NCBI RefSeq assembly: GCF_000423425.1
Contig: NZ_AUHY01000027.1
Location: forward strand, 1-36,383
Source: Meiothermus rufus DSM 22234
GTDB lineage: Bacteria > Deinococcota > Deinococci > Deinococcales > Thermaceae
Length of the DNA stretch: 36,383 bases
Direction of reading: 5' to 3'
Shown: one piece after another, positions 1-36,383 of the stretch
How positions within the stretch are numbered: position 1 is the stretch's first letter
How the letters are laid out: the number at the start of each line of letters is the position of its first letter
Notes under the pieces: model-generated
The model's input: the letters and a program-made list of their open reading frames with translations, nothing else
Database searches by the model: none
Told to the model about the DNA's origin: nothing
Position numbers and translations under genes: made by a program

Positions 1-295
1 AGCGAGTTCATGGCCGAGTTTGAGGAGGCCTGCTGTGCTCTGGGGATTGCCTTGTTTGTGCTGCCGCCGAGGAGTCCTAAACTCAATGGTCACGTGGAGC
101 GGGTGCAACGGACCTTTAGGGAGGAGCTCTATACCCGGCCTCTGCCCCCCCGGCTCAGCGAGCTACAGGCAGAGCTGGATGCCTACCTGGACCACTACAA
201 CCGCCGAAGGCCTCACATGGCCCTGGGGGGTCTTGCTCCCTTGGAGTATTTAGCTAAGATGCAGGAGGAGTCGGTTCCCCAGTCTCACATGTGTT
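1..295 (+). mobile_element. Right end of an insertion sequence (partial copy)
   Basis: This segment covers the transposase 3' end plus the terminal repeat at 281-295 (AGTCTCACATGTGTT). The perfect reverse complement of that repeat is at 36102-36116, in front of the transposase start at the other window edge. The window therefore begins inside one IS copy and ends inside a copy of the same or a near-identical element, both on the plus strand. The transposase stop codon lies within the repeat. Confidence 0.85.
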
Positions 296-297
296 GA
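1..297 (+). CDS. IS transposase, C-terminal part of DDE integrase domain (5'-truncated by window edge)
   Basis: The reading frame is open from base 1 and ends with TGA at 295-297, inside the terminal repeat of the element. The visible 98 residues are the end of an rve-type DDE integrase core: the stretch PPRSPKLNGHVERVQRTF carries the third catalytic Glu (in GHVER), followed by a YNRRRPH motif typical of IS481/IS3-like transposases. The two catalytic Asp residues lie outside the window. The N-terminus of what is probably the same kind of transposase is at the other window edge (36167 onward), same strand. The integrase-core assignment is secure; the exact IS family is not. Confidence 0.88.
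   Translation, partial: SEFMAEFEEACCALGIALFVLPPRSPKLNGHVERVQRTFREELYTRPLPPRLSELQAELDAYLDHYNRRRPHMALGGLAPLEYLAKMQEESVPQSHMC
281..295. repeat. Terminal inverted repeat of the IS, right end
   Basis: AGTCTCACATGTGTT matches, as a perfect 15-base inverted copy, AACACATGTGAGACT at 36102-36116. Bases outside the two repeats differ, which places the outer IS boundary at or very near 295. Confidence 0.85.
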
Positions 298-357
298 CCG
301 ATTACACCCACTTCACTGGGAGGGGTGGTTCGTGTTATTGTGCAGGTGCGCGTGAGA

Positions 358-391
358 CCGGAAAAGGTGTATCGCAGGATGCCTTTTCCGG
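358..391 (+). promoter_or_regulatory. Perfect 10-bp inverted repeat upstream of the peptide-importer gene
   Basis: CCGGAAAAGG (358-367) and CCTTTTCCGG (382-391) are perfect inverted copies separated by 14 bases. The hairpin lies between the IS end and the binding-protein start at 517. It has no trailing T-run, so a simple terminator is unlikely. It may be part of a structured 5' leader or an operator. I do not recognise a known riboswitch class in bases 300-500. Confidence 0.45.
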
Positions 392-516
392 CTGGGGAGG
401 GTGGAGAAAGCCCGACCTAGTTAGGCAAAGCTCGAGATACCGTAGCCTGCCCACACGACGCGACCATAAATCGCGTATTTCCCAGCCACAAGTAAGCCTA
501 AGTAGGAGGACCTGTG

Positions 517-2022
517 ATGAAGCGTTGGTTTCCCATCGTTGGCCTAGTGTTGGTGGCCCTGGCTGGGTGGGGTCTGGCCCAGCAGCGCGGGGGGGCGATC
601 ACCATTGCCATCCAGACCGAGCCGGCAGCCTGGGACCCCACCCAGGTCGCCGGGGCCGATATCTCCCGGGTGGTGTACGACAACGTTCTGCAGGGGTTGG
701 TCAAGCGCAACCCCAAGGGCGAGATCGTGCCCTCGCTGGCCACTCGCTGGACGGTTTCGGACTCGGGCCTGACCTATACCTTTACCCTGCGCCAGGGGGT
801 CAAGTTTCACGATGGTTCCGACTTCACCGCTCAGGACGTGCTGGCCAAGTTCAACCGGGCCCGCAACCCCGATACCCGGGCCTCGGGCCACCTGCGCCCC
901 GACCTCTACCGCGACATCGCCAACATCACCAGCCCCAACCCCAACACGGTGGTCTTCAACCTGCGCCAGCCGAATAACGACTTTTTGTTCATTCTTTCCC
1001 GCCCCGAGTCGCTCATCGGCCCGCGCAACCGCTCACTGGCCGAGCAGCGTACCCAACCCATCGGCACCGGTCCCTTCCGCTTTGCTGGGTGGGAGCGGGG
1101 GGTGGCGGTGCGCCTCGAGCGTAACCCCAACTACTACCTACAAGGCTTGCCCTATCTCGACCGGGTCAATTTCCGCTTCTTGGGGGACGGCGATGCCCAG
1201 CTGGCAGGGTTGCGGGCTGGCGATCTGGACGTTATCGCCTACAGCCTGCTGCCGGAGAACGCGGTGGTGCTCTCGCGGGATAACAACTTTAGGGTTTTCT
1301 CCGGTACTGCCACCGCAGAGGCCGTGGCCGGTTTCAACAACAGTCGCCCGCCCTTCAACGATGTGCGGGTGCGTCGGGCCATCACCCTGGCCACTAATAA
1401 GGACGAACTAATTCAAGGGGCCATGCTGGGCTACGGCACCAAGATTGGCTCCATGCGCTCGCCGGGCGAGGCCTGCTACGTAGACTTATCCAACTTTAAT
1501 GCCTACAATCCCGACGAGGCCCGCCGCCTTTTGGCCGAGGCTGGCTTCACCAACCAGAACCCTCTGCGCTTTACCTTCAACCTGGCTGCGGAGTTTCCCT
1601 ACGAGCGTCGGATTGGCGAGGCCATGGTGGCCCAGCTCAACCGCCTGGGGCCTTTGCAAGTGAGCATCCAGGTCACCGATTTCAATACCTGGATTCAGCG
1701 GGTCTTCACCCAGGCCGATTACGCCATGACCATCATCGGTCACGTGGAGGCCAACGACATCGGCAACTATGCCAACCCTCGCTACTACTGGCGCTACAAC
1801 AGCCCCCGCTTCCAGCAGCTTTTCACCCAGTACCTGCGGGCCCCCAACCAGACCAAAGCCTGTGAGGCCCTGGCCGCAGCCCAGCGCCTTTTGGCCGAGG
1901 ATGCGGCCGGCGTCTGGGTGATGAGCCTGCCAGCTTTGGGAGCCCACCGGGCCCGGGTGCAGAACTGGCCTGAGGGCTTCCTCAGCCCTGGGATTAGTGT
2001 GGCTGAGGTCTGGGTGCGCTAG
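517..2022 (+). CDS. ABC transporter substrate-binding protein, family 5 (peptide/dipeptide OppA/DppA type)
   Basis: A secreted solute receptor of 501 residues. It has an N-terminal signal peptide (MKRWFP, then a hydrophobic stretch to residue about 20, ending GLAQ). The SBP_bac_5 fold is recognisable by DPTQ near the N-terminus, the segment LRQGVKFHDGSDFTAQDV near residue 95, and RIGEAMVAQLNRLG in the second lobe. I start at ATG 517 because AGGAGG (504-509) lies 7 bases upstream; an in-frame GTG at 514 is too close. Two matching permeases (DppB/DppC type) follow, separated by a hairpin. The family binds peptides, nickel or sugars, so the substrate is not predictable here. No ATP-binding subunit is encoded nearby. 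Confidence 0.9.
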   Translation: MKRWFPIVGLVLVALAGWGLAQQRGGAITIAIQTEPAAWDPTQVAGADISRVVYDNVLQGLVKRNPKGEIVPSLATRWTVSDSGLTYTFTLRQGVKFHDGSDFTAQDVLAKFNRARNPDTRASGHLRPDLYRDIANITSPNPNTVVFNLRQPNNDFLFILSRPESLIGPRNRSLAEQRTQPIGTGPFRFAGWERGVAVRLERNPNYYLQGLPYLDRVNFRFLGDGDAQLAGLRAGDLDVIAYSLLPENAVVLSRDNNFRVFSGTATAEAVAGFNNSRPPFNDVRVRRAITLATNKDELIQGAMLGYGTKIGSMRSPGEACYVDLSNFNAYNPDEARRLLAEAGFTNQNPLRFTFNLAAEFPYERRIGEAMVAQLNRLGPLQVSIQVTDFNTWIQRVFTQADYAMTIIGHVEANDIGNYANPRYYWRYNSPRFQQLFTQYLRAPNQTKACEALAAAQRLLAEDAAGVWVMSLPALGAHRARVQNWPEGFLSPGISVAEVWVR

Positions 2023-2039
2023 AACCTTGTAGAAGCTGT

Positions 2040-2070
2040 GCCGATAGCCAAACACCTCTTGGCTATCGGC
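2040..2070 (+). terminator. Perfect 12-bp stem-loop between binding protein and permease genes
   Basis: GCCGATAGCCAA (2040-2051) and TTGGCTATCGGC (2059-2070) form a perfect 12-bp stem with a 7-base loop, 17 bases after the binding-protein stop. Only a short TATTTC follows. It is either a leaky terminator or an RNA-stabilising hairpin. Such hairpins often let a binding protein be made in excess over its permeases. Confidence 0.65.
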
Positions 2071-2141
2071 TATTTCGTTATGGAGCAGGCCCTGAAGCCT
2101 GAGCTTTGAGGGTAATATCTAGCCAGGAAGCCCATACCGCC

Positions 2142-3089
2142 ATGTTTGCCTATACGATTCGTCGCCTCGGCTTCGCTCTGGTCACCTTGTGGCTGGCCAC
2201 ACTTTTGGTGTTCGGGGCTATGTTGCTGATTCCAGGTAACCCGGCCCAGGCCATTTTGGGCATCGAGGCCACCCCCGAGGATGTGGCGGCCCTCGAGGCC
2301 CGCTTGGGCCTAGACAGGCCCCCTTTGGAGCGCTACTTGAACTGGCTGGGTGGGGTGCTACGGGGGGATTTGGGCCAGTCTATTCGCTACGAGACCCCCA
2401 TCGCCGAGCTTATCGTGGCCAGGCTGGGCATCACCTTGCCCATCGTGTTGATCTCCTTATTCCTAGCCACCTTGTGGGCGGTGCCTCTGGGGGTGCTGGC
2501 CGCCCGTCGGGCCGGTAGCTTGGTGGATCTAGGAGTCTCGATGGCCTCGTTGGTGGGGATTGTGTTGCCTTCTTTTTGGGTGGGGCTGATGTTTATCTAC
2601 ATCTTCATCGTCTGGCTCAAGCTGCCCCTGCCCACGAGTTTCCCCATTGGGGGCTGGGCAAACCTCGAGCGTGCCCTAGCGGCGCTGGTGCTGCCGGTAC
2701 TGACGGTAGCCCTAGCCAGTGCCGCGTTTTTGGTACGGCTGGTACGGGGCAGTGTGCTCGAGGTGCTCTCCCAGGACTTCATTCGCACCGCTCGGGCCAA
2801 GGGCCTGCTCGAGCGTCAGGTGCTCTACAAGCATGCCTTGCGCAATGCGGCCTTGCCGGTGGTAACGGTACTGGGGCTGGAGTTCGCTAACTTGCTCATC
2901 GCTACGGTGGTGGTGGAGACGGTTTTTGGCATCCCCGGCCTGGGCTCACTCTCCCTAACCGCCATCAGCGCGCGCGACTACCCGCTGGTGCAGGGGGTGG
3001 TGCTGGTAATCGCCGCTTTTATTGTGCTGATGAACCTGTGGGTGGATCTGCTCTACGCTCTACTCGATCCGAGGGTGAGTTATGCCTAA
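2142..3089 (+). CDS. ABC transporter permease, DppB/OppB type
   Basis: An inner-membrane subunit of the peptide-family importer, 315 residues from ATG 2142. It begins MFAYTIRRLGFALVTLWLAT, the classic DppB opening (first membrane helix). The periplasmic LDRPPLERYLNWL segment and a C-terminal EAA loop (RTARAKGLLERQVLYKHALR) that docks the ATPase are visible. About six membrane helices are expected. An in-frame TTG at 2106 would add 12 non-hydrophobic residues. AGGAAG at 2124-2129 is a rather distant ribosome site for 2142, so the start is moderately sure. Its 3' end overlaps the next permease gene by 8 bases. Confidence 0.9.
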   Translation: MFAYTIRRLGFALVTLWLATLLVFGAMLLIPGNPAQAILGIEATPEDVAALEARLGLDRPPLERYLNWLGGVLRGDLGQSIRYETPIAELIVARLGITLPIVLISLFLATLWAVPLGVLAARRAGSLVDLGVSMASLVGIVLPSFWVGLMFIYIFIVWLKLPLPTSFPIGGWANLERALAALVLPVLTVALASAAFLVRLVRGSVLEVLSQDFIRTARAKGLLERQVLYKHALRNAALPVVTVLGLEFANLLIATVVVETVFGIPGLGSLSLTAISARDYPLVQGVVLVIAAFIVLMNLWVDLLYALLDPRVSYA

Positions 3090-3894
3090 GCTGCCCCTTT
3101 CCCTTCGGCTAGGTGCTTTTTTGATCCTCTGCCTCTTGCTGATGGTATTGGCCAGTGCGTTGAGCCCTACCGACCCCAATGCCACCACCCCCAGCCGCCT
3201 GGCCCCTCCACTAACCCAGGGACACCCACTGGGCACCGACATCCTGGGCCGCGATACCCTGGCCCGAGTGTTGGCCGGAGCGCAGAACGCCCTGTACGTA
3301 GGCTTGATTGCGGTGGGTATTGGACTTTCTTTGGGGCTATTCTTGGGGGTGCTGGCCGGGTATGTAGGGGGATGGCTAGATCAGGTGCTCTCGGTGTTTT
3401 TGGAGGCCCTTTATGCCCTGCCAGCGCTGCTTTTGGCCTTGCTGCTGGCGGCTATTTTCCAACCGGGGGTGACCACCTCGATGGTGGCCATTGGCCTGGC
3501 TGCGGTACCCGCCTTTGCCCGGGTAGCCCGCGCCGGGGTGTTGTCGGTGAAAGCCCTGCCCTACATCGAGGCAGCCCGGGCGCTGGGTATGGGCCATGGG
3601 CGCATTATGCTGCGGCATGTTCTGCCCAACATCCTGGGGCCTTTGGTGGTACAGGCCAGCCTGGCCTTTGCGGTGGCCATTCTGGCTGAGGCTGCGCTTT
3701 CGTATCTAGGCTTGGGTACCCAGCCCCCCAACCCCAGCTGGGGCCGGATGCTGCGGGAAGCCCAGAGTTACCAGGAACTCACCCCTTACCCGGTTGTCTT
3801 CCCTGGCCTGGCCATTGGCTTGGCGGTGCTGGGCTTCAACCTGCTGGGCGACGGGCTGCGGGACTACCTCGACCCAAGGAAAAAAGGCCAATAG
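3082..3894 (+). CDS. ABC transporter permease, DppC/OppC type
   Basis: The second membrane subunit of the peptide-family importer, 270 residues. The motif HPLGTDILGRDTLARV (about residues 48-63) is diagnostic of DppC. The EAA loop EAARALGMGHGRIMLRHVLP (about residues 157-176) contacts the ATPase. The ATG at 3082 overlaps the end of the DppB-type gene, so the two are translationally coupled. The TAG stop overlaps the AGGAGG of the following dehydrogenase gene, which suggests one operon. Confidence 0.92.
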   Translation: MPKLPLSLRLGAFLILCLLLMVLASALSPTDPNATTPSRLAPPLTQGHPLGTDILGRDTLARVLAGAQNALYVGLIAVGIGLSLGLFLGVLAGYVGGWLDQVLSVFLEALYALPALLLALLLAAIFQPGVTTSMVAIGLAAVPAFARVARAGVLSVKALPYIEAARALGMGHGRIMLRHVLPNILGPLVVQASLAFAVAILAEAALSYLGLGTQPPNPSWGRMLREAQSYQELTPYPVVFPGLAIGLAVLGFNLLGDGLRDYLDPRKKGQ

Positions 3895-3903
3895 GAGGCA
3901 TCT

Positions 3904-4695
3904 ATGGACTACAAAGACCTGTTCCGACTGGAAGGTAAGGTGGCGCTGGTAGTGGGTGGGGGTTCGGGTATTGGGCAGGCTTCCTGCCAGGCCCTGGCGG
4001 CTCAGGGGGCTACCGTGGTGGTTGCCGATGTGCAGGCCGAGGCGGCTGCCGAGATGGTTTGCAGCATCGAGGCAAAGGGGGGCAAAGCCGAGGCCCGTGT
4101 GGTTAACATCACCGATGCCAACGGGGTTAGAGAGCTTATTCAGGCGATTCTGCAGCGCTACGGTCGGCTAGATGTGGCGGTCTCCACTCCTAGCATCAAT
4201 GTGCGCAAGCCTGCGCTGCGCTATACCGAGGAGGAGTTCGACCGGGTGGTGAGCGTCAACCTCAAGGGCACCTTCCATGTGCTCACCGAAGCAGGGCGGG
4301 CCATGGCCGAGCAGGGTTCGGGCTCGCTAATTGCTTTTTCCTCCATTCGCTCCCTGGTGGTGGAGCCAGGGCAGTCGGTATACGCCATGACCAAAGCCGG
4401 TACCGTACAGCTTGTGCGGGGCCTGGCGGTCGAGCTGGGCCCTAAGGGGGTACGGGCCAATGCGATTGCCCCCGGGGTGATCGACACCCCTCTAACCGCC
4501 CCCATCAAAAACCAGCCAGGCTGGTACAAAGCCTACGCCGAGCGCAGCATTCTTCAGCGCTGGGGCCGGCCAGAAGAGGTGGCGGCGGCGGTAGTCTTCC
4601 TGGCCTCACCGGCGGCTTCCTACATCACCGGCAGCGTGCTGTTCGTGGATGGCGGCTGGACGGCCATTGATGGCCGCTACACTCCTCCTCTGTAG
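3904..4695 (+). CDS. SDR-family NAD(P)-dependent oxidoreductase
   Basis: A classical short-chain dehydrogenase/reductase of 263 residues. The cofactor loop GGGSGIGQ is at residues 18-25, structural Asn119 sits in SVNL, the catalytic Ser is at 146/147, and Tyr160 and Lys164 are in YAMTK. PGVIDTPL follows in the substrate lid. The usual NNAG motif is replaced by STPS (94-97), which is atypical. The start is ATG 3904, with AGGAGG (3893-3898) overlapping the upstream permease stop, so it is probably the last gene of the peptide-importer operon and may act on the imported compound. The substrate is unknown; similar enzymes oxidise sugars, polyols or 3-oxoacyl groups. Confidence 0.88.
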   Translation: MDYKDLFRLEGKVALVVGGGSGIGQASCQALAAQGATVVVADVQAEAAAEMVCSIEAKGGKAEARVVNITDANGVRELIQAILQRYGRLDVAVSTPSINVRKPALRYTEEEFDRVVSVNLKGTFHVLTEAGRAMAEQGSGSLIAFSSIRSLVVEPGQSVYAMTKAGTVQLVRGLAVELGPKGVRANAIAPGVIDTPLTAPIKNQPGWYKAYAERSILQRWGRPEEVAAAVVFLASPAASYITGSVLFVDGGWTAIDGRYTPPL

Positions 4696-4738
4696 CCCGT
4701 GCTTTGCGTGGCTTTCAAACACATTCCAGGGGGTCTGA

Positions 4739-4744
4739 TATAGT
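4739..4744 (+). promoter_or_regulatory. Candidate -10 box for the sugar-type importer operon
   Basis: TATAGT lies 41 bases before the chosen start of the MalF-type permease, in the only gap between the dehydrogenase and this gene. No convincing -35 hexamer at standard spacing was found. Confidence 0.3.
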
Positions 4745-4785
4745 ACCCTGGTGCTGCTTGGCCTATGGGCCGGCGGAGAAGAGGG

Positions 4786-5619
4786 ATGGGTCGGAATAGT
4801 GCACACTGGTTTGCCCTCCCAGCAGTAGCGCTGCTGGGCGTGTTTTTGCTCTATCCCTTCTTGGATGTGTTGCGTTTTTCCACCTGGGACTGGTCGGGGC
4901 TTTCCGAGCCGCGGATGATCGGCCTCGAGAACTACCAGAAGATTCTGCGCGACCCCGATTTTTATAACAGCCTGCGCATCACCCTAATCTTTGGGGTGAT
5001 GACCCTGGTGCCCTTCGTTATTCTCTCTATTTTGCTGGCGCTGGCACTAGACGGCCAGCCCTACGAGCGCCCCGTTAAAGCCCTGCTCTTCTTGCCGGGG
5101 CTGGTGACGTTGGGTGGGGCTGCGGTGGCCTGGTACACCCTGTTTTCCCCCGAGTATGGCGCGCTGGCTTCGGTGTTTCCGGTTCCCCGCTGGGATCAGA
5201 GCCCCTTCTGGGCGCTGGTGCTGATCATGCTCTTTACTATCTGGCGGCATATCGGCTATGGGGTGCTGGTGGTCTCGGCCCGGCTCAAGGCCATTCCCCG
5301 AACCCTACTCGAGGCCGCCGCGGTGGATGGGGCCACCCCGGCCCAGGCTTTCCGCTACATCACCCTGCCCTTGCTGCGTCCGGCTATCACCTTTCTGGTG
5401 GTAATCGGTACCGTGCTTACCCTGCAGGGCTATACTGCGGTTTTTCTGCTTACCCGGGGAGGGCCTTTCGGGGGCACCGAGGTGCTGGGCTACTACCTCT
5501 ACAAAACCGGCTTTGAGGTGGGCCGCCTGGGCTACGCGGCTGCCCTCACGGTGGTCATTCTCATCCTGACTTTGGCCTTTGCCCTGGCCCAGGCCCGGCT
5601 TTTGCGGGAGGAACGCTGA
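4786..5619 (+). CDS. ABC transporter permease, MalF/UgpA type (family 1 importer)
   Basis: An inner-membrane permease of 277 residues with about six hydrophobic helices; the first spans WFALPAVALLGVFLLYPFL. The EAA loop EAAAVDGATPAQAFRYITLP typifies carbohydrate-uptake (CUT1) permeases, as does the end TRGGPFGGTEVLGYYLYKTG. I prefer ATG 4786, preceded by GGAGA (4775-4779), over the upstream in-frame ATG 4765, which has no ribosome site. It is coupled to the next permease through a TGATG overlap. The neighbouring binding proteins resemble UgpB, so glycerol-3-phosphate, its diesters or a sugar are possible substrates. No ATPase is encoded nearby. Confidence 0.9.
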   Translation: MGRNSAHWFALPAVALLGVFLLYPFLDVLRFSTWDWSGLSEPRMIGLENYQKILRDPDFYNSLRITLIFGVMTLVPFVILSILLALALDGQPYERPVKALLFLPGLVTLGGAAVAWYTLFSPEYGALASVFPVPRWDQSPFWALVLIMLFTIWRHIGYGVLVVSARLKAIPRTLLEAAAVDGATPAQAFRYITLPLLRPAITFLVVIGTVLTLQGYTAVFLLTRGGPFGGTEVLGYYLYKTGFEVGRLGYAAALTVVILILTLAFALAQARLLREER

Positions 5620-6413
5620 TGCGCTGGTTGGGGCATCTTTTGGTTTGGACGGTAACCCTACTGGTAGCCCTGCCCTTTATCTGGATGGCCTATGCGGCCT
5701 TTATCCCGCCTGAGGTGATCTTTAGCGGCGAGATTTTCAGCGCGCTGGGCTTCAGTCTGGCCAACTTCGAGGTGCTGGGCCGGGGCGGTTTCTGGGAAGG
5801 TTTCTGGGGCCGGCTTTTGTTCTCGGTGCTACTCACGGGCAGCGTAACCTTGCTACAGCTCACGACCGGCTTCCTGGCGGCCTACGCTATCAAGGAAGGG
5901 GCCCGGATTCTGCCCTTTTTCCTGGTGCTGCTGGCCATTCCGGTAGAGCTTTTGCTGGTGCCGCTGTACGGCCTTCTGGTCAACCTGCGGCTCTTGGATA
6001 CCCTCTGGGCTCTGGTGCTGCCCTTCGCCGCCAGCCCCTTCATCGTCTTCCTGCTTTTCCAGGGGATGCGAACTGTACCGGAAGAACTGCTGGAAGCAGC
6101 CCGCCTCGATGGGGCCGGGCATCGGGTTTTGCTGACGCGTATTTTGCTGCCACTGCTGCGCCCCCAGCTGATTGCTGCCGGGGTACTGGCCTTTGCCGCC
6201 CACTGGAACCTGGTGCTTTATCCGCGCATCGTGGCGGGCAGCAAGGAACTCAAGACGGTGCAGACCTGGATTACCGATTTGCAGCGCCAGAACCCCGCCG
6301 ACTGGGGGCCGCTTTCGGCGGCAGCCTTGGCTGCGACCCTGCCTTTGGTCATCCTCTACCTACTCTATGAGCGGCGGATTGTGGAGACCTTCGAGGAAGG
6401 GCTCAAGGGGTAG
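5619..6413 (+). CDS. ABC transporter permease, MalG/UgpE type
   Basis: The partner membrane subunit, 264 residues, starting at ATG 5619 within the TGATG overlap with the MalF-type gene. It opens with a membrane helix (LLVWTVTLLVALPFIWMAYA). The EAA loop EAARLDGAGHRVLLTRILLP is characteristic of MalG-like CUT1 permeases. NPADWGPLSAAALAATLP near the C-terminus is also typical. With the preceding permease it forms the channel for the two binding proteins that follow. Confidence 0.9.
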   Translation: MRWLGHLLVWTVTLLVALPFIWMAYAAFIPPEVIFSGEIFSALGFSLANFEVLGRGGFWEGFWGRLLFSVLLTGSVTLLQLTTGFLAAYAIKEGARILPFFLVLLAIPVELLLVPLYGLLVNLRLLDTLWALVLPFAASPFIVFLLFQGMRTVPEELLEAARLDGAGHRVLLTRILLPLLRPQLIAAGVLAFAAHWNLVLYPRIVAGSKELKTVQTWITDLQRQNPADWGPLSAAALAATLPLVILYLLYERRIVETFEEGLKG

Positions 6414-6419
6414 ACCAGC

Positions 6420-6441
6420 AAAGGGGCATCTGTGGCCCTTT
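6420..6441 (+). terminator. Weak stem-loop after the MalG-type permease
   Basis: AAAGGG (6420-6425) pairs with CCCTTT (6436-6441), followed by CTC. The short stem and lack of a long T-run make termination uncertain. Confidence 0.3.
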
Positions 6442-6470
6442 CTCATCCGGGCTATGGTAAACTAGGGCGG

Positions 6471-6490
6471 GGCTCGAGGTGCCTCGAGCC
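6471..6490 (+). promoter_or_regulatory. 9-bp palindrome in the leader of the first UgpB-like gene
   Basis: GGCTCGAGG and CCTCGAGCC are perfect inverted copies separated by two bases, just downstream of the AT-richer CTATGGTAAACT (6452-6463), which may hold a -10 box. It could be an operator or a 5' UTR hairpin. CTCGAG is very common in this genome, so the palindrome could partly reflect that bias. Confidence 0.35.
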
Positions 6491-6505
6491 GTGGGGGTTA
6501 TGCCC

Positions 6506-7705
6506 ATGCGCTTGTTGATGCTCGTTGCTCTGGGATGGGGGTTGGCCCTAGCCCAGCGTCCGTTGGATATCCCCTTTTGGCATACGGCCGGGCCACCTGG
6601 CCAGGAAATCTTGGAGGCCCATATCCGCGAGTTCAACGCCTCGCAGCGGGAGTACCGCATTGTGCCTAGCTTTGTGGGCGATTACCGCGAGGGTGGACTC
6701 AAGCTTCTGGCCGCTTTGCGCTCGGGTGGGGCGCCAGTCCTTTTCCATGCGGAAATCTCTTTCTTGGGGCGCCTGGCCCAGGACAACGTGGCCTTGCCTC
6801 TGGACGCTTACCTGAGCGGCCTACCCACCGATTTTTACCCGCGTTTCCTGGACACCGGTAAGCTTCAGGGGCGTACCTATGGCCTGCCGCTGGGCCTCTC
6901 CCTGCCGGTGTTTTTCTACAATGCCGATCAGTTTGCTGCCCGGGGTCTGGGGGCTCCCCGTACCTGGGAGGATGTGGCCACCGCAGCCCAGCGCCTGACC
7001 ACCCGGGCCGCCAAGGGGTATATCGTCTCCAGCGATATCTACAGCTTCAACGTGCTGGTGATGAGCCGGGGGGGCTCGCTGGTAGATGCTCAGGGTCGGC
7101 CTGACTTCACCAACCCCAAGGTGGTGGAGAGCCTGGAGTACCTGCAAAGCCTGGTGCGGCGGGGTGTGGCCCAGAGCCGCAATATTGCCGAGGCCCAGTT
7201 CTCGGTGGCCGACTTTTTGCGCACCAAGGCTTTTATGGGCATTGCGCCCATCACCATGTGGCCCCTTATCGAGAACCGGGCCCCCATTCCCTTCCGCCTG
7301 GGTGTAGCGGCAGTGCCGCGTTCTGAGGGGGGCAAAGTGCCGCTAGCCGGAGGTACGCTGGTGGTGCTACGAGGGGCCAGTGAGCAGCAGACGCGGGGTG
7401 CCGTGACCTTCTGGCGCTACTTGATGGAACCAGCCAACATTGCTCGTTGGGTGCAGGCCACCTATTACATGCCCATGCGCCGCTCGGCCCAGCCTTTGCT
7501 GGAGGACTTCTACCGTGAGGACCCCCGCCGCCGGGTGGCCTTCGCTCAGGTAGAGCATGCCGATGTTTGGTTGCAAGACCCCGAGTTTACCGTCTGGTAT
7601 AGCTTCTTGGAGGACGCCCTCGAGCGCGCCCTAAAAGGCAATGCCACCCCCCGCCAGGTGTTGGAAGAGGCCCAGCGCCGGGCTCTGGCAGTGGAGCGGC
7701 GGTAG
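6506..7705 (+). CDS. Extracellular solute-binding protein, family 1 (UgpB-like), first of two tandem paralogs
   Basis: A secreted receptor of 399 residues with signal peptide MRLLMLVALGWGLALAQ. Features shared with UgpB-type proteins are PFWHTAG near residue 24, EFNASQREYRIVPSFVGDY and GAPVLFHAE. I take ATG 6506 because its length and signal peptide match the paralog downstream; ATG 6500 and GTG 6479 are alternatives. It lies after the permease pair with a 92-base gap containing a palindrome. About half of its residues agree with the next gene, so the two arose by tandem duplication and probably share the permeases. The ligand is unproven: sn-glycerol-3-phosphate, a diester, or a sugar. Confidence 0.88.
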   Translation: MRLLMLVALGWGLALAQRPLDIPFWHTAGPPGQEILEAHIREFNASQREYRIVPSFVGDYREGGLKLLAALRSGGAPVLFHAEISFLGRLAQDNVALPLDAYLSGLPTDFYPRFLDTGKLQGRTYGLPLGLSLPVFFYNADQFAARGLGAPRTWEDVATAAQRLTTRAAKGYIVSSDIYSFNVLVMSRGGSLVDAQGRPDFTNPKVVESLEYLQSLVRRGVAQSRNIAEAQFSVADFLRTKAFMGIAPITMWPLIENRAPIPFRLGVAAVPRSEGGKVPLAGGTLVVLRGASEQQTRGAVTFWRYLMEPANIARWVQATYYMPMRRSAQPLLEDFYREDPRRRVAFAQVEHADVWLQDPEFTVWYSFLEDALERALKGNATPRQVLEEAQRRALAVERR

Positions 7706-7775
7706 GGCTGACCTGGCGCTGACGGCTGGATGCTTCCCTGTTTGTGCGTAGAATGGAGCTACCCACAGGAGGAGC

Positions 7776-8978
7776 ATGGTGAAGCGTTTGTTGACATCCC
7801 TGGTTGCGCTGGTTGGGTTGGCCTCAGCCCAGACTGAGATTCTTTTCTGGCACAGCATGGACGGCCCCGCCGAGCGGGCTATTGCCCAGTTTGCGGCTAG
7901 CTTTAATGCGGCCCAACGCAACTACCGGGTTACACCTCGTCTAATCGGCGACTACCGTGAGGGAGAAACCCGATTGCTGGCGGCTTTGCGCGCGGGTGGA
8001 GCCCCGGTGCTGTTTCAGGCGGAAATTCTGTTTTTTCCCCGCCTGGTGGCCGAAGGGGTGGTGCTGCCTCTGGACGAACTGGCGAATGCCTTGCCCAAGG
8101 CCTTTACCGACGATCTGTTCGAGGCGGCCTGGGAGTACGGCCTGATTAACAACCGTCGCTATGGCCTGCCCTTCAATACCTCGACCCCGGTGCTCTTTTT
8201 CAACGAGAACCAGTTGCGGGCCAGGGGGCTCAAAGTGCCGACCAACTGGCGAGAGTTCGAGCAGGCCGCTCGAGGGCTGACCAGCCGCAGCTCTGAAGGC
8301 TTTATTGCCCTCACCGAGTCGTGGACCTTTGAGGCCCAGGTGACCAGCCGGGGGGGGAACCTGGTGACAGCAGATGGTCGGCCCAACTTTACCTCCCGCG
8401 AGGTGGTGGAGACGTTGGAGTACCTTCAGCGCCTGGGGCGCGAGGGGCTTACCAGCGTGCGCAACCTGTCCGAGAGCTTCTTCGCCCAGACCGACTTCAT
8501 CCGCACTAAGGGCATGATGGTTATGGCCTCGATCGCCAACTGGCCAGCAGCCGAAAACGCCTCTTTTGCCTTCAAGCTGGGGGTGGCGCCCATCCCGCGC
8601 GAGCCGAACGGTAAGGTGCCTCTGGGCGGGGCACAACTGGTGGTGCTGCGGGGGGCCAGCCCTGAGCAGCAGCGGGGGGCCTTCGAGTTTTGGCGCTTTC
8701 TGATGGAGCCGCAGAACATCAAAACCTGGGTGGAAGCCAGCTACTACGTACCGCTGCGTAAGTCAGCCACACCCCTGCTGGAAGCCTTCTACCGCGAGAA
8801 CCCCTACCGCCGGGTAGCCTTCGAGCAGGTGGCGGTGGCCCAGCCACGCCCTAGGGTGCCGCAGTTTAGCGTGTGGCGCACCTACCTCGAGGAGGCCCTG
8901 GAAAAAGCCCTCAAGGGCAGCGTGCCAGCCCGCCAGGCCCTGGAAGAGGCCCAGCGCAAGGCCGAGGCGGCGCGGTAG
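7776..8978 (+). CDS. Extracellular solute-binding protein, family 1 (UgpB-like), second tandem paralog
   Basis: A secreted receptor of 400 residues starting at ATG 7776 with AGGAGGAG just upstream. The signal peptide is MVKRLLTSLVALVGLASAQ. It shares long blocks with the preceding protein (GDYREGE, LAALRAGGAPVLF, LVVLRGAS, EFWRFLMEP, RRVAFEQV). Differences in the putative pocket (FNTSTPVLFFNEN against LGLSLPVFFYNAD, and ESWTFEAQVTSRGGNLV) may give a different ligand preference. It ends three bases before the stop of the convergent small gene. Confidence 0.88.
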   Translation: MVKRLLTSLVALVGLASAQTEILFWHSMDGPAERAIAQFAASFNAAQRNYRVTPRLIGDYREGETRLLAALRAGGAPVLFQAEILFFPRLVAEGVVLPLDELANALPKAFTDDLFEAAWEYGLINNRRYGLPFNTSTPVLFFNENQLRARGLKVPTNWREFEQAARGLTSRSSEGFIALTESWTFEAQVTSRGGNLVTADGRPNFTSREVVETLEYLQRLGREGLTSVRNLSESFFAQTDFIRTKGMMVMASIANWPAAENASFAFKLGVAPIPREPNGKVPLGGAQLVVLRGASPEQQRGAFEFWRFLMEPQNIKTWVEASYYVPLRKSATPLLEAFYRENPYRRVAFEQVAVAQPRPRVPQFSVWRTYLEEALEKALKGSVPARQALEEAQRKAEAAR

Positions 8979-8981
8979 CCT

Positions 8982-9257
8982 TTATTTGGCCAGGCGCTCC
9001 TCGAGGCCCCGCTCTTCGATGGCCCGGCGGGCCTCCCGGAAGACGTACAAGGCCAATACGGGAAAGGGTATGGCCTGCTCGAGGGCTTCCTGCACGGTAA
9101 AGTAGCGCGCAGGGTCCGAAGCGCGTACCCGGGGGGCCAGCTCGGACCACAGCCGCAGGAGTTCTTCGCGGTTGTGCGGGGGGTTTTCCTCGAAGCGTTT
9201 GAGGGGGTCGGTGGAGGCTTTCATTTTCAACAGGTAGGCCTGAGCGCGCCGCTTCAC
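8982..9257 (-). CDS. Small conserved-looking hypothetical protein, 91 residues
   Basis: I do not recognise a family. The protein is charged and mostly helical in composition, with a central SDPARYFTVQEALEQAIPFP segment and an Arg/Glu-rich C-terminus, and no signal peptide or membrane helix. The GTG start at 9257 is supported by TAGGCT (minus strand, 9265-9270) 7 bases upstream, the leaderless arrangement seen repeatedly here. It is convergent with the UgpB-like gene. Confidence 0.7.
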   Translation of the reverse strand: MKRRAQAYLLKMKASTDPLKRFEENPPHNREELLRLWSELAPRVRASDPARYFTVQEALEQAIPFPVLALYVFREARRAIEERGLEERLAK

Positions 9258-9302
9258 GCTCTAAAGCCTAGCCCCCTTCTGGTTTTTCAACCGTATTCCA
9301 GA

Positions 9303-10202
9303 TTAAGCACCGACCAACCGTTTGGTCTTCAGGATGAGGGGCAGCTCACTCTCCAGGGTTCGCTCGCTTGGGGCAAACACCTGGCGGATGGGGGTAGGGT
9401 CGGCGGTGTTGCCCATCTTGAGCTGGAGGTACTGGTCGCGGGTGAGGGGGCTGAAGGGTAGGGGAGAGATCAAGGGCACCACCCAGTCCATCAGGGCTAG
9501 GGGGATGGACCATAGCGGTTTGCGAGAGCCTAAGACATCGCGCACCAGTAGAATAAGCTCGCGAAAAGTGTACTCTTTGGGCCCTACCAGGTCGTAGCGC
9601 TGGTGGAGGGTGGCTGGGTTGCGCAGGGCCTGTTCAAAGGCCTGGGCCACGTCGCCCACCCAGATGGGACGGAAAACGAAATGCCCATCCCCGATGAGGG
9701 GGATAAAGGGTATAGGGGCAGTGACCAAACCCTTGAGGATGCCTCCGAAGAACTCGTCTCCGGGCCCGAAGATCAGACTGGGGCGCAGGATGGTCCAGTC
9801 CAGCCCAGAGGCCTCGACCAAAGCCTCGCCCTCGGCCTTGGTCTGGTAATAGCGGCTGCCAGTACCGAGGGCCGCCCCCAGGGCCGACATGTGCAGGAAG
9901 CGGCGGATACCCGCCTCTTGCGCGGCGGCCAGGCTGTGGCGCACCCCTTCCACGTGGGCCTGCTGGAAGGTCTGCCCCCTTTTTTCGCGGATGATGCCGA
10001 CCAGGTAGACCAAAGCCTCCTGCCCCTGGGCGGCTTCTAGCAGGCCCTCTCCGGTAGCCACATCGGCCCGCAGGTAGCGCACCTCGGCTAAAGCCCCCTG
10101 GCCCCGCCTCGAGGCCACGCTCACCTGGTGACCCTGGGCCAAAAGATGCTGGGCCAGGTGGGTGCCCACGTAGCCGCTACCGCCAATGAGGAGGATTTTC
10201 AT
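9303..10202 (-). CDS. Atypical SDR / NDUFA9-like NAD(P)-binding protein
   Basis: A 299-residue Rossmann-fold protein. It begins MKILLIGGSGYVGTHLAQHL with the dinucleotide loop GGSGYVG, followed by RADVATGEGL and a YxxxK-like YYQTK near residue 120; DWTILRPSLIFGPGDEF is typical of the complex I NDUFA9/NmrA-like group. The ATG is three bases after the TAA of the upstream ldrP-like gene, so the two are translationally coupled. A role in isoprenoid or quinone metabolism is possible but unproven. It could also be a nucleoside-diphosphate-sugar epimerase relative, though the substrate domain looks shorter. Confidence 0.82.
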   Translation of the reverse strand: MKILLIGGSGYVGTHLAQHLLAQGHQVSVASRRGQGALAEVRYLRADVATGEGLLEAAQGQEALVYLVGIIREKRGQTFQQAHVEGVRHSLAAAQEAGIRRFLHMSALGAALGTGSRYYQTKAEGEALVEASGLDWTILRPSLIFGPGDEFFGGILKGLVTAPIPFIPLIGDGHFVFRPIWVGDVAQAFEQALRNPATLHQRYDLVGPKEYTFRELILLVRDVLGSRKPLWSIPLALMDWVVPLISPLPFSPLTRDQYLQLKMGNTADPTPIRQVFAPSERTLESELPLILKTKRLVGA

Positions 10203-10205
10203 GGG

Positions 10206-10796
10206 TTATACCGCTTGCAGCAGCCGGCTCTCGGCCTCGAGTTCCAGGGCTTTGCGGTCTACCAGGTAGATTTTGCGGTAGCCGGTGTCCAGAAGCCCCT
10301 CGTGCCTGAGGTCGGAGAGCAGCTTGCTGACCGATTCGCGCGTAGAAGCGGTGGCGTCGGCGATCTCCTCGTGGCTGGCGGTCACGTAGACCCCCCGTTC
10401 ATCCTGGCCTTTGGCCGCGGTGGCGGCCAAATAGAGCAGGTAGCGGCAGATGCGGCTGCGCAGCTCGCCCCACTGCAGGTGGGTCTCGTAGGCCTGCACC
10501 TGCACCATCTGGCTGGCCAGGCTACCGGCTAGGGCCCGCATCTCGTCGTGGGTGAGGGCTTTAGGGTCCAGTGCAAAGGCGGCGGCCTCGGTCAGGGCCT
10601 CGGCGGTGTACTTGTACTGCCGTTCGGTAAGGGCCTCCTCGCCGAAGTAGTCGCCGGGCAAAACGTGGCGCAGGGTGAGCTGCCGGCCATCGGGCAGGAT
10701 TTCCACGATCCGCACCAGGCCCCGCTCGAGGCGATAGATGGCTTCGGCGCGGTCGCCTGCCCTGTAAACCACTTCTTTCCTACGCACCTTTTTCAT
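10206..10796 (-). CDS. ldrP: CRP/FNR-family transcriptional regulator, LdrP-like
   Basis: A 196-residue regulator with an N-terminal cyclic-nucleotide-type barrel (about 1-110) and a C-terminal winged helix (about 130-190, HTH ASHEEIADATASTRESVSKL). The phosphate-binding cassette reads GEEALTERQYKYTAEA, where the Arg that CRP uses for cAMP (in RSA) is replaced by Tyr-Thr-Ala. This fits the cAMP-independent LdrP of Thermus thermophilus, which activates crtB downstream of LitR. Its ATG is preceded by AAGGAGG. It follows litR by 52 bases on the same strand and is coupled to the NDUFA9-like gene. The name rests on neighbourhood plus domain features. Confidence 0.82.
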   Translation of the reverse strand: MKKVRRKEVVYRAGDRAEAIYRLERGLVRIVEILPDGRQLTLRHVLPGDYFGEEALTERQYKYTAEALTEAAAFALDPKALTHDEMRALAGSLASQMVQVQAYETHLQWGELRSRICRYLLYLAATAAKGQDERGVYVTASHEEIADATASTRESVSKLLSDLRHEGLLDTGYRKIYLVDRKALELEAESRLLQAV

Positions 10797-10848
10797 GCTG
10801 CCTCCTTAGACAAAACCTCTGATGCCCTGTCGCTGTGTGTGTGGATGC

Positions 10849-11730
10849 CTACCATAGACCCGCCTCCTTTAGGGCTACCGAGAGGGATTCGGCCAACTCG
10901 CGCGGGTCGTTACCCAGGTAGCGGGCCCCCAAGCGTTCGACGAGTTGTGGGTTGTGGGCCGCAGCCCGCCCCCCCACCACCACCAAGGGGGCCAGATGCC
11001 GCAGGGCCTGGTGGGGCAAAGACTCCAGGGAAACGGGTTGCGAGGCCGAAAGCACGATAGCCTTGGCTCCGGTGCGTTCAGCGAACGACTGCAGGTCGGC
11101 CAAGGGGGTGTTGGGCCCCAGGTAATGCACGGTGTAGCCAGCCCGTCGCAGGAACAAGGCGGTGATCAGGCTGCCGATCTCGTGCTGCTCACCGGGCAGG
11201 GTGGAGACCACCACTACCGGCCCCAGTACTCCGCCCATCAGGCTCAGCAACCCCTGTAAAGCCCCCCGTAGGTAGGTGCTGGCCAGGTGTTCCTGGGCCG
11301 TGCTGACCCGGCCCAGGTGCCAACCATCTCCGATACGGCGCAGGCAGGGGGCCATGACCTCCAGTACCACCGTTTCCAAAGGGTGCAGCCGGTAGGCCTC
11401 AGAGAGTACCCGGTCGGCGGCCTCGGTATCGGCCCGTAGCAGGGTCTCTTCCAGCGCCCGGGAGAGGGCCTCGGGGGGGCGTGGTCCTTCCTGGGTCAGA
11501 CCCTCAAGGTAGCGTTTGACCGCCTGGGCAGGGGTGATGCCTTCGGCGATCCACTGCTTAATCTGGCGCAGGGCCTCGAGGTCGGTTTGGCTGTACAACC
11601 GGTGTCCGCCCGGCGAACGTTCGGGCCGGGGGAAGCCGTAGCGCCGTTCCCACTGGCGCAGCAGGGCCGAGGACAGGCCAGTGCGTTCCTCGACCTCGGC
11701 GATGGTATAGACCCCCATATCGCTGCGCAT
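10849..11730 (-). CDS. litR: LitR/CarH: MerR-type repressor with adenosylcobalamin light sensor
   Basis: A 293-residue photoreceptor repressor. The N-terminal MerR winged helix (residues 6-75) includes LRQWERRYGFPRPERSPGGH. A four-helix bundle follows, then a B12-binding Rossmann domain. The key CarH residues are all visible: Trp137-His138 (GWH), Glu147-His148 (AQEH) and the lower axial ligand His183 in GEQHEIG. Each is offset by six from Thermus CarH (131/132/141/142/177), which supports the alignment. In the dark, AdoCbl holds the repressor tetramer on DNA; light breaks it. ATG 11730 would be leaderless relative to TACACT (11741-11746). ATG 11718 is an alternative. It is divergent from the methyltransferase-crtB unit. 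Confidence 0.93.
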   Translation of the reverse strand: MRSDMGVYTIAEVEERTGLSSALLRQWERRYGFPRPERSPGGHRLYSQTDLEALRQIKQWIAEGITPAQAVKRYLEGLTQEGPRPPEALSRALEETLLRADTEAADRVLSEAYRLHPLETVVLEVMAPCLRRIGDGWHLGRVSTAQEHLASTYLRGALQGLLSLMGGVLGPVVVVSTLPGEQHEIGSLITALFLRRAGYTVHYLGPNTPLADLQSFAERTGAKAIVLSASQPVSLESLPHQALRHLAPLVVVGGRAAAHNPQLVERLGARYLGNDPRELAESLSVALKEAGLW

Positions 11731-11740
11731 CTTGAAAAGA

Positions 11741-11770
11741 AGTGTAGTATGATTGTATAACTTTTGTCAA
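11741..11770 (-). promoter_or_regulatory. litR promoter
   Basis: On the minus strand, TTGACA (11765-11770) is an exact -35 consensus. TACACT (11741-11746) is a -10 with an 18-base spacer, 10 bases before ATG 11730, so the transcript would be nearly leaderless. The repeats of the putative CarH operator cover both boxes, consistent with autorepression. Confidence 0.65.
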
Positions 11771-11792
11771 GTCTTTTAGAAGACTTTGTATA
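11743..11792. promoter_or_regulatory. Putative LitR/CarH operator: in-register 11-bp repeats
   Basis: Read on the plus strand, TGT occurs at 11743, 11754, 11765 and 11787, i.e. at steps of 11, 11 and 22 bases. The A expected five bases on (from the nTnnACA repeat known for CarH, read in reverse) is present at 11759, 11770 and 11792 but not 11748. The empty register at 11776 keeps only its A (11781). Three contiguous repeats span the litR -35 to -10 region, as in described CarH operators. The repeat spacing is seen directly; binding is inferred. Confidence 0.6.
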
Positions 11793-11794
11793 AG
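11764..11794 (+). promoter_or_regulatory. Divergent promoter for methyltransferase/crtB with a dyad in a 19-base spacer
   Basis: TTGTCA (11764-11769) and TATAAG (11789-11794) each match the consensus at five of six bases but are 19 bases apart. The spacer contains a perfect dyad, AGTCTT-TTAG-AAGACT (11770-11785). A long 19-base spacer holding a dyad is the hallmark of promoters activated by MerR-type proteins. Here it lies beside a MerR-domain gene, so LitR or another MerR regulator might act on it. The start codon is 17 bases downstream of the -10. Confidence 0.45.
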
Positions 11795-11811
11795 TTTAGG
11801 AATCGGTCTAA

Positions 11812-12480
11812 ATGAAAGCCCCCTTTTTCCCCGACCAACGCGTGAAGAAGCCCCTCACCCTGGCGCATTGGGTCAACCTGTGGCCCCTAACCGCCTGGGG
11901 CTACGAGCTATGGCGCTTCAGGGCCCTCAGCCTGCTCTCGGGCCGGCCCTTTCCCCTATCGGAGGAGTTAGCCCGGATGTTACAGGCCATGGAGCCGGTA
12001 GCAGAGAGGGACTTTCTGGACCTGGGTACTTCCACCGGGCTTTATGCCCGGGCCTTGCTAAGGGCTGGGGCCACACGGGTTTGGGCCCTCGATCTCTCCC
12101 CGGCCATGCTGCGGGTGGCCTGGCGCAAGGCCCAGGGCCATCCCAGGTTGGTGCCCTTGCTGGCCCGAGCTGAGGCTATACCCCTAGCTTCGGCCTCGGT
12201 GGATGGGGTAGTGGTGGGGGGAAGCTGGAACGAGTTTCCCCAACCCCAAGAGGTGATCAGGGAGATGCACCGGGTGCTAAGGCCAGGGGGGCGCCTTTGG
12301 ATCATGTTCAGCCACCGCTCGGCCAGTCCGGTGCAGCAGCTTCTGGCTTGGAGCGGTCTTCGCTTTCCCACCCTCGAGACATTGCTGGAATCCCTGTCGA
12401 AAAGTGGGTTCGCCGTGCGCGGCTGGCGGGAAGGAGCGGTAGGATTTGTAACAGGGACAAAAGTCACATCTGGGGTATAA
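11812..12480 (+). CDS. Class I SAM-dependent methyltransferase in the carotenoid locus
   Basis: A 222-residue protein with the Methyltransf_11 pattern: motif I DLGTSTGLYARALL (about 66-79), the acidic ribose-binding residue in ALDLSPAMLRVA, motif II SVDGVVVGGSWNEF, and HRVLRPGGRLWIM. It is the first gene after the litR divergent promoter. Its last bases contain the crtB -10 box, so crtB can be read from the same transcript or from its own promoter. No ribosome site precedes ATG 11812, which lies about 11 bases after the predicted transcript start. The substrate is unknown; a carotenoid or isoprenoid role is only guilt by association. Confidence 0.85.
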   Translation: MKAPFFPDQRVKKPLTLAHWVNLWPLTAWGYELWRFRALSLLSGRPFPLSEELARMLQAMEPVAERDFLDLGTSTGLYARALLRAGATRVWALDLSPAMLRVAWRKAQGHPRLVPLLARAEAIPLASASVDGVVVGGSWNEFPQPQEVIREMHRVLRPGGRLWIMFSHRSASPVQQLLAWSGLRFPTLETLLESLSKSGFAVRGWREGAVGFVTGTKVTSGV

Positions 12481-12481
12481 A
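12454..12481 (+). promoter_or_regulatory. crtB promoter
   Basis: TATAAA (12476-12481) is preceded by GGGACA (12454-12459) with a 16-base spacer. The -10 overlaps the methyltransferase stop codon. A short dyad, TTTGT (12445-12449) and ACAAA (12457-12461), straddles the -35 and could be a CRP/FNR-type half-site pair for LdrP, though it is a weak match. Confidence 0.5.
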
Positions 12482-12518
12482 GGCATTCTAAGCCCATCAG
12501 GAGCGCAAGGAGTCCGTT

Positions 12519-13346
12519 ATGGAACCCAATTGGCAAGCTGTATCGGCTATTATCCGCCGCCACTCCGCCACCTTTTATTACGGTAGCTTGCTCTTCCGGG
12601 GGGAGGCCCGCAAAGGGGCCTGGGCCGTGTATGCGGCTTGCCGCACGGGCGACGACGCGGTGGACGAGTCGGCCCATCCCCAGGCCGACCTCGAGGCGTG
12701 GTGGGCCGGCATCGAGCGGGCCTATGGCGGCGCGCCTAAAAAGAACTGGGAACTAGCCCTAGCCTGGGCTCTGGAGCGTTGGGCAATTCCTCGCCAGGCT
12801 TTTGCCGACATGTACCAGGGCTTCCTTACCGATTTGGGCCCGGTGCGCTTAGAGCGCATGGAGGAGCTGTACACCTACTGCTACCGGGTGGCGGGCACGG
12901 TAGGGCTGATGATTGCCCCCATTGGCGGGGCGGGTTCGCAGGGTCTTGGGGCGGCTGTCAAGCTGGGCCAGGCCATGCAGCTGACCAACTGTCTGCGCGA
13001 TGTAGGTGAGGACCTGGCTCTAGGCCGAGTGTATCTGCCTGCTGAACGGATGCGCTTTTATGGGGTGCGCCTAGAGGATCTACAGGCAGGCCGCGTCACT
13101 TCCGGCTATGTGGCCCTAATGCGCGAGCTAGCCGCAGAGGCCCGCCGGCTCTACCGCGAGGGGCTTTCCGGCCTCAGGTACCTCAGGACTGGGCGGGGGG
13201 CGGTGGCGTTAGCCGCTTTGCAATACCAGGGGATTTTGGACAAACTCGAGCTGAACGGCTGGGATAACCTCTCGTGCCGGGTATCACTCTCGGGCCTCGA
13301 GCGGGTTATACTCCTGCCCAGGGCCTTTTGGCTGCGAGGGGCCTGA
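12519..13346 (+). CDS. crtB: Phytoene synthase
   Basis: Condenses two geranylgeranyl diphosphates to 15-cis-phytoene, the first committed carotenoid step. The 275-residue protein shows both Asp-rich motifs that bind the Mg-diphosphates: DDAVD (residues 45-49, in RTGDDAVDE) and DVGEDLALGR (161-170, in NCLRDVGEDLALGR), then VYLP. RHSATFY near residue 14 is a typical start. ATG 12519 has AAGGAG (12507-12512) at good spacing. It has its own promoter, lies downstream of the LitR-controlled region, and is followed by crtO. In Thermus thermophilus the equivalent gene is activated by LdrP in the light. Confidence 0.95.
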   Translation: MEPNWQAVSAIIRRHSATFYYGSLLFRGEARKGAWAVYAACRTGDDAVDESAHPQADLEAWWAGIERAYGGAPKKNWELALAWALERWAIPRQAFADMYQGFLTDLGPVRLERMEELYTYCYRVAGTVGLMIAPIGGAGSQGLGAAVKLGQAMQLTNCLRDVGEDLALGRVYLPAERMRFYGVRLEDLQAGRVTSGYVALMRELAAEARRLYREGLSGLRYLRTGRGAVALAALQYQGILDKLELNGWDNLSCRVSLSGLERVILLPRAFWLRGA

Positions 13347-13364
13347 AGAGGCCCACAGCCAAAA
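13326..13364 (+). terminator. Extended hairpin overlapping the crtB stop codon
   Basis: TTTTGGCTG (13326-13334) pairs with CAGCCAAAA (13356-13364); inside it GGGCCT (13339-13344) pairs with AGGCCC (13349-13354). The crtB TGA lies at the apex. The stem is long and GC-rich, but no T-run follows on the plus strand, so it may attenuate or protect the transcript rather than terminate it outright. Confidence 0.5.
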
Positions 13365-13411
13365 GCGCTACAAAGCCAGATAAGTAGCCAACAGGGATAA
13401 GTGATAACCCG

Positions 13412-13417
13412 TATGAT
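13412..13417 (+). promoter_or_regulatory. -10 box of a leaderless crtO promoter
   Basis: TATGAT ends 8 bases before ATG 13426, so transcription would start at about the start codon. There is no ribosome site upstream, which fits leaderless expression. Confidence 0.5.
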
Positions 13418-13425
13418 GCTCCCGT

Positions 13426-14958
13426 ATGCCGGATTTTGACGTGGTGGTGGTGGGGGCAGGGCACAACGCCCTGGTGACGGCGGCCTACCTGGCCCAGGCG
13501 GGCTACCGGGTGGGGGTGTTTGAGCGGCGAAAGGTACCGGGGGGTGCGGTTTCCACCATCGATTATGAGGGCTTCCGCTTCGACCTGGGGGGCAGTGCCC
13601 ACATCCTGATCCGCCTGACCCCCATTCCCGAGGAGCTAAAGCTATACGAACATGGTCTAGAGTACATTGAACTCGACCCGCTTTTTCACGCTTCCGATGG
13701 CCAGCAAAGCTGGTTTGTCTGGCGCGACCCCGAGCGCACAGCGGCAGAGCTGGAGGCGCGCTACCCAGGGCAGGGGGCAGCCTACCGCCGCTTCATAGCC
13801 GACTGGTTGCCCTTCGCGCAGGCGGTCAAAGAGGCTTTTCTCAGCTCTCCTAGCCCCCTGAACCTGGGAAAGAAGCTCATCTGGGGAGCGGGCTTCGGGC
13901 GTGACTGGCAGAAGCGGCTGCCCCAGATTCTGCGGCCTTATGGCGATGTGGCCAAAGAGTATTTCAGCGAGGAACGGGTGCGTGCGCCACTGGTGTGGAT
14001 GGCCGCGCAGTCCGGCCCGCCCCCTTCCGATCCGCTTTCCTCTCCCTTTTTGCTCTGGCACCCGCTCTACCACGTGGGCGGAGTGGCCCGGCCCCGGGGG
14101 GGCTCGGGAGGGCTTTCGTTGGCCTTGGTACGGGCCATTGAGGCCGCCGGGGGGAAGGTGCATCTGGACAGCCCTGTCTCGGAGATTATTGTTGCAGACA
14201 ACAAGGCTGTTGGAGTTCGCCTTATGGATGGGCAGAGCGTGAGTGCGCGGGTGGTGGTCTCGGGGGCGCACATCCAGAAAACCCTGGGGATGTTGCCAGC
14301 CGATAAGACACCCGAAGCAGCCAAAGGCTTGCGGGTCGGCAATGGTTTTGGCCTGATTCTTCGGCTGGGTCTTTCGGAGAAGTTGCGTTACCAGACGCAT
14401 CCCGGCGACGAATCGCGTATCGGCCTGGGGCTTCTCATCACCGGTGAGCTACAGCTAAACCGGGCCTATGGCGACTACCTGGCCGGTGAGCCTACCCGCG
14501 ACCCTCCCCTGATTGCCATGAGCTTTACTGCGGTAGACGAGACCCTGGCCCCCCCCGGAGGCGAGACCCTGTGGCTTTGGGCCCAGTACTACCCCTACCG
14601 GCTGGCCTCGGGCACCTGGGAAGCCCGGGCCGCGGAGGCCAAAGAGGGGGTGCTTCGTAGCTTCGAGCGCTTCGACCCTTATATTCGTGGCAAAATTGTG
14701 GCCGAGCTGGTGCAGACACCGCTTTGGCTGGAGCAGGAGTTCGCCATGCCTATGGGCAATGTGATGCACCTGGAGATGAGTCCTGATCAGATGTTCCTCT
14801 TCCGCCCCTGGCTAGGCGCCCATGCCTACAGGTTTCCCGGGGTGAAAGGGCTCTACCTGACCGGGGCCAGCACCCACCCAGGCGGGGGCATTATGGGAGC
14901 CAGCGGGCGCAATGCGGCCCGGGTACTTCTCAGGGATTTGAGCCGGAAGCAGCTCTAA
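13426..14958 (+). CDS. crtO: CrtO-type carotenoid ketolase (FAD-dependent, CrtI superfamily)
   Basis: A 510-residue flavoprotein. It opens with the FAD-binding loop [19 protein letters not shown] and continues with [14 protein letters not shown] and [12 protein letters not shown]. The C-terminal [20 protein letters not shown] is the conserved FAD motif of the superfamily. These strings and the length closely match Deinococcus CrtO (about 511 residues), which adds a 4-keto group to monocyclic carotenoids; CrtI desaturases are less similar in the [10 protein letters not shown] and HILIR regions. It is in the same orientation as crtB but separated by a hairpin and its own -10. The window holds no crtI, crtLm, crtE or hydratase, so those steps must be encoded elsewhere. 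Confidence 0.85.
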
Positions 14959-14960
14959 GA

Positions 14961-15695
14961 CTAGGGCTCGGCCTCGAGGCCCACGCTCTGGTACAGCGCC
15001 GCTACCTCCTGGGGGAAGAGAGGGCGGCAGGCCCCGGGTGGCAGATCGGGGGGTAGCTCGAGGGGCCCGAAGGACACGCGCCGCAGATAGCGCACCTGGT
15101 TGCCCCGGGCAGCGAACATGCGCTTGATCTGGTGGAAGCGGCCTTCGCGGAGGATGAGTTCTACCTTTCGCGCATCCGGGCCGATGTATAGCTCGGCGGG
15201 CCGGAGCGGCTGTCCATCGAGTTCTAGGCTACCCGAGGCGAAGGCTATAGCGTCGGCTGGGGTGGCTGGGGCGGCCAGCTCCACGTAATAGCGCTTGGCC
15301 ACCTTCCAGCGGGGATGGGTCAGGCGGTGCAGCAGCTCGCCGTCGGTGGTGAGGAGGAGTAAGCCTTCAGCATCTTTGTCCAGGCGCCCTACTGGCATCC
15401 AGTCGGGTCGTTGCCACTGGGGGGGCAGCAGGGCGGTGACGGGTAGGCCGCTGGGGTCCTGGGTTGAGGTGAGGTAGCCAGCAGGCTTGTGCAGCAACAG
15501 GTAGAAGTGGCGCTGGTAGGCCAGTGGGGTACCGTCTACCTCGAGGTGGGCCTGGCGGGGGTCGAGCTTGAAAGCCGGGTCGGTAACCACCTGGCCGTCT
15601 ACCCGAATCCGGCCTGCCTTGGCCAGCCGGTGAATTTCCTTGCGGCTGCCCACCCCCAGATGCCCCAGCAGTTTGTCTAAGCGTTCCTTGGCCAT
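14961..15695 (-). CDS. Pseudouridine synthase, RsuA/RluB/RluE/RluF family
   Basis: Converts uridine to pseudouridine in ribosomal RNA. The 244-residue protein has an N-terminal S4 RNA-binding domain (MAKERLDKLLGHLGVGSRKE to about residue 55). The catalytic domain shows LHKPAGYLTSTQDP and GRLDKDAEGLLLLTTDG, the catalytic Asp being in GRLD; the usual Thr of RLDxxT is Ala here. FHQIKRMFAARGNQV is the conserved C-terminal motif. Which rRNA position is modified cannot be told apart between RsuA and RluB. Its ATG lies 4 bases after the upstream TPR gene stop. It is convergent with crtO (2 bases between stops). Confidence 0.9.
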   Translation of the reverse strand: MAKERLDKLLGHLGVGSRKEIHRLAKAGRIRVDGQVVTDPAFKLDPRQAHLEVDGTPLAYQRHFYLLLHKPAGYLTSTQDPSGLPVTALLPPQWQRPDWMPVGRLDKDAEGLLLLTTDGELLHRLTHPRWKVAKRYYVELAAPATPADAIAFASGSLELDGQPLRPAELYIGPDARKVELILREGRFHQIKRMFAARGNQVRYLRRVSFGPLELPPDLPPGACRPLFPQEVAALYQSVGLEAEP

Positions 15696-15699
15696 AGCG

Positions 15700-16428
15700 T
15701 TACGGCTGGCGGTTGAGGAGCCAGTAGCCCAGTCCCAGCAGCAAAAGCCACAGCCACCAGCGCCTAAGCCATCCGCGCCGCTCGGGCAGGGGCGGGGGTG
15801 TAGCCGAAGCCGGCCCTATTGGGCGGGGGGGGCGGGTAGGGGGGCGCATCTGTAGGCGTTGTGCCTGCTTGATGTGATGTACCGCTTTATCGATCTGCCC
15901 TTTTTTTCGGTAGGCCGCGCCCAGGTTGTGGTGGGCCAGGGCGTAATCGGGGTTTTGCTTGAGCACCTCCTGGTAGATGCGGATGGCCTCGTCGGTCTGG
16001 CCGGCCTCGAGGGCCAGGTTGGCCAGGTTGGTCTTGGCCCGGTAGTGGCCGGGGTCTAGCTGCAAAGCTGCCTCGAAGGCCTGTTGGGCCCCGGCTCGGT
16101 CGCCCTGGCGAATCCGCAGCACCCCCAGGGCAGTCCAGGCCTCCGCGCCCAGGTGAGGGTTCTCGAGGAAGCCAGAAAGAGCTGCTTCGTCCTCTTTCTC
16201 CAGGGCCTCGAGGGCGGCTTGGGCGTGGGCGATGTCTAGGTATTCGGCGATTAGATCGCCATCCTGCTGAAGTACGCGCCGGGCCTTTTCGTACTCCTTC
16301 AGGCGCAGCCAGTCGCGCAGCTCGAGCAAGACCGCCAGCGCATCGGCGTTTCCCGTTTCACCAGCCCACAAGCGCGTACGCGCCTCGTCGTAGCGGCCTC
16401 GGCGGATTAGGGCATCCAGGTCTTCCAC
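15700..16428 (-). CDS. Tail-anchored TPR-repeat protein
   Basis: A 242-residue protein. The central region (about 90-190) contains at least two clear TPR units (GDRAGAQQAFEAALQLDPGH and QTDEAIRIYQEVLKQNPDY), then KGQIDKAVHHIKQAQRL. A Pro-rich linker follows. The last 20 or so residues are a Trp/Leu-rich helix (RRWWLWLLLLGLGYWLL) with little beyond it, so it is probably a C-terminal membrane anchor with the TPRs in the cytoplasm. The GTG start is supported by TAGACT (16436-16441, minus strand) 7 bases upstream, i.e. a leaderless promoter separating it from comZ. It is co-transcribed with the pseudouridine synthase. The partner is unknown; pilus assembly is possible given the neighbourhood. Confidence 0.8.
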   Translation of the reverse strand: MEDLDALIRRGRYDEARTRLWAGETGNADALAVLLELRDWLRLKEYEKARRVLQQDGDLIAEYLDIAHAQAALEALEKEDEAALSGFLENPHLGAEAWTALGVLRIRQGDRAGAQQAFEAALQLDPGHYRAKTNLANLALEAGQTDEAIRIYQEVLKQNPDYALAHHNLGAAYRKKGQIDKAVHHIKQAQRLQMRPPTRPPRPIGPASATPPPLPERRGWLRRWWLWLLLLGLGYWLLNRQP

Positions 16429-16458
16429 TGGGCCTAGTCTACCCTAGCGAGGGGGGAA

Positions 16459-18132
16459 CTAGCGCCGTTCGTAGGACATAATCTTGAAAGAGGCCACGAT
16501 GGTATCCCTGGGAATTCGCGCCGCTACCGGGATGTTGCCCATGGTCGGAATATAGGTCACTTCAGCCCGCTGGCCCGCGTTGCACGGGTCGTTGTTGCCT
16601 GCGCCGGTCGTGCAGAACTCGTTGGCTACCACCGAGCCCAGGGTGCGCTGATCGCGCCGGGTGCGGAAGCGGTTTCCAGCGTAGAAAACCCCCATGGCGT
16701 TGTCGGTAAGCTGCTCGATGTTGTTCTGCGCCAGCAGGCCTAATACCTGGTTGGGGAAGGTGGCCGAGCTGGCATCGGGCAGCAGGTCGCCGTTCAGGGT
16801 AATACTGCCGCCCTCCACAAAGATCGAGGCATTGCGTTTGGAGGGATCGGTGAAGTCAAAGGCTTGGTAGTTGACGGCCCTGTCAAAGATGACATTGAGG
16901 CCACTGACGTGCAGTGTGCCGTAAATTTCCAGAGTACCCGGATTGCCCGCGCTATAGCGGAAGCCGCCGGTTTTGCCGTTGAGGGTGTAGCGGCAGTCCA
17001 CGCTGGTGCTGCCAAAGCGCAGGACGCCCCCACTGAGCACATTCCCCAAAACACACGATAGCGGACTGGTGGGCAGCGCCCCCAGCGGGAAGAGGATAGC
17101 GCTACTGGTAATCCGCAGCCCCCTATTCGCCGCTTCCTCGCGTACGCAGGTAGCCCAGGTACGGCTGGGGTCTTGGGTGCAGGGGGTGGTGTGGAACTCG
17201 GGGAAGCGGGGGGCCAGGGCAGGAGGGAGGTCAAAGGCCCCCCGGTCGTCGGTGCAGATGCCCCGGTTAGCTTGGCAGACATTAGAGGTGTTGCCAAAAA
17301 TATCGTTGATCGAAGCCCCCACATAGGCCCCCAGCAAGCGGTTTTGTGGTGTACCGTACTGAGCGCTGCCGCCCACTTCCACCCGTCCATACTGCACCCG
17401 CAGGGTGGCGCAGAGGTTGGAAAGACTGCGCATATCGGCGTTGAGTCGGTTAGCCAGCAAGGTGTCGTTGGTGTAATTGTACTCATTCAGCATCTCGAAA
17501 TTGCCGTTTGAGTCGATCACTACCTTGCTGGGGTTGTTGCTCTGGCCCTGCACATAGAGTCCCCCACGTATGGTAGCCCCGCCGTTGAGGTGGCGGTTGG
17601 CCGCCCCTGCTCCGCTAAAGATGGCGTAGTTCCAGGGGCCGGTGTTGGAGAGGTCGAAGGTGGCCTGCACAATGGCTTGGGAACCATTAAAACGCCCCAC
17701 CGAGCGCACCAGCATGAAGCGGGAGCGGGTAGGGTCTTGGGCTATGGTCACAGTGTAGGTTCCGGTACCACTGCCCATCGGCACGCTGCCGCTGCGGGTG
17801 GCGGGAAGGGTTTCATCGGCATCGATGCTGCCGTTGCGGTTCCAGTCTACTCCCCCGGCCAGCACGTTGTCGCACTCGCTGCGGGAGGGGGCGTTCTGGC
17901 TAGCGGTGTTGCTGATTCTTTGGGAAAGCTGCCAACGGTAGGCTTGGAACAGGCGGGTTTTCCACTCCTGCAGGCCGGTCTCGGCTACGTAGTAGGCTTC
18001 GGTGGCGCCGCGTTCATTGCGGGCGCTCCACTGGCTAATCATAGTGGTCACCGAAGTGGCAAAGGTCAGCAAGGCTACCGCTACCAGAACGGCCAGGGTG
18101 ACCACCAGGGCGATTCCTTGGGCTTTTTGCAT
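16459..18132 (-). CDS. comZ: ComZ-like large minor pilin (competence / type IV pilus)
   Basis: A 557-residue prepilin-like protein. The N-terminus MQKAQG followed by IALVVTLAVLVAVALLTF is a type III signal, cleaved after Gly6, with a pilin membrane helix. There is no Glu at mature position 5, as in tip-located GspK/PilX-type proteins. A very long Ser/Asn/Gly-rich region follows, consistent with the beta-solenoid insertion of Thermus ComZ (about 550 residues). Cysteine pairs are frequent. It is the fourth gene of the pil operon, and its ATG overlaps the pilA3 TAA (TAATG). In Thermus, ComZ is needed for natural transformation and lies between pilA3 and pilA4. Confidence 0.85.
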   Translation of the reverse strand: MQKAQGIALVVTLAVLVAVALLTFATSVTTMISQWSARNERGATEAYYVAETGLQEWKTRLFQAYRWQLSQRISNTASQNAPSRSECDNVLAGGVDWNRNGSIDADETLPATRSGSVPMGSGTGTYTVTIAQDPTRSRFMLVRSVGRFNGSQAIVQATFDLSNTGPWNYAIFSGAGAANRHLNGGATIRGGLYVQGQSNNPSKVVIDSNGNFEMLNEYNYTNDTLLANRLNADMRSLSNLCATLRVQYGRVEVGGSAQYGTPQNRLLGAYVGASINDIFGNTSNVCQANRGICTDDRGAFDLPPALAPRFPEFHTTPCTQDPSRTWATCVREEAANRGLRITSSAILFPLGALPTSPLSCVLGNVLSGGVLRFGSTSVDCRYTLNGKTGGFRYSAGNPGTLEIYGTLHVSGLNVIFDRAVNYQAFDFTDPSKRNASIFVEGGSITLNGDLLPDASSATFPNQVLGLLAQNNIEQLTDNAMGVFYAGNRFRTRRDQRTLGSVVANEFCTTGAGNNDPCNAGQRAEVTYIPTMGNIPVAARIPRDTIVASFKIMSYERR

Positions 18133-18809
18133 TACAGCACCTCGTCGGTTTTTAGGTTGCGGATGGGTACCCGCTGGGCAATGGTGTAGGTATAGTCCCC
18201 CTGAGGCGAGACCGCCGTAACTGTGACCAGAGCGGCCCGCACAAAGCGTTCAGTGGGGTTAGCGACCACGATGCAGCCGCTGGGCAGGCCCACCTCGGTG
18301 GCTGCCGCATCGCCGCATACGTAGCGGATGTTAAGCTGGGTGATATTGGGGGCCAGCTCGCGGTAGCTGCTGGTGGGGATGTTGTTGGTGGGCGCTTGGC
18401 TACAAGGCACATCTGCCCGCAGCAAGGTGGTGCCGTCGAAGCGATACCCTACCGCGCGGCATTCCTGGCTGCTAGGGTATAGGCTGCTGTGGTAGCGGGT
18501 GGTAAAGGTATCGCGGCTACTGTCGTCGGTGCCGGTCAGGCAGGGGGTACCCGGGGCGCAGGAGACCCAGTTGGTCTCGTCGAATAGAATCCGATTGTTG
18601 CGGATAAAGCGGCTCGAGCCGGCCAGGATGAGGTCTTGGCTGACCAATTGCAAGACCAGGCGAGCCCGGTCCTGGACCTCGTTGCGCGCCTGGATGATGC
18701 GGGTATCCTGGGACTGGCTGGCAAAAAAGCGGGTGGCTAGTCCCAGTACGATGCCGAATATGGCCAGTGCCACCATCAACTCGAGGATTGTTAGACCTTT
18801 AGGGCGCAT
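18132..18809 (-). CDS. pilA3: Type IV minor prepilin, PilW/PilA3-like
   Basis: A 225-residue prepilin. MRPKG followed by LTILELMVALAIFGIV gives the cleavage site after Gly5 and the Glu5 needed for subunit docking. The remaining globular domain resembles PilW (RLVLQLVSQDLILAGSSRF). Several Cys residues suggest disulfides. It is the third gene of the operon and is coupled to comZ by a one-base overlap. The pilA3 name follows the Thermus gene order rather than an alignment. Confidence 0.85.
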   Translation of the reverse strand: MRPKGLTILELMVALAIFGIVLGLATRFFASQSQDTRIIQARNEVQDRARLVLQLVSQDLILAGSSRFIRNNRILFDETNWVSCAPGTPCLTGTDDSSRDTFTTRYHSSLYPSSQECRAVGYRFDGTTLLRADVPCSQAPTNNIPTSSYRELAPNITQLNIRYVCGDAAATEVGLPSGCIVVANPTERFVRAALVTVTAVSPQGDYTYTIAQRVPIRNLKTDEVL

Positions 18810-18818
18810 AAACCTCTC

Positions 18819-19265
18819 CTAGTTGACCGGTGGGCAGGGCTCGAGGTTGTCCGAGCGGATAGCAGCGGTGCGGGAAGCAAAGCCGTCGTAGCAGGAGACC
18901 TTAGTGGCCAGGTTGATGGTGATGCCCTGGCTGGTAGCCGAGGCCAGGATGAGAACCTGGCCTTCCCCCTGCAATCCCTCTGTAATTCCACTTTTGATGG
19001 TAAAACCGGTCCCCGAGCAAACGAAGCCGTTTCCGCTTTCATTGCCAGTGCGACAGCCGTTGTAGTAGAGGGTGAAGTTGGCCAGCACCTCGCCCACCTT
19101 GTTTTCCAAGATCTGTGTGGCAGTATCCTTCACCTGGCTCACCACCCCGGCTCGGGCGGTGGCCTGGTAGTTGACCACCTGGGAGAAGACCAAAGCCCCA
19201 AAGGCTACCGCCATCACCGCCAAGGCGATGAGTAGCTCTACCAGTGTGATTCCTCGATTTTGCAT
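18819..19265 (-). CDS. pilA2: Type IV minor prepilin, PilV/PilA2-like
   Basis: A 148-residue prepilin starting at ATG 19265: MQNRG, cleaved before ITLVELLIALAVMAVAFGAL, with Glu5 present. An in-frame TTG at 19283 would add six residues before the signal; I reject it because the AGGAG overlapping the pilA1 stop is correctly spaced for 19265. The domain after the helix has conserved pilin features (QATARAGVVSQVKDTATQIL) and Cys residues. It is the second gene of the pil operon. Confidence 0.85.
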   Translation of the reverse strand: MQNRGITLVELLIALAVMAVAFGALVFSQVVNYQATARAGVVSQVKDTATQILENKVGEVLANFTLYYNGCRTGNESGNGFVCSGTGFTIKSGITEGLQGEGQVLILASATSQGITINLATKVSCYDGFASRTAAIRSDNLEPCPPVN

Positions 19266-19273
19266 ACTGGCTC

Positions 19274-19780
19274 CTATGGACAACTAGGGTGTATCTGGGC
19301 CCGGCCCTGGGGGTTGATGTTTACAAACCGGCTATACGAGCCAATGCTTAGTTCCACCGTGCGGCTGGTGGCTAGTTGGTAGACCCCCCGGGCATCGAAG
19401 ACAATTTCTGCAGCGGAAGAGGCAGCGGCATCGGCAGCGGTGCACTGCCGCAGCCGACCCACAATTCGGCCAAACTCCCCCTGGCCCAACTGGGTGCGGC
19501 TGACGACGGGGTCGTTGCTGTCCAGCCCGTTTTGGTCGCTATCGACCACAATTTCGTAGTAGTTAGCCCCGCTGGCGAAGTTGAGGCGAAGGCCCACTGG
19601 AACATTGCGCCGTAGGGCCTCAAGACGGGCCCGGTTCACATCGGCTGCGAGAATCTGGGCGGCCTGGTTGACCCGCATCCGGTCGGAGCTGAACCATCCC
19701 CCGCCTAGGGCCAGCAGGATGCCCAGGATGACTACGACCACGAGTAGTTCGATTACGCTCAGACCATTAGCGTGTTTCAT
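19274..19780 (-). CDS. pilA1: Type IV minor prepilin, GspH/FimT-like (PilA1)
   Basis: A 168-residue prepilin: MKHANG, cleaved before LSVIELLVVVVILGILLALG, with Glu5 present. The region after it (QAAQILAADVNRARLEALRR, then GLRLNF, VFDARG and INPQGRAQIHP) matches the GspH/FimT pseudopilin domain. It is the first gene of the pil/comZ operon. The stop TAG overlaps the pilA2 ribosome site. FimT-type proteins can bind DNA in some competent bacteria, so a DNA-uptake role is plausible. Confidence 0.88.
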   Translation of the reverse strand: MKHANGLSVIELLVVVVILGILLALGGGWFSSDRMRVNQAAQILAADVNRARLEALRRNVPVGLRLNFASGANYYEIVVDSDQNGLDSNDPVVSRTQLGQGEFGRIVGRLRQCTAADAAASSAAEIVFDARGVYQLATSRTVELSIGSYSRFVNINPQGRAQIHPSCP

Positions 19781-19985
19781 TCATTCCACCCCAGTGCTCC
19801 TAGCTAACAGCAGCTTATGAAGATAGAAAACCAAGTACCAGTGATTTTCAACCTAGCCAGGGCTTGTTTGGGGGGTGCTATGTAACGAGCAGATTAATGG
19901 CGCATATCCCCATTTAGAAAAGATATTGGGGGGCTTTTCCCTTTGGGAGATTAACAGGCACCCCCCCCATTAGGGGGGTACATCC
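19781..19985. other. Divergent intergenic region between pilA1 and trmI
   Basis: 205 bases without a gene. It is AT-richer than its surroundings and holds CCCCCC-CATTA-GGGGGG (19963-19978) and several C or G runs. On the minus strand, TTGAAA near 19851-19856 could be a pil -35, but no convincing -10 was found. The trmI -35 begins at 19986. Confidence 0.5.
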
Positions 19986-20014
19986 TTGCCTCCACTTCCC
20001 CCACCCGCTACCCT
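19986..20014 (+). promoter_or_regulatory. Leaderless trmI promoter
   Basis: TTGCCT (19986-19991), a 17-base spacer, and TACCCT (20009-20014), then 7 bases to ATG 20022. This shows that the upstream in-frame TTG at 19986 is a promoter element and not the translation start. Confidence 0.6.
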
Positions 20015-20021
20015 AGACCCC

Positions 20022-20795
20022 ATGACCTACGGCGACTGGGCCCTGCTGCAAGACCGGCGGGGGCGCACCTACCTGTTCCGCCTCGAGCCCGGGGGCATCT
20101 TCCACTACCACCGGGGCTCCATTTCTCACCAGGCCATCGTGGAGGCTGGGGCTGGGCGGCGCATCGCCACCCCCCAAGGAGAACCCTTCACCATCCACCG
20201 CCCCACCCTGGAAGACTACGTGCTGCACATGCCCCGCGAGGCCACCCCCACCTACCCCAAGGACGCCGCCACCCTCTGCTTTCTGCTCGACCTGGCCCCG
20301 GGAATGCGGGTACTGGAGGCTGGCTCGGGCTCGGGGGGGCTGACGTTCTACCTGGCCCGGGCGGTGGGGCCGGGGGGCCAGGTCTGGAGCTACGAGGCCC
20401 GCCCAAAGCACCTCAAAAGGGCCCAGGCCAACCTGGCCGCCTTTGAAGACTGGGGCAATGTGACCTGGGTGGAGGGCGACCTGGCCCAGGCCGAGCTGCC
20501 CCCAGCCTTTTTCGACGGCATTGCCCTAGACCTGATGGAGCCCTGGCGGGTGCTGCCGGCAGTCACCCCAGCCCTCAAGCCCGACCGTTTTCTGGTCTGC
20601 TACCTACCCAACCTGACCCAGGTGGTTGCTTTGCTCGAGCACCTTCAGGCCCAGAAGCTGCCCTACTTGCACGAACGCACCCTCGAGGTGCTCCACCGCG
20701 AGTGGGACATCCGCCCCCCCATTGCCCACCCCAAGTTTCAGCAGGTGGGGCATACCGCCTTTTTGGTGCAGCTAAGACGGGTTGAGGGGGACTAA
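20022..20795 (+). CDS. trmI: tRNA (adenine58-N1)-methyltransferase TrmI
   Basis: Methylates N1 of A58 in the tRNA T-loop with S-adenosylmethionine, important for thermostable tRNA. The 257-residue protein begins MTYGDWALLQDRRGRTYLF, aligning in length with Thermus TrmI (MAWPGPLLLKDRKGRAYLV). HRPTLEDYVLHM and ATPTYPKDA are conserved TrmI blocks, EAGSGSGG (99-106) is the SAM motif I, and SYEARPKHLKRA follows. ATG 20022 is chosen because of that alignment and the promoter directly in front. Confidence 0.93.
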   Translation: MTYGDWALLQDRRGRTYLFRLEPGGIFHYHRGSISHQAIVEAGAGRRIATPQGEPFTIHRPTLEDYVLHMPREATPTYPKDAATLCFLLDLAPGMRVLEAGSGSGGLTFYLARAVGPGGQVWSYEARPKHLKRAQANLAAFEDWGNVTWVEGDLAQAELPPAFFDGIALDLMEPWRVLPAVTPALKPDRFLVCYLPNLTQVVALLEHLQAQKLPYLHERTLEVLHREWDIRPPIAHPKFQQVGHTAFLVQLRRVEGD

Positions 20796-20945
20796 CGTTT
20801 CCCATAACCGGCAGCAAAAACTAGAGCTCCGAAGGAGCGACGTTTTGCGCTACCACCCGCTCCATTCTGACCCTCGAGGCGGGTCGGGCCATACTGACCG
20901 TTACGTTGTGGGGCCCAACCGCGACCTTGTCACAACAGGGCGGCG

Positions 20946-21270
20946 CTAAAGCGTGCTCAGGAAAGCGGCAGGCGTAAAAGCCTGCACCACTGCTTTGCTG
21001 CGTTCCAGCTGTTCCTGGTCGAGGGTGATGAGTTCGGCAGCAAACTGGGCGGCTGTGGCCACGTAGACCGCATCGGCCCCGCGCAGGCGGTGCTGGGCTG
21101 CCCGTGCGGCTCAGCGCTGTTGCAACCTCGACCAGAAGCAGGGTGGGGATGAACACCGGCTGGCCTTTCTGCTGCACCCAGTCCAACAGCGCTATGCTCT
21201 GGGGGTGGCCCGCCTCGCTGGGCCGTGCGGCGCTGACAAAAACACTGGCGTCTATAGTCAAAAGACGCAC
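20946..21270 (-). pseudogene. PIN-domain toxin (VapC-type), frameshifted with internal deletion
   Basis: From GTG 21270 the frame reads MRLLTIDASVFVSAARPS and later LLLVEVATALSR, the first half of a PIN ribonuclease (Asp7 and the Glu of VEV). It then leaves frame. In another frame the second half is clear: RLRGADAVYVATAAQF, ELITLDQEQLER, ending at TAG 20946-20948. The acidic residues of both halves survive, but about 35-40 residues between them are missing and the junction near 21105-21115 is out of frame. It is adjacent to an equally damaged antitoxin. It is not expected to give an active toxin. Confidence 0.75.
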
Positions 21271-21271
21271 C

Positions 21272-21580
21272 CTAGCGCCTCATCTGGTTAAGGGCCTCGA
21301 GGCCCGATTTCGAGGGTTTTTCCTGCGCCAGCTGCGCCCTTAGGGCCTCCCAGGTTTCCCAGGTACCCCAACCCTGTGCCTGGCCTGCCAGGCGCTCCCC
21401 AACATCCACCGGCGCAATTAGGTTAGGGCCTCCACAGTGCCCCGCCGGGTCACTGCATAGATAACCCGGCGCGACCGCACCTCGGCTACGATCGCCGAGG
21501 CTTTGGCCTTGAGTTCGCGGATGCCAACCGATGGCCGCTCGGGCTGTTTTTTTGGAACGGGGGGCTTTTGGGCTCGGCAT
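21272..21580 (-). pseudogene. Phd/YefM-type antitoxin with two compensating frameshifts
   Basis: From ATG 21580 the frame reads MPSPKAPRSKK, then shifts at a run of seven A (minus strand). The neighbouring frame continues as VGIRELKAKASAIVAEVRSR and VIYAVTRRGTVEAL, a typical Phd/YefM domain. A tandem CCTAACCTAA then shifts again, returning to the first frame for IAPVDVGERLAG and the end NQMRR. Removing one A and one CCTAA unit restores a single frame. The TAG is one base before the toxin GTG. An indel error in the assembly is possible at the A run but less likely at the CCTAA duplication. Confidence 0.7.
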
Positions 21581-21581
21581 A

Positions 21582-21610
21582 GTGGTCACCTGCTAGTCTA
21601 AAGCGACCAC
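21582..21610 (-). promoter_or_regulatory. Promoter/operator of the decayed toxin-antitoxin locus
   Basis: The arms GTGGTC (21582-21587) and GACCAC (21605-21610) flank a minus-strand TAGACT (21595-21600), a plausible -10 upstream of ATG 21580. Antitoxins of this type usually repress their own promoter by binding such a dyad. Confidence 0.4.
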
Positions 21611-22027
21611 ATTTCCAGTCGGGCGTCAAGCCGCTTCCTGAACCCGCCCATGGTGTGCAAAGCGGGCCATGCTGAGGGTGCAGCTTAGGTTGAGTTGAGG
21701 GGGCTGGCCGATCTTCAGTGAACCCGAAGGTATCGGCCCATGCGCTGGTTTTCTTGGCAAGAGCTTCGGTGCGTGTGTGTAGGATAGAGATGTTATGAGA
21801 GCGGTGCCCCGTTTGGGGCGGATTCATAGGGGTATCCTTTTGAGGCTTGCCTTAGATACGGGTGAGAAAGCCAGTGCGGTGGTACAAACCGTGCAGACGC
21901 ATAGGGCCGAAATGGGGGGGCTTTCACGGTCATCTCGCCCAGCACGGTACGGATTCGCTCCAAGCGGTGAGGTTGTGGTTTTGGCCGGTGTTGTGTCGGT
22001 TGTCCGCGTGCCTGGCGTGAGGGTCAA
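21590..22027. other. Gene-poor stretch between toxin-antitoxin remnant and rqcH
   Basis: About 440 bases with no gene that I recognise. An 82-codon plus-strand frame (21795-22043) has no domain, no good ribosome site and composition unlike its neighbours, so I leave it out. The only clear structure besides the operator is the hairpin at 21706-21738. The stretch may be debris of an accessory insertion. Confidence 0.5.
21706..21738. repeat. Orphan stem-loop in the gene-poor stretch
   Basis: GGCCGAT (21706-21712) pairs with ATCGGCC (21732-21738), and an inner CTTC (21713-21716) can pair with GAAG (21726-21729). No T-run follows. Its function is unknown; it could be a relic terminator or part of a small RNA. 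Confidence 0.4.
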
Positions 22028-23548
22028 GTGGAAGGGTTGCTGATCCACGCGGTGGTGCGCGAGTTGGTTCCCAGGTTGCCCCGGCGTGGGTTGGGCTGGG
22101 CCTTCCCCGACGAGGGCACCGCAGCTTTGCTTCTGGAGGGGCTGGGCAACCTGGTGCTGCGCTACCGCCCGCCCCACCCCATTCTGACCCTCGAGCCCGG
22201 TCGCTTGGAAGGTTTGGCCAAGACCCCCTTCCAGCGGATGCTCGAGGCCCGCTGCAAGGGGCGGCTGGTGCGGCTAGAGCAGCTCAAGCTGGATCGGGTG
22301 GTGTTTTTACAGCTTGAAGGGGAGAAGGGCTTTGTGGACACCCCGCCCTGCCGCCTGGTCTTCGAGCTTACGGGCCGCAACGCCAACTTGATCCTGTGCG
22401 ACCTCGAGGGGCGCATCCTGGGGCTCGACCGGGTGGTGAGCTCCCAGGTCAACCGCTACCGCGAGCTGCGGCCCGGCCTGCCCTACGTGCCCCCGCCCCC
22501 CTACCAGAAGCTCGACCCGCGCAGCCTGCGGCTGGAGGAGCTCGAACCCTTTGTGGGCCGGCCTCTGGCCCAGCTGGTCAAGAGCCTGGACGGGGTGGGC
22601 AAGGAGCTAGGCGCCGAGCTTTCGCGCCGGGCCAGTCTGGTCCCTGAGACCCCCCTCAGCCGCGAGCACCTGCCCTCTATCCACAGGGTTATCCACAGCC
22701 TGGTGGTGCAACCCGCCGAGCGAACCCACCTCTCGGCAAAGCTGCGCGCCGCCTGGGAAACGGAGGAGGCCGAGGCCCTGCGCAAACCCCTGCGCGAAGC
22801 TGTAGAGCGCCAGGTGCGAACCCTGCAAGCCCGCCTGGAGGATTATCACAAAGCCCTGGAGCGTCTCGAGGAGGCCCAGCGGCTGCGCACCTGGGGCGAT
22901 CTGCTCTTGGCCTATGCCCACCGTGTGGGGACAGGGCCTTCGGTGCGGCTGGAGGACTTTTCCGGCCAGGTGGTGGAAATCCCCCTGGAGGCCGGGCTTT
23001 CTCCTGTCCAGAACGCGCAGAAGTACTACCAGCGGGCCAGGCGCCTCGAGGCCAACGCGGAAAAAGCCCTGGAGCGCATCCCCTCCACCGAGGCCGAGCT
23101 GGCCGCCCTTAAGGCCGAACAGGAGGCTCTGGAGGGGCTTTCCCGCGCCGAGCTACTGGCCCGCCAGCGCAGGATTCGCGAGAAGGCCTCGGCCCTGGGC
23201 CTGCGTTTGCGCAGCCCTGGGGGGTATGAGGTCTGGGTAGGGCGCAACAGCAAGGAAAACGACCTCCTTACCCGCGCGGCCCACAGCGAAGACCTGTGGT
23301 TCCATGCCCAGGGGATTCCCGGCTCGCACGTCATCCTGCGCACCCAGGGGCAGAGCGCGGCCCTGCCCGACCTGCTCTACGCAGCCCGGCTGGCGGCCTA
23401 CTACTCCAAAGCCCGGGGCGAGAAAAACGTGGCGGTGGACTACACTCTCAAAAAACACGTCTGGCGTCCGCGCAAGGCCGCTGCCGGCCAGGTGCTCTAC
23501 ACCCAAGCCAAAACCCTTTTTGTAGACGCTACTTCCCCGGAGGCGTGA
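22028..23548 (+). CDS. rqcH: RqcH / NFACT family protein (Rqc2 homolog)
   Basis: Binds obstructed 50S subunits carrying peptidyl-tRNA and recruits tRNA-Ala to add alanine tails for degradation. The 506-residue protein has an N-terminal NFACT-N domain (MEGLLIHAVVREL; Asp89-Arg90 in LDRVVF matches the conserved DR pair needed for tRNA binding; ELTGRNANLIL), a helix-hairpin-helix-like LDGVGKELG near residue 188, coiled coils (about 245-380), and a C-terminal NFACT-R domain (VWVGRNSKENDLLTRAA, LWFHAQGIPGSHVIL, YYSKARGEKNVAVDY). The GTG start follows GAGGGT at correct spacing and gives the family N-terminus. Confidence 0.92.
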   Translation: MEGLLIHAVVRELVPRLPRRGLGWAFPDEGTAALLLEGLGNLVLRYRPPHPILTLEPGRLEGLAKTPFQRMLEARCKGRLVRLEQLKLDRVVFLQLEGEKGFVDTPPCRLVFELTGRNANLILCDLEGRILGLDRVVSSQVNRYRELRPGLPYVPPPPYQKLDPRSLRLEELEPFVGRPLAQLVKSLDGVGKELGAELSRRASLVPETPLSREHLPSIHRVIHSLVVQPAERTHLSAKLRAAWETEEAEALRKPLREAVERQVRTLQARLEDYHKALERLEEAQRLRTWGDLLLAYAHRVGTGPSVRLEDFSGQVVEIPLEAGLSPVQNAQKYYQRARRLEANAEKALERIPSTEAELAALKAEQEALEGLSRAELLARQRRIREKASALGLRLRSPGGYEVWVGRNSKENDLLTRAAHSEDLWFHAQGIPGSHVILRTQGQSAALPDLLYAARLAAYYSKARGEKNVAVDYTLKKHVWRPRKAAAGQVLYTQAKTLFVDATSPEA

Positions 23549-23556
23549 AAGCGCGG

Positions 23557-24774
23557 CTATCCGTCGGCAGGGTGTTCTTCTGCTTTGGCCTCAACCCCAA
23601 AAAGCCGCGCGGCCAGGGGCAGGGTGGTGCCCTGCACCAGCACTGAGAGGAGCACCACGAAGAAGGTGACGTTGAAAAGAAGCTGGGCCGACTCGAGGCC
23701 GGCCAGCAAAGGAAAGGTGGCCAGCACGATGGGAATGGCCCCCCGCAGCCCCACCCAGGCGATGAAGGCCTTTTCGCCCCGGTTGAAGCGGGTGCCAATC
23801 AGGCTGAGCCAGACCGCCATGGGCCGGGCCACCAGCATTAGGAGTAGCGCCAGCAGCGTGGCCGCCGGGGCCACCCCGGGAAGCTGGGAGGGGAAGACCA
23901 GCAGGCCCAGGATCAAAAACATGCCGATCTCCATCAGCCAGCCCAGGCCCTCGTGGAAGCTGAACAGGGTGGATTTGTGGGGGAAGTCGCTCTGGCCCAC
24001 CACCAGCCCCGCCACGTAGGCTGCCAGGAAGCCGCTGCCCCCCAGCACCGCCGGAATGGAGAAGACCAGTAGGGCGATGGCCACGGAAAACACCGCGTAC
24101 AGCCCGGCGTAGCCCAGCCGCACCCGGCGCAACAGCCAGGCTGACCCCAGGCCCAGCAAGAGCCCCAGCAGCAGGCCCAGCCCCATCTGCTGCACGAAAA
24201 GGGGCAGGATTTGCCACAGCGGCACCTCGGGGCGGGTCAGGAGCAGAACCAGGCCCATGGTGAGGAAGATGGCCATGGGGTCGTTGGTGCCCGACTCGAA
24301 CTCGAGCAATGGGCGCAAGGGCCGCCTAAGGCGCACCGCCCGCTCGCGCAACACACTGAACACCGCGCTGGCGTCGGTGCTGGAGACAATGGCCCCCAGC
24401 AGAAGGGCCTCGAGCCAGCCCAGGTTCAGCACCCAGCGGGCAAAGGCCCCGGTGAGGAGCATGGTCAAGAGCACCCCCAGCGTGGCCAGGGAGAGGCCCG
24501 GCCCCAGGATGGGCCGCACCGTGCTCCAGCGGGTGAAGAGCCCGCCAGAGAAAAGAATGAAGACCAGGGCCACCGTGCCCACCAGCTGGGCCAGGGCGTA
24601 GTTGTCGAACCAGATGCCCCCCGGCCCGTCGCTGCCGGCCAGCATGCCGATGCCCAGGAACAACAAAAGCCCCGGTACCCCCAGCCGCCCGCCCAGCCGG
24701 GAGGCCAACACGCTCAGCAGCAGCAGGATACCGGCAATGAGCAGGAGTATCTCGGGCCTGGGCAACTCGCTCAC
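23557..24774 (-). CDS. CPA1-family cation/proton antiporter (NhaP2/CvrA-like, without TrkA-C)
   Basis: A multi-pass membrane protein of about 405 residues that would exchange Na+ or K+ for protons. LLLFLGIGMLAGSDGPGG near the start and ESGTNDPMAIFLT in the middle are CPA1 hallmarks, with the ND pair in the ion site; GAIVSSTDASAVFSVLRER is the unwound helix region. About 12 hydrophobic segments are seen and there is no cytoplasmic TrkA-C domain. The start is uncertain: GTG 24774 is used here, TTG 24765 has the better ribosome site (AGGGAGGTGA), and ATG 24813 is the longest form. It is convergent with rqcH. Confidence 0.87.
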   Translation of the reverse strand: MSELPRPEILLLIAGILLLLSVLASRLGGRLGVPGLLLFLGIGMLAGSDGPGGIWFDNYALAQLVGTVALVFILFSGGLFTRWSTVRPILGPGLSLATLGVLLTMLLTGAFARWVLNLGWLEALLLGAIVSSTDASAVFSVLRERAVRLRRPLRPLLEFESGTNDPMAIFLTMGLVLLLTRPEVPLWQILPLFVQQMGLGLLLGLLLGLGSAWLLRRVRLGYAGLYAVFSVAIALLVFSIPAVLGGSGFLAAYVAGLVVGQSDFPHKSTLFSFHEGLGWLMEIGMFLILGLLVFPSQLPGVAPAATLLALLLMLVARPMAVWLSLIGTRFNRGEKAFIAWVGLRGAIPIVLATFPLLAGLESAQLLFNVTFFVVLLSVLVQGTTLPLAARLFGVEAKAEEHPADG

Positions 24775-24868
24775 CTCCCTGGGCCTGTTCAGGCACCGCC
24801 TGGATAGGCCCATCCTTCCGCAGACTGGGGTTAAAACCCAGCGCTTCCAGGATTGAACGGGCTTTGGT

Positions 24869-24888
24869 GCTCTAAGGCACCCTAGAGC
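24869..24888 (-). terminator. Short stem-loop after the FAH-family gene
   Basis: GCTCTA (24869-24874) pairs with TAGAGC (24883-24888), with near-pairing of the AGG/CCC interior. It lies about 35 bases past the stop of the minus-strand FAH gene. No T-run is seen. Confidence 0.25.
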
Positions 24889-24922
24889 TTAGTATGGCCG
24901 ATTCAAGCCTCTAAAGGGCGAC

Positions 24923-25696
24923 TCAATGCCCAATTCGGGTATGCAGGTCGCCGATGCCCTCGATGGCCACCTCCACCTGGTCGCCGGGTTTGAGTTCGCC
25001 AACACCCTCCGGTGTTCCGGTCAGCACCACATCGCCCGGCTCGAGGGTCATGAAGCTGCTGATGTAGGCGAGGATCCGGGCCACAGGGAAGATCATCCGG
25101 CTGGTGTGGGCCTCCTGGCGCAGCTCGCCGTTGACGTAGGTGCGCAGGGTGGTGTTCTGGGGCTCGAGGGAGGTCACCAGCCAGGGCCCTAGGGGGCAGA
25201 ACTTGTCGGTGCTCTTGGCCCGCACCCACTGCAGGTCGGTTTTCTGTGCATCGCGGGCGGTGACGTCCAGGGCGCAGGTGTAGCCCAGGACATAGTCCAG
25301 GGCCTCTTCCTCGGGCACATTTCGCATCTGTCGCTCGATCACCACCGCCAGCTCGCCCTCGTAGTGCAGCAGCTTGGTGAAGCTGGGGTAGGGCACCACA
25401 TCGCCGGAGTGGTGAGGACGGGCGGGGTTGGCGGGATGGGCCAGGGTGTTGGGGCCTTTGAGGAAAAGCCCGGGTTCCTTGGGTAGCTCGCCGGTGTCGT
25501 TGCCCAACTCGCGGATGTGGTCGAGGTAGTTGCGCCCCACACACACGATTTTGCTGGGGGTGGCCGGGGCCAGCAGGGTTACCCCTCCGAGGTCGTAATG
25601 CTGGCCTGTGGGGTTGCCTGCTGGGCCATCGGTTTCGTGAATGGTCTCGCCTTCCAGAACGCCCCACTGACCTGCGCCAAAGCGTACGAGTTTCAT
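24923..25696 (-). CDS. Fumarylacetoacetate hydrolase (FAH)-family protein
   Basis: A 257-residue enzyme of the FAH superfamily, whose members hydrolyse or decarboxylate acylpyruvates and related oxo-acids or isomerise catechol-pathway intermediates. Visible motifs: [35 protein letters not shown] (the metal-binding Glu pair), LDVTARDAQ with [12 protein letters not shown], and TGTPEGVG. I start at ATG 25696 ([13 protein letters not shown]). Longer in-frame extensions have no family similarity, and TATACT (25706-25711, minus strand) sits 9 bases upstream as a leaderless promoter. The exact substrate cannot be told. Confidence 0.9.
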
Positions 25697-25705
25697 AGCA
25701 CGGGC

Positions 25706-25711
25706 AGTATA
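25706..25711 (-). promoter_or_regulatory. -10 box of the FAH-family gene (leaderless)
   Basis: TATACT on the minus strand ends 9 bases before ATG 25696. This excludes the longer reading-frame extension as coding. Confidence 0.5.
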
Positions 25712-25839
25712 TCCTTGTCGGCTGTGTTCGTTCCAGGACGTTTGGCCTGGCTCCACGGCAAGGGGAACGGGTTGGGGTGCTAGAGTTGTAACGGAGGGGC
25801 CCTCTGCCGCCTGCGTTCGAGGGCCCGAGAGGAGCTGCG

Positions 25840-26661
25840 ATGAACACATTGCTTTTGTGGATTTTGGGCCTTTTGGGCGTTTTGTTTTTGCTATTGGGCC
25901 TGACCCGCCTGCAAAAAGGTGGGTGGGCCTGGGTGGGCTTTGGGGGGCTCTTGGCCCTGTTGAGCCTGGGGGGGGCCTGGTTTTACCCCCAGTATGGCCT
26001 GCTGGTCTTCTGGGGTCTGGGGCTTTTGGGTGTGCTACTCCTGGTTTGGGCTTTGTTGAACCTGCGCCGGGGCCGCCTGGCGGCCTGGACGGCCATGCTG
26101 GCGGTTTTGCTGGGCCTCGGGGGGTTTGGTAGCATCGCCCTTTTGAATAGCGCCAGTCCTAATCTGCTCACCTCAGGAAACATCCCTGATCCCTTTGCTG
26201 GGCTGCGGCCAGCGCCCGAGCCTTCGGAGGAGGCCAGCCCGGCTCCTGCCATGCCCGAGGCAACCCCTGCTCAACCGGAAGAGCCCGCTCCTACCCCACC
26301 GGCTTCCGAAGCCACGTCCCCTGCACCGGCGCCCACTACCCCTGAGCCCTCGCCACCAACCGCCCTCCCTGAGCCCAGCCCTGCCCCACCCGCGCCTGTG
26401 CTACCGACTACTTCGGGGAGTGTGCGCGAGGTCGAGCCTGCCTGCCCCTGCACCCTGAACGTCCGGGTGAATGCCCCCAATCCTACCGTGCGCATTCGGC
26501 AGGGCACCCAGGAGGTGGCCATGAGCCGTCTGGAGCGCTCGAGCTTCCTCCTCGAGGCCGGCGACTACACCCTAGAGGTCGAGGCCCCCGGCTACCGACC
26601 CTTTAGCGCCTTGATTAACGTGCCCAAAAACAAAAACCTGGAAGTGGAGCTGGTGCCATAA
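25840..26661 (+). CDS. Membrane protein with Pro-rich linker and PEGA domain
   Basis: A 273-residue protein. Residues 1-105 hold about four hydrophobic helices ([18 protein letters not shown] and others). Residues about 115-195 are a low-complexity Pro/Ala/Glu/Ser/Thr linker, likely to cross the cell envelope. The C-terminal 75 residues resemble a PEGA domain ([20 protein letters not shown], then [14 protein letters not shown]), a small beta-sandwich found on surface-layer-associated proteins. CPC near residue 203 may form a disulfide. AGGAG precedes ATG 25840. It lies immediately upstream of the P-loop/TPR gene on the same strand. No specific function is known. Confidence 0.8.
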
Positions 26662-26682
26662 GCCCATTCTCCAGAAGAAACG

Positions 26683-26712
26683 CCAAGCCACTACACTACA
26701 CCGTGGCTTTGG
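26683..26712. promoter_or_regulatory. Imperfect inverted repeat before the P-loop/TPR gene
   Basis: CCAAGCCAC (26683-26691) pairs with GTGGCTTTGG (26703-26712) with a single-base bulge. It lies between the PEGA gene stop and the start at 26732, followed by TGTAAATATTG, a probable -10 area. It could be a terminator of the PEGA gene or an operator. Confidence 0.35.
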
Positions 26713-26731
26713 TGTAAATATTGTGAGTGGA

Positions 26732-29476
26732 ATGAGTACACTCTGGCAGACCCACCTGGAAGCCCTGCGCCCTCACCTGAGCGGGCGCGACCACCGGGGC
26801 AAAAAGGGCAGCCTGCGCTGGCTCGAGGCCGCGGTGGCCGAGCGGGGCGGGCGGGCTGGAACGGTGCGCAACATCCTGTACAAAGACCTGGGCAGCCCGG
26901 AAGAGAAGATGCGGCTGTTCGAGGTGATCAGCGATCTCTACACCGAGGCTGGCCTCGAAGCACCCCCCCTGCCCTCCGAGCTGGCTTTAGAGTCGGCCCG
27001 GCGGGCCTTGGGGCGGGACAAGCGCCGGCTCTTCCGCCGGTTCGTGCGGGCCTTGGAGCACGGGGAAAAACCCCAGATGGTGGTGGTGGGTGGGGCGGCC
27101 ACGGGCAAGGGGGTTTTGCTTTCGGCGGTGGAGCGGGCCGTGCCCGGCTGCCTGATGGTCAACCTAGGGGGTGAGCTGGCCCAGCACCTTCACCCCTTAG
27201 CGGAAAAACTCGGCTTGGAGCTAGAGGGTATCCTTTCCCAGCTATCCCCCACCCAGCCCTACGCGTTGCAGGCCGCCTTGCAGGACGAGCTACGCAACGA
27301 GATTGCCAAGGCCCTCAACGCCTCGGGCCGTACCCTACTCTTGCGGGCAGAGAAAGATGGCCAGATTGGCGGCCTGAGCCTGCGCGATGCCCAGGGCAAC
27401 CCGGTGGGGCTGGCGGCCTGGATTGAGCCTTTGCTGCGCCGTCTGACCATTCCCTTTCTGGCCGGGCTATCCGAGCCGCCCCCCAACCTGGCCTGGCACC
27501 CGCTTTCCGCGCCCAGTCGGGCCGAGGCCCGGCGCTACGTGAAAGACCGCCTACCCGATCTGCCCCCTGAGCGGGTGGAGGCTTTGGTCAACCAGGCCGG
27601 GCGCAACTTCGCCGAGCTGTCACGCCTGGTGTTGCTCGAGGCTGCCCAGACCCACGGCAGTGCCCCCTCCAACCTGGCCCAGGACACCACTTTGCGCCCT
27701 ATCCTGCAGGCTTTGGCGGTTCTCTCGCCCGAGGCCGACCCAGGCATTCCGGTAGCCCTTTTGGAAAAGGCCTTGGGCAAAGGCCTCGAGCACCTTTCCC
27801 AGGCCGAGCGGGCCCTGCTGGCCCCCATGGGCGAGGGACGGGTGCGCCCGGCTCTGCGCACGCTGTTGCCGGATGTCCCGGAGAGGGAGGCCCGCAAGCT
27901 GCACCTTCTGGCCCTGGACTTCTTCAAAGGTGATCTTTTTCGCCAGCTCCACCACGCCCGCGGGGCAGGCCGCTTAGATCGGCTGACCGAGTTGCTGGCG
28001 GAAGACCCCAGCCGGCTTTCGCTTCTGCCCACCCTCTGGGCCGAGTCGCAGCAGTGGCCCACTGCCGAGCGGGAAAAGCTGGCTATGGCGGTGGTGCGTT
28101 ACCGGGCGGTGCTGGGCCAGTATGCCCACCCCGAGGCCCTCGAGGCCCTCGAGTTGCTTTCCCAGTCTGCCGACCCGGCCATCCAGTCCTGGGCCCGGGT
28201 CAAGGCCGCCGAGGCCCGGGTGGATGCGGGCGATTTTGCCGGGGCCCTAACGCTTCTGCCCCCACCCGAGACCCTCTCGGGGGAGATCGGGGCCGAGGGG
28301 CTTTTGGTCTGGGCGGCGGTGGAGCGCTGGCAGGGGGATTACGCCCAGGCCGAGGCCTACGTGCGGCAGGCCCTGGCGCTGCCTATTCCGCCCTTCCTGG
28401 CCGACCGGGTGCGCCTGTGGCAGGGCCTGGTGGCCAAGGACGCGGGCCGCTTCGAGGAGGCCCTGGAGGCCTTGCGCCAGGTCAGCCACGATCCCTTGCT
28501 GGTGGGCCGGGCCCGCTACCAGTCGGGCGACCTCTTGCTGCGCACCGGGCGGGTCTACGAGGCCGAGGCCCAGATGCGCCAGGGTTTAGAGGCCCTGGAG
28601 TCCTCCGGGGCCCCCCGGGAGGAGGTGGCCCGGGTACGGGCCCGTTTCGGCACTGCCCTAAGGCGCATCGGTAATTTTACCGAGGCGGAAAAGTACCTTT
28701 ATCAGTCCATTCGCGAGGCCTCCGATCCCTTCATCCGGGCCCGGGCCATGAGCGAGGCCAGCGTGCTCGAGCTGGCGCGGGGCCGGCCTTTGGAGGCCCT
28801 CGAGCTGCTCTACCAAGCCGAGGCCTACCTGCGCGAGGCGCGCGAACGGCCGGAGGAGGCCCACTACCGCCACCGCCGTACCCTTTACCGCATCGCGGTG
28901 GCCTACTGGGTGCGGGCCAGCGGCCTGCCCTACCTGCCGCCCTACGTAGGTGGACAAAAAGCACCCCAGAGCGAGCAGATCTTGCGCGAGCTGCGGGCCG
29001 AGCTGCTGAGCAAGAAACTCCCCGGCGACCGCTATATTGCCCTCAGCATCGATGTGGCCCTCAAGCTATCCCTGCTGATGCTCCCCGATGAGGCCGAGGC
29101 CATGATGCAGGGCTGCTTGCAGCAAAGCGACCCCTACTTCCAGGCCCAAGCCCGCCTGGGCTACGCCGAGACCTTAGCCCGGCAGGAGAAGTGGGCCGAG
29201 GCCCTGGCCCAGGTGGTGCAGATCGGCGACCTGCCCGACCCCGGGGTGCAAAGCTGGAAGCTGGGGCTGGAGACCCAGGCCCTGCTGGGGCTAGGCCAGG
29301 AGGAGGCGGCCTGGAAGAAGCTGCAGAGTTCGGCTGCGCTGCCGGCTCCCTACCGGGCCCAGCTAGGGCGGGTGCTGGGCAAAATCTGGCCTGCCAGGGC
29401 CCTGCAGACCCGACTCAAAACCCAGTCTCCCCTGGCCTTAGAGGATGTGCTGGCCCTCTCGTTAGGCCAGGTTTAG
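26732..29476 (+). CDS. Large P-loop NTPase with C-terminal TPR-like repeats, function unknown
   Basis: A 914-residue cytoplasmic protein with no signal peptide or membrane helix. Residues 1-75 form a basic, probably helical domain (HRGKKGSLRWLEAAVAERGG, AGTVRNILYKDLG). A Walker A motif GGAATGKG follows at about 120-127; RTLLLRAEKD is a Walker B-like strand lacking the usual acidic pair. From about 470 to the end it is built of helical repeats with TPR character (GDYAQAEAYVRQALALPIPP, NFTEAEKYLYQSI, GRPLEALELLYQAEAYL). The layout recalls STAND-type regulators (NTPase plus repeats), but the N-terminal domain is not a known effector I can name. ATG 26732 is chosen over GTG 26723. Its stop overlaps the convergent esterase gene by four bases. 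Confidence 0.8.
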   Translation: MSTLWQTHLEALRPHLSGRDHRGKKGSLRWLEAAVAERGGRAGTVRNILYKDLGSPEEKMRLFEVISDLYTEAGLEAPPLPSELALESARRALGRDKRRLFRRFVRALEHGEKPQMVVVGGAATGKGVLLSAVERAVPGCLMVNLGGELAQHLHPLAEKLGLELEGILSQLSPTQPYALQAALQDELRNEIAKALNASGRTLLLRAEKDGQIGGLSLRDAQGNPVGLAAWIEPLLRRLTIPFLAGLSEPPPNLAWHPLSAPSRAEARRYVKDRLPDLPPERVEALVNQAGRNFAELSRLVLLEAAQTHGSAPSNLAQDTTLRPILQALAVLSPEADPGIPVALLEKALGKGLEHLSQAERALLAPMGEGRVRPALRTLLPDVPEREARKLHLLALDFFKGDLFRQLHHARGAGRLDRLTELLAEDPSRLSLLPTLWAESQQWPTAEREKLAMAVVRYRAVLGQYAHPEALEALELLSQSADPAIQSWARVKAAEARVDAGDFAGALTLLPPPETLSGEIGAEGLLVWAAVERWQGDYAQAEAYVRQALALPIPPFLADRVRLWQGLVAKDAGRFEEALEALRQVSHDPLLVGRARYQSGDLLLRTGRVYEAEAQMRQGLEALESSGAPREEVARVRARFGTALRRIGNFTEAEKYLYQSIREASDPFIRARAMSEASVLELARGRPLEALELLYQAEAYLREARERPEEAHYRHRRTLYRIAVAYWVRASGLPYLPPYVGGQKAPQSEQILRELRAELLSKKLPGDRYIALSIDVALKLSLLMLPDEAEAMMQGCLQQSDPYFQAQARLGYAETLARQEKWAEALAQVVQIGDLPDPGVQSWKLGLETQALLGLGQEEAAWKKLQSSAALPAPYRAQLGRVLGKIWPARALQTRLKTQSPLALEDVLALSLGQV

Positions 29477-30210
29477 ACCCCCAGGCGCTCGAGTTCATAG
29501 GGCAACATCTTCTGCCACCAGGGCCAGTCGTGGTCTACGTCGTGGCCCCAGTAGTCGAAGGTGGCATAGACCCCCTTCTGCTGCAGGACTTCCTGCATGG
29601 CCCGGGTGTCGCGCAGGCACTCCTCCTCCCAGCGGCCCTGTCCCACGGCAAACACGATCTTGTTCCGCCGGTAGGCGCTCAACTTGGCCTCGTCGGTAAG
29701 GTTGGGCAGGTACCACAGAGGAGAGTTGAAGTAGGCGTCCATCCCTCCCTCGTCCCCTACGAAGCCCCCCACCTGGTATAGCCCGGAAAGGGCGATCAGC
29801 CCGTCGAAAACCTCGGGGTGTTTGAAGAAGAAGTTGGCGGCATGGTAGGCCCCCATGCTGCATCCGGTGACCCATAGGGTGGGCAGGCCGGTATGGCGCT
29901 GCACGAAGGGGACCACCTCTTGCATGATGTAGGCCTCGTAGTCGTTGTGGCGGCGGGCCCGTTGGGCCGGGGGGATGCTCTGGTTGCACCAGCTTTGCCA
30001 GTCAATGCTGTCCACGCAGATAAACTTGACCCGCCCAGCCTCGATCATGGGGGCCAGGGCCGGTACCATTCCGGCGTGCCCTTCCCAGTCGTACCAACGG
30101 CCGTTCTGGGCGGGAAAGACCATCACCGGTTGGCCGTAGTGGCCATAGACCTTGAGTTCCATCTCGTGTCCTAAGGCTGGGCTGAACCACCTGTGGTACT
30201 CGGTGTGCAT
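29473..30210 (-). CDS. Esterase-family alpha/beta hydrolase
   Basis: A 245-residue protein of the putative-esterase (esterase D-like) group. The nucleophile elbow GCSMGA puts the catalytic Ser at 118, followed by AYHAANFFFKHPEVFDG. His223 or His227 in GHDVDHDW is the probable catalytic His. VMVFPAQNGRWYDWE near the N-terminus supplies the oxyanion region. There is no signal peptide, so it is cytoplasmic. ATG 30210 lies 10 bases after the stop of the ATP-grasp gene, implying one operon. The substrate is unknown. Confidence 0.87.
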   Translation of the reverse strand: MHTEYHRWFSPALGHEMELKVYGHYGQPVMVFPAQNGRWYDWEGHAGMVPALAPMIEAGRVKFICVDSIDWQSWCNQSIPPAQRARRHNDYEAYIMQEVVPFVQRHTGLPTLWVTGCSMGAYHAANFFFKHPEVFDGLIALSGLYQVGGFVGDEGGMDAYFNSPLWYLPNLTDEAKLSAYRRNKIVFAVGQGRWEEECLRDTRAMQEVLQQKGVYATFDYWGHDVDHDWPWWQKMLPYELERLGV

Positions 30211-30220
30211 ACACGCCCCG

Positions 30221-31381
30221 CTAAGCTCTTTCCTGAATGGCCTGGGCCGCTTGCAGCAAGGTATCTAGCTCAGGGTGGCGCAGGATGTAGCCGTAGTTGC
30301 CGATGGCTGCAGCGAAGATACCGCTGATGGGTTCGTGGTGGGCTATGAGTGGGCCAAACGTCGCCAGCACTTCTTCATGAGAGCGCTTGTAGCGGATGTG
30401 ATCCTTGCGGCCCACGTAGGTGCAGAAGTAGGGACGGGTGGCTACCTGCTCCACCCGACCATGGGTGAGGACGTTGACCCACTCACGGAAAAGGTCCATA
30501 TCGTTGGCATAGTTGAACATGTCAATGGAGAGTCCCCCAGGAGGGCGCATGTTGACCTCTAAGGCGACGAGTCCGCCATCCTCGAGGCGGAAGAACTCAA
30601 AGTGAAAGAAGCGCTCCCGCACGCCAAAGGCCTGCACCACCTTGCGCCCGGCCTCACGCAGGTCCTCGGGGATTTGCCGCACCATGTAGTAGTAGATGTC
30701 GCTGTCCTCGTTGACCGCCTCCATCACCCCTTTGGAGTACTCGAGGGAGCTGTCGAAGACCACCTGGCCCTCGCGGTCGGCCAGGCCGTCGTAGGTGAGG
30801 ATGCGCCCGGGGATGAACTCCTCCACGATATAGTCCACCGGCGGTTTACTGGCGATGTAGGCCATCAGCTCGGTGTCGTTGGTGATCTTGTAGGTTTTGG
30901 CTGCCCCTACCCCGATGTCCGGCTTGGCCACCACCGGGTAGCCCACCTCGTCTACAAAGTCCTGTAGCTCCGCTGGGCTACGGCAGACCTTGCCCCGGGC
31001 CACCCGTAGACCCGCCTGCTGAAAAATCTGCTTCATGACCGACTTGCGTTTGACCCGGTTCATGTCCGCTGGGCGTAGGCCGAAGATGTTGAAGTCCTCA
31101 CGTAAGCGGGCCTCGGCCTCGAGCCAGTACTCGTTCATGGAGTCCAACCGGTCGATCTTGCCGTAGCGGTGCGTAAAGTAGCCCAAGGCCCGTAATAGCT
31201 CGTCGTAGTGGTGCATGTCCGAGACCTTGTAGTACTCGGTGAGGGCTTGGCGCAGCTCGGGTCGGAGTTCGTGGTACTCGACGTCGGCCAGGCCCAGCAC
31301 GTTGTGCCCGGCCTCCCGTAGGCGCACGCAGAAAGGCCAGAAGTTGGGGGGGAAATGGGGAGAAAGGAAGACTACATTCAT
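30221..31381 (-). CDS. ATP-grasp domain protein of unknown ligase activity
   Basis: A 386-residue enzyme. The N-terminal pre-ATP-grasp fold opens MNVVFLSPHFPPNFWPFCVR. The ATP-grasp core shows PVVAKPDIGVGAAKTYKI (Lys for ATP), YIVEEFIPG (adenine-contacting strand), and the metal-binding pair in HFEFFRLEDGGLVALEVN followed by MRPPGGLSIDMFNY. It resembles carbamoyl-phosphate-synthase-like ligases, which join a carboxylate to an amine or thiol through an acyl phosphate. GGAGG precedes ATG 31381 by five bases; a second ATG four bases upstream is in another frame. It is first in a two-gene operon with the esterase. The substrate is not known. Confidence 0.87.
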   Translation of the reverse strand: MNVVFLSPHFPPNFWPFCVRLREAGHNVLGLADVEYHELRPELRQALTEYYKVSDMHHYDELLRALGYFTHRYGKIDRLDSMNEYWLEAEARLREDFNIFGLRPADMNRVKRKSVMKQIFQQAGLRVARGKVCRSPAELQDFVDEVGYPVVAKPDIGVGAAKTYKITNDTELMAYIASKPPVDYIVEEFIPGRILTYDGLADREGQVVFDSSLEYSKGVMEAVNEDSDIYYYMVRQIPEDLREAGRKVVQAFGVRERFFHFEFFRLEDGGLVALEVNMRPPGGLSIDMFNYANDMDLFREWVNVLTHGRVEQVATRPYFCTYVGRKDHIRYKRSHEEVLATFGPLIAHHEPISGIFAAAIGNYGYILRHPELDTLLQAAQAIQERA

Positions 31382-31436
31382 TCATGCCTCCGGGTTTTGC
31401 CTTTGCTCCCCAGTATCCTCAAGCATGGCTGGCAAA

Positions 31437-32357
31437 TCAAGCCGGTGCGATGGATATCCCCTCGGGCCACCGCCCACCCAGGGCCTCCCAGGCCCGCGCC
31501 ATATCTGGCGGAACAGGAGCCACAACATGCAGGTATTTTCCGCTCCTGGGGTGTTGGAAGCGCAGTTCATAGGCATGCAGGGCTTGGCGGGGGATGAGTT
31601 CGGAGGGCTTGCCGTAGGTTTCATCCCCCAGGATGGGCGCGTGGAGGTGTTTGAGGTGCACCCGAATCTGGTGGGTTCGGCCCGTGTGCAGAATGGCCGA
31701 AACCAGGGCATGCCTGCTCAGTGAGGCCAGCACCTGAAAGTCCGTTTGGGCATAGCGGGCCGCTATCCCTCCCACGTGCATGCGGGTGCGATCCACCGGG
31801 TGGCGGCCAATGGGGGCGGTCAGGGTGCCCTCGCGCGGGATACCCTCGGTGAGGGCCAGGTAGCGTTTGAACACGCTGCGCCCGGCAAAAGCCTCGGCTA
31901 AACGGCGGTGGGCCGCCTCGTGGCGAGCGACCACCATCACCCCGCTGGTGTCCTTGTCCAGCCGGTGTACGATGCCAGGCCGCACCTCCTCGGGGCGCTG
32001 TTGTACCGGGGCCTCCAGGCCAAAGTGGGCCAGCAGGGCGTTGACCAGGGTGCCCGAGTAGACCCCCGGGGCCGGGTGGGTGATCATCCCGGCCGGTTTG
32101 TTGATGACCAGTAAGTCCTCGTCCTCGTAGAGCACCTGCAGGGGGATCTCCTCGGCGGCTACGGTGATGGCTTCCGGTGGGGGTGGGCTGGCCTCTACAG
32201 TCTCGCCCCGCAGCTTGTAGGCGGGTTTGGTGACCACCCGGCCTTCTACCTGTACCAAGCCGGCCTCGATCCAGGCCTGGGCCTTGGCCCTCGAGGTCTG
32301 GGCGTGGAAGGCCAGGGCCTGGTCGAGCCGCACGCCACTGGCGGAAAAGCGCAACAT
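31437..32357 (-). CDS. Pseudouridine synthase, RluA/RluD family
   Basis: A 306-residue rRNA-modifying enzyme from ATG 32357. It has an N-terminal S4 domain ([20 protein letters not shown] to about residue 60), then [20 protein letters not shown] and the catalytic [15 protein letters not shown] with the active-site Asp. [20 protein letters not shown] and DETYG follow, as in RluD. RluD modifies U1911/1915/1917 of 23S rRNA in E. coli, but RluA/RluC cannot be excluded. The long N-terminal extension of the frame overlaps ruvB and is rejected. It is divergent from ruvB with a 22-base gap. Confidence 0.9.
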
Positions 32358-32363
32358 CGTTTT

Positions 32364-32369
32364 TATGAT
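32364..32369 (+). promoter_or_regulatory. -10 box of a leaderless ruvB promoter
   Basis: TATGAT ends 10 bases before ATG 32380. The same bases read on the other strand lie directly in front of the rluD-type start (32357), so the two promoters overlap. Confidence 0.45.
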
Positions 32370-32379
32370 GCCATACCCT

Positions 32380-33372
32380 ATGATGAAGGGTGTGGAGACC
32401 GACCTCACCCTGCGGCCTAAGAGCCTGGAGGAGTACGTAGGCCAGACCCGGCTCAAGCAGAAGCTTAGGGTCTACCTCGAGGCTGCCAAAAGTCGAAAGG
32501 AGGCCCTTGACCACCTGCTCTTGTTCGGGCCACCCGGCCTGGGCAAAACCACCTTGGCCCACGTGGTGGCCTACGAGCTAGGGGTGAACATCCGGGTAAC
32601 CAGCGGGCCGGCCATTGAGAAGCCCGGCGACCTGGCGGCTATCCTGACCAACAGCTTAGAGGAGGGCGATATCCTCTTCATCGACGAGATTCACCGCCTT
32701 TCCAAGGCCGCTGAGGAGCACCTTTACCCTGCCTTAGAGGACTTCAAGATCGACATCGTGATCGGAACAGGCCCGGCAGCCCGCACCCTGCGCCTTGACC
32801 TGCCGCGCTTCACCCTGATTGGGGCCACCACCCGCCCCGGGCTGATTTCCGGGCCGCTGCGCAGCCGCTTTGGCATCATCGAGCACCTGGAGTTTTACAG
32901 TGAGGCCGAGCTGGCCCAGGGCATTGGGCGCGATGCTCGGCTGCTGGGTCTAGAGATCGAGGCCGAGGCGGCCCGGGAGATTGCCCGCCGCAGCCGGGGT
33001 ACTATGCGCATTGCCAAGCGGCTTTTTCGCCGGGTGCGTGACTTTAGCGAGGTGGCGGGGGAAAGGGTGGTGCACCTCGAGCGGGCCCGGGAGGCCCTCG
33101 ACGCTCTGGGCCTGGACAGCCTGGGTTTAGACGCCCGTGACCGCCAGATTCTACAAACCCTGATCGAGCGTTTTGCTGGGGGGCCAGTGGGCCTGGAAAC
33201 CCTGGCCACCGCCCTTTCCGAAGACCCCGAGACCTTGGAGGAGGTGCACGAGCCCTTTCTCATCCAGTTAGGGCTGCTCAAGCGCACCCCCCGGGGCCGC
33301 CAGGCCACCGAGCGGGCCTATGCCCACCTGGGCTACCCTCTGCTGCAAAGCCGCCTGCTCGAGGAGTCCTAG
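32380..33372 (+). CDS. ruvB: Holliday junction branch-migration ATPase RuvB
   Basis: The hexameric motor of the RuvABC complex, driving branch migration of Holliday junctions. The 330-residue protein has Walker A GPPGLGKT (50-57), Walker [10 protein letters not shown] with Asp102-Glu103, sensor 1 [10 protein letters not shown], the Arg finger in LRSRFGI, and the C-terminal winged helix ending [20 protein letters not shown]. It aligns almost throughout with Thermus RuvB, which starts at the equivalent of residue 5 or 6 (V/M-E-T-D-L). ATG 32380 is chosen because of the -10 at 32364; GTG 32392 is an alternative. Its last four bases overlap pgi, which is convergent. Confidence 0.95.
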
Positions 33373-34700
33373 ACCCCCTCGGCCCGCAAGCGCCGGGCTA
33401 GCTCCTCATAGCCCTTACGGCCCATCAGGGCATAGGTGTATTCCTTGCCTAGTTCTACTCCGGGTTGATCAAAGGCGTTGATGTTCCATAGCTCCCCCAG
33501 GAAGGCGGTTTGCCACATCAGGTGTTGCAGCAGCCAGCCTAAGTGGTAGGCATCCAGCTTTTCTAGGGTAAGGGTGTAGTTGGGCTGGCCGGCCTTGGCT
33601 AGGGCATGGGCGGTGGCTTTGGCCTCGGCCTCTAGGAGCTCAAAGAAACTGCGGCCAAAGAGGTAGTCCAGGCCCTCCAAGCCCATTACCGCGGGAATCT
33701 TCAGGTCTTCGCTGGGCGCTAGCAGGCGCACAAACTGGATAAGCTTGTCGTGCGGGCCCTCGCGGAAAAGCTGTACCTGGGCGTGCTGGTCGGTGGTGCC
33801 GATGGCTCTAACCGCGGTGGTGCCGGTGCGCACCTCCCGGCCCTGGCGGTCGCGGGCTTTGCCCAGGGATTCGTCGTGGAGTTGCACGAACCAGTCGGGC
33901 AGGTAGCGCAGGCGAGTGGAGTAGGGCATGAACACCACGATGTTCTTGCCCTTTTGGGCGAACAGGTGGTGCACCAGGGCGGTCTGGGCCGGCAGGTTGT
34001 GGCTTAGGGGGCCTTGGGCCTGCTCGTTGGCCTTGCGAGCGCCGGCCAGGAAGCTTTCCAGGTCAACCCCAGCGAAGGCTAGGGGCAGGGTACCCACCGG
34101 GCAGGTCACGCTGAAGCGCCCCCCCACGGCTGGGGGCACCGCGAACGAGGCCAGTCCCTCGGCTTGGGCGTAGGGGCGCAACAGGCCTTTGGCCGGGTCG
34201 GTGGTGACCACCACGTGTTTTTTCCAGTTGACCGTGCCCTCCTCGAGCCACTGGCGGAAAACCAGAAAGGCGGCCATAGTCTCGGCGGTGGCACCCGACT
34301 TGGAGATGACGTTAACCAGGGTTTTGCTGGGCTCGAGGGTACGCAAAAGCTCGAGGATAGGCTCGGGCTCCACGTTGTCCACGAAGTGCAGCCGCACCGG
34401 CCCTCGGCCCAGCGCGGCGGCGACCGCCTGGGCCCCCAGGGCCGAGCCGCCGATGCCCAGCACCACCAACGCCTCCACCCAGTCTTGGGTCTCACGGAAA
34501 CGCCGCACCTGGCGTAGGGTCTCGGTGTCCTCAGGTACCTCGATCCAGCCTAGGAACTGGCCTGGGTCAGCCTTGCGCTGCCAAAGGGCTTGGCGGGCGG
34601 CTTCTAGAAGGGGAGCGTGGGCAGCCAGGGCACTTTCCCAGTCCAGGCCCTGGGGGCCGATGCGTTGGGAAGACAGGTTATCTAGCTCGAGGCGCAGCAT
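33369..34700 (-). CDS. pgi: Glucose-6-phosphate isomerase
   Basis: Interconverts glucose-6-phosphate and fructose-6-phosphate. The 443 residues match the short bacterial form. Visible blocks: [15 protein letters not shown] (phosphate loop), [16 protein letters not shown], a central [37 protein letters not shown], and the signature [10 protein letters not shown] with catalytic residues nearby. ATG 34700 is preceded by TAGACT (34707-34712, minus strand) six bases upstream, a leaderless promoter. Confidence 0.94.
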
Positions 34701-34706
34701 GACGTT

Positions 34707-34712
34707 AGTCTA
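34707..34712 (-). promoter_or_regulatory. -10 box of pgi (leaderless)
   Basis: TAGACT on the minus strand ends six bases before ATG 34700. No ribosome site lies between. Confidence 0.5.
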
Positions 34713-34805
34713 CCCCTAGGCAAGGGAGGATGTGCTACAGGGGAGTGGTTCACGCTCAGGGGTGGGGTCACGGTCAAAAGCCCACCTTGTCTGCACCGAT
34801 GAACC

Positions 34806-34811
34806 TATACT
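34806..34811 (+). promoter_or_regulatory. -10 box of the AhpD-like gene (leaderless)
   Basis: TATACT ends six bases before ATG 34818. No clear -35 at 17 bases was found. Confidence 0.5.
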
Positions 34812-34817
34812 TCAGCT

Positions 34818-35303
34818 ATGGAGACGCAGAATGAGATCCTGCAGGAACTAGGGTTTGGCCTTATCCCCAATATCTTCGCCTGGGCCGAGAAAGCGCCAGA
34901 AGCTCAGACCGCCCTGTGGAAGGCTTTCCGGCACGGCGTCTTGCGGGGCAGCCTGCCCCGCACCCTCAAGGAGATGATGGGGGTGCTAGTCTCGCAGGCC
35001 AACCAAAGCCCTTATGCCGCTCAGGTTCACCTGCATGCCCTGATGGTGCAGGGGGTGGAGGCTCCCCTGCTGGAGGCGCTGGGGCGAGGGGAGGTGCCCA
35101 CCGGCCTTTCGCCCAAGACCCAGGCGCTTTTGCACTTTGCCCAGCAGGCTGGGGCCAACCCCAAGAACACCTTCGCGGTGGCCGCGCTGCGCCAGGCTGG
35201 GTTGGAAGAGGCGGAGGTGCTCGAGGCAGTGGCCACGGTGGCCCTTTTCCGCATGGTCAACGCCTGGACGGATCTGCTGGAAATCCCCCTAGACGCCCTA
35301 TGA
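34818..35303 (+). CDS. AhpD/carboxymuconolactone-decarboxylase-like protein lacking the redox cysteines
   Basis: A 161-residue all-helical protein of the peroxidase-related/AhpD fold. LPRTLKEMMGVLVSQANQ matches the conserved Glu-bearing helix (Glu52). The redox motif C-x-x-C-x-x-x-H is present only as Ser64-Pro-Tyr-Ala67 with His71 retained, so both Cys are gone. A thiol-peroxidase role is therefore unlikely; it may be structural, regulatory, or act by a cysteine-free mechanism like carboxymuconolactone decarboxylases. It is followed after 16 bases by the GGDEF gene, probably in one operon. Confidence 0.85.
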   Translation: METQNEILQELGFGLIPNIFAWAEKAPEAQTALWKAFRHGVLRGSLPRTLKEMMGVLVSQANQSPYAAQVHLHALMVQGVEAPLLEALGRGEVPTGLSPKTQALLHFAQQAGANPKNTFAVAALRQAGLEEAEVLEAVATVALFRMVNAWTDLLEIPLDAL

Positions 35304-35319
35304 GGCTTGGAGGCGGAGG

Positions 35320-36078
35320 GTGGGGGAAGCCTTACTGTTGCGGCTGATGCTGTTGCAGGAAGCCGCGGTGGGATGGGTGGATGTTCCCTTTGCCGAGCTG
35401 CCCCAGCAGGCCGCAAGGGCTGCCACCTGGATTTTCCCCCGTGCCCACCTCCACGCCTTGGCAGGGCCACCCCCCAGCCCCCTTCACACGGGCCGGATGC
35501 GGCTGGAGCCCTGGGGGCTGGTCTACGCCGGCTACCATCCCGGCCCCCCCCATCCGGTGCTGTACGCGCTGGAAGGGCCTGACTTAAACGATCCCACCGA
35601 GCTTCGCTTGGCCGCTTTGTTTATGGAGCACTTTTTGACGGCTAGCCGAGCTGCGGGCTACCGGGAGGAACTAGAACGACAGGCCCGCACCGACTGGCTT
35701 ACTGGAGCAGGCAATCGCCGGGCTTTCGAGCGTGCTTTGCAGGGTCTTTCTCCTGGGTGGGGGCTGATTGTGGTGGACGTGGATGGCCTGAAGGCCATCA
35801 ACGATACCCAAGGGCACCACGCGGGCGACCGTCATCTGCGGGAGATTGCCCGGCAGCTTCAGGCAGTTTTACTTCAAGGCGGGTTGTATCGGGTTGGCGG
35901 AGATGAGTTTGCCCTCCTTTTCCCCCTGGAAGAGCTGGGCTTGCTGGAAGCAACTTTGCCCCAGCTTCCGGTGAGCTGGGGGTTGGCCCGGGGGGAGGAG
36001 GCCACCGGGGAGGCTCTTTACCACCTGGCCGATCAGCGCATGTACGCGATGAAGGCGGGGCGGAAGGGAACGACTTGA
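35320..36078 (+). CDS. GGDEF-domain protein (probable diguanylate cyclase)
   Basis: A 252-residue soluble protein. The C-terminal half is a GGDEF domain: DWLTGAGNRRAF (about 125-136), VVDVDGLKAINDTQGHHAGD (metal and GTP binding) and an intact RVGGDEF (GGDEF at 193-197), so it could make cyclic di-GMP. The inhibitory I-site RxxD upstream is not present (LLQG instead). The N-terminal 115 residues resemble a degenerate GAF-type sensor without an obvious ligand motif. GTG 35320 follows GGAGG (35309-35313). It lies 16 bases after the AhpD-like gene. Confidence 0.88.
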   Translation: MGEALLLRLMLLQEAAVGWVDVPFAELPQQAARAATWIFPRAHLHALAGPPPSPLHTGRMRLEPWGLVYAGYHPGPPHPVLYALEGPDLNDPTELRLAALFMEHFLTASRAAGYREELERQARTDWLTGAGNRRAFERALQGLSPGWGLIVVDVDGLKAINDTQGHHAGDRHLREIARQLQAVLLQGGLYRVGGDEFALLFPLEELGLLEATLPQLPVSWGLARGEEATGEALYHLADQRMYAMKAGRKGTT

Positions 36079-36101
36079 TCCGCAGTAGCTGAACCCGGAC
36101 A

Positions 36102-36116
36102 AACACATGTGAGACT
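36102..36116. repeat. Terminal inverted repeat of the IS, left end
   Basis: A perfect reverse complement of bases 281-295. Confidence 0.85.
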
Positions 36117-36135
36117 CTAAGCTGGGATAAAAAGA

Positions 36136-36164
36136 GGGGAACCAACCAAGAAAGGAGGTTCCCC
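36136..36164 (+). promoter_or_regulatory. Hairpin masking the transposase ribosome site
   Basis: GGGGAACC (36136-36143) pairs with GGTTCCCC (36157-36164). AGGAGG (36153-36158), the ribosome site for GTG 36167, lies in the loop and 3' arm. Transcripts entering from outside would fold it shut, a common way for IS elements to limit transposase synthesis. Confidence 0.55.
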
Positions 36165-36166
36165 AG

Positions 36167-36383
36167 GTGCAGTTTACCACCGTTGACCGAGAGATATGGC
36201 AAGGCGCTAGACAAGCACAGAGGCTGGCCGAGGCCAAAGCAGGCGACCCAGAGGTCAAGGAACGTCTGCGCAAGCTCCGACTGGTCAAAGCCCTGCGTGA
36301 AAGTAAAAAGAGCTGGAAGGAGATCCAGGCCCTGGTGGGGATCAGCCGGGCCACCTACCACCGCTGGAAAAAAGCCCTAAAAG
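36167..36383 (+). CDS. IS transposase, N-terminal helix-turn-helix part (3'-truncated by window edge)
   Basis: From GTG 36167 the frame stays open to the window end (72 codons). It reads VQFTTVDREIWQGARQAQRL, then a basic region, and SWKEIQALVGISRATYHRW, a typical transposase helix-turn-helix that binds the terminal repeats. The other frame in this stretch, beginning at 36183, is a shadow ending in a stop at 36378-36380. Together with the left-edge fragment it would make one complete transposase; the middle with the catalytic Asp pair is not in the window. Confidence 0.8.
   Translation, partial: MQFTTVDREIWQGARQAQRLAEAKAGDPEVKERLRKLRLVKALRESKKSWKEIQALVGISRATYHRWKKALK

Follow-up and report, generated by a model that had tools for sequence, protein, structure and literature searches.

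The litR gene and a methyltransferase-crtB unit diverge from an 81 bp intergenic region of the window, the whole stretch of 36,383 nucleotides analysed here. This arrangement raises the question of whether the region holds a CarH-type light operator, and whether such an operator would serve the litR promoter alone or both promoters.

Genes around the candidate operator

The features of the neighbourhood, with their coordinates in the window, are:

9303-10202, minus strand: gene 3 of the litR operon, coding for an NDUFA9-like NAD(P)-binding protein, 56% identical to gene 3 of the HB27 carH operon
10206-10796, minus strand: ldrP, CRP-like regulator of the TTHB099/TT_P0055 family (PDB 3b02, E 6e-73)
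10849-11730, minus strand: litR/carH, 293 amino acids, MerR DNA-binding domain and AdoCbl-binding domain
11731-11811: litR/methyltransferase intergenic region, candidate CarH/LitR operator
11812-12480, plus strand: SAM-dependent methyltransferase, divergent (Pfam Methyltransf_11)
12519-13346, plus strand: crtB, phytoene synthase (Pfam SQS_PSY), 66% identical to HB27 crtB
13426-14958, plus strand: crtI-like FAD-dependent oxidoreductase (Pfam Amino_oxidase), named from its position after crtB

CarH proteins carry a Wx9EH motif that caps the adenosyl group, a lower axial histidine, and a Trp-adjacent histidine that is used in the light state (PMC10442372). LitR has all of these. Its Wx9EH reads W137-H138...E147-H148 and its axial histidine, H183, lies within GEQH; W137, H138, E147, H148 and H183 correspond to Tt W131, H132, E141, H142 and H177. 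The protein combines a MerR-type winged helix with a B12 module (Pfam MerR_1, B12-binding_2 and B12-binding). Its best PDB matches are 3whp and the CarH entries 5c8d-5c8f (E about 1e-77 for 3whp and 5c8d, the latter matched over the full length), and it shares 51% identity with the HB27 CarH of T. thermophilus. Judged by sequence, LitR is a full-length CarH orthologue. The close relatives named as carrying LitR are Meiothermus and Calidithermus species, and a literature search found no paper joining Meiothermus and CarH.

The repeat array

In the dark, AdoCbl tetramers of CarHTt and CarHBm bind 11-bp repeats with the consensus nnnnTnnACAn. The operator of CarHTt has three such repeats, and mixtures of DR and dr units occur elsewhere. 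Of the CarHTt dimers, one is arranged head-to-tail and spans the 22 bp from DR1 to DR3, holding both, while the other contacts DR2 (PMC9304148).

The plus-strand TGT triplets that the initial annotation listed, together with their steps, can be read directly from the sequence at 11743, 11754, 11765 and 11787. The expected A stands five bases on in three of the four (11759, 11770 and 11792) and is absent at 11748. Read on the litR strand, the region divides into five 11-bp slots in one register from 11792 to 11743:

11787-11792, minus strand: U1, TATACA, full repeat nearest to the methyltransferase-crtB unit
11776-11781, minus strand: U3 slot, TTCTAA, degenerate with 2 of 4 key bases; the slot of the upstream TGTACA repeat in Thermus carH
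11765-11770, minus strand: U4, TTGACA, direct repeat and litR -35 hexamer (conservation, promoter scan)
11754-11759, minus strand: U5, TATACA, 11 bp downstream of U4, inside the -35/-10 spacer
11743-11748, minus strand: slot +22, ACTACA, apparent repeat coinciding with the litR -10 box
11741-11746, minus strand: litR -10 hexamer, TACACT (promoter scan; TAnnnT aligned in relatives)

This register holds 17 of 20 key bases, the top score of all registers on both strands of the 36,383 bases, where the runner-up independent register scores 13. When the 81-bp intergenic region was dinucleotide-shuffled 20,000 times, a score of 17 never arose, and three full TnnACA units within five slots came up in 0.03% of shuffles.

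Tandem 11-bp nnnnTnnACAn repeats overlapping a -35 or -10 element, as in known CarH operators, are present here as the U4-U5 pair, with U1 in register and U4 forming the -35. Three contiguous full repeats of the CarHTt type are absent: full repeats occupy slots 1, 3 and 4, slot 2 reads TTCTAA, and U4 and U5 are the only adjacent ones. The array of the window can thus be written as DR-dr-DR-DR.

The litR promoter

The promoter scan of the intergenic region returned a single sigma-70-like promoter, TTGACA-18-TACACT. Its -10 bears on the outermost slot. In the other 16 Meiothermus species the position of slot 11743 is that of the -10 (TAnnnT) and retains 0-1 of the 4 key bases. The -35/-10 spacer is 17 bp in these species and 18 in the window, and the one extra base brings TACACT into the 11-bp register by chance. 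Because 11743 coincides with the -10 and is not conserved as TnnACA, it is rejected as an operator repeat, and with it falls the three-repeat core 11743-11754-11765 that had been proposed.

Conservation across the Thermaceae

The comparison covered 21 loci: the window, and the DNA upstream of litR from 16 further Meiothermus species and from four other Thermaceae. U4 reads TTGAC[A/G] in all 21, and also in Thermus. U5 keeps TnnACA in all 21 despite being no promoter element. The promoters of T. thermophilus HB27 and HB8 carry TGTACA-N5-TTGACA-N5-TATACA in the same place, so that U3, U4 and U5 (TATACA) are intact there. The U3 slot is mostly degenerate across Meiothermus; it has 4 of 4 key bases in one species, and in 10 of 16 Thermus sequences.

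A pair TnnACA-N5-TnnACA on the litR strand occurs in 42 of 51 litR upstream regions, where 0.22 would be expected, although these sequences are related and the counts are not independent. By group, the pair is found in 15 of 17 Meiothermus (expected 0.11), in 4 of 4 other Thermaceae (0.01), in 14 of 16 Thermus (0.03), and in 9 of 14 more distant members of the order (0.07).

Orthology, synteny and the cross-species conservation of 11765 and 11754 support the proposal that a CarH-type operator covers the litR promoter, which loses only 11743 as a repeat. It is likely that a LitR operator lies at 11731-11811.

A second pair and the probable loss of a repeat

The initial annotation had also extended the site to 11787, and this extension finds good support: a counterpart is kept in 16 of 16 other Meiothermus. 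In these relatives the unit is normally the first of two repeats, U1 and U2, which form a further pair beside the methyltransferase-crtB promoter. The key bases T, A, C and A of U1 are present in all 16 species, whereas its two n positions vary, with three or four different bases; in U2 the key bases are retained in 14-15/16. The eight key columns of U1 and U2 agree in at least 14 of 16 species and the nine other columns from the U1 T to the end of U2 in at most 11 of 16, a count that slightly favours the pair since the offsets were picked by best score. An independent anchor for U1 is the adjoining CCTAAACTT block, conserved in most species.

Through this block the unit at 11787 aligns with U1, and the window lacks U2 or its neighbour. 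The upstream pair lies at -34 from the -35 in nine species, at -33 in six and at -32 in one, giving a U1-U4 distance of 32, 33 or 34, compared with 22 in the window. In the protein tree the window lineage stands beside a 13-species group with weak support (79/77), and a spacing of 33 is seen in the outgroups. The difference between 33 and 22 equals a single 11-bp unit; therefore the loss of one repeat, from an ancestral state that would resemble these outgroups, is the simplest account of the shorter array.

An alignment of Thermaceae litR upstream regions had been proposed as a check on the 11-bp phasing. The phasing holds for U4 and U5 in all 21 loci; it does not hold for 11743, which is unconserved, or for the U1-U4 distance, which varies. 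Because that distance ranges from 32 to 34 in relatives, strict register over the whole array is not required.

Other placements of the second pair were also seen. In Calidithermus, the second TnnACA pair of litR lies on the downstream side of the -10, close to the start codon (at about -19), and takes the place of the upstream pair. Two other Thermaceae carry the upstream pair (-33/-22 slots) on the other strand, with both repeats full (TTTACAAAAATTGAACA).

The divergent promoter

11797-11802, plus strand: TAGGAA, candidate divergent -10 in the AAGTTTAGGAAT block conserved in most Meiothermus

The first base of this putative -10 lies 10 bp from where U1 starts. The position of the promoter is a tentative one because the promoter scan of the region recognised no -35 for the methyltransferase-crtB unit. 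Between 11795 and 11812 of the window, the methyltransferase start codon comes about 10 bp past the conserved TTTAGGAAT block, and the transcript may be leaderless; relatives have a longer methyltransferase leader, with a GGAG-like ribosome site in at least one. In most Thermus loci a GACTTTTGTCCCG...ACACT-like block is conserved before crtB, for which no Meiothermus counterpart was recognised. It is possibly an activator site.

Searches for further sites

Three tandem TnnACA units were tried as a genome-wide regulon pattern and rejected: in the genus the matches were nearly all TTATCCACA-type clusters, plus one litR promoter. In the window's genome these clusters sit between two large genes, the first resembling dnaA. 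They resemble DnaA boxes and fit TnnACA-N5-TnnACA, and are a trap for genome-wide CarH scans. The pattern TTGACNNAANNTNNACA gave one non-litR match in the genome, beside a GreA-like gene and lacking a counterpart in other genomes, and it is not put forward as a further LitR target. The site of LdrP/TTHB099 is a TGT-N10-ACA palindrome (PMC7662524); this pattern is absent from the DNA upstream of litR in the window, in 20 relatives and in 16 Thermus sequences.

Mechanism and alternatives

We infer that in the dark an AdoCbl-LitR tetramer would dock on U1 (11787), U4 (11765) and U5 (11754), and would either pass over the decayed U3 (11776) or make weak contact with it. The tetramer would block RNA polymerase at the litR-ldrP promoter. 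The same complex would probably hinder the divergent methyltransferase-crtB promoter too, because U1 lies in the putative core of that promoter; the chances that one complex represses both promoters are about even. Light would cleave AdoCbl, the tetramer would fall apart, and both transcription units would be freed. LdrP may further activate crtB.

A wider proposal is more tentative, and rather doubtful as it stands. Meiothermus might have a two-part operator with one pair per promoter, giving a direct light control of pigment genes that is absent in Thermus, and in the window the loss of an 11-bp unit might have fused the two parts into a one-tetramer switch.

The serious rival to joint repression is that crtB is controlled indirectly, by way of LdrP. 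LitR on U4 and U5, with a weak U3, would then repress litR-ldrP alone, and U1 would contribute little. In T. thermophilus control of crtB can be indirect, since TT_P0055 (LdrP) is reported to regulate the crtB operon positively, although in-vitro selection work did not find TTHB099 sites near the crtB promoter (PMC7662524). The restriction of the Thermus repeats to the litR side speaks for such an arrangement, as does the want of a tandem partner for U1 in the window lineage. It leaves unexplained why U1 keeps all four key bases in the window and a counterpart in every other Meiothermus, and why the 22 bp from U1 to U4 equal the DR1-DR3 span of one CarHTt dimer. On balance this reading is unlikely, though well short of negligible.

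Two further explanations dispense with a LitR array altogether. Conservation of TnnACA could reflect promoter elements together with AT-rich coincidence, given that U4 is the -35 and slot 11743 the -10; yet U5 and U1 keep T..ACA without being litR promoter elements, the free positions of U1 vary, and shuffled DNA almost never yields the array, so that this account is barely credible. The other candidate is a perfect inverted repeat with 7-bp arms, AAGTCTT-N4-AAGACTT (11769-11786), which lies between the promoters, overlaps the -35, and could be the operator of another dimeric regulator acting on both. With a single copy in the genome at up to one mismatch, and none seen in the aligned relatives, it was rejected as a regulon motif, and such a role is very improbable.

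Comparison with known operators

Repeat number and spacing are known to vary among CarH operators, but few natural intermediates are available. The 17 Meiothermus species, in which conserved repeats at one orthologous promoter pair are spaced by 22, 32, 33 or 34, are a ready test series. The series is suited to testing how register and repeat loss affect tetramer docking and direct light control of a divergent promoter.

In the B. megaterium operator, as cited in PMC9304148, a promoter is covered by three full repeats together with an imperfect one, like that of the window; the likeness lies in the number of repeats, in another phylum and another gene context.

In Pcrt of Myxococcus xanthus and other Cystobacterineae (DR1-dr2-DR3-DR4-dr5; PMC9304148), the order DR-dr-DR-DR-dr is shared with the window. 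The -35 lies in DR4 there, whereas in the window it occupies the third slot, and the last dr is better read as the -10. Phylum and gene order also differ.

The closest comparison is the carH-crtB region of T. thermophilus (pTT27), which has an orthologous repressor and shares the carH-ldrP-NDUFA9 neighbourhood with divergent crtB. U4, at the -35, and U5 lie in the same places and the same orientation. Thermus has three tandem full repeats, U3-U4-U5, on the litR side only, whereas in the window U3 is degenerate and a full U1 stands one slot nearer the divergent genes. The methyltransferase gene precedes crtB in the window, while phr follows crtB in T. thermophilus. On this comparison of sequences, the site in the window belongs to the known, plastic kind of CarH operator.
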